A stretch of 64,000 nt of DNA from Daedaleopsis sinensis. Lineage: Eukaryota; Basidiomycota; Agaricomycetes; Polyporales; Polyporaceae. Position 1 is the first letter of the stretch. Each line of letters starts with the position of its first letter. The notes under the pieces are model-generated. The model was not told the origin of the DNA. It searched no databases and saw nothing but the letters and a program-made list of their open reading frames with translations. Shown piece by piece: positions 1 through 64,000 of the stretch. Made by a program: the position numbers and the translations under genes. The DNA lies in assembly GCA_033807695.1 (NCBI GenBank), contig CM066300.1:5208001-5272000 (forward strand). The letters are read 5' to 3'.

Positions 1-1412
1 GGCAATGCCCAACCATATACTGTCTCAACACGCGGGGCCAGGGCCCGGTACCGACTCGGACTCGGATGCGCCGTCAGCTTCCCACGAGCTCCGACTGACG
101 TCGCACACGCTTCGTTCGCCCTCCTTCTGCGCGAATGAGTAGTCAGAGTCCTACAAGGTCGTGCCCCGAGGAGCACCCTCTCCTCATGCGGCTCGAGGCC
201 ATCCTCGCCACACAGCAGACGCACAGGGACACGCTAATCCCGGCACGCGCGGTGTTTTTGTGCCGGAGGGCGCAGTACTTACTGTCTCGGTCCAGCCACT
301 ATCCGAGTCCTCAGGCTGGAGCTCGCATCGTAGGGCGAGGCTTTCTAGTGCTGCCGCGATCAGAATCCCGATTTACGCACAGCTCGAACGCGTCATGATC
401 ATTGGAGACACCGTCTCTGATTGCAACATGCAAAACACTGTCTATCAGATAGACAACATAATTGGCAGCATACTTATGACTGTAATAGCGTTAAGTGCGA
501 TGATCGGTATCGTTCAGGTTCCTAATCCGGTTATGTTAGCGCCGGCTCATTTCTTTCTTCCACCACCATCCAAATCGAATCTACCCACCTCTCGCTCGAG
601 AAATTCCCCTGCTAAAATACCTTGATTTACAAGCATCTTACACTATCACTCCCGGATCTGATCTGCGACACCTCGTTCTACGACTGGGCGGCGAGGCGTG
701 GCGCTGTGCACAGACTGATGACCTGCCGGATGCTGGGGAAGCAAGGTGCGGTGTCATCTCAGCTGGTGCGTTACGCCTCGACGTATTCTGCGCATTAGCT
801 CCTGCGCAGTTGCCACGTCCGCGCTACTTCTCATATCAAAGTTGGTATTTTCCAGGCTCATCATCTCCGACAGACATCTGAGTAAGCGTACTACGAAGAA
901 GCACACCTTGCGGATTGCTTCCGCCCGTTTCCATTCGACCATAGCACACTACTACCGTGCACACATATCCCGGATACATCATCTCGTCCCAAAATACCAC
1001 CGCTCGGTAAGCCTGTTATAAAGCGTGATCATCTTAGACCTCTGATTGACCGCCAGCCCGAATCTCTCTCACCTCTCAGCACACGATGGGGGTTTTACCG
1101 CTCGGGTGGGTCCGCGGCACGCGCATGTGCCAGTAGAAGAGCTGATTTAGAACACAAGGCTGTGTCACACGGTCTCATCGGTGTGGTTCAATGCTGCTCG
1201 GCCAGGTGTGTCCCGTGCTGTGTGCCCCAGTACAGTACTGGAAATTCAACGCAGAGTTATATAGAGCACTGCAGAGTTCCACGGCGGTTCGTCATCCTTC
1301 TTTTTTCACTTCAGAGGGCTTACTCACTAGCTCACTTCGTCTTCGTACTGCGCCAACGCCCATCATCGGCTATACCCTAAACTTCGATATCCAGGACTAA
1401 GGCAAGACCAGC
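1..1412. other. Left-edge region without a confident gene
   Basis: No open frame here has recognisable domains or plausible splice structure. One short plus-strand frame around 650-800 reads on for about 50 codons with a Trp/Arg-rich stretch, but I do not recognise it. The last 200 bases are the likely promoter of the secreted protein gene that starts at 1413. Confidence 0.5.
1257..1264 (+). promoter_or_regulatory. TATA-like box of the secreted propeller gene
   Basis: TTATATAG lies about 150 bp upstream of the ATG at 1413, a normal distance for a fungal TATA element. It was seen by eye only. Confidence 0.4.
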
Positions 1413-3118
1413 ATGTCTTCCCGTTTCTTTGCTGCTCTCTTTGTCTCCCTTCTTGCGAGTGCCTCGCTCGGCGCGGCTGGGTTACTCCTGGATCGCGGGA
1501 CGAAGCTGCTGACGCTGTTGCCATCCCTCAATCCGTCTGGTGCGGTGTTCTGTGAGTACACGTATTTTTTGGTGGCGAATAGATTGCTGATTCATAGTCA
1601 GTCATGACCAACGAGCCCGACGAGAATGTGGTCATAGCCGCTAGCATCGACCGCGACGGGTCTCTGGTGAGCGATGCAGCTTTGAAGCATCCTCCGTTCT
1701 ATATCGACACCGATAATCTGATTTTAATGTTCTTCAGCGACTCGACCGAGCCGTATCCACGGGTGGAAGTGGAGCTCATGGAATCTCGGACCCCATCGGT
1801 GCGGACGGGCTCTTTGCACAGAGCGGTATCAAGGCTTCACAGAAAGGGCAAGTGCTTGCGACTGTGAATGTGAGTCATTCGTCTTCGTCTTGCGCCCCTC
1901 TTTCCCTAATGGAAGACTCTTCGCCGTTAGCCGGGATCGAACACTATCTCGCTCTTCTCGATCAACCCGAAGGTGCCCACGAACATCCAGCAAATCGGAA
2001 ACCCTGTCTCGTCCGAAGGCGAGTTCCCGATGTCGCTCGCATTTAATGAGGCCGGCAGACGCCTCTGCGTCCTCAACGGCGGCACAGTCAGTGGTGTCAA
2101 GTGCGTCCGGAATCGTCCACGGATATTCGAGTCACCCTACAATTAACACGTCCTGATAATCTGAAACAGCTGCTTCACCGTCGACAAGAAGACCGGCCTG
2201 AAGGCGATTCCAAACACTCTCCGTTCCCTCGCACTCAACCAGACAAACCCGCCGAACGGCCCGCCGGGGAGCGCCAGCCAGATCCTCTTCTCCCCGGACG
2301 GAACGCAGGTCCTCGCGTCCGTCAAGGGCAACCCGCCCCTGACGTCCGGGTTCATCGCCGTCTGGGACGTGCAGGCCGACGGCTCGCTCTCGTCCGACTT
2401 CACGCGCATCACGCCCCCCGCGGGGACCGGACTCACATTCTCGATGACACCGATCCCGGGGAAGAACGCGCTACTCAACACGGACCCGAACCTAGGCTTC
2501 GCGATCATCGACCTTGCGGGGAACCGGTCGCAGGCGGTGGCCATCGAGGGCCAGGGCGCGACATGCTGGTCGAGCATGAGCGCGAAAACGGGCAACTTCT
2601 ATCTCACAGACGTCGGCACTGCGACTGTTACGGAGGTCTCGGTGGACGATGATCTCCAGCCGACCATTGTGAAGGTATGTACCCGCGACGTTACAGCCTG
2701 TTGCATTGGGCACACGACTGATGTGCGGGCGTACCTGGCAGCAATACAAGCAGGTGGCGGGTTCTGGGACGATCGACAACGACATCGCTACCGTTGGTGG
2801 CAAGGAGTACGTGCAAACTCGTTGCTCAAGGATGGCTCTTGTGCATGTCTAGTGACGCTCGAAGCTAACAGGACTCCGTGATCGCAGCTTCCTTTACATC
2901 CTCGCTGCCAACGCGGCCACCGTTGATATTCTAGCCCTCAAGGGACCCGGTCATGCCGAGAATGCCGGTACAATAGACATCGCTGGTCCTAGCAGGCTCG
3001 CAGGCATCCCCATCAGTAAGCGTCCATCTAATGCTAATTTTATATGCTATTTGCTTGAATTCTATTGCTACTAGCTCCCGTGAACCTTCAAGGCATGACG
3101 CATTTCATCACCGAGTAA
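1413..3118 (+). CDS. Secreted beta-propeller-like protein (lactonase/carboxymuconate cyclase-like)
   Basis: This is a multi-exon gene that starts with a clear signal peptide (MSSRFFAALFVSLLASASLG). Frames join well across short introns. The first runs 1552-1601 (GTGAGT..CAG) and gives GAVFFMTNEPDEN. Later exons read LDRAVSTGGSGAHGISD, then SQGQ-like and SNTISLFSINP segments, then a long exon with FSPDGTQVLASVKG and FTRITPPAGTGLTFSM. The last exon ends NLQGMTHFITE and a TAA at 3116-3118. The repeated short beta-strand pattern and FSPDGTQ-type motifs resemble the 7-bladed lactonase/3-carboxymuconate cyclase fold, which is common in secreted basidiomycete proteins of unknown function. No catalytic activity can be assigned. 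The exact borders of the last two introns are less certain than the rest. Confidence 0.75.
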
Positions 3119-3362
3119 GAGGTCGATGTGACGTTGTCTGTGCCATGTTCTCTCAGTTGTCTCCCGCTTTCATTATTCACGAGCCGTCGATGTCTCAGAA
3201 CATTGTTTCGATCCCGGTTAGGACTTCTATGATTATCTGACGAAATACATAGTATCACTGACAGACGGCCCGCGGAAAGACGAGACCCGGTCGGCACATA
3301 CAAACCCAATCCTTTGCCCAGATGATGAAATATGACTTAGCCCAGAAGAAGAGCATATACGC

Positions 3363-3975
3363 CTACGCCTGCACAATCACATCGTCCGCCGTGCACAGCA
3401 CCTCCCCGGGGTAGATGTTCGTGCACCCCGCGTTCACGTTCGGGTTGTTCGCGAGCAGGATGTCGAGCGTCGTCCCCGCCGCAGACGCGATCCCCGGGCA
3501 GCTGTCGCCCGCTTCGACGACGTGGGTCACTTGGCAGTCCTGCCCGGTAATGCCGAGGCAGAGCGGCTGTAGTAGTGTGGACACAGGGAGTCAGCGTGCG
3601 TAGAGGAAGCATGAGATGCATAAGATGTGTGCGGACCTCGCCGACGAAAAGGTTGTCGCAGAGCGGGTCGATCTTGTCCTTGTTCACGGTCGTAAGTTGG
3701 TAGCTGTGCACGAGCAGTGTCAGTGGTACTGTTTCTAGCCCGGAAGGACGGAGAGCGCACGTCGAGGTGCTCGTCTTTGCGGAGATTTCGTCGCAGAAGT
3801 CGCCCGGGACGACTGTATAGTTGCGAGCGCAGTTGGGCTCTTGTGCGTTGACTGCATGATAGAGGTAGAATTAGTCAGCGCTATTTTTCTTGAATGCCAG
3901 CATTAAAGGGTACTCACCGCCGGAAATGGCGACTACGGCACAGACCACAGCGGTGATCATGGAGTGAGAGAACAT
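3363..3975 (-). CDS. Secreted two-LysM protein, copy 1
   Basis: Exon 1 (3918-3975) encodes a signal peptide (MFSHSMITAVVCAVVAISGG). After a phase-1 intron the mature protein begins AQEPNCARNYTVVPGDFC. Two LysM modules follow. The first is NYTVVPGDFCDEIS..YQLTTVN..LCDNLFVGEPLC. The second is VTHVVEAGDSCPGIA..LLANNP..IYPGEVLC. The end is DVIVQA and a TAG at 3363-3365. There are four exons, and the conserved Cys pairs and YPGEVLC ends are typical of fungal CBM50 proteins that bind chitin or related glycans outside the cell. The roughly 150-aa size and lack of any catalytic domain suggest an effector-like or cell-wall protein. Copies 2 and 3 lie at 5367-6011 and 19465-20069; copy 3 is the closest relative. 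Confidence 0.85.
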
Positions 3976-4064
3976 GGTCGAAGCAGGAGAGAAGTTGTGA
4001 AGGTGCGAGGCTGCAAGCTCGGGGAGGGAAGAGCAGTGAGGAATGACCGCTGCACTAGTAGCCC

Positions 4065-4071
4065 TTTTAAA
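4065..4071 (-). promoter_or_regulatory. TATA-like box of LysM copy 1
   Basis: On the minus strand TTTAAAAGGGCT lies about 90 bp upstream of the start at 3975. A very similar TTAAAAAGGCT sits at the same distance before LysM copy 3, which supports a shared core promoter. Confidence 0.45.
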
Positions 4072-4129
4072 CCCCCGTCCTTGCAGTGGTAGCGCGTACG
4101 AGATATACACTCCGTTCTCCAGCAACAAC

Positions 4130-5366
4130 CAAATCGGGATGTTCTTTTGCCGCGTTTGATTCTGGAGTCTTGAAAGCCAAAGGAAATTCCGAGATGACTC
4201 GAGTCGGGTAAAGCTCCCTTCAGACCGCGCTACACACTACTGTACAAGCAATTCGAGCAGTTGAGCGGAAATATTGACTCTCGGTACCGATGCGCACGGC
4301 CATGAGCGGGTTGCGTGACGTGCCGCTCTAGCTGGCGGTGACAGGTTTGATGAACCTGGCAGAAGGGTATTGGGCGGCCGCAGCGCTTCAGGTTGTTGAT
4401 CATCATGTTCTATTGAATCCGTGTATACTCATGGGAACCGGAAGAATTCTCTGAAACTGCGGACCACGCAGAGTAATATAAGCGGACATCCCGGGCCATC
4501 TATGCGACATTTATGCACCTTACTGCTACGTTCAGCACTCGATATCCACCCGGAGAAACATGTATGTGTGTGCGTTCGTCGAAACAAGTGCGCCGTTAAC
4601 AAGTGTATATGTGGCGGTGTAACATAAGTATGGGAACTAATAAATCAGCAAACGGCGCCGAGTCATATTCATCCCATGCTCCCAGCCGCGAGGCGGCTCG
4701 CAAGCGTGTGCGTTGATGTACCCACTACCACGAGCTGACGCTACAACAGGTCGACACTTATAAGCCCAACCATACGAGTCATATGTCAGAGCAGTGAAGA
4801 TGAAGATATGCTTTGACGAAGCCCTGGGGTGTGAATCAAAATCGAAGGCAACAACGTCCGCACGGCGAGTCATGTTTTCTACTCACCGATGGAGGCTTAT
4901 GTCCAATGGGGTTACACCGGCGTCGCATGAGTTGCATGTACGGCGGCAGTGTCGCGTGACCGCTGCAGCTGTCGATGACCTGCATAATTGGCAGATGACA
5001 GCTGTCGATGACCTGCATAATTGGCAGATGACGGTCGAGTCGGTCAATGTGAATCAGGCTGCCAGGTCAGAGTTATGTTCAAGAGTGTCTTCACCTGCCA
5101 ACCAATATGCGTTTGATCAGGTGGCAGTCTCCACTTGTGCTGTCACAGAACGACTCGGCAGCGGCCCTTCTCCGGGCAAAAAGCCCCCAAGCCCGACACC
5201 AGGGATTTGAATGATGATGATATCCAATCAACTTACCTGCCACGGGAACGAAGTTGCGTTCAATGCAAATATAACACTCGTGCTGTTTGCTGCGATAAGT
5301 TGTACATTTTGAATTCAGTAGCCACTATTCCCATTAAGTAGGGATACTCAGCAGGATCGCAGCTTT
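4130..5366. other. Intergenic region between LysM copies 1 and 2
   Basis: No gene is supported. The stretch contains the perfect 33-bp tandem repeat at 4967-5032. Otherwise there are only short frames without domains. Confidence 0.5.
4967..5032 (+). repeat. Perfect 33-bp tandem duplication
   Basis: Two identical adjacent 33-bp units (4967-4999 and 5000-5032), each starting AGCTGTCGATGACCTGCATA. The sequence is absent elsewhere in the window as far as I can see. The perfect identity implies a recent event. Confidence 0.95.
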
Positions 5367-6011
5367 TCAAGAGTTACAGGGCGTGACGATAACATCATCC
5401 GCTGTGCACAGGACGTCTCCGACGATGAGCGCATTGCAGTCGGTAGTCGGGTTGTTCGCGAGGAGGATGTCGAGCGTCGTATCGGCCCTCGCCACAATCG
5501 ACTCGCATGTGTCACCCGCCTGGATGACATGGGTGACCTGGCAATCCTCGCCGATAATGCCGAGACAGAGTTTCTATGCGGCGAAATGAGTCTGGATTTG
5601 CGCCCTCTAGAATCAACGAAGAGTTAGAGTCAAACGAACCTCTCCAATTGCGAGATTGTCACAGCGAGCGTCGATGAGGCTGGGGTTCGCACTCATCAGC
5701 TGGAAGCTGTGGTTGATTAATCGATCGCAGAAGGTGTGAGAGTGCCACTGCGTGAAGAAAACAAAGGTGTCGAACCTTGAGATACCCCTCTTCTCCTCTA
5801 TGATCTGGCAGGTGTCTCCTGTGACAACCGTATAGGTACGAGCGCACTGTCCTGTCCAGCATCGAGGCTTCAGCGGATTCGCTGAGAGGGAAATAGCACA
5901 CGGTTAGCAACGAGCAGGCTTTGACCGACGGAGATGACCGGGATACTTACCAACGCAGGTGACGACAGCGTAAAAGAGTGCGGCGAGGATAGTACTAGTG
6001 CGGGAGAGCAT
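5367..6011 (-). CDS. Secreted two-LysM protein, copy 2
   Basis: The ATG at 6011 opens a signal peptide (MLSRTSTILAALFYAVVTCVG). The mature part reads KPRCWTGQCARTYTVVTGDTC, a first LysM (..FQLMSANPSLIDARCDNLAIGE) and a second (VTHVIQAGDTCESIV..LLANNP..LIVGDVLC). It ends VIVTPCNS with TGA at 5367-5369. Four exons join in frame across short GT-AG introns. Compared with copies 1 and 3 it has a longer basic, Cys-containing linker before the first LysM, and IVGDVLC replaces IYPGEVLC, so it is the most diverged member. A good TATA box sits about 105 bp upstream. The likely role is extracellular glycan (chitin-type) binding. Confidence 0.82.
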
Positions 6012-6115
6012 AGTGGGACGGGTTTGAGGATCGCGGACAAAGAATGGCACGAATAAGGAGGTACTGCGAGCTCAAGGTATGCAGCGCAGCGAGGGGAAAG
6101 GAGTCGCATGCGCAG

Positions 6116-6124
6116 CTTTTATAG
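6116..6124 (-). promoter_or_regulatory. TATA box of LysM copy 2
   Basis: CTATAAAAG on the minus strand, about 105 bp before the ATG at 6011. This is a near-consensus TATA element. Confidence 0.55.
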
Positions 6125-6129
6125 CTGCA

Positions 6130-7069
6130 CAGCAGAATGGAGCTCCATTGTCAGCGAGTGAGAGCAGAGAGTCTGGTTACAGCTGAGATCAAGCATCATG
6201 AGAGGCGTTACGAGCGGGGTGAGGGAAAGAAACAACGGTCTTGACACATTTTACTTCCTGTACCTCGTGGATACCGAGGTATTGATGATGGCCAGAAGTT
6301 GTATCAGACAGGAACGATTCAGCCAGAGTCAGAATGACACGTCAAGTAGGCCTTCGGGCAGTTAGCAGGAGGCCGAGCTGCAGGCACATCATGGATTCGT
6401 CTCATGCCTGTGGGATACTCCCTGCGCTATCACTTCTACGCGATCCGGGACGGACTTGAGACGGACATACCACACGGCCCGGCGGTTGTTGTATTCTCGG
6501 CCGACATCAACTGAATGCATGAGGAGGAGCTAAGCAGTCGTGCGGAGGAACCACCGGAGTCGGGCGGGGATGCTAGGCACTGGCACAGATTCGGAGTCAC
6601 AGACGCATAGAACTGCTCTCTAAGGATCAAAGTGGGCGGAGCCGGATGTATGTATAGGACTATTGAATCTGGCCTAGAGAGATGAGCAAGCCGGTCGCAA
6701 TTTAGATACTGCATACACCCCAGCTTAATATCCAGCAAGATAGAAGCAAAGTTGAGAGGACGGACTAGCAGTAATAGCAGAATCAATCTTGCGAGGAAGA
6801 GGAAGAGGAGGAGTTGATTTTAAGCGCACGCGAGAGTATGTACATAGTTACCTTTTTAAGGAGCAGGGCAAAAAGTTGTGAAGCGCCGGTCAACATAGTC
6901 AGAACCTTCTGATTCCACCACCACATCCGCCTCCTCCTCCTCCTCTCGCAACTCGTACCCCTCTCATAAGCTTGTTACTGGCTGTGTCAAAATATCTGGA
7001 CTACTTGCGGCAGCTCAGCGAGGCCTCTCGCGCCAGCTAGCGAATCTACCTGCACTTGTACATATCATC
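6130..7069. other. Intergenic region before DUS1
   Basis: No convincing gene. The stretch holds purine-rich (GGA/GAA)n around 6791-6811 and (CTC)n around 6931-6947, probably part of the DUS1 promoter or 5' leader. A 116-codon minus-strand frame at 6436-6786 has no homology I recognise. Confidence 0.5.
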
Positions 7070-8926
7070 ATGCCTGGGGTCACGCTCGAGAACAAGAACA
7101 GGAAGCTGCGGGGGTACGAGTTCTTCGAAAAGGTTCTAGGGTCCCCGAAGTTTATCGTTGCTCCGATGGTCGACCAAAGCGAGCTGGTGAGTCCCTGTAG
7201 TCGTCTTTACGCGGGAGGACAGGAACGAGCGAGGCGTGAATCATCTAGGCGTGGAGGAAGCTATCAAGGAGGTACGGCGCGCAGGTGCGTGTTATTTCTG
7301 GAGTTGTGTCCCTTTTTCAACGTGCTGGCAGTTGGTCTACACTCCGATGATCAATGCGAAGGTGCGGCTTGAACTTCCGCTTGTAGCGACGCCCGGCGAC
7401 GCTCATGCTGCTGCGCTGTCGGATAGATGTTCGCTGAAGGCGTACGCAAACCCTACCGAGAACAGAACTTCGACACCGTGCACGGAGAAGAGGGCGGCCC
7501 CGAAGACAGACCACTCATCGTGCAGTTCTGCGCGAACAACCCGGACCACCTGCTCACCTCCGCGAAGCTGGTCGAGCCGTACTGCGACGCCGTAGACATC
7601 AACCTCGGGTGCCCGCAGGACATTGCGCGGAGGGGCCACTACGGGTCCTTCCTCCAGGACGAGTGGGACCTCATCTACCGGTTGAGTACGTCCCAGCCGC
7701 GTCTCGCAGTGGCCTCAGTCGTTCTGACGCGTGAGTAGTCAGCACTCTGCATGAGAACCTCTCTATCCCAGTCACTGCCAAATTCCGCGTGTTCCCGACG
7801 GTCGAGAAGACGGTGGAATACGCGAAGATGCTGGAGCGCGCGGGTGCGCAGATGCTCACATGCCACGGACGGACGCGCGAGCAGCGCGGGCACAGATCGG
7901 TGCGTTCACCCTAATCCTCAGCATAGACCTCGCCTGAGCAAGGGGCGCGGACGCAGGGCGTAGCAGACTGGGACAAGATCCGTGCGGTGAAGGAGGCAGT
8001 CTCTGTCCCGGTCATCGCGAACGGCAACATCCTCTTCTACAGCGACGTTGAGCGATGTCTCGCCGCGACGGGCGCGGACGCCGTCATGTCCGCCGAAGGG
8101 AACTTGTACAACCCCGCGATCTTCCAGCCCGGCCCCTCCTCCTCCTCTGCCTCCTCCAGCACCGAGGCTGCCTCGTCGGCTCCGGCTTCGGAGTATCTCA
8201 CGGGAAACCACCCGCGGAACACACACCTAGCGCTGGAGTATCTCGCGATCGTAAAGTCGCAGAAGACGCTGACGACGCCGAGCGCGGTCAAGGGCCACCT
8301 GTTCAAGCTCCTGCGTCCCGCGCTCGGACACTACCGCGACCTCCGGGAGCGGCTCGGCCGTGTCCGCGTCGAGCGGCACGAGCGGGACAAGGACGGCGGG
8401 TCGGCGTGGGAGCGGTACGAGGAGATCATTCGCGAGCTGGATGCGAGGCTCGAGGTATGTGTTCTCTCGCTGAGTGCTCTCTGACCGGACCTGATGCATG
8501 ATGGGGCTCTGCGCAGGTCGACATCGAGGCTGCGCAAGGCAAGTCGCTGGAGGAGCTCTCGCCGGTGGACGAGGCGACGGGGTTCCCGGTGCTCCCGCAC
8601 TGGCTCGCACAGCCGTATATACGCCCGCTGCCCACTGAGCCAGAGGCGGCGCAACCTCCGCAGCAGAGCGAGAAGAGCGGGGTCGAGCTCGTTGTCGGTA
8701 CGTCTGCTAGCGCTGCGGCTGTCGCTAGCTCACTGACTGTTGGTGCTTCCTTGCAGAGTGCGCCGTAGAGGATTCGGCTGCTCGCGGCTCCAAACGCGCC
8801 ATCTCGGAGGAGAGACCGGGCAGTGAGGCTGCTGGGCGCACGGAAGGATCGGCTGAGTCGAAGAGAGCCAAGCTTGCGATGGATGAGACGGGTTCGGATG
8901 TGTCTTCTGCGGTCGCAGTAGGTTGA
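7070..8926 (+). CDS. DUS1: tRNA-dihydrouridine synthase 1 (DUS1-type)
   Basis: This FMN enzyme reduces uridine to dihydrouridine in the D-loop of tRNA (positions 16/17 for Dus1). Exon 1 gives [20 protein letters not shown] and [13 protein letters not shown]. Small exons then give [12 protein letters not shown] and [11 protein letters not shown] long exon has [11 protein letters not shown] and [20 protein letters not shown]. The GCP loop carries the catalytic Cys of the family. Later exons give [69 protein letters not shown] and [17 protein letters not shown], which complete the TIM barrel and FMN site. The C-terminal part is basic and disordered and ends SSAVAVG with TGA at 8924-8926. The gene has several short introns, and the ATG at 7070 opens the first conserved segment. 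Confidence 0.93.
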
Positions 8927-9043
8927 GAGGGGCTCTTACCCACTGGATCGTTTAGATATGGATATCGTGCTAAGACTGCGCGATTATTTGGGTTCGGATT
9001 GTGTCTTCCGCGTTCACAGTTGGTTGAAACGGAGTTCCTGGGT

Positions 9044-10129
9044 TTAGGTTTTTAAGATCTTACCTACTGTACCGTGCAGACATGGATATACTCTGATCTC
9101 GCGACTCATACTTAAGTATGTTTCTGTATGTTCACGTCTGTGCACGTAGGTTCGGAACAAACCCCTCACACGCAAACGCAGAGTAAAGTTGATATTGTCG
9201 TAGACGTTCCCCCCAGGCGTTGAGAGTTGTGGACGAAATCTCGAGCTCGATCTCGAGCGCTTTTGGTGAGGCTTACAAGACATCTTTGGACGGTACTGCG
9301 TGCGTAAAATAAGTACTAATACCACCCTAAGGAGCAATTGGGGGACATACTGGTAGCTGACAGATAATCCCATATGATTGAATGTGTCTATAACGCGCCG
9401 GCTTGAACCCGTGCTCGAGAGAAACATCCCAATGACGAGCTGAAAAGCGTCGGTCGCCCGGTTACGTCCATGTGGAAGCATGCTGATGATAACGACAACA
9501 ATCTAGAATATCTCAATTAGCTTGTCGCATAGCAAAAGGAAAGACGAGGCCATGCTAGTGAGCTCACCCTTGTAGCCATCTCATCCTTGTTCAACTTGCT
9601 TGTCTTGTTTTTGCGCTCGTACGTGTTTGCAGCGGTGAGGAGGGTGAATAGAAGAAGCCACAAGCAGGGTAATAGCCGTTGGAATGTACTGGCTGGCAGA
9701 GGTTGAAGTGCGAGATTGGTCGTCATGATCAAAGGGACATTCACGCCTGACGAAGAGAGCTGTAGGGACGGCTCTCGGCATGCACGCGAAGACTCTTCTA
9801 CCATAATCTCCGTGGCCTTTTTGGTGATGGCCAGCTTGAGCTCTTTCTTCGAGCTATCGGACGAGCCCGCAAACCATGCATCGAGGATGCGGCTAGGAGG
9901 GAATGCCTTGCCCGGGGAATGTGCTAGAGTACGTCGGGCATGATGCATGAGCACTGATCTCGGGATCCTGGCTCGTGTAGAACGTGAGGAGAAAGTCATT
10001 GAAAGGTGCCCATTTGTTTGCCTTAACCGCTTGGAGAGCCCCGTGTATCTTCGCTATCCTTCGAGCCTGATTGCTCTGCTGCTCGTCAGCCTCGGAGTCT
10101 GTGTTGCTCGCATGGGGTACGTCGGACAT
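9044..10129 (-). pseudogene. Truncated, frameshifted DUF6589 relic
   Basis: Starting at the ATG near 10129 (MSDVPHASNTDSEADEQQ) the minus strand reads KIHGALQAVKANKWAPFNDF and LLTFYTSQDPEISAHAS, the typical N-terminus of basidiomycete DUF6589 proteins. The frame then shifts by one base near 9930. It continues as AFPPSRILDAWFAGSSDSSK and LQPLPASTFQRLLPCLWLLL. A further segment after about 9480 reads DAFQLVIGMFLSSTGSSRRV followed by HMGLSVSYQ. Another shifted piece near 9200 carries VYDNINFTLR, the conserved DN motif. The rest of the roughly 1000-aa family length is missing. The relic is a cousin of the intact gene at 30800-33917, not a recent copy of it. Some breaks could be unrecognised introns, but the truncation is clear. 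Confidence 0.65.
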
Positions 10130-10467
10130 GAGCGCTAGCGTTGTGCGGAAGAGGGTGCGGGCGCTCCGATGGCCAGTTCCGATATATAACATGGATCACT
10201 ATCGCAAATTGGAACTCCGATTACCTCATGTTGTTACTGATTCTAATCAAAATACCGTCCCCCAGACCCCTCCATCAATACGGACTTTGAGACAAGACAC
10301 GAGTTCACGTCCAACGCTCTAGACTAGAATATTTGTGGCCAATTGCAATTGGTAACGCGAAAGATCGAGAACCATCTCCGGTTATCTCGCAATATCGCGC
10401 AGGCGTCTATCTGCAATAGCACTATCGTCATAGCAAGCGCTCAGATCCCGTCTTTCGTTCTGCAGCC
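10130..10467. other. Intergenic region between DUF6589 relic and DSK2
   Basis: No gene. It presumably holds the DSK2 promoter. No clear TATA box was seen. Confidence 0.4.
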
Positions 10468-12402
10468 ATGTCCGACTCAACACCTCCCGCCACAGAATCG
10501 TCGTCGTCCTCCTCGTCCGACATTGTCATCAACGTCAAAGGTTGTGCTCTCTCGCAGGGCTGCGCGGTCGTGTGCGACGGTTGACGCAGTGTCGTAGGAC
10601 CGAGCGAGCTCAAGCTTCAAATCACAATATCCACCGACAAGACCGTCGCCGACCTCAAGCAGTCTATCGCGGAGAAGTCTGATGTCCCAGCGGACAGGCA
10701 ACGGCTCATCTACTCTGGTGCGTTCCCTCACTCCCGTCTAGCGGCTCAGCCAAAGGTCGCGACGAAGCCGGGCGTTGACGCGTCCCTCGGCATCCTCTCC
10801 TTACCTCAGGCCGTGTGCTGAAGGACGAAGATGCGTTGTCGACATACAAGATCCAGACGTCGCACACAATCCACATGGTGAAGGGCGCAGCACGCTCGGG
10901 CGCCGCGGCCCCGAGCGCGGCCCCTCAGCAGCTGCCGACGATGCAGGCCGGCCAGAACCCGCACGATCCGCTTACGCAGCTCAATGGGCCGATGGGCTTC
11001 GGGCTCATGGCCGGGCTCAATCCGTTCGCGGATATGGGGCTGAACCCGAACGATCCGAACATGGTGAGTACAGCTTGTTCGTTGCACGAAGTGGATAGCG
11101 TTGTACGTGGAGACTCGTGGGTGGGAGAGCGCTTATGGTGCCGCGATACGAGAGGGGTAGCGGCCTGCTGAGCTTGCCTCTAATGGCGTCCATTGGCACA
11201 CTCCCTTCACGCTTGTGTCCATGATATCCTGATGCTACCCACAAGATATCCATCACTTGCCACCGACCCCACGCTCCTGGGTCGATGGCGTCGTACGTGG
11301 AGGCCCGTGGGTGGGAGGGGCAGCAACTTGCTAGGCTCTGGTCATCCCTGTGTTCTCTTCTTTGCCAAACAACGTGCCTCCACTGTCCAGTGAGGTGCAC
11401 CGGCGTTCTCTCTTCACGCTCGCATCCATCACGCCCTGGTATCGCACACTGCTGACCCACCGCCCTGCCTCAGATGCAAACGATGCTCAACTCGCCCGAG
11501 TTCCTGCAACAAATGTCCGGCGTCATGGCCAACCCCGCCGTCCTCGACCAGATCATCGCCTCCAACCCCCAGCTCGCCGCGATGGGCCCCCAGGTCCGCG
11601 AGGTCTTCCGCTCAGAGCGCTTCCGCCAGATGATGTCCAACCCGGACACGCTTCGTATGATGCTCCAGATGTCGAGCGCTATGCGCGATGCCGGCGGGCC
11701 CGGTGCCATGGGTGGCTTCGGTGGTCTCGGTGGTCTCGGTGCGCTCGGAGGGCTCGGAGGGGCGGGCGCAGGTGGCTTTCCCGCCCCTGGCCTGCCCTCG
11801 ACCGCCCGCCAACAGCAGCCGGGGCAGCAGCAACCGGGTGCGGGCTCGAACCCGGGCTCCCCGCTAGCGAACCCGTTCCAGATGCCGTTCAATAGCCCAT
11901 TTGCCTGGCCCCCGCCTTCTGCCGGTGCAGGTGGAAATGCGTCGGGCACCGGCGCAGCCGCTACGCCTGGGGCCGAAGGTGCGACGGGTGCGGGGGCTGG
12001 GGCCGCCGCTGGTGCTGGCGGGATGCCGCCACCGGGGCCTGGCGGTTGGTTCGATCCTGCGGCGATCACTGCGCTGCTCGGGGGGATGAACGGGGGTCCC
12101 GGGGGAGCGGCGGCGGGCAATCCGTTCGGGTTCGGCGGGTTCGGAGGGCCGGCGGCGGTGCCCCCTGCGGATAGCAGGCCGCCCGAGGAGCGGTTCCAGG
12201 TGCAGCTGCAGGTGCGTACTCGTGTGGAGGTGTGAGAGAGCGGCGCGAATGCTGACGGCCCCTGGGTCTGATTTGGGGGGTGGAACAGCAATTGCAGGAC
12301 ATGGGCTTCACGAACGCGTCGCAGAACGTCCGGGCGTTGCTGGCGACCGGGGGCAACGTGCACTCGGCGATCGAATACATCCTCAACGGGGGCGGGTTGT
12401 GA
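10468..12402 (+). CDS. DSK2: Ubiquilin/DSK2 proteasome shuttle factor
   Basis: DSK2 carries ubiquitinated proteins to the proteasome through an N-terminal ubiquitin-like domain and binds ubiquitin with a C-terminal UBA. Exons are 10468-10540, 10598-10717, 10810-11063, 11474-12211 and 12289-12402, which sum to 1299 nt (432 aa) in one frame. The UBL reads INVKGPSELKLQITISTDKT..VADLKQSIAEK and RLIYSGRVLKDEDALSTYKI. The STI1 region has MLNSPEFLQQMSGVMANPAV..IIASNPQLAAMGPQVREVF and FRQMMSNPDTLRMMLQM. A long Gly/Pro/Ala-rich linker follows. The UBA reads QDMGFTNASQNVRALLATGG and SAIEYILNGGGL. The order and size match fungal DSK2. Intron 3 is unusually long (410 bp) and contains a diverged tandem duplication. 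Confidence 0.95.
11102..11430 (+). repeat. Diverged tandem duplication inside DSK2 intron 3
   Basis: The motif ACGTGGAGACTCGTGGGTGG at 11105 recurs at 11295 with two changes. A second shared block (TTCACGCTTGTGTCCAT against TTCACGCTCGCATCCAT) recurs at 11206 and 11413. Two adjacent, diverged units of about 190-207 bp therefore fill most of the 410-bp intron (11064-11473). Confidence 0.6.
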
Positions 12403-13487
12403 GTGCGGGTCGGCGTACGGACTATGGGGAGAATGGAAACGGAAAGGCGCAGCATATTCGTATGTGTGTTGTACGTTCTACATAGAGTCGTGAATTGACG
12501 GAGCAGGTGTCGAGTACTGACATGTGCACTTGAAAGACGTTGTAAGACAGCACCTTGTACTGATGTGTCTACGTACGCGTGGGTCCTATGATGGTCTGCC
12601 TCCAAATCGGAACGGTTGCCTGCAAGATTCCCAACATCTTCTCAAGAGAAGTACAGCCTAGGGTAAACACGTACTTCCCGCCAAATACTTCTTCCTGGGT
12701 GTTGTCACTCTTCGGTATATCCCCAAGCGCTGTGCACTATGGACGGCACAGGTGGTTATGAGAGCGCCTGCCTTTCAGCTTATCAGGGCACTTATAGTGT
12801 GATGAAGGTCCAGACAATGGAAATGAGAATACGGAGAATATTCTTGATCTCTGTGATTGTGCATGCATGAGTTAAACTACTAGCGCAAAGCGCGGCTACC
12901 GGTGGCGCACATCGCAGGATCCCAGGGTAGCGAAGCGGTCTCATATGGACGGCCCTTTCGCGTCCAACCGGCTGAGCCCAGCGATGGTGCTATGAAAAGG
13001 GCTTCTGTGTCCATGTGTGAGCCCATCTTCTATCACGCAACTTTGACTGACAGATAGCGACGGCTTCAAAAACGAGTACTCCTGGCATCGAACGTTATCT
13101 GACAATCTAACCTTCGCTACGCAGATGTAGCTGTTGTGGCGGATTGAGCGCCGACGGTCGCGTCGAGGTTCCACATGAGCATAAGTACACCTAGATGAGA
13201 CGACTACCGGCAGCCCATCACCACAATACGCTGCATACGCTGGCTAGCAACGGACACTGCAGGGTCACCGCTCTCGTTCAAGACTACACAAGCCGCGCGG
13301 CCACCGCGCCTCCCGGCGACTTCACCCGCTTGCGAGTTGTAAGCACGACCGTCTTTTGCGGACTATGTATTGGCTACTCACGCGTGGTCATCCAGAGACC
13401 CTGAGACGACGTCGCTCCCTACATTCAGCAGGACAGGCACCGAGCACACTCAAGCTGTCGGAAGAGCAGCGACCGCCGCGGCAGGGC
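12403..13487. other. Intergenic region after DSK2
   Basis: About 1.1 kb with only short domain-free frames. I see no gene, repeat or RNA that I can support. Confidence 0.45.
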
Positions 13488-14333
13488 ATGACGCACGAGG
13501 TTCGGTCGATATGCAAGTCGGACAGCGCGAGAGTCCGTGCGACCGTCGCGTTCGTCGAACGGTGCGTCGGGAGCGTGACTCCGTACGTCGAGCTCAGAGC
13601 CGCTGCGGAGGACGAGCTGGACCCCGAGAATAGGATAAGGCGCACGGAGAAGGTGTTCGAGCGCTTGGTGAAGGAATGGCAGCTCGTAGGGGGCTTGGTG
13701 CGTGCATCGTGCAGCGGTCACTGACATGGTGCTGACATTGATTGGTACACGCATGTGTGTTGGCAGCTGCTCGCTCTGTCGGCGGTCTACATCGTGGTGT
13801 TCGGATATCCCCGGGCAGACACGGTTCCCAGCGACGGCGTCGCCGTCCGCGTCTCCGCGCTCGGCGGCGTGGTCGCGGGAATTGGGATCGCGAGCGATGG
13901 ATGGCTGTTGCTGCTGTACGGCACAGCGAACGTCGATAAGCTCCAGGTGAGGCATGACGCTGTGCACAGCCCAACAGCAGTGTGAACGCTAATCGCCTGT
14001 ACATGCACATTGCAGAGACGGGCGAAGGATATGCACGGAACGTACTTCTTCTTCTGCCTGGTGTGCCGGGTGCCGATTCTGTGCACCTTCCTGTCCGCTA
14101 TCGCATCCGCTGTGTTCTTCGTCTGGGTGGAGTGGGAGTTGCAGCCAGAGACTGCGCCGGTCTTGTTGGGAGGTATTGGGCTCTTGTTCACGTCGCCGTT
14201 CATATCCTGGGTCGTCCGAAGGATTTTTGCGCGATTGCAGGGGGTTAGATCTCTCTCCGTTGGCACAGAGATGGCAACCTTTTGGACTCGAGGGTCGCGG
14301 AGCCCGGCTGACGATGTAGAGGCTGTGAACTAG
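13488..14333 (+). CDS. Multi-pass membrane protein, tandem paralogue 1 (short form)
   Basis: Exons are 13488-13698, 13767-13946 and 14016-14333. The protein begins with a soluble helical part (RATVAFVERC..TPYVELRAAAEDE..RIRRTEKVFERLVKEW). Hydrophobic segments follow: LLALSAVYIVVFGYPR, ALGGVVAGIGIASDGWLLLL, HGTYFFFCLVCRVPILCTFL and VLLGGIGLLFTSPFISWVV. This is a basidiomycete-type family of unknown function. It aligns throughout with the C-terminal half of the gene at 15248-17971, including both intron positions. It lacks that gene's N-terminal C2-like module and acidic linker. The short N-terminus may be real or a truncation. Confidence 0.65.
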
Positions 14334-15247
14334 ACCACTTACGATGAGCCCGCGGCGTGTGCATGGATATAACTAATGCCGTAAGTTGATCGAGATCCTT
14401 CGTCAAGAAGGTTAAAAGCTGAACGCACTGTAAATGGACAATCGTGAGTGAATGGGTCCACTGCGTCCAACACGGCCCGCAACTTCTGAATGACTACTTA
14501 ATCACTGCAGCCTGATATCTCCGGATCCACGACCTACCCACAGCCCGAGCAGCGAGTTCGACTACATTATCAGCATCGATGAATACCCGCTATCGGGGTG
14601 TCTTCAAAGGGCGCTGTGTGATGCCAGGATCTGCGTTGAACTTGAATAGTTAGTGTATCATGGGCCAGCCTGAGTGTACAGCCAACGTCAACCGTAGCGC
14701 AACTAGTTCGCCGTCGACTTAGAGTCGGCCCGTGCTTCATGCTAGCTGCATGGTGTCTGACCAAAGGATTTCTCTCCTTGACTTTCTCCCCGGAGAAGGT
14801 TCGTGACGGTGTTGGCGGTGAATGAAGGCGATGCGGGCGTCTACCCTCATGATGATCGGGGACAACATTATTGACGCCCTGCATAGGCTTGCCTTCTTGC
14901 CACTCGTTGCTTGCCAGTGACCTCCTGCTCCTACTTACCCCCCTGCTTGTGCTCTTCTATAGTACCTCGTTTCTCTCACTATCTGGATCTCTGCTGTTGT
15001 ACTTCTGCTGTCTTCGTTCTTTTGCTCAGGCTCTCGCTGCGGCGGCTGGTCTCCGATCTGCTATACTACCTGACCGCGTCGCTTCTAACCTACGCAACCT
15101 CTCAACCTCATGCGCAACATGTCAATGCCATTTACAGAGTGCGTGCCGCGACAGGTTCCTGCGCATTTGAGTCGAACTGATTGACTCTGGATGCATTGCG
15201 TTGGAGAGCAGTCCATGGCATGTTACCGGTGAGTTCGCGTTCAGTTC
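14334..15247. other. Intergenic region between membrane-protein paralogues
   Basis: No supported gene. A pyrimidine-rich stretch around 14900-15050 probably belongs to the promoter of the downstream gene. Confidence 0.45.
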
Positions 15248-17971
15248 ATGGCGCTCTCAGAATTCCTGGAGTTGAACCTCCCCGACGCAGTCGTTCGAAC
15301 GCGCGGCTTGGACTACATTCGCCCGGAGAAGGCGTGGCGCCCAATCGTCACTCTCTCCGTACGGGACGGCGACCGCGAACACGGGCTTCCACACGAAATC
15401 GTCCTCGGGAGCGATGGTCAAAACCCGAATCTCAAGTCCGTGATCCCTGTGTGAGTTGCATCTCTTGTGGTGATGGCTATTCGGTATCAGTGGGGCCACG
15501 ACAATTGTGCTGCGAACTGTAGCAGTTCCTGAGGATGTTCTGCTCTCGTTTCGGGAGCGGACAAGCAGATGATGAGATGGATAGAGAGGTACGCCGGGTG
15601 GGGGATAGTCCGCCGTGAGAAGCGTGCCGGTTCCAAGCAGGTAGGAGAGCAGCACAGGCAGCCCGAGGCTGAGAACGTCTGGCGACCTCCTTAAAGACCG
15701 ATGACGCTCCCCATTCTGGCGTCCTCTCGAGATCCCGGGACCCATGTCCTATGTTTCCTCCGCTCCAGTACTTTGGCGCACGCGAGATGCGGTATACGGA
15801 GCGGCGTACTCGCGCTACTAACCTCCTCGCGGATACATGTAGACGCGTAAAACAGCGTTGCGCCGTTACCATTGTGAACGGGACTCGGCCCAATAGTGGT
15901 GGATCGCTAATGCACCTCTAGTGGTGCACCACTAATGGACCTCACAACGTCTGGATCGATGGGGGGTCCGTCACACTCTCCATCTCCCTCTCGGCGTCTC
16001 CTCCGCCCAAGTCTTCCAATAGCACTCGAAAGGCGGTCTATGGAGGGTCCCGCCGGCGCTCACGATCCCTTCGCGACCACATGTAGACGCGTAACGGAAC
16101 GTCGCACGGTTACTCTGAGCTGGATTCGGCCTGCTATAAGTGCCTGTCCGTTCTTTCTTTCGGGGTAGTGGTGGATCACTACAATGTCCACTCGCGCGCG
16201 GCTAGAACCAATGCTGACGCTTTGCTGCGTATCCAGAAACGACGTCAGTCACGCGACGCGACTCGTCTTCGACGTTCATCACCGCTCGCGGACTAGCAAG
16301 AAGCCCAAACACCGCAAGCATCTTGTGGGTTCTGCCTCGCTATCGCTCAACGAGTTCCTCAACAAGCACCCGCTTCCTCATCCACGGCCCGTCGAATATG
16401 ACGTGCGGTTATCATGTCCACCTCCCCAACGCAAAAGCCGTACTATCAACGGCAAGCAACAGCATGCTGCGATGCTTACTGTAAAATTCAGCGTACCGCA
16501 CAGGGAGGCTCGACTGTACCAGTCCCCGCCCATGACACCAATATCCGAGCACCCCGGAACGGACGAGATGTTTTCTGATGGCGCTTCCTGTAAGTATGCT
16601 GAAATTGCGGAAAAGAACCGCCCAGATGATGACTGTCTGCGATCGGTAGCTTCGAAACTACTCTCGGAGCCCATGGTTGAGGTCACGCCCGAGTTGACGA
16701 TGCCCGGGCCATCTGGGCTCCAGCTCGTCAGGCAAGACGGCTCCTCCGAGCTCAAGCGTAGGAAGACGAAAAAGAAGAACAAGTTGAAGCCCTTTCACAT
16801 CGATAGCGATAGCGACGCGTATTACCCCCACTCTTCGACCTACGAAGAGACAGATGAGGAATCAGACCCGCCTCCGACTCCACGAGATGAGGACTTCCTC
16901 CCAACGGTCGAAGAGTGCTCTGTATCCCAGTTGGAAGAAAATCCGGAGGAGATTATGTTTTGCGCCCCGAGCCTGCTCCCGACACACTCCGGTCAGGTCA
17001 CCGAGCCAACGGACGGCGTGCCCCCGTCTATCTTGCTCGCTGAAGCGTTTATTGACCGCTTTGCCCCGTGCCACGAGCTGCGCGAGGCAGAGAGGAGCTG
17101 CGACCTTGAGAAAGCAGAGAAGGTTCTTGGACGGCTCCTGACCGAGTGGTATGTCGTCGGCGCATCGGTGAGTCGCACTCCGCCTCCACCAGTCAGGTCG
17201 TGCTGACGGACTAATGCGAAAGCTGCTCGCGCTGGCGGGGATAGACGCGGCGGTGTTTGGGTTCGGGAGCGACGCGATGTTCTCCGTGCACGGCTTCTCT
17301 AAGGAGTCAGTCTCGCTCGGGGGCATCGCAGCGGGGATCGGGCTTGTGGTAGACGCGTGGTTCCTCATGCGCTACGGCGGCGCGAATGTCGAGCAGTTCC
17401 AGGTGCGCCGCGTCCCCTCCCGTCCCCCGCGACGGTCGCTGACTGACCCATCGCACACAGGCGCGGGCGAAGGACGTGTACAACTCGTACTTCTTCTTCT
17501 GCCTGCAGTGCCGGCTGCCGACGGTGTGCATGTTCCTCTCCGCGCTCGCGCTGATGGCGTTCCTCTTCGCGGCGGCGTGGACGGCGTGGCCGACGGCGGT
17601 GCTCGTGATGTCGTTCGTCGCGGGCCTGCTGTTCACGTCCCAGTTCCTCGTCTTCGGCGTGCACACGCTCGTGAACTGGCTTGTGTGGACCGTGCGGGTG
17701 TGCTATATCCGGATCGCGGGGACGCGCGCTGCGGCGGGAGGCGTGCCTGCGCAGGCAAACGCGCAGCCTAACGGGCACACGCGGACGCATTCGCATGCGA
17801 GAGCGAGCGTGGAGGGGAGGGTCGAGATGCCCGTCGCGAGCCCGAGTCCTGTACCGAAGTTGGAGATGGTGTGGTCGGAAGAGGTAAGCGTGCGCGGGTT
17901 GTCAGTTAGGACGTTTGCTGACTGGGTGCATGCCATGTATACAGCATCTGCGGGCAAACGAGGATGCCTAG
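15248..17971 (+). CDS. Membrane protein with C2-like module, tandem paralogue 2
   Basis: Exon 1 (15248-15450) reads MALSEFLELNLPDAVVRTRG..ILGSDGQNPNLKSVIPV. It splices in phase over a 786-bp intron to VNDVSHATRLVFDVHHRSRT..VGSASLSLNEFLNKH..RPVEYDVRLSCPPPQ. Together these look like a C2-type beta-sandwich. A charged, Ser/Glu-rich linker follows, with a basic KRRKTKKKNKLK stretch. The family core is then FIDRFAPCHELREAERSCDL..VLGRLLTEWYVVGAS. Membrane segments are LLALAGIDAAVFGFGS, VSLGGIAAGIGLVVDAWFLM, YFFFCLQCRLPTVCMFLSAL and VLVMSFVAGLLFTSQFLVFG. Later exons are 16237-17167, 17223-17402, 17461-17883 and 17945-17971. The function is unknown. A C2 module attached to helices suggests membrane or lipid association, which is inference. 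Confidence 0.65.
15671..16185 (+). repeat. Diverged tandem repeats inside a 786-bp intron
   Basis: Within intron 15451-16236 two units of about 245 bp share AACGTCTGG at the start (15673 and 15945), CCTCCGCxCxAGT in the middle and an identical ACATGTAGACGCGTAA at 15834 and 16078. Both are followed by GTTACxxTGxxCxGGxxTCGGCC and later AGTGGTGGATC. A 12-bp palindrome GTGGTGCACCAC lies at 15921-15932. Introns elsewhere here are mostly 50-70 bp, so the repeats account for the size. Confidence 0.6.
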
Positions 17972-19464
17972 GGGCGGTGGAGATGTAATAGATCTGGAGT
18001 ACTCTTATGGACAATTGGACTAATTTCAAGAGCAGGTATCGCTCTCCGGACGCTTTATGTGCCAATCAACAAAGAGCAGGACTCCCCCTCGCACTAGTTC
18101 GCCTCTGCGTTGGATGGATGTCATAGATATCATACCTCCACCAACGCTCTTGACAAACCGGTACCTTTCACCACAAGCAAGGCGGCACGCGTTCATTTAA
18201 TCAAGCTCAAGGACGATCGTCATTCGGTCGTCCTCCACGCGCTCCTACTGTGTGCAATATGCTTGAGATCTTTGTCGTCCTTGTCTAGGTATAATCCGCC
18301 GTCGCCGGCTACACGCACTACAAGAGGCAGCTCCCGAACGCGTGGCTGCTGCGAGCAGGGTGAGGGCCCCGTGCGGCCGTCGGCTATGCGGCCCCCGCTT
18401 CGCTGCGGTCTAGGACTTCCGAGCCTGAGCAGGGCCACTTCGATAGACGTCCCGGGGGCTAATTTCATCGTGCACGTATTGCACAATGATGGACGCGCCG
18501 GCAGCGGATGTCTGGCCTGTTCGTCGACTAAAGCGTCGGAGGAAGGAATGCCTCGACTGGGAACGTCTTTCTCACTTCTTGCGGCAACACGAGCGGCGCC
18601 GTATCCCCGGCCGAAGAAGTTTTGTACATGGAATATAATTTGACCAGTATGTATTGTGCTCTCCTGACGGTCATGATCTATTCTGACTCATAGAGGCTTC
18701 GATCCTTACGCTTGTGCAGAGTTTCCCGACGACTGTGATCAAGTATTGACAGTGGAATACTTACGATGCGCGTCGCAGAGAACCCGAACGCCGCCGGACG
18801 CCTGTAACCTCGATGTCGACTCACAAACTTGAAGGATCTCATGGATGTGTGATTCGGAACTCTAACTCGATGACATTGCTCGTTAAATCTGTGGCACAGG
18901 ACTCGTAGCCTCGAATATACTTTGCCACAGTCTCCCAAGCACACGCAATCACTGTTGTTGTGTCTCTCCCAGGGGCAGTCAGACCAGCGCGGATCGACTT
19001 CTGGGTGCGGGGTGCGACCACCGCACTTTCGCGCAGTGTACAGCACAAAAGTTATTTCCGTGCAAGATGAACATCTCAGCCGGCTATTGAGCCATCCTGA
19101 TCGAGACTGTGTGGGACTGCTGTATCGCTACGCCCGGAGTCGGCTCCGCGCGAGTCTCGAATACTGCTTTGGAAATAATGTAGAAAGGCCTGGTGGGTTC
19201 GCATCTTCAAGACACAGAAGTTTTCCTATTACTGACACGTTTTTCTCAAGCGACGGTGAGTCACTCTGCGATTTCACCTCACATACGACGTGGCGGAGAA
19301 GCAGCGTATCCGACGCTACGTTCACTGGTAAAGATAGAACTGGCTCTCTAGCCGCGAGGAGAGGGAGTGAGGTTAAAAAGGCTGACGGCTTCGGGCAGTT
19401 GCTCTCCACAACTTTCCCCTCAGTAGTTGCCCGGTTTTCCTTCGCCTCATATTCCATCACTGTT
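17972..19464. other. Region between membrane-protein gene and LysM copy 3
   Basis: About 1.5 kb without a supported gene. Frames at 18110-18643 (plus) and 18220-18486 (minus) overlap antisense in GC-rich sequence and show no domain. Confidence 0.4.
19373..19380 (+). promoter_or_regulatory. TATA-like box of LysM copy 3
   Basis: TTAAAAAG about 90 bp before the ATG at 19465, inside a GGTTAAAAAGGCT context that resembles the LysM copy 1 promoter. Confidence 0.45.
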
Positions 19465-20069
19465 ATGTTCTCTCGCTCCGCACTCGTCGCTATCCTCCTC
19501 GTGGCTGCCGTTATGTGCGGTGGTGAGTACGGTCCTTACGCTCCCTGTCGCCGCTCAGGCAAACAACTGAACGTATACTATTAGCCAGCGCCCAAGAGAC
19601 TAACTGTGCGCGCAATTATACCGTGGTGATTGGGGATACGTGCGATGGTATCTCTGCCAAGACGAGTACTTCGACGTAAGCAATCTCGCATATAGATCAT
19701 AACACCCATTCAACTGAACCCCACAGCTACCAACTCGCCACCGTGAACAAGGACAAGATTGACCCGCTTTGCGATAATCTCATTTCCGGCGAGGTTTGTA
19801 CCATTATCGCGCGCCTTCCATTTCATTGCGTAGTCAAATGCTCACTCGCTCCTCAGACGCTCTGTCTCGGCCTTGTCGGGCAGGACTGCGAGGTTACGCA
19901 CGTCGTCGCTACCGGAGATAGCTGCTCAACCATAACGGCGGCCGCAGGGACGACGCTGGACATCATCCTTGCAAACAACCCGAACCTGGACAGCGGGTGC
20001 ACCAATATCTATCCCGGGGAGGTGCTGTGTACCGCGAACAACGTGATCGTTCAGGCCTCCTCCGCTTGA
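19465..20069 (+). CDS. Secreted two-LysM protein, copy 3
   Basis: Signal peptide MFSRSALVAILLVAAVMCGG, then after an intron AQETNCARNYTVVIGDTCDG. The first LysM has YQLATVNKDKIDPLCDNLIS. The second has EVTHVVATGDSCSTITAAAG..ILANNPNLDSGCTNIYPGEV. It ends VIVQASSA and TGA at 20067-20069. Four exons share exact intron positions with copy 1 at 3363-3975, to which it is very similar, but it lies 15 kb away on the opposite strand. The expected role is extracellular binding of chitin-like glycans. No catalytic domain is present. Confidence 0.87.
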
Positions 20070-20322
20070 GCTGCGCGCGTGGAGCATTGTTGGTGAAATA
20101 GAGACCCCGGCCCCCATGCCAGTGTTGTTTACGAGAGTATCGAATAGATCATCCATTCTCTACCTTCGGCCGATCCAGACGTCCAAAGCTTTAGGCTAAC
20201 TGGACAATTCCTCACTACGTCTCAAAGATGTATAGGTTCCCGTACTCGAGTTACGTTCCAATTAAACCATGAACTTGAAGCAAGTATTCACAAATCGTGT
20301 ACCAGAGCCTAGACCTCAATAT

Positions 20323-20990
20323 TCATCTGTGACCTGCCCTCCGTCGACGCCTGCAAGCACACTCGCAGTCCTCTTGGCAAATACACTTTTTGCACGGGCA
20401 TGAAACACCCCCATCCGCGGCGTTGCCCTGCTCGTTCTCGATACCGGGCCCTCGAGGACCATCGCCGCTGCTCCCGGCTGCGATCGCCCCTGCTCCCGCC
20501 GCCGCCGCGCCAAGTGCGCCAACAACCTCGATCGCAGCCGGTGCAACGATGGTGGCCCCAGCCGACTGAAGCACAGAGAATAGTCCTCCCGTGGACGCGC
20601 CGTAAAATACGGACTGCATCAGCGCCGCGATGCTTCCTAGAAGCGCCAGTCGTGTCAGGTGCCCACTGAAGCGCAGGCGGGGTTAGAGCTCACCTCCAGC
20701 TACGCCGCCCGACGTGAAGCCTATGGCTGGCAGAACAAGGGCAGCGCCGGCAGTAGCGAGTACTGGAGCGGCGGCGACAAGGGCGACTCCGCCCGCGATC
20801 TTGGCCACTGTTGCCCCGTTTATGCCAGTCCCGGGCGTGTCACGGTCGTTTGTTGTCGCCGGCGTACCCGCGTCGTCTTGACCGTCGCGGGGGCGCCGGG
20901 GACACACGCAAGCCTGGGGAGGAGTAGAAACAGGCTCATACGGGGGTGGAGGTGTGTTGTCGCCTGTCCCAATGAGCGTCGATATCCATC
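20323..20990 (-). CDS. IFI6/ISG12-like membrane protein with Cys-rich tail, copy 1
   Basis: The main exon ends at 20694 and encodes VAKIAGGVALVAAAPVLATA and LVLPAIGFTSGGVAGG. It splices in phase over 20637-20693 to SIAALMQSVFYGASTGGLFS and GATIVAPAAIEVVGALGAAA. These two hydrophobic Gly/Ala-rich helices are the signature of the interferon-induced 6-16/ISG12 family. The C-terminus is a Cys cluster (CPCKKCICQEDCECAC) followed by RRRRAGHR and TGA at 20323-20325. Upstream in the same frame lies a Pro-rich segment with a PPPPY motif and CVCPRRPRDG. The true ATG and any first exon are unresolved, so the 5' limit is approximate. Animal members act at mitochondria or ER. The fungal role is unknown, and the Cys tail suggests metal binding (inference). 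Confidence 0.7.
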
Positions 20991-20999
20991 TGGAATGTT

Positions 21000-22100
21000 A
21001 CCACTACTAGTAGGCAATATCGAATATGCTCACCTTTAGAAGGCTCGGGGGATTTCTCGGCACCTGCAGAGATGACCTTGTGTCTTAGCAGTGACTACAG
21101 CGAGCCCAGAACAACGACTGCATGCACGTACTGTGAGCTTCTGGGTCTCTGGACATAGTTGTAGCTCGAAGGGAAGATTGTTCTAGTCTCGAGTGGCCGT
21201 AAGAGGGATGATGGAGGGGTGCAGGCGAGCACCTCGTACTAGGTATTTATGTTGAAGTGGGTTCAGGCGCCACAACGTCTGGGGCTGCCATGGTTGTACG
21301 TACATGGGCCTCGAGGTGCACGCCAGCCCGTGTATAAATAGGTGATCACAGTCTTTGCAAGGTAAGAAGAGTCCATATTAAGTCTCGAACCTGCATGAAA
21401 TAAACCTTGACAAGGTTAGGAAAGTGCATTGAGCCTCATTGGACCAGGACCTCAGAGAGCTGTGGTATCATGATCAAGAGCCTAGGCTGCAACGGTGATT
21501 ATGAGTGGTCACTACTCGAAGTGGGGTAACCGAGTAAACCCTACGCTCTGGCTCCGACCCCGAGGGCTTATGGATCAAAATATTGGTATTAGTTTGTAGT
21601 AGGGTGGAGCCACTGTGACTCAGGCTCGCAGTGGTCGCGACCATTTCCAGTGAGCGCATAAAGTGTTGATTGGTACGTACCAATATTCAGAATACGCCCT
21701 CGGAGGTGAGAGTAAACGGGTTAATCAGTAATCCAGACGCAACGACCAGTGATGCTGGTGTGCGACAAAGATGGTTTCAGAAGAAGCTTAGACTCGTTCA
21801 CAACTCGTTCATCCTCCTCCGATCAGTCCGAATCGGGAAAAGCTGAGATGTATTCACACGCACTAGGGTTGACGCCCAGATAAACGACTCGAACTGATCA
21901 GTGCCTTCCTCCTACCACCACCACCACCACCGCTGGCCGCCAGAAGTTCATTCACAAATATCGCCTTCGATTTCGCTCTTATTTGTTAAACTGACCCGTC
22001 ATCGGTGAGTGATCAAAACTTGTTTCATTGTGGTACATTGCTCAATACGATCAAATTTTATCGATTTATCAATACTACTACGACGATCTATCCTCAGGCC
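21000..22100. other. Intergenic region between IFI6-like copy 1 and F-box A
   Basis: About 1.1 kb holding the divergent promoters of the two neighbours. A TATAAATA stands at 21333 and a (CCA)n microsatellite at about 21913-21933. No gene is supported. Confidence 0.45.
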
Positions 22101-23300
22101 ATGTCTACTAAAGGGCGAGTCGTCTCAGAGGATGCCCCGTTGTACTCCTCTGTAGATGCGTTATTAAGCTTTGGGCCTCGATTCCTCGAGGGCCTCGACT
22201 TGTGGCCGGCACATCCGCGCTTCACGGATGATGTGCTTATGGAAATATTCTCCTACCTGGACCCCGCCGACGCAGCTCGCGCTGGGTGCGTGTGCATGCA
22301 ATGGAGCCGTAACTCCGCACGTGCTGCGTACAAGCATGTCTTCCTCCACACCGCCTCCCCCTCTGCTTGTCTACTCGCCGCCACATTGACCGCCCACCCG
22401 CACTTCAGGGCGTATGTTCGACGTATCACCGTTGTCCATTGCAGTGGACTCTCGAGCGTTCGCTGTCGGTCTCTATATCGCTGGATGAAAGGGCTTAATC
22501 CAGTGTCGCTTCAAAGTTTCCGGTTCATGGGACATACATTCGGACTCGAAATGATCATACGGATGTCCAGGGCGGTCCGGGGGGCACGCCATCTTCAATG
22601 CCTCACCTTGCACAGAGGTTCCCCTGTCAGCAGCAGACTCTTGCGCCCCGAGATGGATCAAGATGATTGCTCACATTGGCACAATACGTTCATTCACTCC
22701 CCAGATTCAACGTTCCTAACCGACTCGTTACCTCTGGCCGGATTCAAGCTAAGTTTGACCCCGTCCGAGACACCGTCGATCATCCAAGTCGTCACTGGAG
22801 GAGAGACATCTGTAGAGGACATGTGCGATCTATCCCCACTGCTTCAAGAGTCCATCTCCCTGGCCCATGTGATCGTCTTGACTCTCCAATACCACCTGCA
22901 TCCTCCGCCCTCCTGTGAATATCGCGACACCCCTTTGCCTGACCATCCCCACAAGCGTCCACGGGATGGCAATTCCCACAGCAGTCAACAGCTTCTGTCA
23001 ATGGATACCGACCGCTGTATCTGCATTGCCCCTCCAGCTCTCAACATCCCAGCACAGTGTTCGTCCATGTCTGCAGTAGTGAGGGGAGAGCACTTCCCAG
23101 TGGACATAATCAGCACCTTACTGGACTGGTTGCCGCGTCCTCCAAACCAACAGCGCGGTCCAACGAGAGTGACCATGTGCTTCTTTTGCCCGCCTGGAGA
23201 TGCGGAGCCACAACACTGCACGATTTGTGGAGCGTCGCGTATCTCTATCGTCGGGCTTGAAACTGGCGTAGGTTCCTCAACGATTCTGCCAGCACTGTAG
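22101..23300 (+). CDS. F-box protein A
   Basis: Intronless, 399 aa from the ATG at 22101 (MSTKGRVVSEDAPLYSS); no in-frame ATG lies upstream in the open frame. The F-box is FTDDVLMEIFSYLDPADAAR followed by AGCVCMQWSRNSARAAYKHV. F-box proteins bring substrates to SCF ubiquitin ligases. The middle part is not a recognised repeat. The C-terminus has a CxxC pair (CFFCPPGDAEPQHCTICGAS) that could bind zinc. A close paralogue is on the minus strand at 42616-43674 (shared LDPADAA, VCMQW, LQCLTLH, WHNTFIH and LLDWLPRPP). F-box B follows after 185 bp. Confidence 0.8.
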   Translation: MSTKGRVVSEDAPLYSSVDALLSFGPRFLEGLDLWPAHPRFTDDVLMEIFSYLDPADAARAGCVCMQWSRNSARAAYKHVFLHTASPSACLLAATLTAHPHFRAYVRRITVVHCSGLSSVRCRSLYRWMKGLNPVSLQSFRFMGHTFGLEMIIRMSRAVRGARHLQCLTLHRGSPVSSRLLRPEMDQDDCSHWHNTFIHSPDSTFLTDSLPLAGFKLSLTPSETPSIIQVVTGGETSVEDMCDLSPLLQESISLAHVIVLTLQYHLHPPPSCEYRDTPLPDHPHKRPRDGNSHSSQQLLSMDTDRCICIAPPALNIPAQCSSMSAVVRGEHFPVDIISTLLDWLPRPPNQQRGPTRVTMCFFCPPGDAEPQHCTICGASRISIVGLETGVGSSTILPAL

Positions 23301-23485
23301 CCGCTGTACTAGGTCAACTCAATCTTTGTCATAACCACCATACTTACACGGTACGCTGTCACCTCTCACGCGCCTATTAATATCCTGCTGCTTACGACAC
23401 AACGTTCCTTACACACGTCGCAGTCAAAATCGCTTCCTTCCTCAGCTACCCTGAACTAACCTTGCACTGGGACGTATTGTAGGTG

Positions 23486-24553
23486 ATGTCGTTCGATTCG
23501 GTGAGCGTCCATCGATGCCGTATCGCGCCGGGATGGGGGACTGACATCTGCACACCCCAGAATCCTCACAAACGGCCCTTCCCAGATGCTTTACACCTAG
23601 ACAAAAACATCATCGTTTCCCTGTGCTCTCACTTAAAACCGTTGGAGGTGGTGAGAGCGGCACAAGTCTCCCGCGAATGGTACCATACCGCCACACCCTT
23701 GGCATATACGCACATTGTCCTCCACGCCGGCTCGTGGAAGTCGTCCGCGGCGCTTTCGCAGACCCTCTTTCACCACGCCCACCTTCGGCACCACGTCCAA
23801 CACCTCACCGCCATTCACTGCGCACGATATTTCCCTCACTCCGGCAACTCGCTGTACGACTGGGTCACCCTCCTAGCTCCCGGTCGCCTCCGCAGCGTTC
23901 GTGCGATCGGCGGGGCCGCGCTCGTCCACTCTCTACTCTCCTTCCTCGTCGTACGCGCCGTACCGCGCCTCGAAGCCCTCACACTATTCTCCAAGACGGC
24001 CGACGATGCGCCTCCGCACGTCGACGTGTCCCATACACACTGCAGCACCGAGCACCCGCACACCGGCGGCCCTGCCCCAGACCCGCACTCAGATCGGTTC
24101 CTGCACGATCTACTCCCTCACTTCCGCATCGACTGGCCCTCTAGCCGGCGGAGCACACTCCATCTCACCCTCGCGCGTCCAGCGTCGGACGGCGGGGTCC
24201 CGCTCTCGGCCCTCCACGAGCTCCTCAGGCTCTTCCGCGAGCACCTCGCGCACGCGAACCTGCTCTGCATCGCGCTGGGCTTCGCGTCTAGCACGACACA
24301 GCCCATCTCTCGCGGCACGGACCTCTGCGAGGACGGCCTCGCGCACCTCGGACGGCAGCCGCGGCGGTGTATCTGTCGCGCTGCACCGTACACTTTTATC
24401 GCGGACGTTCCTCGGAACGCGTCTGGGGCCTGCGCGATTGTTGTCGGAGGCCAGCCGTTCCCTGTGATGACGGCGCGCGCGGTGCTCGCCTGCGTATGGT
24501 GGTGGGGTGCGGGTTCATACTCGCCCCGTCTGGGTACGAGACCAACCACGTAG
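23486..24553 (+). CDS. F-box protein B
   Basis: A single exon of 355 aa from the ATG at 23486. The F-box-like segment is LDKNIIVSLCSHLKPLEVVR followed by AAQVSREWYHTATPLAYTHI. Later parts read NSLYDWVTLLAPGRLRSVRA and IGGAALVHSLLSFLVVRAVP. It shares the general plan of F-box A (F-box, AYTH-type helix, LYDW/LYRW motif, a Cys motif near RCICRAAP) but is only distantly related to it. A decayed homologue sits at 42154-42513. The likely role is an SCF substrate adaptor. Confidence 0.72.
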   Translation: MSFDSVSVHRCRIAPGWGTDICTPQNPHKRPFPDALHLDKNIIVSLCSHLKPLEVVRAAQVSREWYHTATPLAYTHIVLHAGSWKSSAALSQTLFHHAHLRHHVQHLTAIHCARYFPHSGNSLYDWVTLLAPGRLRSVRAIGGAALVHSLLSFLVVRAVPRLEALTLFSKTADDAPPHVDVSHTHCSTEHPHTGGPAPDPHSDRFLHDLLPHFRIDWPSSRRSTLHLTLARPASDGGVPLSALHELLRLFREHLAHANLLCIALGFASSTTQPISRGTDLCEDGLAHLGRQPRRCICRAAPYTFIADVPRNASGACAIVVGGQPFPVMTARAVLACVWWWGAGSYSPRLGTRPTT

Positions 24554-25095
24554 TACATGGCTAAGGTAGCTTCGCTACGCTGTGTCTTAACTCATGCTAA
24601 ACCCTGCCGTGCGATATGATTACGACGCAATTGCAGGTTGATATACGACATCTCAATTTTTCATTCTTCGTTCCCTCGTTCACTCCTCGATATCCTTCCC
24701 TTTAGCCTCCCTCCAGTAGCACGCTAACGAGATTGGTACCAAGTACATTACGCGACGTGTCACTGAATAATATACATCTAGCGTGTAGATGAAAGCTAGC
24801 ATCAGGCTATCGTACCCACGAGAAAATGACAGACGTGCGCGGCGCGGGACATACGATAGACGTGAGACGAGCTGTATGTACGTGTGCTAGTACCTGTACT
24901 TGCGCTGCGCGCGACACATGTATACAAGACCATATGCATATGAGTATAAAGAACAAACAAGCAGAGGTCCATCGTCCGGAAGGAACGTGAGATATATAAC
25001 ACGCCCGAGCACATACTTTTACCCAGGCCAGCGGCTGCGAACCACACAGATGCAAGATGCAGCAGGAACGAGCAGAGACATCCGCACTCGCCCGC
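24554..25095. other. Intergenic region between convergent F-box B and the deubiquitinase
   Basis: Shared 3' flank of two convergent genes. No gene or repeat is supported. Confidence 0.5.
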
Positions 25096-28000
25096 TCACC
25101 GTGCAAATGTAGAAGGCGGGCCCTCCCTCCGCCCCCGCTCCCGCTCCCGCTCCCGCTCCTTGTCCTTCTCCCTGCGCCCAAACCCGAGCATCGGCGCCGT
25201 GAGGCTCAGCTTCCGCGTCGCGCGCTTCCAATTGGCCCCCGTGTTCGATCCCGCCCCCGCCCCGGCCCCCGCACTCGCACTGCCGTGCCCGCCGTCTACT
25301 ACTGCAGCAGCAGCGGATGGCGGGACGGGCGTGTCCCCGATCCCGCCCCCGCCCGTACCGCCGTACGAGAGCGAGGGCGTGAAGAACGCGCGGGGGTCCG
25401 CGTGCGTATGCGTGTGCGTGGGGAGAGGGGGCGGCGCGCGGGTCTGCGGTAGCGGAAGCGACTGAGACTGGGACACGGACGGGGACTGGACCTGGGCCTG
25501 CGACTGAGGCCGTGAGTGCGATTGCGACTGTGCCAGCGACTGTGACCGGGAGAGCGAGCTCCGGAGGGAATGTCGCGACTCAGAATGCGACGGCTGCGGG
25601 GAGCGCGAGTGCCTGCGGGTCCCAGTGTCTGCAGTAGTCCCCGCGCTGGTGCCGGCGTCGCTCAGCGAGGACGTCGAGGGGGTGAGCAGCAGCCCCGCGC
25701 CCGAGCTCGCCGGCTCCACATCCTTGCCTTTAGGCGGTAGGGGCGGCGGCTTCACATCCGTGCCGTTCGCCCCCGCCCCCGTGCCCGGGGAGGTTGGCGA
25801 GCCAGGCAGTGGCGGCAGCGGCGGGGGACCCACGAGTCCAGACGTCGGCCGCGTGCTGTGTCGTCTCGAAACCGACGACGAACCGAACCCGCCCCCGCCG
25901 CCTATCGTCGCGCCCGCCGTCGACGGGCGCGGTGGCAGCTTTGCCTGTGAAGAGCCGTGCTTCTCGCGCTTGCCCGCCGTGCGCGCGAGCTCTGGGGACG
26001 ACTTCTTGTGAGCTGCGGACGCAGATACCGACGAAGACGAAGACGAGAGCGGCCGGCTCGGCTCGGACGCGGACGCGGACATGTATGGGGGAGACGGGGC
26101 GGGGGGCGAGGACGGGTCGGAGATGGCCGCAGCGGAGCCGCGGCGGCCGAGCCGGGGCATAGTCGGGAAGTTGAGCGGGGACATCGGCGCGGGGGCGTCG
26201 GCCCCACGCGAGCTCGAGGGCCGCTTCCTGAACCACAGGCTGCTCTTCTTCTCGGGCTGGCGCTCCCTGTCTTTGTCCTTCGTTGGGGTGCCGAGCCCGT
26301 TCGTGTACGCGGTGCCTTTGGGGACGGGCGAGGGCGGGACGGACGCGTGCTCGTGGGTCTGGAAGCTGCTCGTCTCTGTGTGTGTCGATGTCGATGTCGC
26401 GGACTGCGCCGTGCGCGGGCGGCGCGTTGCGGAGGGTGAAGACGGTAGTGGGGGAATGTCGACCCCGCTTCGCCGGTCCGTCGGGCCTGTCGTGCCGTTC
26501 CGGAGGCGCAGCGAAGGCGTCTGGCGAAGGGTGTGAAAGAGACCGCCGAAAGTGTGATTATGATGTGAGGGCGACGACGGGCTAGATGATATGGTCGCAT
26601 GTCCCGAAGTGTCGACCGAAAGACTCTGGGATTGCGACACGAACAGCGGTTTCGGTGTACTCAGGGGTGAGAGAGGTGCGGGATGTGAGTACGGCAGGGA
26701 GGGCATTGGCGAGTCGCTGCTGTCCGAGACGTCTGGGTCCTCAGCAGTGAGGCCTGGGGGAGGGTGGGGTACAGGCGAGCCAGGGGCATGGCCATGATCG
26801 CTCGGGTCCAACGTGGCAATACTGAGAGGCTTGCTCGGTGTCGACCCAATGTCAGTGGCCGCCGTAGAAGCTGGAGGGGGAGTTGGGGGCTTGAGGCCAA
26901 GAGCTGGGAGGTCGATGTCAACAGCCTGGTAGTATAGCACATACGCGGACCCGCTGTTAGAATCGCCGAAGTACTTGGGTATCTCGGATTCCTTGATGGT
27001 GGACACCGTGTCGTCGTCGAAGAGCATCCAGGCGCCCCGTGCCCGGATGATCGTGACGTAGTGTCCGTGGTGCGGCCCGCTACCGCGCTCCGGCGTGAGT
27101 TCGCGTACGAGAATAGAACGATAGAAGAGACGCACGTTCCAATGTGGACGACAATTGCAAAGAGCTCGTATAATCGATCGGGATCCACGGCGTCATCCAC
27201 AGTATTGAATAGTCGAAGCTCGAATGGGAACGCTACTCGATAGGCGAGCTTAATGTACTTCTGGACGTCCTCCTGGTACTTGAAGCGCTTCAAGTGGAGT
27301 GCCAGGACGTTCGGCAGCTTCTTGATCTTCATCCTGTATGTTCGGTCTTACCAAACGGGTTACTGCGACCTATGTGACCGACAACGCACCTCTTCTCAGC
27401 CTCCTGCAGGTCGCAGCAAGAGTCGCAGAAGAACTTGTTCTTCTGGCAGAGCATCTCGCTCGCGCTGAACTGCCTGAGACACGCCGTGACCGACGAGTTC
27501 TGCTCGATGTCGATCGAGAGGTCGAGGAACGACTCGTCGCGCGAAGACACCGTTTCGCATGTCAGACAACGCGTCTCGCTCGTCAACACGCCCTCGAACA
27601 GCCGGTGCACCAGCGTCGAGTGGTAGTCCATAGCCTGCGCCGTCGACGTGGACGCGGGCGGCTGCGTGGAGAGCGTCGCGATCGATGTCGACACTGCATG
27701 TCCGACCGCGTGAGATCGACGAAACCTGGGAAGCAGAGTGCGCTCACGATCTTCGCCGGACCTGCCGACGCCGCTGCCGTTCACGCCGACCTTCCGGCCG
27801 TCGTCCTCCATGTCCTCCATGATCTTGTTCAGCAGGAAGTTGAGGAACTCGTGTGCGTCCTGGTGCGCCGAGCCGCGGAAGAGCTCGTTCAGCTCCTTGA
27901 GCTTGTCGATGAACGCGCGGGGCGCGACCGTGCCCTTGTCAGCTGGGTTTCGGCTGATATACATGAACAACGAGCGCAGGGCGGACAGCAGTGTGGGCGG

Positions 28001-29375
28001 CGCGGGAGGAATGGGGACGGTGGGCGGAGCATTTGTGTGTAGGGACGACGGCTCGGAGACGGAGTTCTGACGCGTGGGCTTCTTGCGCAAGTTCGGGTGT
28101 GATGGCTGTGGCTGTGGGCCGAGCACGGGGGGCGGTGTAGGGAGCGGAGGGACCTCGGGCACTGAGGGATCGGGATACTGAAGGAGAAGTTCGCGGAACG
28201 GACCGCAGAAATAGAGGGCTTGAAGGACAGAGTTGGCATAGCTGGGCGTGGAAGCGGGTCAGCGTCGGTCGCACCTGATATGATCTCGTACCCTGCACTA
28301 TCTGGCGAGACTTAGTATAGATAGGCGGTCTCCCACCCTAGATATTGAGTCCAAAGCATACGCGCCAATGCTACCACGTCGTGCGCGAGCGCATCTCAAT
28401 GTAAGGTAGTGATACTGGGATCATACGCGCGAGCGCATCTGACGTGTTGGTCGAATAACGTCACATGGAAGTCGCGCATATGGCCACGCTAACATGAACG
28501 CGACTATATGCGGCCCATCACCCTCTAGGCCAGTACGAGGGTGTACCAGATCTTACCGCGCTCCCAATACGCGTTTCACTGCTTGGCTATCCGTGCGGGA
28601 TTGATACAAGACTTGCGACCCTCGTACTGGCTACTTAGAAAGGGGAGGTCGATAGAGCGGACAGAGATATCTCGTGGTGTGCAATCAAATATTGAAGGAC
28701 ATGTCTCTGCCTCACTCTGCACGTTCTTCATTTGGGAGCGAGGCAGAGACTAGCCTTCAACGGCCTTCACGAGACTGTGCTCACCACTGACACTCTTGAC
28801 CACAACCGCTCCCCGCGATCGACCGTCGAGAGAGTCCCGCCTGACAGGAGTGGCTGCGCAAAGATTTAGGTGGCGACAGTGCCGTAAGGAAGTAAGGGGA
28901 GGCATTTGACTGTCCAACGACAGATAGTAGTTGTGCCAATAGAACAGATCAGGGTCGCGACGTGTTTGACGTGTTCGGCGTGCAAAGAGACGAGGCGCGA
29001 AAGGCCGGGGGCGATGAGACCTCCCGACGGGGAACGCCGGTACAGCCAGACGAGCGCAATCGCAGCATCTTCAGATACTCAGCCATGCCTCGGACGAGTT
29101 CGCAGTCGTCCGGTGGCAAGCTCGAGCCAGGCAAAGGGGTACGAAACTTGCGGGGGAAAGGAGAGATACCGGAGGTGAACGAGACTCACCAAGTGTTGCC
29201 AAACTGAACAACGTCAACATTCGTCGGAGACATTAGAGCGCGCACGACTCACGTTCTCGAGACCAAAGAGCTTCGCATCTGCAGCTGAGACCGTCGGAGG
29301 ATGCTCTACGACGACGGGGACGGGGGTAGTGGCGGATTGGCTTGTTCCGAACGGAATCCATTTGCCAATGGCCAT
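25096..29375 (-). CDS. Ubiquitin carboxyl-terminal hydrolase, USP12/46 (yeast Ubp9/13) type
   Basis: A deubiquitinating Cys protease. Exons: 29253-29375 ([25 protein letters not shown]), a 14-nt microexon 29190-29203, 27390-28241, 27136-27333 and 25096-27079. They total 3171 nt, or 1056 aa. The Cys box is FGNTC joined to [15 protein letters not shown]. The Cys codon is split as TG in the microexon and C in the next exon, 948 bp away. Other hallmarks are [20 protein letters not shown], a CxxC zinc pair ([20 protein letters not shown]), [34 protein letters not shown] and the His box [18 protein letters not shown] long low-complexity Ser/Pro-rich C-terminal tail of roughly 600 aa ends in Arg/Glu repeats. 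The tail is much longer than in animal USP12/46. Confidence 0.93.
28242..29189 (-). other. 948-bp intron splitting the catalytic Cys codon, with hairpins
   Basis: Donor GTGAGT follows the 14-nt microexon and the acceptor is CCCAG before CTATGCC. Inside are a 14-bp inverted repeat (GCCAGTACGAGGGT at about 28530, complement at about 28618), a longer imperfect stem at about 28692-28762 (TTGAAGG..GTCTCTGCCTC against GAGGCAGAGAC..CCTTCAA) and a direct repeat GCGCGAGCGCATCT near 28385 and 28424. No reading frame in it has a recognisable domain. This looks like inserted repetitive sequence. Confidence 0.7.
28692..28762. repeat. Long imperfect hairpin within the deubiquitinase intron
   Basis: Two arms of about 25 nt pair with around four mismatches across a loop of about 20 nt, with the core GTCTCTGCCTC/GAGGCAGAGAC perfect. 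It could be a small foldback element or structured RNA. Confidence 0.6.
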
Positions 29376-29864
29376 GCTGGGGGCCCAAGAGCGTGGTCTT
29401 GAGCAAACCCGGGGGCGGAAGGGTGTCCAGGACGAGGAGGAAGAGAGGACGAACGGATGAGATGGGAGAGCAGGAGAGGTCAGCGTAGACCGCCCGCCGC
29501 GCCCTCCGCGCCGCCCATCCGCCCAGGCACAGTCCCTTCGTCCGCATATGGCAACTCTCAATTACATGTGTTCCATTCCCATCGCTCGTCCTCGTCCTCC
29601 CGTAAGCCACAGACATCAGCCCTGTTCATCCTCGTCTCTTCGACGAACGCTGCGAAGTAGTCGCCCTCCGAATCAACACTGGAACGTGCCTGGTGCCTGC
29701 GTGAGATCGCAACAACACATGCACCTTCTAGGGGGCCAAGACCATCACTGCGGCTCCGTAAGCTACCGACTGCAGCCGGATGTACTAACATCTTGCGCTA
29801 GAAGTACTGTAGTAGGCGCCAGTAGACAACATAGCATTTTATCATTCTACTTTGTCGGTGGGGT
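29376..29864. other. Flank between deubiquitinase start and mobile element
   Basis: This is the 5' side of the deubiquitinase gene. No separate gene is supported. Confidence 0.4.
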
Positions 29865-29873
29865 AAGTAGTTG
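29865..29873 (+). repeat. Left target-site duplication (9 bp)
   Basis: AAGTAGTTG immediately precedes the left terminal inverted repeat. The identical 9 bp follows the right terminal repeat at 37184-37192. Confidence 0.9.
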
Positions 29874-29914
29874 GGATAAATCTATTTGGAAACCCCGGGT
29901 GCTGGCAAGAACCC
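29874..29914 (+). repeat. Left terminal inverted repeat
   Basis: 41 bp beginning GGATAAATCTATTTGGAAAC and continuing through CCCGGG to AAGAACCC. It differs from the right end at two positions. A GC-rich palindromic tract follows at about 29945-29970 (CCTCCGGAGG core). Confidence 0.93.
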
Positions 29915-30545
29915 CCTTGTCTATGTAGAAACCCGGTTCTTGGCCGGACCTCCTCCGGAGGACGGCCGGTACCACTAACGCTCACGAGTGGGCGTCTACG
30001 TTCCGCCGCCTACACTAGACAACTTAAGTATCTTGCATGGCATACCGGCGTAGTATTTGCCAGCCTCGATAGTCTAGTTATTTACGCCTATAAATGCTAT
30101 CTACTTTCAGCTCGGTTGACCGTACGTGTGATGTCTGACTATCTCCCTCCGAGTCGTCCAATTGCCGACTGCCGCGGCCGCACGACCTCCCGTCTTGAAT
30201 ACGAGTCGCTCCGGTCAGTCTTGCAGTTAAGTTGGCTGTCCCTTGTGTTAAATACAAGGTGTGTCTTAGGTATCTCCTTCATAAAAGTGGCAAATTAGCA
30301 CTGGCAGTGAGTGCACCATTCCCATTCACTAGAAAGCTGAGCTAGTAGTGTTTCGAACTCTTCCAAAAAGTTGTCAAAATATGTAATTAGGCTTGGTCGC
30401 CGTCTGAGAGATGGTACTAGTAGTAAGTGACTCGAAAAACTGTGGAGACTAGCAGTAGCTAGTCTCCGTAGCTGACCATATATAGAAATGGATGATAGTC
30501 GATCCATTGTTTGATATATGGTCTGCTAGAGAACGCGTGCCCTTG

Positions 30546-30559
30546 GTAGGACCACGGCC
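30546..30559 (+). repeat. Left subterminal inverted motif
   Basis: GTAGGACCACGGCC. The exact complement is at 36571-36584. The two copies lie 672 and 599 bp from their respective element ends, as expected for protein-binding sites of a transposase. Confidence 0.55.
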
Positions 30560-30799
30560 CTTGTCTCATGCTCGTCGGATTTGATCGGGTTTGATGTGAG
30601 CCAACCAATCAAAACAGTTGTCTCCTCAGGTCACGTTCTACATTTCGCGAGCGCTATCAAGCAGTGGTATGTACCGGTCGAAAGAATTGCATTGACTCCT
30701 CTACAGAGCACCAACCACCGTACAGGTGGGAGACAAGTTCTAAGCATCATGCAATGCGAAACTAATACATAGCAAAGCACCTGTAATAGTGCTTCTACC

Positions 30800-33700
30800 A
30801 TGGATCGGACTGGACATAGGAGCCTCCCTGCTGGTGGTCACGGTGTGGGTCGCAACCGAGGAGACTCAGCTAGCCCATCGAAACAACGGCGCTCTGCAGA
30901 CGAGAAACTTGCGTTGATGCTCGCGCTGCTGGACGAAATTCACTGGACGGTCGGCGACTTCTTGCATATGCTTTTCCGGACAAAGACTGAGCACGGACTG
31001 ACCATTGTGCGGGATAAACGTCTCGAAACTTCCCTATCTCACTTTCTCTGCGGGCGCACATCACATACCCCAATCGAAATAATCCAGCTGTGGCTAGATC
31101 ATCCATTCTCTTATCCTGCTACAACAGCTCAGCACTCGGAGGGACTATATTCATTTGACAAGCCATACCTCAAAGTCAAGCACGCTCGGGCGGCTATCAC
31201 TTCGATGGCCGTACAAATATGTGAACGTCGCATGCTTGAGGAAGTCCGACAGGCAGTTCGAGGTCGTCATGGCTTGCATGGAAGTCAAGATGCAGGAGGT
31301 GGTCGGAAGAAGCTAGGCTGGTCAGATATCGGACCTCATACAGTCAGCGTGGTCGGGAAGATACTGGAGAGACACCAGCCACTTACTCTCCGCCTTTTGA
31401 CGTCTATCGCTACTCCGAAGGCTCGGAGTGACACCAAGTATTCTGCTGCAGAGCGGAAACAACGCCCACCACAACTCGTAAGCTTCTTGCACTCACGCTT
31501 CACATGCGGATGCAAGCTGTTACTCACCTTGAATTAACCGGCAGGTTGCTATCGAGGCTCTGAGTACTATTGACTTCTCTCATACGTCCCATGCACGGCT
31601 CCTTCCCGCTACTAGGTCAATTATGCACTTTGCATGCGGGGCCTCGCATGTTCTGTGGAGCACCGGCAGCCGGACAGGTCATACTCAGAGCTGGAGTACG
31701 ACCTACGGGACCCTCAGGGATCTTGCGAAACAAGATGCTGCAGAGATCATCAAGCTTGGTCAGGACGAGACGAGGTGGATCGTTGGACGAGGGGACAACG
31801 TACAGCAACACCACAAGCAGAGAGAGCGACGGATCGGACGGGAGAACGTGATGCGGGTTGGAGTTGCTGGTACGGTTGCGGAGGTGGAGGACTTCGTGCC
31901 AGAGGCCGCTGACTTGGACGACAAGCTGCGACGCATTAATGCAGGTCTGCGCAAGAGCCTCAGCGTCGAGGACCTCTTCAACATGATTGACTTCGCGCAC
32001 CTTGCTGAGGTCGCCGCGCTGCAGTGGCTTCAAACCTTGGTCAACCATGTGCCCTCGCTATCGCACTATAAACGCGACCTCGTAAATGTCTACGCAACCG
32101 AAGGGGATGGTGCAAAACTGAAAATACCTACTCGCCGCACCCGCATCCATCCGCTCGCACCGGTCGCGAAGAATGAGACCATTACTACAGAGCTACGAGA
32201 CACAATGGTCGACTTTCTAGGGCAGCTTGGTCAGCATGAAGATTCCTACAACCGGCGGTTGATCCTGTTTGGAGGAGATGGACTTACGTTCGAGGCACTT
32301 ATCAAGTTGAAGAACTACTTGCGCGCAGCGGGCCCGGAAACCTCGGAGTTCGAGCGGCTTGAGCTTGTCACCCCTTTCCTGGAGACCTGGCATACCGAGG
32401 TGACATATCTAACCGCCATCTATCAGACACACTTCGAGAGTGCCCTTACTCCCGACCCGAGCAAACTTGGACATAGCTCGACCAAAATTGATCAGAAGGC
32501 ACCGGCGAACTTGAAGAAGATTGATTACTATAAAGATTGCTGGACTGCGTACAAAGTCCTGGATGTTCGTCAACTCGATTGCTGGAGGTGCGAAATTATT
32601 CCAATCTTACTGTTATGGTGCCGGTGCAGTGAGCTCAGAGTTTGTCGCAGATTGCACCTCGGTTGTGATGATCTAGAAGAGCACTTTAGCGGTTTGATCA
32701 CTCAGAAGAAGCTGCCGACGTTTAACGAGCTGCGGGACAGTGCACGGACCCTGAACCGCATGTACGCGACCACACACGCTGCAGAAGATGCACTGAAGGG
32801 GAAAGCTCAAAGGCGCGGTTGGAAACAGGGCTCACCTTGGACTCCACTTGCGAAACAAGCTCCTAGCACATCATCAAAGACACGCGCAGGGAAGGGCACG
32901 TTGCCACAAGAGCGCCTCGGAGACACTGGTGTCACTGACGACCTTGCGGACTTCAGCGGAGACCGTGTTCTCGCGCAATCCATTCTTTTCATGCGCGATA
33001 CCATCATGTCGAAGGCAATGGCTGAATGTGTATCGCGCGGAGATGTCGGGACAGTGTATGAGTGCATGAAGGTGAGTTAAAGGTTGTAGATGATCGGCGA
33101 GAATGCTCATGTGCGTATGTTAATGCTGCAGTGGATGGTGTTCAGCTTCGAGGGGTCCGGGCACCATTCCAAGTACACCGCATACGTACTGGAGATGATA
33201 TGCAACCTGGAGCTTGAGTCTAGTCCGGCTCTCCGCGAGGTGTTCCTGCGCAACTGGTTAGTTAACCCATCTGGCGAGGTGAACGGCCACCAAGAAGGCG
33301 ACCTAATGGAGGAGCACTATAACCGGATCCTCGAGGAGTTTGTCGAACGAAAGAGCTTGGAGTGGGACGACACCTTCCTGCGTGAGGTTATCGCACCAAA
33401 CGTACACCACTTCAACGCATTGAAAAATCGATTCGGTACCGGACTAGGCCTCGCAGAACGTCAAGGGAGGCACCCCGAACCACATAGCCGCCCGGAGGTC
33501 AAGATTCTACAGAGCGAGTACAGAAGAAGCGAGCTACATTTATTCCGTCGAGGACGAACATTCCCACAGTCTTCGCAGACGAAGGACATGTTCAGCATTG
33601 GAGTAGAGAAGCTGCAAGACGGGAAACTTAGCCATTGGATCACTGCATCAATGCGGGCCAGGGACAGCCTCGGAGGTCATAGCTCAAGTGGGATAGAAGA

Positions 33701-33917
33701 CGAACCTAGCGATCATGAAGACGAAACCGGTGGCGACGGAGATGCTGTAGAGGAGAGTTTAACTCATCTCCCAACACGTGGTGCAAGGCATTTGATTAAC
33801 GGAGAGCTGGTGTTCGAGCTCGAGACGGATGTTCTTGGCGGTGGTAGAACTGGTACATTGGACAGCTCGGATGACGGGACGGGAGACGAGGAGAGCGGAG
33901 ATGATGTAGATGTCTAA
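30800..33917 (+). CDS. DUF6589 protein, candidate transposase of the TIR element
   Basis: Three exons (30800-31477, 31545-33071, 33132-33917) give 996 aa in one frame. The N-terminus is basic and Ser-rich, followed by helices that read KLALMLALLDEIHWTVGDFL and LSHFLCGRTSHTPIEIIQLW. The conserved DUF6589 body has ALSTIDFSHTSHARLLPATR, MHFACGASHVLW, GRGDNVQQH (Asp about residue 310), MIDFAHLAEVAALQWLQTLV, ILFGGDGLTFEAL (Asp about 471), DPSKLGHSSTKIDQKAPANL, LKKIDYYKDCWTAYKVLDVR and LDCWR. The C-terminus is acidic (DDGTGDEESGDDVDV). The DNVQ and GGDGLTFE motifs could be two acidic residues of an RNase H-type DDE active site, which is inference. Its TAA overlaps the helicase TAG by two bases. Confidence 0.85.
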
Positions 33918-36364
33918 CCCTTGCGAGGTACTGTATTCTCCTTGTTCTGTAGCGAAAGTCGTAGCGTGACATGAACAACAATGTCGCAAATCGCACGGCA
34001 TGAGTCACTCACCAAGGCACACTTCCGTTTCGATGCTGGTCCAGCTTCGGCAACAGTCTCACAGCGCGGACGCTTCGCTCCAGCCCTTGGCGGCGGCCTA
34101 CGAGGAGCAGTCTGACCGAAGTCCAGAACATGCATTGCATAGGTAGCACCTGCCTTGATAACCTTGCTGCTCGTGCTTATGGGAACGAAGTGAGGTTAAT
34201 GAACGCGCATTGGATCGGCAGAGTTCACGTACCTATCACTGGTGTTGGTGTAGCTCGAGCCATCCTGCAGAACTGCGGGTAACACGGCCGTTGTACTCTG
34301 CACCGAGGAAACACTTGCCAGAATAGTCGGTGCCGTTGAGATAGACAACAGCCCTGGTTCTCCCTCTCGACCATGGCCCCCCAGCGACAGCACAGGCTTC
34401 GGATCACCCTCCTCATCGCAATCGAGATCGCTGGAGTCCTCGACATCGCTGAGATATTGCTGGTCTTCATGGGAGGCAGCTTGACGCCTCTCTGCAGCCT
34501 TGAGACGACGTTCCTCCTTCGTGGCTGCTCGCATCTTCTCGAAGTCGTCCTGAAGACGCTGGACAGCAGCCCAAAGCACTTCAATATGAGGGAGGAGAAG
34601 AGACTTCCCGGGGATGAGAGCACGTAGGTCGTCGATTGAAGCGAGAAGGGGACAGTCGTCAAGGATTTGATTGATCACAAGCTGGGGGAGGTATGCTGCC
34701 GAAGGAAGTCCCTCCGAGAGGGCGCTGTCATCGAGGGAGTCGTAGATGTTCTCACGAAGCTTGAGAAGAGCCTCTGTGCCGTGTTTACGCATGATGCGAG
34801 TGAGCCGTTTCGATTGAGGAATCGGATTCGCTGACTTCTTCGGCAGTGCTGACATACTCGACGGCCCGGGAGCCAGATCTTCTGGTGCGCAACCGCTGCA
34901 GTTACAACGGAGGGGGAGGAGAGGTGCGGGGCGTGCTTTACACGTTGTGCAAGAGCAAGGTGTGTCGGTACGGGGGTTGTTGTAGAGGATGTTCTGCGCT
35001 GCCACCTTGCATGGAGCGATCATCAGCTGCGCGATGCTGACATCCATCGTCTGCTTCGCACGCTTCTCACCTGGCAGTTGCGGACCGCGGGCAGCAGTAG
35101 GAGACTTGACAACGGTGCGTGCGAGTTCGGGGGCTTTCTTCGTGTAGTACGTGATGACCCGAGCATCACGTACAACCGTGGGATCCCTGCCTGCGCGTCC
35201 ACCCCACTGCACCCATTCATCCGCGCTGTCGGGCTGCTGAGTGAGAATGACATCGTGGATGTTTGGCAAGTCCACGCCGACCATGAATGAAGCTGTTGCA
35301 ATGATGATCTGTGCGCGAGAGTCATTGCGCATGAGATCTCGTGTCTTCTCGTTGTACTTGGGCCACATAAGCGAGTTGTAAGTGCGGATGCGTATGTTGG
35401 GGTGATCTGATGCTGGACACAGCTTCCGGAGATAGCATAGGAGTCGGAAGCTCAGGACAATAGTGCGACAGTAGAGTACGGTCTTCCGACGGCCATCCAG
35501 CACCCACCGGAAGTCAGGGAATGTCCATCCTCCGAGGCCGTGAGAGAGTGGTCGGAAGAGCAGCTGGAGTTCTGGTCGGACGTTTGACCGGTGAAGGAAA
35601 TAGTGGTAATCCGGATAGAGACCCAGCAGATCACAGACGGTCTTCTTCGGCTTCCCATGCAGTAGACTTGCCGTCGTGCAGGCCAGGCGTACCCCGCCAG
35701 GCATGCGAGCACGCGCAAAACCCAGTTGTTGAAAGTCGTTGCGGAATCCGGCACCCCATGAGTTTAGGAGATGAACCTCATCGATCCCGAGGGCGCAGAT
35801 GCGCTGCTGGAAGACCGGCTGCTGAAGGAGTGCCTCGAAGTCTCGGGAACAGAGCAGCTCTGGGGAGAGTAAGATGATATGGTGATCTTTTGCTGCGGCC
35901 TCCCAAAGAGTAGGTCGCTTTCCACGCGCAGCTTGCAGTGTCCGAGAATTGATGACTAGCGGCTTCAATTTGAGCGTGTCGAATGTGCTAGCCTGCATGT
36001 ATAATATTACTACTGTTATGCACCGTGACGTATGATGGGAGTCTCTTACCATCTCCTCCTCCAGCCCTATTGTCGGGTACACTATGACCATGCATGGATT
36101 TTGCGGGGTCTGGGTCCAGGGAGGGTCACAGAGGGACGGATTCTTGCTGAGTGCGAGCTGGAGGAGCATGTACATTGTGAAGTACCCTGTTTTTCCACTC
36201 CCAGTGGCAATGACGGCGAGAAGATCGATGCCGTCCATGAGTTTGCAGATGCCCTCGAGTTGGTAGTCGTGCGGATCGTAAGGGAGGGATTCCGAGAGTG
36301 TGCTGCGAGCGAGGCGGCGGCCTTCATCCGAGCTCCACTTGAAGCCCGGAGGACCGCCCGACAT
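33914..36364 (-). CDS. RecQ-like superfamily 2 DNA helicase of the TIR element
   Basis: Four exons (36050-36364, 34233-35992, 34013-34175, 33914-33946) total 2271 nt, or 756 aa. Introns of 57 bp at 35993-36049 and 34176-34232 and one of 66 bp at 33947-34012 keep the frame. If the last is retained the stop is unchanged. Motifs: YQLEGICKLMDGIDLLAVIA with Walker A ATGSGKT (residues 53-59), IDEVHLLNSWGAGFRNDF (motif II as DEVH), LACTTASLLHG (III), TVLYCRTIVLSFRLLCYL (IV), IIIATASFMVGVDLPNIHDV (V) and QWGGRAGRD (VI, about 365-375). A Cys cluster (CSCTTC and CNCSGC) follows like the RecQ zinc domain. The C-terminus has KRPRCE and SKRKC basic patches. It probably unwinds DNA during movement or replication of the element. 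Telomere-linked RecQ helicases of fungi are the best-known mobile-associated relatives. Confidence 0.88.
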
Positions 36365-36570
36365 CGAGTTTTCGAGCGCGGTAGTGACACTAGTAGATGA
36401 CTATATTGCAGAGATTGTATGCCCAAGCGTAGTGCTGTAGGGTAGTGCCGTAGAGTAGCGATGTAGACGAAGCAGACAAGCGGCGGCGGCGACGAGCCGA
36501 CGCGTTATTTGCGCATGTGTACGCGACTACCGTGTGGGAAATCAATCACGTGTACCGAATAAACCCGAAA

Positions 36571-36584
36571 GGCCGTGGTCCTAC
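36571..36584 (-). repeat. Right subterminal inverted motif
   Basis: GGCCGTGGTCCTAC, the exact complement of 30546-30559, near the helicase promoter side. Confidence 0.55.
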
Positions 36585-37142
36585 TAACCGCTCCATCTCG
36601 ACCAAGACTAAGCAGTAGCCTCAGTGTGATACGACTACGCAGCGTACGCTCGCTAACGGGCGTCCAGGACGCGGAAGGGCGGGAAAAGTACCAACTCGAA
36701 GCTAGAGGGCTCTCCAGCTCGAGCGGTAGTCTTATACTCTGGGCTACAGTAGTCTATGAGGGTATAATGTGTATCTACCTGTCGGGGGCAGTGTACGTGC
36801 AGGTGCGCGCGACGTACAATGTGTACACTCGTACCCAAAGTGATCGAAGCGGAGACTGAAAAGAATGATGCGAAGACCAAAAACGGACATGCTCGTAACA
36901 CTTGGTAGCGCTCGCAGGGATGTTGTATTTCTTGAACATAGTAACCCGGAGCAGCCTGGGTGTTCTCTCCTCTAGGCAGACGATGTACAGGCCCTATTGA
37001 ACGGGAGAGGACATACCAGAACGTCGAGTCGGTAGACGCAAGGTCAACGCTCACGCGCGGCGCGCGGCCGGCATGGGCGCCTGCCGACCGTCCGGGCGCC
37101 AGAATTATTATCGTGGGTTTACATCACTTCCTCAAAAGAACC

Positions 37143-37183
37143 GGGTTCTTACCAGCTCCCGGGGTTTCCAAATAGATTTATCC
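37143..37183 (-). repeat. Right terminal inverted repeat
   Basis: On the minus strand it begins GGATAAATCTATTTGGAAAC as the left end does. Just inside is a palindrome AAGAACCGGGTTCTT (37137-37151). Confidence 0.93.
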
Positions 37184-37192
37184 AAGTAGTTG
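37184..37192 (+). repeat. Right target-site duplication (9 bp)
   Basis: AAGTAGTTG, identical to 29865-29873. Removing the element and one copy leaves a continuous flank GGGT-AAGTAGTTG-GTGAGG. Confidence 0.9.
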
Positions 37193-37659
37193 GTGAGGAG
37201 TACTAGTACTACTGGTTATCGCATAGATCTGTCTAACACAACAAATCAACACGCATAAACACACATCCGCTGCTTCTCCTTTTTCCTTTATGCAGCCTGA
37301 CTCGTCTTGTTAGCACTCGTACTAGTGGCGTCAGTTCGAACCAGGGCCGATTCATGTTTTTGACAACTTTTTTCGACCTCTTCTACCACAGGCTATATAC
37401 ATATACATGCGCCAGTCCTCCAAGAGCTTGCAGGACTCACTAGTACTCACTCATCGTCGACTGATTCAATCATCCCCGAGGACGGATCTAGCATCACGGG
37501 ACCGTACGTACAGCTACGTACAGTGGCCACTATGGGCGCTAGCTACCCCGCATACAGGCTAGGATCCGGACCGGCTGCAACAACTTCCCCCTCGAACTCG
37601 ACAAACTATCTTCGTCTCTCGTTCACCCAAGTTGCTCTCAAGACGACACTTCGTACCTC
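37193..37659. other. Flank between mobile element and mccA
   Basis: 467 bp with no gene. It is presumably what remains of the mccA promoter region. The element ends about 480 bp before the mccA ATG, so insertion may have separated the gene from upstream control sites. Confidence 0.4.
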
Positions 37660-40600
37660 ATGCTTCCCAATACCCAACGCCCTCTCGCAAGCCGTGCGCT
37701 CTCTCGCTTACCCCAACCTGCGCGGAGCACCCGTCTAGCTTCTGTGATTACCCCTGCTTCCCGTGCGATATCCACCCGGTCACATACACGCACAACTGCA
37801 ACACCCGTAAGTACACCCCAGGGGTCGTGGCACTCAAGGAAGTTTGCGTCCGCTACAGGTATGCAGGCCTGTCTCTTGTTGACTCGCACGCGCTCTGAGA
37901 CTCGGTCCAGACGCGTCGTTCACGTCGCTACAACGCTCAGCACACAAGCCGCTATTCGACAAGATTCTGATAGCAAACAGGTGAGATCTTGCCTCTTCTT
38001 GCTCTGTGCGCAAGCAGAACTGAGAACTTTCGCTCGAAAGAGGAGAGATTGCATGTCGTGTTATCCGGACCGCGAGGAAACTCGGGGTTAGGACGGTCGC
38101 GGTGTATAGCGAAGTCGATGCAGACGCTTTGCACGTACAAATGGTACGTCTATAGCCCGTTCTTGCGTTGATCTCGCCCAAGTGCTTGTGCTTCTCGAGT
38201 TCCGTTGACGAAAGACTTGACTTGACCTCGATGATGCACAATGGGGTTAGGGTTAGGGTTAACCTCCAGTAGAGTTTACCATCCGTTTTCGCTCGGAAGA
38301 GCACATGCTATGAACACCTTGCTCACGGTTTCTTCACTCAGGCAGATGAGGCGTATTGCATAGGCCCCGCGCCATCGGCAGAGAGTTATGTGAGTGCTAT
38401 TTCATTTGGCGGCCCACCCAACCTCACATACCACATCGCAAACAGCTCCGTATGGACAAGATCATTGAGGTCTGTCACCAGAGCGGCGCACAGGTGAGTG
38501 CTTTGTGCGAAGTGATAGATACCGCCGTCACCCAATTCTCATACCTACAGGCGGTGCACCCAGGCTACGGCTTCCTGAGCGAGAATGCCCAATTCGCCGA
38601 ACGACTCGCGCAAGAAGGGATCACGTTCATCGGCCCACCCGCCAGCGCCATCGTGAGCATGGGCTCAAAAAGGTGAGCCCCGCGACACACTCTGTGTGCG
38701 TGCTCTCCGTGACGTGTTCCCAGCGAGTCCAAGAACATCATGTCAGGTACGACCGCATCTCCGCTCGTCCGAACGGCTGCTGAGACCAAGCTCTCTAGCT
38801 GCCGGTGTCCCGGTCGTCCCAGGCTACCACGGTACCAACCAGGATCCCGACCTTCTCCAACAGGAAGCGTCACGCATAGGTTAGTCCCGGACAGCGACCG
38901 TCCCGAGCACGTCACTCACTCGTCGGGGGCCTAGGCTACCCCGTCCTCATCAAAGCCGTGCACGGCGGGGGCGGGAAGGGCATGCGGATCGTCCACTCCG
39001 ACAGCGAGTTCAAGGACGCGCTCCAGTCCGCCCAGCGCGAGGCCGTCAAGTCGTTCGGCAACGCGGACGTGCTCGTCGAGAAGTACATCACGCACCCGCG
39101 ACATGTCGAGGTGCAGGTGTTTGCGGACCGCCTCGGCGGATGCGTGAGCCTCTGGGAGCGGGACTGCTCGGTGCAGCGGCGGAACCAGAAGATCATCGAG
39201 GAGGTGGGCCCGTTCGTGCGTGCTCGTTGCGAGACTTGGCTGACGATAAGCGGACAGGCGCCGGCTCCTGGGTTGTCGCCCGAGCTTCGTGCGGACTTGA
39301 GTGCGAAGGCGGTCGCGGCGGCGAAAGCGGTGGACTACGTCGGCGCGGGCACGGTTGAGTTCATCTTCGACAACGACACACAGAAGTTCTACTTCATGGA
39401 GATGTAAGCGCACCTCTCGCGTCGACAGCATACGTTACTCACTATCTGTAGGAACACTCGTCTACAGGTCGAGCATCCTGTGACCGAGATGATCACTGGA
39501 CTCGACCTCGTTGAGTGGCAGCTCGAGGTACGTCGATTCGGTAGCTCGGCCGGCTCGGAGGGTGACATCGGTCTGCCAGGTCGCTGCAGGGAACCCCCTG
39601 CCTCTCGAACAGACCGCGATCCCGCTCGTCGGGCACGCGTTCGAAGCACGCATATACGCAGAGAACCCGCGCAACAACTTCCTCCCGGACTCCGGCCAGC
39701 TGCTCTTCCTCTCCACGCCCGCGCCCACGCACGTCTTCGCGCCCTCCCTCGAGGCGCACCGCCTGCCCGTCCCGGCAGGCAGCGCTGACTTCACCCCAGT
39801 AGTGAACACGAGCGCGGCCCTCGCGCCGTCGCTCCGCCTCGAGCAGGGCTTCGAGCAGGGCGCGCAGATCGGCGTGTTCTACGACCCGATGATCGCGAAG
39901 CTCGTCGTGCACGCGCGCGACCGGACGGAAGCGCTGCGCAAGCTGCGGACGGCGCTCGAGGAGTACAGGGTCGTCGGCGTGTCCACGAACGTCGAGTTCC
40001 TCCGCGCGCTCGCGGGCAACGAGGCGTTCGTGAACGCAGAGCTCGAGACGGGGTTCATCCCGGTATGTCCTCCGCACAGCTGCGTGGGTGTGGCGACGAC
40101 GCTGATAGTATGTGCCCCAGAAACACTTCGATGAGCTTTTCCCGCCTGTCCCCGAGCCGACAGACGAGGCACTCGCCCTCGCCGCCCTCTTCGTCGTCCT
40201 CCGGGACCACCCCGCGCCGCCACCATCGCCCTCTCCCTCGCCCTGGAGCACGCTCACCTCCCGCCGCTTCGGCGGCGACGCCTACGAGCGCACCATCGCG
40301 CTCCAGCCCGAAGACACCCAAGCGGCCCCAGCGACGGTGCGCGTGCGCGCGCTCCCTCACGGCCGGTTCGCCGTCACGACCCCCTCGCGCACATTCGCGG
40401 ACGTCTCCGCGCACCTCGCGGGCCCCACCACGCTCTGCGCGACGCTCGACGGCGCGCTCGTGCGCACGACCGTCGTCTCCCAGCGGCCGCCTGCAAGCGT
40501 GCCCGCGTCGGGGAGCGCGCACACGATGGAGCGCCTGCACGTGTTCGCGGGAGCGGGCGGGGGGAAGACGACGCTCGTGCTCCCGCCGCCGCAGTGGGTG

Positions 40601-40858
40601 CTCTCGCTCGGGGGGGACGTGCTCGGGGCGGCGAAGGGCGCGCTGCGGGCGCCGATGCCGAGCGTCGTGGTCGAGGTGCGCGTGCGCGTGGGCGAGCGCG
40701 TCGAGAAGGGGCAGCCGGTCGTTGTGCTGGAGAGCATGAAGACGGAGACGGTGCTGCGCGCGCCCGTCGCGGGCGTCGTGACCGCGGTCGGGTGTGCGCA
40801 GGGGGAGATGGTCGAGGAGGGGCGGGAGCTGGTGGATGTGGAGGAGGACGGGGCGTGA
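37660..40858 (+). CDS. mccA: Methylcrotonyl-CoA carboxylase alpha (biotin) subunit, mitochondrial
   Basis: This biotin carboxylase/biotin carrier subunit acts in leucine breakdown in mitochondria. Exon 1 (37660-37806) encodes an Arg/Ser-rich presequence without acidic residues. Following exons give [67 protein letters not shown] and [14 protein letters not shown] (ATP-grasp Gly loop). Then come [55 protein letters not shown] and [13 protein letters not shown]. The C-terminal carrier domain has the biotin Lys in [19 protein letters not shown] and ends EEDGA with TGA at 40856-40858. About a dozen exons join in frame. The join of exon 1 to exon 2 needs an AAG acceptor or a different small exon and is the least certain. 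The beta subunit is not in this window. Confidence 0.92.
38244..38261 (+). repeat. Interstitial telomere-type repeat (GGGTTA)3 in an mccA intron
   Basis: Three perfect copies of GGGTTA, flanked by G on the left and ACC on the right, inside the 198-bp intron 38144-38341. TTAGGG is the usual fungal telomere unit. Confidence 0.85.
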
Positions 40859-41030
40859 ATGTGGTTGGCAAATGTACTTTTGCATCATTGTACAATCGAT
40901 TTCGAAGTCTCACATGACTATCCGATGTTCTAGGAGCCATGGAGCGATCTGGGAGCGACGGAACACTACTGCGAGAGAAGAGATGCGTGCTACAAGGCAA
41001 TTCGAGGCCAGAGAGACTAACTAGACTAAG

Positions 41031-41709
41031 TTACGACGGACGGATCTGTACACCGACGGCACAAGAGTGATGAGAGGCAACAACATGAGCGGGTCGACCG
41101 TGAGCACCCCCCCCAACGAAAAACACAATGAACAAACAATCGACGAACGTCGAGCTGCAGAGAAACTCCTTCAGCCGCGCCCACGCCCCCCGCGCCCGCC
41201 TCTTGCACCCGCATCTGCAGTCGTCGCCACAGCGACACTCCCCGGCGGCGCATCCCGCGCACTCCTCCAGAGCCTGCCAAAGCTCGGGGTTATCGCCGTC
41301 CTGGTAGAGGGCCTTGTAGACCTCCCACGCCGCATACGGGAGGCTCATTGCGGCCCAAACCCAAACGGCGGGAGCGACCGCCGCCGCTCTCGCACCGGAA
41401 GACTGCAAATGAGAGAACAACCCGCTCGTGGTCCCGCCGTACATTTTCGACTGCAGGGACGCGGCAACGCTACCTGTGTCGTTTTCATATGCATGAGTAC
41501 CCCCGCGTGCGTCGATGATCGGGGTGGGTGAGGGACAGGAACTCGCCTTTGCGTACACCGCCTGCGGTAAACCCCATCGCTTTGAGCGCGAGAGGCCCCT
41601 TCGTGATCGCGTTGAACGCGGCTTTGCCTCCATCCCACAGACGGGACCAGATGCCCTTCTTCTGGGAAGGCTTGGGATGCCCGCAAGTGCATGAAGAAGG
41701 GGGCGCCAT
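41031..41709 (-). CDS. IFI6/ISG12-like protein with Cys-rich tail, copy 3 (diverged, GC-AG intron)
   Basis: Exon 1 (41547-41709) reads MAPPSSCTCGHPKPSQKKGI..SRLWDGGKAAFNAITKGP and LKAMGFTAGGVRKG. Exon 2 (41031-41473) reads SVAASLQSKMYGGTTSGLFS, then AVAPAVWVWAAMSLPYAAWE. The two exons total 606 nt (201 aa) in frame only if the donor is GC (AAAG|GCGAGT), at the position where copies 1 and 2 have GTGAGC. The Gly-rich helix pair AMGFTAGGV/LQSKMYGGTTSGLFSHLQSS aligns with copies 1 and 2. A Cys cluster follows (CAGCAAGECRCGDDCRCGC), then a hydrophobic C-terminal segment (STFVDCLFIVFFVGGG). It is the most diverged member. Function unknown. Confidence 0.68.
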
Positions 41710-42153
41710 CGTGGAGAGTGGACTGGGTGGGTGGTGGGAGAGAGAGCGATACCCGTCCTCAACAGTGGGGATGCTCTTCTTGTACTCGCCGGCGTGTTAT
41801 ACACATTTCGCTTCAACAAATGCAAGAGGAAGCGTAGGGCCCGTGTGCTGCGGTAGGCTGCGGTAGTACCTTCATGGAGAAGCTAAAGCGGACCGCTCGC
41901 ACGCGGCTGCCATCCTGCACTCACCAAAATGACGAGTCATCTGCCCACTTCAAGTTCAAGTTTAGGAAACTTTCTCGATCTGTCAGAGAGAAACCTCGTG
42001 GGTCGGAGCATAGAATGCTATAGTAAGGCCTCGATCTGCACATAATGTGGCCGCCGGGAACCTTCCCGGAGGTGCGAAAAGAGATTGTCAAGGATGGGCA
42101 GGAGCTAGTCTGTCCGACTCTGCACGGGGCGGACCGTCGGCGGGTTTAGTGCT
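41710..42153. other. Intergenic region
   Basis: No gene seen. It is the promoter side of IFI6-like copy 3 and the 3' side of the F-box relic. Confidence 0.4.
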
Positions 42154-42513
42154 TCATAGACAATTATGCGACGACCTGCGGGCGCGGTGAGGCCGCGAGG
42201 CGATGGAGGCGAGCAAGGAGGGGACGAGCGCCGCACCGCAGATCGCGCGAAGGTTACGAAGTTTGCGGAGAGCCATGAGCTCGTTCTTATGTCGGCGTAG
42301 AGCGAGCCTCGATCGCGCCAGCGTTGCGAATCCAGTCGTAGAGCGAATTGTCGGCGGGAGGGAAGCATGGCGCAACGTATGGATGTGGATATGGTGTCGA
42401 ACTCGGACGATGCGGTGCGTGTAGGCGACGCGGGGAGAGGAGAGATATAGCAGAATCACGCTTGGATGCGTAGACTCGGGGGTCGATATGCAAGAGCCAT
42501 CACGTCTCATCAA
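42154..42513 (-). pseudogene. Decayed F-box B homologue
   Basis: Pieces in two frames follow the order of F-box B (23486-24553): VAYTHRIV, then HHIHIHTLRHASLPP, then NSLYDWIRNAGAIEARS in a shifted frame, then LRNLRAICGAALVPSLLASI. In the intact gene these are LAYTHIVL, HLRHHVQHLT, NSLYDWVTLLAPGRLRS and LRSVRAIGGAALVHSLLSF. The F-box itself and the C-terminal half are missing, and frameshifts break the rest. It lies just 3' of F-box A', exactly as F-box B lies 3' of F-box A. Confidence 0.7.
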
Positions 42514-42615
42514 TTCTAGCTCAGTGGGGTATGCCAGACAAACCGGATCATGGTATTGAGCTCAGTCATGCATTTTAGTCGAGTGAAAACTCACGCAGAT
42601 GTATCGTTGAGGAAC

Positions 42616-43674
42616 CTATACGCTTTCCTCAAGAACGGAGAAAGACACCACATTACAGATCGCACAGCACTGTGGGTCCACCAATGCAGGCGCGCGTTGG
42701 AAGCACATAATTGCTTGTATCGGACGGTGCTGTGAGGGAGGGCGTGGCAACCAGTCCAGTAAGGCGCCAACTGTCTCTACTGGGAATTGCCCGCCGCCCA
42801 CCACTCTTGCAGAGATTGCTGGACACTGTGGTGAAAGGATAGCAACCGGAGGGGCAAGACAGATGCAGCCAAGGGTGCACGGCGGCAAACGTTCCTTCAG
42901 GGATAGGATAGCGTTGAACGACGGTGGGGAACTTACGAAGTGTATTGAAGAGTGACGGAGATTGCACAGGCGTGAAAGATGATCGATGAAGTCCTGGAGC
43001 AGCGGCAATAAAATGCGCATGTGATCCATACAGGTCTCTCCTCCGGTGATGAGCCGTACGGTCGACAGGTTCAGGGCTGACAAGTTCAAGTTGAATCCGG
43101 CTATGGGTAACGAGTCGGCGAGGAACGTTGAGTTTGAGAAGTGGATGAACGTATTGTGCCACGTTGAGCAAGTCTCCCGAGGTGTTTCGAGACGCCACCA
43201 GCGGCGGTTAGGGAAGTTTCCGTGCAAGGTTAGACACTGAAGATGACGCGCCGTCTGGACCGCTTTGTACACAAAGAGGATCCTCTCGAATCCTCTTGCA
43301 TATCCGATATAGCGGAAGCTTTCGAGTGACCCTGGATCAAGCCCTTCCATCCAGCTATATAGGGAGCGAGAGAGATCTATCGCGAGCTCTTTGCAATGGA
43401 CAACAGTGACACATCGAACGTATGCCCTCAGGTGTGGATATGTGCTCATCGTGCTGGCGAGTAGAGCAGAGGAGGAGGAGGCGGAGTGGAGGAAGACGTG
43501 CGTGTACGCAGCACGAGCGGAGTGACGGTTCCATTGCATGCACACGCGTCCAGCGCAAGCTGCGTCGGCCGGGTCCAGGTAGGAGAAGACTTCCAAGACA
43601 ACATCATTGAGGCTCAATATCGCCTCTCCACAAGATTCCTGCATGACGGTCTGTGAGACGAGGCCCTCAGACAT
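42616..43674 (-). CDS. F-box protein A' (paralogue of F-box A)
   Basis: Single exon, 352 aa from the ATG at 43674 (MSEGLVSQTVMQESCGEAIL). The F-box is LNDVVLEVFSYLDPADAACA followed by GRVCMQWNRHSARAAYTHVF. The body aligns with the gene at 22101 over its whole length: RHLQCLTLHGNFPN, STWHNTFIHFSNSTFLADSL, LITGGETC and LLDWLPRPPSQHRP. The C-terminal Cys motif is PQCCAICNVVSFSV. It has a shorter N-terminus than F-box A and an intact frame. It is a likely SCF substrate adaptor. Confidence 0.8.
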   Translation of the reverse strand: MSEGLVSQTVMQESCGEAILSLNDVVLEVFSYLDPADAACAGRVCMQWNRHSARAAYTHVFLHSASSSSALLASTMSTYPHLRAYVRCVTVVHCKELAIDLSRSLYSWMEGLDPGSLESFRYIGYARGFERILFVYKAVQTARHLQCLTLHGNFPNRRWWRLETPRETCSTWHNTFIHFSNSTFLADSLPIAGFNLNLSALNLSTVRLITGGETCMDHMRILLPLLQDFIDHLSRLCNLRHSSIHFVSSPPSFNAILSLKERLPPCTLGCICLAPPVAILSPQCPAISARVVGGGQFPVETVGALLDWLPRPPSQHRPIQAIMCFQRAPALVDPQCCAICNVVSFSVLEESV

Positions 43675-43887
43675 TATCTAATGAACAAATCGTGTTAATG
43701 ATTAGCATTGTAACCACCGCGAACTCGACGATCACTGACTGATGACGGGGTGAGTCCAATGAGATGGGACCTCAGTCACAGATCGTCAATAAAGTCAATA
43801 GAGAAGGAGTTTAGATTGCTTGTGGTGGTTGGCGGGTCTCAAGGAGGTTGTAGGACTCCGGAAAATGGCAGAGGACAAGTTCGACAA

Positions 43888-43914
43888 CCGTGACCGCCGT
43901 TAGCGCGGTCACGG
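43888..43914. repeat. Perfect 10-bp hairpin
   Basis: CCGTGACCGC, loop CGTTAGC, GCGGTCACGG. An outer inverted repeat GGACTCCG (43854-43861) pairs with CGGAGTCC (43913-43920). Confidence 0.8.
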
Positions 43915-44502
43915 AGTCCGAGTCGCCTGGCGTGTGAACGCATCTCGGCGTATCCCGGTCACTTGGGTTGCCTGCAACTCGCTCTGAGTACTAACGGTCC
44001 TCCTCTTTCTTTGAGGCTAGCTCTTACTTGATCATCTAGGTCCATAATTCTCGTCCGAAGGTTCACGTACTCTACGTGAAGAAACAGTGCGTGAGTACTC
44101 TTGATTTGTGCGCTTGCCCACACGCTGCCCAGTTGCGGCGTTCACTGGTGGCAGAGAGCGGTGCGACGTAAGGCTCACAGAGATGAAATCGCAGTGGAAG
44201 AGATAAGTATTCAGCTGATTCGGGCTGCGTCACCGTTCTAAGTGCCCCATCTTCCTCCTCCTCCTCCTCCTCCTCCCCGTCCTCCTCCTGCTGCATATTC
44301 CGCCTACGAGTCACTTGGGCTTCTAAGACCACCACAGACAGGGTATGCTGCATAGTAATACACACATGACAGATTTCATGGCACAGAAAGCCTTTGGGCG
44401 AAGCGGCTACCGCAGCAAGCTTGGGAGGGTCCCACCGGTCACCGATTAGTAGACTTAGATATGCCTGCCGCAGCAGACTGCGAGCTATCGCGAGTCATCA
44501 AG

Positions 44503-44510
44503 TATATATA
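44503..44510 (+). promoter_or_regulatory. TATA box of the F-box-like/IFI6-like locus
   Basis: TATATATA in a nearly palindromic TCAAGTATATATATCTACTT setting, 92 bp before the ATG at 44602. Confidence 0.5.
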
Positions 44511-44601
44511 TCTACTTGACTCTGCTCGGTCCTGACTCGCTCTTCGACTTTCACCTCTGTCACTCTAAAGTACCGTTGGCAGTGATTATGACTAGTAAGT
44601 G

Positions 44602-44991
44602 ATGCTCTCTCTACTAGATGGCATCTGCGACCAGTTTGTAACCATCGTCAATCAATCGCTAGCAAGCTCGCCCCCTCGTCTTCCTGCGGACACCCTTCAT
44701 GCCATCTTCGAGGAAGTATGGAGATTGCCCGCTACCAAGAAAGAACGATGGGACCTCTACCACGCACTAGCCGCATCTCATCCACTACTACACGAGACTC
44801 TCCTCTCTGTCGCCTCCCGCGTCGTCTTCCTTCGCTATGGGCCTTCCAGGCAGGACATCGAACTTTTTCGGCTCGTCGCCGCTCAGGCTGCGCCCGATTC
44901 TTCTAGTTGCAGTTCCCGTTCTTGCCACTGCCGGCGCTGCGGCCATTCTCCCTGCGATAGGTTTCACGTCGACGGGCGTAGCTGGAGGTGA
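44602..44991 (+). pseudogene. F-box-like N-terminal fragment overlapping IFI6-like copy 2
   Basis: From the ATG at 44602 the frame reads MLSLLDGICDQFVTIVNQSL, then RLPADTLHAIFEEVWRLPAT and ERWDLYHALAASHPLLHETL..SVASRVVFL, a typical basidiomycete F-box start. After about residue 95 it enters the IFI6-like sequence in the wrong frame and soon stops. It has no continuation of its own, so it is a truncated gene abutting the IFI6-like coding region. Alternatively it is an upstream exon of a fused gene with an unseen splice. Confidence 0.5.
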
Positions 44992-45375
44992 GCTTCAGTC
45001 CCGACTACGCTACCCGGTATAGCAGTCGACCGACGACTATTGATAATCCTAGGGAGCCTCGCGGCGTTGGCCCAGTCCGTACTCTACGGTGCATCTACAG
45101 GAGGAGCGTTCGCCTTCCTTGAGTCCGTTGGGGCCACGATCGTAGCCCCGGCGGCGATCGAGGTCGTTGGTGCAATTGGCGCAGCCACTTTGGGGGCCGG
45201 TGTCTTCGCGGGTGCAGCCGCGGGGAGTGAGGGTAATGCTCGAGGGTCTGGCGTCCGGAGCGAGCGGAACGACGCAACACACAGCTCTGACGCTGATGCG
45301 TGTGCGTGCGAGGAGTGCATATGCGAAGAGGACTGCGAGTGTGCCCGCAGGCGCAAACTGAGGCGTCGTGGTTGA
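44837..45375 (+). CDS. IFI6/ISG12-like membrane protein with Cys-rich tail, copy 2
   Basis: Exons 44837-44987 and 45053-45375 give 157 aa. The core is LLVAVPVLATAGAAAILPAI, GFTSTGVAGG, then SLAALAQSVLYGASTGGAFA and GATIVAPAAIEVVGAIGAAT, nearly the same as copy 1 at 20323. The intron falls at the same place (GGAG|GTGAGC). The Cys tail is CACEECICEEDCECA followed by RRRKLRRRG. The first 20 residues (MGLPGRTSNFFGSSPLRLRP) do not match copy 1 and arise from a shifted frame of the F-box-like fragment, so the original 5' end was replaced. Probably a small two-helix membrane protein; biological role unknown. Confidence 0.68.
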
Positions 45376-45704
45376 GTTCGGACTCCAGTGGGAACAGTGA
45401 CCTCACGGCCCTGGTGATTTGCTGCAGCTGGTGAGCTTAGCGACGTGTGTACATCATACATCGAATGCGTCAATCCACTAGTCACTAGTCATCATCCACG
45501 TTCAAGAATGCACATCCGATCACCAGTCGTCAGACGCACTCTGGGGACCTGTGAGTTGCCATCGACACAGACCGCTCGTCTCCTTCATAATCCGCAAGTC
45601 TGTCGAACTGTGATCATGGGGAGTTACTAATGAGTATTTTGCGTAACTCATTGCCTGTTGACTTACTCTAATTGCTGAAACCCTTGTACATGACAATGGC
45701 TCAT
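45376..45704. other. Intergenic region
   Basis: Convergent 3' flanks of IFI6-like copy 2 and the DUF6534-like gene A. Nothing else is supported. Confidence 0.4.
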
Positions 45705-47773
45705 CTACGCGGCCATGCACGGAGATGATGACATGTCCCTGAATAGCGGCGCATCCTCAGCCAACCTCTGGGGTCCCCGATGCATGATATAACTCACCGA
45801 GAACTCTCCATTCTCTCGAGGGTCGCGAGCGTGCATATTCTTCAAGCACGCCGAGATACGGTCATCTACGACCATGAGTCCTTGCAGATGGTTCCGTGCG
45901 TTTAGAGTAGCAAGTAGAGAGTTTGTATACACTACCGGTCTAAGATGTCAGTATGATGATAACCGTGCATTCGCATGTCTAGTATGCGGAACGGACGTGA
46001 AGTGAACACTCACGTCTGCCGATGAGGAATAGGACAGCGAGGGGCATCGAACTTTCTGGTAGTGCGAGGAAGGTAATCAAAGAAATGACTGAGCAAGCAC
46101 TGTTCACATATTGCACAGTGAGTCGTAATTCCCTTTGCCAGGCTTGGAAGTTCCCGTACCTGGTCAGGAGGCCAGTGTTGACCGAGTACATGATCTAAAA
46201 TATGTCAGCAGATCATACGTTATATAACGCGGGAAATCTCACCAGCTTGTTGATTAGCAGCTCAGACCTGTACACGAGATAGAAAGTGAGCAACTACGAC
46301 TCGAGGCGCTGATGAAGATGTACGGTATTCACCTCTCTAGTCCCGTTCTGGAGCGATGCAGGATGATGCACAAGATGATCGTGATGCTGATATCTGTGAC
46401 CGTCGCGAGTACATTGCCGGCAATTGAGAGCGCCTTCGAATATCCATGAGACTGACATCTGCATGGTTGTGACAGAGATCATACTGACTTTCAGATCCGC
46501 AATTTGTGCGAATGTTTTCAAGATTGCGCTACGTAGATCAAAGCTCAGCATCGCAATGTGTAGTTCACCATTGTCTAGAGCACCTACGCATCGACGCCAT
46601 ATACTGCAGTAAGTATTAGTGAGTATGGTGATTTATCACATCAGGTTAACGAGGGTCGGCTGTCTCACCTATGTAGGTGGCTGGTAGTGGGTAGTGGAGC
46701 GTTGAGCGGTAGACATAGGTGCCCATTCCGGAATGAAGAACGTACAAAATGAACCAAATATCAGAACAACCTAGACGAATCAAGCATTCATTTGGGAACA
46801 TAACGCTTAGAATCAGAACTTCCTACCAATGGTGCAATATGATATGTCTTCCTGCCGATGACTGTGAAGGCAATCATCAGTCCATCGTCTAGCGCAACGG
46901 CATGTAAAGCTCACGGGTCCATATTCGGTATGCAAAGAAGCTGGAATAAGCCACCGTGATGAGCTGAGAGATTCATTGGGCAATTCCGCAGGAACAGCGG
47001 ACATACCCTTGTACGGAAATACTTGTGATGCCCTGGTAGACGTTGAGCGAGGAATAACCAACTGAGGGTTCGCGACACAAACCTGAACGAACACGTCGAT
47101 GATGAGTGAGCTATCATATCGTCAATTGGATGCGTCTCATAATCTCCATACCGCAATACGTATCATGAAGCGCACCTTGAAAGTTCGTCCAGCGCCTCAC
47201 GATTTCCGTAAGATTCGACGAGGTACCAGTATACTTACCGGGCGCCGGAGTAAGCCTTCCGTTAAACGAAGAAAATTGTTCCACATACTGCTATGCGATA
47301 TTAAGATCTAGATGATAGACTCAGTCAGTGAACATTGAAACGTGGCCGAGACGTGCACCTGGGTCGCAGTGTCGGTGGTAAACACGAGCGCGACCTATCA
47401 ACACGATTTCATGAGCTCCCGCCTGCTTTCTGCGAGGAATGAGACGCATACAAATAGTTTCAGCCAAATGCGATCGGATCTGTATTGGCTGTAGTAGTTG
47501 TAGGTCTGCAGCAGAGCGACTGTCACACTCGGTCAGAGACGAAATGTGCTCACAAGAATGCACTGGTGATCATAACGCACCTCCCCATAGTCTGTATCCG
47601 GCCGGTTTGAATAAGCTAGTAGTGATATTCGAGAGAAAGCACCAGCGTACGCGGCACATATGATGACTGAGATCAGAAGAACGCCCAGACTATAAAACTC
47701 ATCAGTTAGTAGACGTCGACTCCTCAAGTAGACCGAACGACTCTCACGTTTCGTTGAGAGACATAGCGGGCAT
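45705..47773 (-). CDS. DUF6534-like seven-helix membrane protein, copy A (possibly decaying)
   Basis: The minus strand from the ATG at 47773 reads MPAMSLNET, LGVLLISVIICAAYA, VALLQTYNYYSQYRSDRIWL, LFVALVFTTDTATQ, ILISHS, YWYLVESYGNREALDELS, SLIIDVFVQ, GITSISVQG and FFAYRIWT. It goes on with IGRKTYHI, ALSIAGNVLATVTDISITII, LCIILHRSRTGLER, RSELLINKL, IMYSVNTGLLTR, NSACSVISLITFLALPESSM and VYTNSLLATLNARNHLQGL. All join across short introns. This is the layout of the basidiomycete DUF6534 family of multi-pass membrane proteins of unknown function, sometimes compared with receptors. Copy C (52723 on) matches exon by exon. The region around IGRKTYHI and the 3' end are uncertain, so integrity is not proven. 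Confidence 0.55.
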
Positions 47774-48094
47774 GCTTGCGATCTCGGGATAGTATGCAGG
47801 GGATGGAGAAGAGAGCTGAACGCGTACGTGTCGTACTAGCGCATTGCACTACTTCTAGGTACTTGTCATGGCGCCGACGCCCCCGGATCCGAAGGGAGTC
47901 GGACTTAGCAGAGGTGATAGAAGAGTAGTACTGCAGCCGAGGAGGATGCAATCTGGATAGAACCTCTGAATTCCGACGGTCGTAAGTTACAACGGTTCAC
48001 GCCTTCTGCGAGCGGCCGCGTCCAGAAGGTATGTTGTCGCCTGAAACGCCGTGAAGCGGTCGAACGGAGACCTGTGCAACCATCTGGTAATCAA
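47774..48094. other. Spacer between DUF6534-like copies A and B
   Basis: No independent gene. It is the likely promoter of copy A. Confidence 0.35.
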
Positions 48095-48960
48095 CTATTT
48101 ATGAATGATTCGGTCTGAGCTACTTACAACCACACCGTGGGCATCTACCACGCAGTAAGATGTAGCCCTGGAACTCATACTTCGTTCGAGGCTCATTGCA
48201 ATGCAAGCGCCACGCCCACACGCCACCAAGATCTGTCCGAATTTGAGTTCTTTGACTTCGACCCCGCCACACCCGCATCCTAAAATACGACATGTGGGCA
48301 TGCGGCGACGGCTGGCGACAATCTCAGCGGCTCGAGGGTCGCACGCGCGCCATCAGCAACTTTAAGCTTGTTGGCCGGAATTCCATCCATCATGTAGCGC
48401 TCGAGAACATCTTGCTTCTGATAAACAGCGCATGAGTTCATCTACGGCGCAATGTCCTGAAGTAAACGCTCCACGCGTGAGCCGACAAGTCGTGTGAAAC
48501 GGACGGACAAACTGCAGACGCGGGAGTGTATCTGGTAACTTACAGCTGTTTGCATGACGATGGTGACGGTCGGACTCCCGAGGCAAGGATCCAGAAGTCG
48601 ACGTCCCGCCGCTGTAGAACCGTCCAAGTTCAGCATCCGGTGACAGTCCACTCTTCGGAGTGTGTCGATTTCCTGGTCCGACTGCGAGTATTCAGAGAGC
48701 GAGGGGCCCTATGATATGCAGACAGCTGTTATGTAGTGTTGTCTTGACTAGACACCGAGCGTTGCCTTGCCACCAGGCCGGTGTTGACCGGGTCAATGAT
48801 CTATATTTGTTACGGGTTAGGAAAGTCGCAGGTGGAAGTGTGCGTTGATACCGATGAATTACCAGCTTGTTGATGAGCAACTTGGACCTGTGTTTGTACA
48901 AGCATGTTGATCGGGACACCTACGGCGGCTGCAGTCAAATTCGCATGTGTCTGCGAACAA
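48095..48960 (-). pseudogene. DUF6534-like relic, copy B
   Basis: Only the 3' part of a family gene is present. It reads SKLLINKL (about 48870), then IIDPVNTGLVAR (about 48790), then a tail VDELMRCLSEARCSRALHDG (about 48380-48450). A further block at about 48120-48310 is homologous in DNA to 55590-55740 (both contain GCTTGCATTGCAATGAG or a close variant). The helices expected before SKLLINKL are absent. It looks like a truncated duplicate of the 3' half of copy C. Confidence 0.5.
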
Positions 48961-49478
48961 ATTTTCCTTGTCGAGAAGAGCGCACTTCCATATTGAAACA
49001 ATGTCCTGGTTCTATTGACATCTTGCGTTCGCTGACTGTAGATAGACAGATTGATGTCATCGCGCAGTGTCGCGCAGCATGGATACTTGAAGCTCACGCG
49101 TCCATAGCTGCCATGCACTTTGACTTCAACTTGAAATACTCCAACTCACCTTCGCACGCAGAGACTCGTGGAACGGAATTGATCGGGGATACTTACGGCG
49201 CATACTTACGGGGGCATAACCTGGATGTGGCCAACTGTCTGCAGCAAGAACACGCGATGAACCATATCCGGTGCAGATGGTCTCCGTGTCGCTCGACAGC
49301 CCTGTAGATCACCTCGAATGGCAGACATATTCTGTCTGTGTGCGGTCAAACAGCAGAGGAGCGCGAAAGCAAGCCTTGATTAGCTCATGTACAGTAACCG
49401 CCTAAAGTCCGTGGAGTGGCGTCAGCGCAAAACCTCCGTCTACGATACCTGTGTCCCAGTCCGTGCGCTCGCCCGATC
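48961..49478. other. Intergenic region before the chitin synthase activator 3' end
   Basis: No supported gene or repeat. Confidence 0.35.
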
Positions 49479-51241
49479 TCACATGATCACGCAGTCCTTG
49501 TCCTTCCCGCCCTTCCCAGCCCCCGCGAGCGACCCGTCCCCGCCCGCGCTCTCGTCCCGGTGCAGGACCGAGCCGGGCCCCCCAGGCGCGACCATCGGCG
49601 CGTTCTGCGGGCCTCGCAGCCGCTGCGCCGCCCGCTTGTCGCCCTGTTCCGCGGCGCGCTTGTACCACCGGATGGACCTGCGCGGATGATGTCAGCGGCG
49701 CGCGCGGGTGCGTCCATAGACGCGAGCGAATACGCGGTCTCGGGACATGGAAGACGCACTCGGGCATGTTCGGCGTGGTGCCAATTCCGACTTCGAGGAA
49801 GTAGCCGACGGCGTACATGGCCTTGGTAAGCCCGCCCTCGGCTGCCTTCTTCGCCCAGAGGTACGCCTCTGTGTCGGACTGTGGGAGCACACCCGGCGAG
49901 CCGACGAGGTACCACGCCGTGAGCGCGAAGCACGCGTCTCTGTGGTTCTGCTGCGCAGCGATGTTCTGGAGCGGTGTGTCAAGTACGGAGAGAGGGGGAG
50001 AGGGGAGAGATACGAACGTAGTAGTGGATGGACAGCGCCGGGTCTTGCGGGCAGCCCATCTTCCCGTACTCGTAGCACTCGCCTAATCGATACGCAGATG
50101 GCGCGTACCCGAGTTCTGCTGCCTGCGCGAGCAGCTCCGCCGCGTACTCGTAGTCGACGAAGAGAACGTTGTCGATCCCGCGCTCGTGGAGGAGGGCGAG
50201 CTCGTGCAGCGCGTGTGGGAACTCGGCGGAGGCGTGCTCGGCAGAGCGCTTGAGATACTTGACACCCTCCTTCGGACTCTTAGACAGCCCGAGCTCGCCG
50301 TTGAGCTCTGCGATTCCGAGACGGTAGAGCGCACCGGGATGGCCCGCGGCAGCGGCCTTCTTGTAGAATTGGACGGCCTTCGCAGACTCGCGGCGGCAGC
50401 CCCAGCCGTTCTCGCAGCACGTCCCTGCACGGTACGCGGCGTCTGGATGGCCATGCTTCGCGGCGAGAACGAAGAGGGGGAAGGCGCGGTCGAAGTCCTG
50501 GCGGCTCTTGTGCGTGCCGATGCCGTTCGCGTAGCAGTCTGCGAGGAAGTACTGAGCGGGCATGTGTCCGCGATCTGCGAGGCGTTTGAGGAGAGACATG
50601 GCCTCGTGGATAATGTCGTTGCGCTTTGCGATGGCCTTCTCGACCTCCATCACGTTCCCCGGGGTCTCTGCGGGGATCTGCATTGTCTTGGAGGCGTCGA
50701 TCATGAACACGGCGAACTCGAACTGGAGATCGGGATCCTGGGTCTTCTTTGCATTTGTGCGGTATAGCTCTAGTGTCCGTTCGTGCGATAAGAGAGCAGC
50801 TTGGTTGCCGGGGCGGAGGTGAGAGTGGTCGAGGATAGGGCCGGAAGGGGGAGAAGGAGCTCGGACAGACTGGGTGGCGACTGACCGTGCAACGTCGTAC
50901 TGCGACTGCGCCTGCGACTGGTAGAAGTCGTCTCCGTCTCCGTCTACGTCGTATGATGCCTCTTCGTACTGGCCGTACTGAGATTGACGAGGTGGCTGAG
51001 GGTAGTATTGCGAGTCGGGGCGGTCGATGGGTATAGGCCCCGACGCGGGCGATGCACGGCGCTGGTCGAAGTCGGGAGAGAACTGAGAGGATCGTCGTGC
51101 CTGAGGCTGAGCGTACATGACCAAGGTCCAAAGGAGTGAGGCGAGGACGGCGAGGCGAGGGACGGCGAGGACGCCTGGCACGACGAGGAGGAAAACGACG
51201 AGGAGCAAGCTGAAGAAGCGCCCGTAGACGATGGCTTTCAT
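49479..51241 (-). CDS. SKT5: SKT5/CHS4-type chitin synthase activator (Sel1 repeats, CaaX end)
   Basis: It targets and activates chitin synthase at the plasma membrane. Exons: 50018-51241, 49760-49965, 49479-49677. The likely start is the ATG at 51118 (MYAQPQARRSSQF, 501 aa). The in-frame ATG at 51241 would add a hydrophobic leader that is unusual for the family. A disordered Gln/Ser/Tyr-rich N-terminus is followed by Sel1-type repeats: LLKRLADRGHMPAQYFLADC, FPLFVLAAKHGHPDAAYRAG, FYKKAAAAGHPGALYRLGIA, LAQAAELGYAPSAYRLGECY, AYLWAKKAAEGGLTKAMYAV and SIRWYKRAAEQGDKRAAQRL. The protein ends KDKDCVIM, a farnesylation CaaX box as in yeast Skt5/Chs4. It stands alone between inverted DUF6534-like copies. 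Confidence 0.9.
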
Positions 51242-52722
51242 CGTGTGGAGCGCCCGTCAGTGGCTCCGCCCCGACGCCGACGACGTCCTCCGTTCCTTGC
51301 ACCTCGCTCTCCACATTGTCTAGCTCGCTGACTATCCTTTGCTCGACGTTACTTTGCACAATTCCGCCGACCCTATACTCCCAGAGCCGCCGACCCAAGC
51401 ACACTCTCACCACACTCTCACCTATCGCATCCATGTCGGGGATAATCCCCGGCGCAGCAGATTGAAGTCGGTCAAGGACCATAGAGAGGAAGATGAAGGA
51501 CGCGTTGGCCGATGATGAAGCGAGGGAGAAAGAGAGAAAGAGGCTAATACCCAGTTCACCAGTGTCCTGGTTTAGTCAAGTAGTCGTTTCACCCTCGTCC
51601 AAAGGAAACAAGCCGTATGTACGTGCTGTGCCCCCGACTTCGCGCTCGTTAACTCAATATCGGCACAAGAATGTAGTGATGAGTATAAGGTACGCAATAC
51701 GAGAGGCTGGCAAGCGAGCCTAGATGAGTATCTACATTTTCGCTCCTAAGAGTCACGAACCTCCTCTTACTTCTAGGTGGTGTGCGCTGGTGTGCGTCCC
51801 TCAGCGTCGTCGCTAAGTCTCAGTGTTCTTGTGGATGCCTCAATACTTTCAACGAATTTCACTCTGAATGGCAATTGTACCACATAGGACGGAACTGTGC
51901 ACCATGAGATTGGCAACTTGCAATTGGAACGGCGCGCTATATGCCGTTGCAGTGCTGTTCAACGAGACTTTTGAACACTGCAATTGACCGCATTCTGCCC
52001 AACACAACGTACATTGTCGATGCCTTCGCCCGACCGTCAAGCTCACGAGGCAGTCCTCTTGTGAAATTATCTAGAGGTCGGCTTCAGACTTGCGCCAGAT
52101 GCTATGTAACAGGTGGCCGGTGAGTCCTGTTGCTGAAGCTTGGATTGACGAACCCGCATGTACTGTAGCCATCTCAAATTCTACCTGTGGGCGACGCGCT
52201 TGTAATGCCGATACTGAACCTTGTAACGAAGTTACAAGAGAGCTCTCTCTGACCTCAGCACGCCCCTGGTGACAACGATTTGGACTTGAGCAAGTAACTA
52301 ATTACGCCTCTGAGCTGTTCGCTGCTTATACGGAATGGAAGGGCTATGCGGTTCGTCACTCCATCTGGCATTCCATTCGTCCCCAACTGAAGGAGGACAG
52401 CTAATCTCCACCACTCCAGTACCAATGGTGGATAGAATCGAGTCCGAACATTCCGGCAGTCGGTCGCGCTATTCTGACCAACGTGCAAGCCTATTTTTGC
52501 TGCCATGCTCGTATCGCTGACTCACCCACCCGCCGCGCTGTTTCTTGAGTCTCGACCTAACTCTCGCGCCTCCGGATCCCGATGCCGTACATGTAGCCAA
52601 GCTCGGGCGGCATCGCGGGCACACTGCGCTACAAATACCCTCGACGGCGCTGTGTCGCTTGACGATCGGTCGGCATATTGGCTCCTTAGCAGTCTACCCA
52701 CAAGCATCGTGAACTTTGCGCA
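51242..52722. other. Intergenic region between SKT5 and DUF6534-like copy C
   Basis: About 1.5 kb containing two divergent promoters. A small perfect hairpin CTTGTAAC/GTTACAAG lies at 52220-52238. No gene. Confidence 0.45.
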
Positions 52723-55141
52723 ATGTCTGTCGACAAAACGTGAGGTCGCAGTAGGCTCGACCCATACAGAGCGCGGAATTGCTGACTCACGCTGGATACC
52801 GCATAGAATGGGTATTCCTCTGATAGCAGTGATCATATGCTCTGCGTACGCTAGTCACTCCCTCTCACCGTCTCTCACAAGCTCATAGGGGTGGGCTCAA
52901 CGCAGTCTGTGGGGAGGTATGTACGACTCCATACCGCGCGCCGAGCTCATGTCTAACCTACCTCGACGATAGTCTCGCTCCTGCAAACGTACAACTACTA
53001 TAGCCGCTACCGCTCAGACCTTCTTCCACTGAAGCTGCTAGTGTGTTCGGGCTCTTTACGACTCGTGGACGGGACACCGCTCATGCGGGCGCCATCACAG
53101 GTCGCACTCGTGTTTGCCACCGATACCGCAAGCCAGGTGCGCATCTCATCCGCGTATATCCTCCAATCCGATGCTCACGAGTAACAGATCTCATATCCCA
53201 CAGCAGTAGGTTCCGTAGTAGCTTCTCGCCATCTCGCCGTTGACGGTTGACGTCGACGGTCGAAGTATACTGGTATCTCATTGAATCTTACGGCGAGTAT
53301 GAAGCGCTGCTCCAGCTATCGAGGTACGTCGCATATGCATCGTCTGTCAAGAATGCTAGATCTGACAGTGTCTCCTACTCAGTTCGATTGTCATCGAGAT
53401 CTTCGTCCAGGTTGGTGGAATGAATCGCAATACGGCGCCGTGCTAAATGACCTCTTGTAGGGTGTAACGAGTCTTTGCGTGCAAAGGTGAGGGCACGCGT
53501 CGGCTCCGAGGTGCTACATACTGAGGTGATCCGTGCATGTCAGTTACTTCGCATACCGGATATGGACGCGTGAGCTTTCTATATTGCATGCTACGCGACA
53601 CTACGCAATGACATCATTCTGCCTATCCAGTCAGCGGACGCAAAACATATCTCATTGTACTGATAGCGGGTGGTTTCAGTATGCCCTCACCTTTGGGTCG
53701 AGCTGCAGTCACTCCTCACTGATCAAACATTATCGACCATTCTATCAGGTCTCTACCTAGGCAAGAGTTATCTCCGTAATTGGTCGAGCACCACTCAATC
53801 TTTTGCCATGCATATAGTGTACGGAGCACACGCGTATGCGAACGACCGATCATACCCCCAGGGCCCACAGCAAGGATTCTCTGAGAGTTATAATACCACT
53901 ATTCTCTGTACCCAGGGACTGGAGATAGCCGGTTACGTTTTTGCGATGGCCACAGACATCACGATTGATATCGTGATGTGCACCATCCTGCACCGCTCCC
54001 GGACTGGACTTCGGAGGTGCGCTCTTCCGCCACATGACAAGTGTCCACACCCACAACTGTTACCCTGATCCACGTACTTGTACACAAACACAGGTCCGAG
54101 CTGCTCATCAATAAGCTGGTGAGTCGTCGGTATTCACACGACGTGCAATAGCCGATTTCAAGGGTGCAAAATCTTTGCGAAATTGGTTGGAACATGAGAC
54201 ATTCCGGCCGATTTCTGAGAGATTCTCGAGCATTGGAAATTCTTCACTTCGAGAAGGTTTCTCCAGCCTGTGAATGGGAAAGTATAGATAACTGGGCCCA
54301 ATGGCCGGAAAGTGTCTTGACGGTCTTCGTATCACGTTTGTGTCCTGCCACAGACCAACGGCTGCCACATTGTGCAATAGGACACGAAGACTGTTAGTCG
54401 ATTGTCAAAACACTTTCCGGTTACAGGACCGAGTTACCTTTCCAACCACCCATTGACAAGCCTGGAGATCGTTCGAAATTGATGACCTCTCTGCCTTATG
54501 ACATATCTATGAATTTGGCTGGAATGTCTCACTTACAACCCTGTTCCCCCTCAATTTCCGAGCCGTTGAGTTTGGCCATTGCACGTCGTGTCACGCACGC
54601 TTCCTTCCATCATCTTAACCCCCCGCAACACTAATAGATCATTTACTCGGTCAACACCGGCCTCGTCACAAGGCAAGCAAACCACGCTCGGTGTTTAACG
54701 GACTGGACGTCTGACACCGTACACAGCGCCTGCGCCGTCGGGGCGTTGATCACAGTCCTCACGTTCCCACAGAGCTCGCTCAACCTGGCTCTCTTCTTTC
54801 TGATCGCGAGGCGTGAGTGCGATGTTGTCTAGGTCTATGCAACCCGAGCCCGAGGCTCATCCGTCTGTTTTAGTGTATACAAACTCCTTCCTCGCGGCGC
54901 TCAACGCACGGCACGACCTGCGGAGTATCATGGCGATGACAGACATCTCGCACTGCTTGACGGATCTGCCGGTTCGCTTTCCTGTCCCGGGCAATGGGGA
55001 GTTCTCGGTAAGGTCTTCCAGATGTGCTGTGCGGGTGTATACTGAAGGTACTGTCTGCCTGCTCTAGAGGAACATCCTACCCTCAGTGCATGGCCTCAAT
55101 GAGACCTCGTACAATAATAATGCGATCGAGGTGGGTCACCA
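52723..55141 (+). pseudogene. DUF6534-like membrane protein gene, copy C, frameshifted
   Basis: Exons in order: MSVDKT, MGIPLIAVIICSAYA, VSLLQTYNYYSRYRSDLLPL, LLVALVFATDTASQ, a broken ISHS exon, YWYLIESYGEYEALLQLS, SIVIEIFVQ, GVTSLCVQ and YFAYRIWT. Then come LSGRKTYLIVLIA, LEIAGYVFAMATDITIDIVM, CTILHRSRTGLRR, RSELLINKL, IIYSVNTGLVTR, SACAVGALITVLTFPQSSLN, VYTNSFLAALNARHDLRSIM and NGEFS. The short exon at about 53191-53208 lacks one base relative to copy A (ATCTCATATCCCAC against ATCTTAATATCGCAT), which breaks the frame. The intron between RSELLINKL and IIYSVN is about 520 bp against about 50 bp in copy A. It is on the strand opposite to copy A. Confidence 0.6.
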
Positions 55142-55429
55142 TTTGTGGTTATCGTGTCGAATTGAAGCCCGACACTGAACGTAGTCGGAATTCAGTACAC
55201 GAGATCTGAGCGAAGTGACAGCGGCCCGGCTGCGTTACTCATCCAAACCCTGGGTCTACAGCGTACGTCTAGTACATGGCAGATGTAACGTATGTGGCTC
55301 TGCCGTACATGAGTCGATCGGAACAAGATAATACACCATCCTAGGTTATGTACCAGATACATCCGTGCGTCAGTATGTCCGTCCGTCTCAAACGGCTGTT
55401 AATTCATGCGTCGAGCTTTTGTTTCAGGA

Positions 55430-55760
55430 CATAGATGAGCTCATCCGCCCGTCCTTGTCTGAAGCAAGATGTTCCATCAGTGCGTCATCCACACATATGT
55501 GGCCCTCTCTCGAGCGCTAGACGGACGGAATTTCAGCCAACAAGTTTACTCACAGCACGCATAGACCGTCGCCGAATGCGTACATCTCATAGTCATATTT
55601 TAGGGTGCGGGCGCGGGGGAAGAAAGAACTCAGATTCGAACGAGTCGTCATGACGCATGGGCGCACGACTTGCATTGCAATGAGACTCGGACTAGGTATG
55701 AGTCCCACATGCTACATGCATACTGCGTTGAAAATGCTCACGGTATGTATATGGCCATGG
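55430..55760 (+). other. 3' block shared with DUF6534-like relic B
   Basis: It contains ATAGATGAGCTCATCC..SEARCS-coding sequence and, at 55590-55740, DNA homologous to 48120-48310 on the other strand. It is probably the terminal exon or 3' flank of copy C. It is not a gene of its own. Confidence 0.45.
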
Positions 55761-55970
55761 ATGGGTACCTGCGAGCACCGCACTCGTTTTCTGAGCCCTT
55801 TTTGAGTAATTTCCCTGCCACGAGATGACATACCGCCTCCAGCGCACCGCCTGAAGAACGCAACATGTAAAAACTTGCTCTTGCGGATCTATAAATATGA
55901 TGGCCAGTGTGCCCTCCGTCGCCGAAGCTACTGGTGCGTGTGTCCGGTCGTGGTGCATTCCACCTCAGAT

Positions 55971-57644
55971 CTAGTACCGATCAGATGCGTCCTTCACCGG
56001 CCGGTACACAAACTCCCCAAACCGCGCCTCCCTCGCCGTGCCGTTGAGGTCCGAGCACGCCATACCCACAAACGCCCCCGTGAAGCTCCCATGCTCCCTG
56101 TGCCCGCCACACTCGTCGCTCAGCACGCTCGCATCCAGCACCGGTCCGATCGCCTGCCATTCAGGTTCATCGCCCTCCGCCAGCCCTCCCAGGGCGTAAT
56201 AGAACTGCAGGCTCGCCCCCCGGACCCAGAGCGACAGCCTCACCGGCCCCTCGCGTGGGATCCGCACCGGTTCCCGCAGGAGCCCCGCCTCAAGGTCGCC
56301 GTCCGGAAATGACGCGTCCGACGCCATGACGAGTAGCTCCCTCTGGCCGTCCGCGTCTGCCGTGACAGCGAGGTAGAAGAAGTTGTAACGGCAGTAGTAC
56401 GCGGTGAGCCCCGCAAACTGCCTCTCGTCCACGGGGCAGAAGTCGACTAGCACTGTCTCGGCGTTGAACGAGAAGTGCGTCTGGCGGCGCGCGACGAGAG
56501 CCTGCTCGAACCAGCTGCCAATGCTCTCCCGGCCGATGAGGGTGATCCCTGCGCCCCCTGCACCGCCAACCTTGAAGATGCGGTCCGGCTCCGGGGTCCG
56601 CAGCCACTGGAAATCCTTGTGCAGCTCCTCCTCGTCGAACGCATACCTCGACTCCGCCCAATAGCCCGTGTTGTCCCTCACGCCCGGGACGTCCACAGAC
56701 AGACTCGGGATGGGCCCGTCCTTGACGTGCAGCCACCCGTCCTCGTCCCACACGCACTCCTGGATGCCCGTCTCCCGCCCCAGAACGCACCTCCTCCGCG
56801 CGGTGATGGGCCGCCCGCAGAGGTGGACGAGATACGTCCGCTCCCCGGAGGGCGTGTCCACGAGGCTCCCATGCCCGGCCCTCTGCAGCGCGGCGCCCGG
56901 TGTGTCCTTGCTTGTGAGAATGTGCGCCTGTGCCGAGTCCGGGTGAGTCTCGTACGGGCCCCAGATGTCGCGCGCCCGCGCGAGGGTGCACGCGTGGTTG
57001 TACCCGGTGCCGCCCTCGGCGGTGAGCAGGTAGTACCAGCCACCGCGCTTGTACAGATGCGGGCCCTCGACGAGGGCGAGGGCGGTCCCCGGGAAGACAT
57101 TGCGCCTGGGACCGACGAGCTTTCCCTCGCGCGCGTCGTACTCCTGCAGCAGGATGCCCGCGAACGCGGAGTTGCCGAGCAGCCCGCCGCGCCGGCGGTG
57201 GTCCCATGCCATGTTGACGAACCACTTCCGGCCCGAGTCCGGATCGTGGAAGAGCGAGGGGTCGAAGCCGCTCGAGTTGACGTAGACGGGGTCCGACCAG
57301 GGCCCGGCGATGGCGGGGGCGGTCACGATGTAGTTGTGCGCGTCCTTGAAGCTCCCGTCCTTGCGCTTCACGTCCGTGTAGACGAGGTAGAAGAGGGTGC
57401 CGTCGTGGCTGAGGCATGGTGCCCACACGCCGCACGAGTCCGGGTTCCCGCGCATGTCGAGCTGGGACTTGCGGGTGAGGGGCCGGCAGACGAGGTCCCA
57501 GTTGGCGAGATCGCGGCTGTGGTGGATCTGAACGCCTGGGAACCACTCAAAGGTGGAGGTTGCGATGTAGTAGTCTTCACCGACGCGGCAGATGGAGGGA
57601 TCTGGGTTGAATCCAGGCAGGATGGGGTTGCGGATCGGAGGCAT
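55971..57644 (-). CDS. GH43 glycoside hydrolase (beta-xylosidase/arabinofuranosidase type)
   Basis: Intronless, 557 aa from the ATG at 57644 (MPPIRNPILPGFNPDPSICR). It has no signal peptide, so it is probably intracellular. The five-bladed propeller carries the GH43 acidic residues: general base Asp in FNPDPSI, the pKa-modulating Asp in SSGFDPSLFHDPDSGRKWFV, and the general acid Glu in ALALVEGPHLYKRGGWYYLL. Other typical segments are YYIATSTFEWFPGVQIHHSR, GVWAPCLSHDGTLFYLVYT and NYIVTAPAIAGPWSDPVYV. The C-terminal beta-sandwich (FSFNAETVLVDFCPVDERQF and AGLTAYYCRYNFFYLAVTAD) matches the GH43 beta-xylosidase subgroup with the extra domain. The expected role is hydrolysis of xylo-oligosaccharides from hemicellulose. 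GC content is high and codons look housekeeping-like. Confidence 0.93.
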   Translation of the reverse strand: MPPIRNPILPGFNPDPSICRVGEDYYIATSTFEWFPGVQIHHSRDLANWDLVCRPLTRKSQLDMRGNPDSCGVWAPCLSHDGTLFYLVYTDVKRKDGSFKDAHNYIVTAPAIAGPWSDPVYVNSSGFDPSLFHDPDSGRKWFVNMAWDHRRRGGLLGNSAFAGILLQEYDAREGKLVGPRRNVFPGTALALVEGPHLYKRGGWYYLLTAEGGTGYNHACTLARARDIWGPYETHPDSAQAHILTSKDTPGAALQRAGHGSLVDTPSGERTYLVHLCGRPITARRRCVLGRETGIQECVWDEDGWLHVKDGPIPSLSVDVPGVRDNTGYWAESRYAFDEEELHKDFQWLRTPEPDRIFKVGGAGGAGITLIGRESIGSWFEQALVARRQTHFSFNAETVLVDFCPVDERQFAGLTAYYCRYNFFYLAVTADADGQRELLVMASDASFPDGDLEAGLLREPVRIPREGPVRLSLWVRGASLQFYYALGGLAEGDEPEWQAIGPVLDASVLSDECGGHREHGSFTGAFVGMACSDLNGTAREARFGEFVYRPVKDASDRY

Positions 57645-58975
57645 CGTGGTGGATGGTTGTTGTGAGATTGCTGACAGTAGTCGTAAGTGGCGAAGACAAG
57701 GATAAATTCGAACGAGATGTACCTGGTACCTGATACTAGATAAGTATGGATCTTGCGGGGAAAAACAACCCGAGACGGCCGCAGGGCCGCCGCAGTGTTC
57801 GGCAAGATCCGTGCCATTGCCTGCCGGGTGTGAAACATAGCACAAATCTCCATAGAGAAATACTTACTATGGCCGATGGATATTTGAACACGCACCTTCG
57901 TCTCTGGTCGACTCTCAGGCATTAGGCTTTAGGAGACAGGGAGGTATCGCGCCGGATGCATCATATACTTGTTCAGCTCGGAGTCGCAACCGGCGCTCTC
58001 CAAGATAGGTCACAAAATGATACAAAAGTGTAGCACGTCCGAGACGTTGCAACGATCTAAGAGAAAGTCAGGAGATGAGTGAGGGATTGATGTGTCCAAG
58101 CGAAGTCTTCGAGGGGTGAGAGTCTTGTTCCTCATCGTGGCAGGGGAACTGTGTCATAGCCAAGGAGAACTTGAAAGCTCACTGGTCACGAGGGATAAAT
58201 CGACAAATGTTTGTCAAGAGCCGACTCGGAGGTGGTATGGTTGTTTGATGTCTCTATTCCAGGCGAGTATTTTGTGAGAAGTAGTCGATAGAGTCAGTCT
58301 GGTGCAGTACAAAGTACTAGGATGTCGATGTGGTTGTGAGTTGTAGAACCGGCTGAGGGAAAGGAGACTCGGAATTCACCGAACGGTTGAGCGTCTACCA
58401 TTGTGTTTTTTATTGACGCTTATTGACGCTTGCTTGGCCTGGTGACGAGCCGCTAGCAGACTTGGCAAACTAATTCGTAGTATACGCGTGTTTCTACTGA
58501 CACCTCATCTAGTATGTATCCAACGTTGCAGCACCGCGTATACTCCGGTGATTATCATTTTTTATATGACGGGCGTGTTGAGTAAGTAGTAGTACTTAAG
58601 TACTTACCCCTGGCAAGGCCATTCTGAGACTACTTACAAGCCAACTAATCTTTCAGCACTACTACCCACTGGCAGACCAGCAGAACCTAATTTCCTATTG
58701 CATTCCTGCCCCAAGAAAGCACGCCAAGGATGGGCCCCAGATATCTGCTCCTCTTTGGAGACACTGGTCCCCACTGACTCGCCTCCAAGACAACTTCAGA
58801 GCTCGCCAAGAATGATCTTCGCCCTCGCTCTGCATCTTCCAAGACTTGCATGAGCTTATAACTCTTGACAGATCTTGAGTCTCGTCGTGCATCTCCTACC
58901 CCCCTGCCTCATCTTCCCTCCTGCCGGTATCTAAGCACTGTCGTAACGTCTGCACCCGCCACAACATATCACAAC
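57645..58975. other. Divergent promoter region of GH43 and ENA genes
   Basis: 1.3 kb without a gene. It has a direct repeat TATTGACGCT twice in tandem (58411-58430) and AT-rich stretches around 58550-58600. No other clear elements were seen. Confidence 0.5.
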
Positions 58976-61900
58976 ATGCCGAACATCCCTCCTCGTTTGA
59001 CGACGCTCTCCCAAGATCTGACTCTCGTCAACCATCCAGGCCATCTCGTTGACAAGTCCGATTCGCTATCACAGGATTTACATCCACCACCTTATCGGCT
59101 CACTCTCGAGCAGGTCGCTGCACAGTATGAAGTCAACATCGCCGCTGGTCTTACCGACGCCCAGGCTCAAGAGCGTCTGCAGAGGTACGGCTCGAATGAG
59201 CTCGAAGGCGGAGATGGAGTCAGTTGGATACAGGTTCTTGTATCGCAAATCGGTACGTTCTCTTCGGCGTTCCGATATTGTTTGAGGAGTCGGTGCTGAG
59301 ATTGTGTGCAGTCAACGCAATGGTCCTCGTCATGATCATCGCTCTGATAGTTTCGCTAGCTATCAGATCTTGGATTGAGGGAGGTGTGATTGCAGGTATG
59401 TACCGCACTCATCTGCGTCTACCCGTCTATTTATACTGGGACCCTTAGGTGTCATTCTGCTCAATGTAGTCGTCGGGTTCATGCAACAATATACCGCCGA
59501 ACAGACCATGTAAGTGTGGGCTCATTGTGTACCGATCCTTTTCGTGCTAATACCCTCCTTTTAAGGGACTCACTGCGCTCACTGGCCTCGCCATCCGCAT
59601 CGGTTATCCGCCACTCCCACCAAACAGTCATTTCATCTTCACAGCTTGTACCCGGAGATATCGTCGTCCTCAAGACGGGCGATGTCGTGCCCGCCGATCT
59701 GCGTCTCTTCGACGGGATGAATCTTGAAGTCGACGAGTCGCTTCTCACCGGCGAGTCCATCCCTGTCGCAAAGAATACCTTTGAAAAGTACGACAGTGAC
59801 ATTCCCGTCGGAGATCGCCTCAACATGGCGTTCTCGTCGAGCACCGTCACCAAGGGCCGTGCGCAGGGTATCGTCACCGCGACTGGGATGAAGACTGAGA
59901 TTGGTGCGATAGCCGCAAGTTTACAAGGTAGCGGAGGGACGAAGGTGCGCAAGGTGCGCCGGAATGACGAGGGCAAGAAGCTTTTCCACTATTACATCTC
60001 CGCATATGCCCTCACCGTGACAGACACCATTGGTCGCTTCCTCGGTGTTAACGTCGGTACTCCGCTCCAGCGACGGCTCAGCCAGCTTGCTGTAGCACTC
60101 TTCGTTGTGGCGGTCGTCTTCGCCGTCATTGTCGCTGCTGCCAACAACTTCGTCAACAACAGGGTCGTTATCATTTACGCCGTTTCTACTGGTGCGCTCT
60201 CACCCCTTCGTTAACCCCGCCGCCCTCTGATCACTCGCGACTGCATCTAGGACTTTGCATGATCCCCGCGTCTCTCATTGTCGTTCTCACCATCACCTTC
60301 GCAGTCAGTACTAAGCGGATGGCTGCACGTCACGTCATCGTTCGCAAGCTCGACTCCATCGAAGCGCTTGGAGCCGTCTCAGACGTTTGCTCCGACAAGA
60401 CCGGTAAGGCCACTCGGTACACTGTTTTCTCGGCGTGCTCCTCATGCAGACGCCCCTTAGGAACTCTCACCCAAGGTCGCATGATATCTCGCCAAGTCTG
60501 GCTCCCTTCACTTGGCAACTGGACTCTTGAGGGCTCAGGGGACCCCTTTGACCCGACCACCGGACGGATGGTGTTCCGCCGCGGAGGGATCGACCCTGCG
60601 CCTCCTGGGGGTGCGGATACTCACGGTGGCGGCGGCGAGGCTCCGAAGCCAAATGCGCTCGAAATGAGCGCATTCCTGGAGTGCTCGTCGCTATGCAACA
60701 TCGCGTCGGTATTCCAGGAGCCTGGGAAGTCGGCGGACGATAAGTCTGCGAATAAGGTGTGGGCTGCGAGGGGCGATCCGACGGAGATGTATGCATCGCA
60801 CTATCAAATTTTTTCGTCCAACGTATCGCTCACTCAATGCTGCAGTGCTCTTCAGGTCCTCGCGCACAGATTCGACCATGGGCGGCCATCACTCATCTCC
60901 CAAGGCTACGCTCAACTCGCGGAGTACCCTTTCTCGTCCGAGCTGAAGCGCATGACCGTCATCTTCCGACGCCCGTGTGATGGAGACGGCACTATTATGA
61001 CTGCGTCCCACGTTGTGCTCATGAAAGGCGCGACAGAGCGCGTGCTCGACGCATGCATGCATATCGTAGCGGCTGATGGAATGCGTCCGATCAAAGCCGC
61101 AGACCAGGATGAGATCATGCGCTATGTCGACGTCATGGCACGCGCGGGGCTCCGCGTACTCTCGCTCGCGGGCAGGGCGTGGGACGGGTCCGTGGAGATT
61201 GAGGGCGTGGACCGGACGGAGGTCGAGCGGGACATGACGTTCTACGGTCTGGTGGGCATCTACGACCCCCCTCGTATGTATTTTATGTCGTCCATGTGTT
61301 TCGTGCATGTGCTGACTTCTTGGGCAGGTATGGAGTCGCGCGGGGCGGTAGCGGACTGCAGGCGCGCTGGGATCGTGGTGCACATGCTCACGGGGGATCA
61401 CCCGAGCACGGCGACGGCGATCGCGAAGGAGATCGGGATTCTCGACGACCAGGACGTCGCGGCAATGCCAAAGCACACGGTTGTGACCGCCGCTGAGTTT
61501 GACCAGCTGTCGGATGAGGAAATCGATAGGATGGAGGAGCTGCCGAGGGTCATTGGACGTTGTTCGCCAGAGACGAAGGTGCGGATGATCGAGGCGCTGC
61601 ATAGGAGGAAGAGGTTTGCCGCGATGAGTGAGTAAGTTCTCTCTGATGGCGTGAACAAACAGGCTTACTCGGTAATGCAGCCGGGGACGGCGTGAATGAC
61701 AGTCCCAGCCTCTCGCGGGCAGACGTCGGGATAGGGATGGGTAGTGGGTCTGATGTCGCGAAGAACGCGTCAGGTATGTCTCTTGTTGTCTTTGCCGATC
61801 CCTATGGTACTTACGCAGCAAAGATATCGTTCTGACCGACGACAACTTCGCATCTATCATTGCCGCTATCCGCGAGGGTCGACGCTCGTTCGACAACATC

Positions 61901-62935
61901 AAGTCGTTCGCGCTTCACCTGTTGGCTGGAAATGTTGGACAGGCGATTGTGTTGATGGTGGGATTGGCATTCAAGGATCAAGAGAACCTCTCCGTGTTCC
62001 CTCTCAGCCCGGGTGAGTCTTTGCATTTCGCTGATCTTCCAGAATACTCAAATACTGAAAATGGACCGCAGTGGAGGTCTTATGGGTCGTCGTCGTGACC
62101 TCGGGTCCTCCTGCCATGGGCCTCGGAATGCAAGACGCTGCGCCCGACGTCATGCGCCGCCCTCCACACAACGCTCGTCGTGGCGTACTGAGCCTCGGTC
62201 CGTCCCTTCGCTCAAACTTCTTACCGGACACTAACTCTGCGTCTCTATCCTGACAGAGCTCCTTGTGGACATGGTCGCGTACGGTATCATCATCGGCGGC
62301 ATCTCCCTCTCCTCCTTTGTGCTCGTCATCTGGGGCTTCGGCGGGGGCAACCTCGGCAGCGGGGGGTGCAACGACTCGCGGGAGGGGTGCGAGACCGTGT
62401 TCCGTGCGCGCGCCACGTGCTTTGCGTCTGTGAGCTGGACGTGCTTGCTCCTCGCGTGGGAGATGGTCGACATGCGCCGCAGCATGTTCTGGATGCACCC
62501 TCGGACGGAGATGCCGTACACGCAGTGGATGAAGGACCTGTGGATGAACCAGGTGTTATTCTGGGTGCGTCTCCTGCTCGTGTGTTCATCGGCTATGAGA
62601 GCTTCCTTGCTGACCCTGCCGTGCGGGTGGTATAGTCTGTCGTGCTCGGTTTCGTCGCGACGTTCCCGATCGTGTATATCCCGGTCATAAACGACAGGGT
62701 TTTCCTGCACGCGCCGATCAGCTGGGAGGTGAGTCGTCTAGATCTGACTGCGTTCACCTATGTCTTTCTGACGGTGCTTATATGCGATTCACCACAGTGG
62801 GGCATCGTCTTCGTTGGCGCACTCGTATTCCTTGTCCTTGTTGAGATTTGGAAGTTCGCCAAGCGCATGTACTTCCGACACGAGAAGCGCGCTCACGCGG
62901 CTGCGATCGCCGGGATCCCCGACTCAGAGGCGTAA
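58976..62935 (+). CDS. ENA1: ENA-type Na+/K+ P-type ATPase (P-type IID)
   Basis: It exports Na+ or K+ across the plasma membrane using ATP. The ATG at 58976 gives MPNIPPRLTTLSQDLTLVNH; the cation-ATPase N-domain is YRLTLEQVAAQYEV..ERLQRYGSNELE. The actuator has LVPGDIVVLKTGDVVPADLR and LLTGESIPVAKNTFEKYDSD. The phosphorylation site DVCSDKTG joins TLTQGRMISRQVWLP over an intron. Later come EYPFSSELKRMTVIFRR, VLMKGATERVLDACMHIV, HMLTGDHPSTATAIAKEIGI, RCSPETKVRMIEALHRR and GDGVNDSPSLSRADVGIGMG. C-terminal helices include FVLVIWGFGGG, SWTCLLLAWEMVDMRRSMFW and GIVFVGALVFLVLVEIWKF. It ends DSEA with TAA at 62933-62935. About ten short introns. The CSDKTGTLTQGRM context and MRRSMFWMHP segment are diagnostic for ENA pumps. 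Confidence 0.93.
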
Positions 62936-64000
62936 ATCCTTGTTCACTCCGTTCAGCTAGCGCAAAGATGTGGTAAGTAATAATATTACGAGCGTGTGCC
63001 TCAGATGACTGCTCAAGATCGAGCACTTACGCATTTTTAGGAACGAGTGTGTGTGTTCGATTGTTTGCACGAATAAGTTGTGGCAGTGTATGTTACTCGT
63101 GTACGTCTTAGTATTTTGACTCCCCTTGATAGGCATTTGGTATTCTGTGTCAGGCCCGATTGGTTCAGGCTCAGAGACTATGGTATAGTTCAAGTGCCCG
63201 TTCAAGCAACCTGTGTTCACCATGTACATGATAGGCACAGCGGAGAATAGATAATGGAGATATCGGTCAGTACCATGAATATGTTCTTGTTGACCGTAAG
63301 GGCCTTTGAGTGACAGAAGGTGAGCATGTCCGGACTCCGAAGTATCTCAAGTGATCATGTGAGTGCCGAAACTGACTACGGAACGATCGGCAGACGTCTT
63401 GAGGGTACTTCTAAAAGTTCACTCTGTCAGCACCGCGGCTACAGTAACCACCAGTTGATACCACCACCTACCCCCCGAACCCTGAGACGAAACTACAGTA
63501 CCACTCCCAGATATCACGAAATTTAGGGTCGGCACTTTTGCTGCGATGAGCTCCGGTAGTCGTTGTACGCGCATGGTGGAAACAAACACGGAGGAAGTTG
63601 CAGCGAACGCCATCGAATGTGAACAATATCGGACCTTAAGGTGAGAACCGTTTGGACCGCAGATCAGCACGCGCAGCCAAGGCTGAAGTCATGCTCTGCA
63701 GGTTTCCGCGTGCCGGACTGCAACCCCAGGTACGGGTGCATTCATCTATCGAGGAAGCGCGGGGTCGGACCCGCTTTGAATGGGGTGCTACACAATGGTG
63801 GCGTTTTCGTGGGCTACGTACAGTGTTGCTGGTACCGAAAGCTGCTGCGTGCGTGCCGAGCTGCGCCGGTTGATCGTGGTCTGAGCGAAATAGAAGAAGA
63901 TTTGCGAACGCACGAGTAATGCCCGATTCATCCGTATGGTATGTGGCATTCAGGTAGAGAACACGATTCAGCATCGCAGGGACGCATGTGAGTCTGTCCA
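62936..64000 (-). pseudogene. Possible DUF6534-like relic, copy D, at the right edge
   Basis: No intact gene. Minus-strand pieces resemble the family in the right order: GGRWWYQLVVTVAAVLTE (about 63420-63480), NIFMVLTDISIIYSPLC (about 63245-63295, compare ATVTDISITIILC of copy A) and IMYMVNTGCLN (about 63200-63230, compare IMYSVNTGLLTR). The connecting sequence and later helices are missing. This is weak evidence from short matches, and the window ends before the expected 5' exons. Confidence 0.3.

Follow-up and report, generated by a model that had tools for sequence, protein, structure and literature searches.

A DUF6589 gene and a RecQ-like helicase gene within a complete terminal-inverted-repeat transposon of Daedaleopsis sinensis, likely an AcademH element

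DUF6589 is listed in Pfam as a family of unknown function, and a locus of the basidiomycete Daedaleopsis sinensis in which a DUF6589 gene faces a RecQ-like helicase gene between inverted repeats raises the question of whether this domain belongs to mobile DNA and, if so, to which kind. The locus lies within a 64,000-nucleotide stretch of contig CM066300.1 (assembly GCA_033807695.1), hereafter the window, to which all positions given without a contig name refer. An earlier note on this DNA had taken DUF6589 for the transposase of a complete transposon, the helicase for its companion, and the whole for a transposon group not yet described. Our answer, held with considerable confidence, is that the locus is a complete terminal inverted repeat (TIR) transposon with a 9-bp target site duplication (TSD), likely of the AcademH type, in which DUF6589 is the predicted DDE transposase and the RecQ-like helicase would assist movement.

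The element occupies 7,310 bp, from 29874 to 37183. Its 41-nt TIRs pair at 39 of the 41 positions (95% complementary), in agreement with the two mismatches reported earlier, and of 17 inverted pairs listed across the region they are the longest. The perfect 9-bp flanking duplication claimed for the element was likewise confirmed, AAGTAGTTG being present on either side, and the TIRs, the TSD and the enclosed gene pair together support its description as a complete TIR transposon. The ends and flanks are:

29865-29873, no strand: left TSD copy, AAGTAGTTG, by flank reading
29874-29914, plus strand: left TIR, 41 nt, from the inverted-pair listing
37143-37183, minus strand: right TIR, 41 nt, from the inverted-pair listing
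37184-37192, no strand: right TSD copy, AAGTAGTTG, by flank reading

A chance origin of these ends was considered and rejected: in a shuffled-flank control, a 14-nt TIR (at most 3 mismatches) combined with a perfect 8-10-bp duplication appeared in 0 of 100 trials, and random window flanks gave an exact 9-bp match 12 times per 2,000,000 draws. The left end is found again on C10, C11 and C2 of the same genome. When the element's flanks were joined as an empty site (predicted to read GGGTAAGTAGTTGGTGAGG) and compared with their own assembly, the sole matches were the two flanks themselves, and an Rfam scan of 29800-37300 found nothing.

Two genes lie inside the element, facing each other and, by the present splicing, meeting near 33914-33917:

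30800-33917, plus strand: DUF6589 gene, predicted DDE transposase (exons 30800-31477, 31545-32587, 32651-33071 and 33132-33917; 975 aa)
33914-36364, minus strand: RecQ-like helicase gene, convergent (exons 36364-36050, 35992-34233 and 34166-33914; 775 aa; last exon uncertain)

Intact spliced frames of 996 and 756 aa had been described for them, and this stands in part. Both frames are open, and the 996-aa DUF6589 protein is reproduced if a 63-nt in-frame intron is retained; the helicase, by the present splicing, comes to 775 aa with an uncertain C-terminus. Since a 21-residue stretch of the 996-aa version is absent from homologues, and since 32588-32650 has GT...AG borders, a third intron and a protein of 975 aa appear more likely. 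In the 996-aa version, Pfam places DUF6589 at residues 362-849 (E=1.6e-115), and at E<=1 it is the only domain recognised in this protein, with no hAT or P domain. The helicase carries DEAD and Helicase_C domains within its first 691 residues, RecQ-family helicases lead its PDB sequence matches (E=1.5e-14), and its best NCBIfam models are DpdF (3.2e-21) and recQ_fam (5.3e-21), both under their curated cut-offs. No nuclease domain was detected by Pfam in the DUF6589 protein or in the helicase residues scanned (all but the last ~84). Past the helicase core, at about 34880-34970, the helicase gene encodes a cysteine cluster (PCSCTTCK..RCNCSGC) that is a candidate zinc site.

The closest match found to the window DUF6589 protein is one from Daedaleopsis nitida, with 73% identity. 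Protein searches returned 88 distinct proteins, 87 of which are labelled only DUF6589, the label standing on 19/19, 44/44 and 42/43 matches in the individual searches; among the names shown for these matches, some of them incomplete, none says transposase. No named match fell outside Agaricomycetes, and the animal side of AcademH was therefore not reached. Within the genome, differences in the main DUF6589 exon, counted by codon position, are 54/32/243 between C7 and C4, and 27/21/183 between C11 and C6:2.0M, an excess of silent differences which implies that the protein was under selection while the families diverged.

For two diverged lineages of DUF6589, the structures predicted are most like Hermes, the P element and RAG1, and the predicted fold is RNase H-like, as had been suspected, with a conserved D...D...E in both lineages. 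The acidic residues proposed earlier, in GRGDNVQ and GGDGLTFE, correspond well to this prediction, as these motifs contain its first two catalytic residues:

31794-31796, plus strand: codon of predicted catalytic D310 (GRGDNVQ), from alignment and predicted fold
32277-32279, plus strand: codon of predicted catalytic D471 (GGDGLTFE), from alignment
32391-32393, plus strand: codon of H509 (LETWH), from alignment
33312-33314, plus strand: codon of predicted catalytic E775 (EGDLMEEH), from alignment and the range ends of the structure matches

A large helical insertion is predicted between D471 and E775, and the counterpart of H509, which is a histidine in 45/45 aligned rows, may sit in a C/DxxH-like place as in hAT and P. 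The structure matches of the predicted models also include glucokinase, Prp8 and similar rows, and the DUF6589 profile, compared with PDB sequences, had a single match (E 4), to a protein other than a transposase. Based on the likeness of the predicted structures to Hermes, the P element and RAG1, and on the conserved D...D...E, we take DUF6589 to be, very probably, a DDE transposase, which supports the role first proposed for it.

All locus counts that follow come from one genome (51.6 Mb, 24 contigs). The DUF6589 search gave at least 30 matches, grouped as at least 16 loci, and the search with the window helicase gave at least 16 matches; for 15 of those listed a DUF6589 match is no more than 6 kb distant, and for the other, on C9, the distance is about 10 kb. 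A helicase lies convergently downstream at 13 of the 16 listed DUF6589 loci, 11 of these coming from the genome searches and two being the C5 loci (weak, E about 4e-7); at C9 the helicase pieces are on the opposite side, and the genome search with the window helicase revealed none at either C8:1745897 or the C11:1239893 fragment. Ends were sought at 11 of the 16 listed loci (all but C3:2548255, C3:2561688, C2:982673, C8:2292589 and C8:1745897), and complete elements, having inverted ends and an 8-10-bp duplication, were recognised at 7/16, the window locus included. At C6:3.07M, C2:1.67M, C9 and the C11 fragment (4/16), the search for TIRs and TSDs gave only weak 8-bp candidates with 3/12 mismatches, and these loci are perhaps decayed copies. 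Other DUF6589 genes had been expected to have TIR and TSD ends and a neighbouring helicase; six of the 15 other loci do, the helicase there being convergent, no ends were found at four, and five are unread.

The complete elements belong to families with different ends. The C11 element measures 6,139 bp, with TSD CCATGCAAG and a perfect 207-bp TIR, and the C7 element 6,096 bp, with TSD AGTGTTGAT, while TRGTCTCGTRMCCAGACG-type ends occur on C4 (TSD 10 bp; the right end with two differences from this type) and on C6:2.0M (TSD 8 bp). The two C5 elements, C5a and C5b, are 99.96-100% identical across two shared blocks and differ in their 8-bp duplications, which suggests that at least one of them moved recently. 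The DUF6589 region of C5a also holds a 1,355-bp insert (L042, C5:4199436-4200790) with CATCAGG..CCTGATG ends and a TG duplication, which fits the description of PlavakaB in the available text of PMC12730594.

Joint movement of the two genes is recorded on C11, where a short, non-autonomous member of the window element's family has taken in the DUF6589-helicase element, the host copy being flanked by its own TSD, GAGGGATGG. The borders of the nested element fall at positions 159-167 of the window element, where one 9-bp copy has become two:

30032-30040, plus strand: CTTGCATGG, single in the window, bordering the nested element on both sides in the C11 copy, by sequence comparison

The uninterrupted stretch in the window is therefore a paralogous empty site of the C11 nested insertion. 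The claim that the helicase moves together with DUF6589 is backed by this insertion as well as by the near-identical C5 copies. A further short derivative, on C10, is 1,168 bp long with TSD GCTGGACAG, and aligns with the window element over 601 bp at the left (95.5%) and 576 bp at the right (97.9%).

Target duplications were surveyed in 22 insertions, chosen for having both ends recognised and read at both edges; perfect duplications of 8-10 bp were present in 21 of them, the length being 9 bp in 15, 10 bp in two and 8 bp in four, with none in the remaining one (L055). Outside this sample are one-ended copies (C2:3161081), a further TAGTCTCGTAACC pair (C4:549012), TGGTCTCGTACCC short pairs, the sister pairs C5:1786327 and C3:4140117, and four loci without recognised ends. 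The C7/C11-type end pattern has 243 occurrences in the genome at no more than 2 mismatches, versus 13 for a reversed control, and a lone perfect C11-type end lies in the window at 24527-24544, minus strand, with no inverted partner within 23600-25600. A short MITE family (L055-L064) with TAGTCTCGTAACCAGACG ends measures 283 bp in 7/10 copies read and has perfect 9-bp duplications in 9/10, L055 (C1:821056-821329) being the copy without a matching duplication, its flanks agreeing at 7/9 bases. At C3:4140117-4149879, two facing sister-family ends (GGATAA..) are separated by 9.8 kb in which no DUF6589 match was listed; they are perhaps two MITEs or an unusual element.

Among published groups, AcademH (Kojima 2020, Mob DNA 11:15) offers the closest description. 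According to the available text of PMC10045372, its TSDs are 9 or 10 bp and those of AcademX 3-4 bp, a difference related to the presence of a helicase or a nuclease; its hosts are animals and fungi (PMC10045372, PMC10799480), and it is low-copy in Basidiomycota, Ascomycota and Mucoromycota (PMC10799480). A RecQ helicase has been reported in Academ (PMC3627910), and most fungal Academ copies contain domains that can be recognised, PF00270 and recQ_fam among them, and frequently bear host-gene annotations (PMC6416283); the portions of these last two accounts available to us do not name DUF6589. The window element agrees with the AcademH description in its RecQ-type helicase (DEAD, Helicase_C and RecQ-family PDB matches), which matches PF00270 and, below the curated cut-off, TIGR00614 recQ_fam, as in fungal Academ. 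It also agrees in its 9-bp TSD, with 17/22 insertions at 9-10 bp, in its TIRs (41 nt here, 207 nt and perfect in the C11 nested element), in its DDD/E transposase as predicted from the RNase H-like fold and the D-D-E of two lineages, and in its low-copy presence in Basidiomycota. AcademX shares the Academ superfamily name, but it is described with a nuclease and a shorter TSD; the window element has a 9-bp TSD, and its scanned protein sequences showed no nuclease domain. By these published traits, with the Academ transposases compared through their descriptions rather than by sequence, the window element is likely a member of AcademH. The suggestion of a new, undescribed group was not upheld, because AcademH and RecQ-carrying fungal Academs are already in print, as far as the available text goes, with just such marks: a helicase of RecQ type, TSDs of 9-10 bp and occurrence in fungi.

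Other readings of the same evidence must nevertheless be weighed. DUF6589 could constitute a superfamily of its own, with a hAT/P-like DDE transposase unrelated by descent to that of Academ, the RecQ helicase and the 8-10-bp TSD having been gained independently and the likeness to AcademH being convergent. The closest folds, those of Hermes and the P element, are in keeping with this, as are the fact that the Academ reference proteins are known here by description alone and the 8-bp TSDs in 4/22 insertions, which depart from the 9-10 bp of AcademH. Yet the combination of a RecQ helicase, 9-10-bp TSDs and low copy number in Basidiomycota jointly matches what the accessible descriptions give for AcademH and fungal Academ; we regard this reading as unlikely. 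The helical insertion predicted between the second D and the E resembles the transposases of Hermes and the P element; the window protein has no recognisable hAT or P domain (Pfam E<=1), and, to our knowledge, hAT and P elements carry no helicase.

Kolobok elements duplicate TTAA at their target, whereas the window element is flanked by AAGTAGTTG and varied duplications of 8-10 bp are seen in 21/22 insertions, and on duplication length an identity with KolobokH, which we consider highly improbable, was rejected. It had been worth considering, as KolobokH, according to the available text of PMC9587614, has been reported solely from fungi and carries RecQ, and is thus similar to the window element in host and helicase; the helicase here, however, is a separate gene on the opposite strand. 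Hardly credible at all is the idea that two host genes lie by chance between separate MITEs with the same ends, which the earlier note had itself raised against its claim. Short same-ended copies such as the C10 derivative do exist, but a single 9-bp duplication brackets the whole unit, and this reading is ruled out by the joint movement of both genes seen in the C11 nested insertion and in the C5 copies.

For the likely AcademH transposon that we favour, the DUF6589 transposase would bind both TIRs, excise the element and insert it with a staggered cut, usually of 9 bp. The helicase may open the ends or the target, or it may serve repair or replication after the cut, and the short copies could be mobilised in trans. 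DUF6589 was not found named in the literature searched, and its assignment as a transposase appears to be the new part of this work; as the element is likely AcademH, its chief value would lie in pointing to a likely function of DUF6589. If DUF6589 is indeed the transposase of helicase-carrying elements, DUF6589 proteins could be re-annotated as mobile DNA, there would be no need to class the adjoining RecQ-like helicases among host repair genes, and the catalytic residues, ends and short derivatives would be ready for probing what a helicase contributes to DDE transposition.
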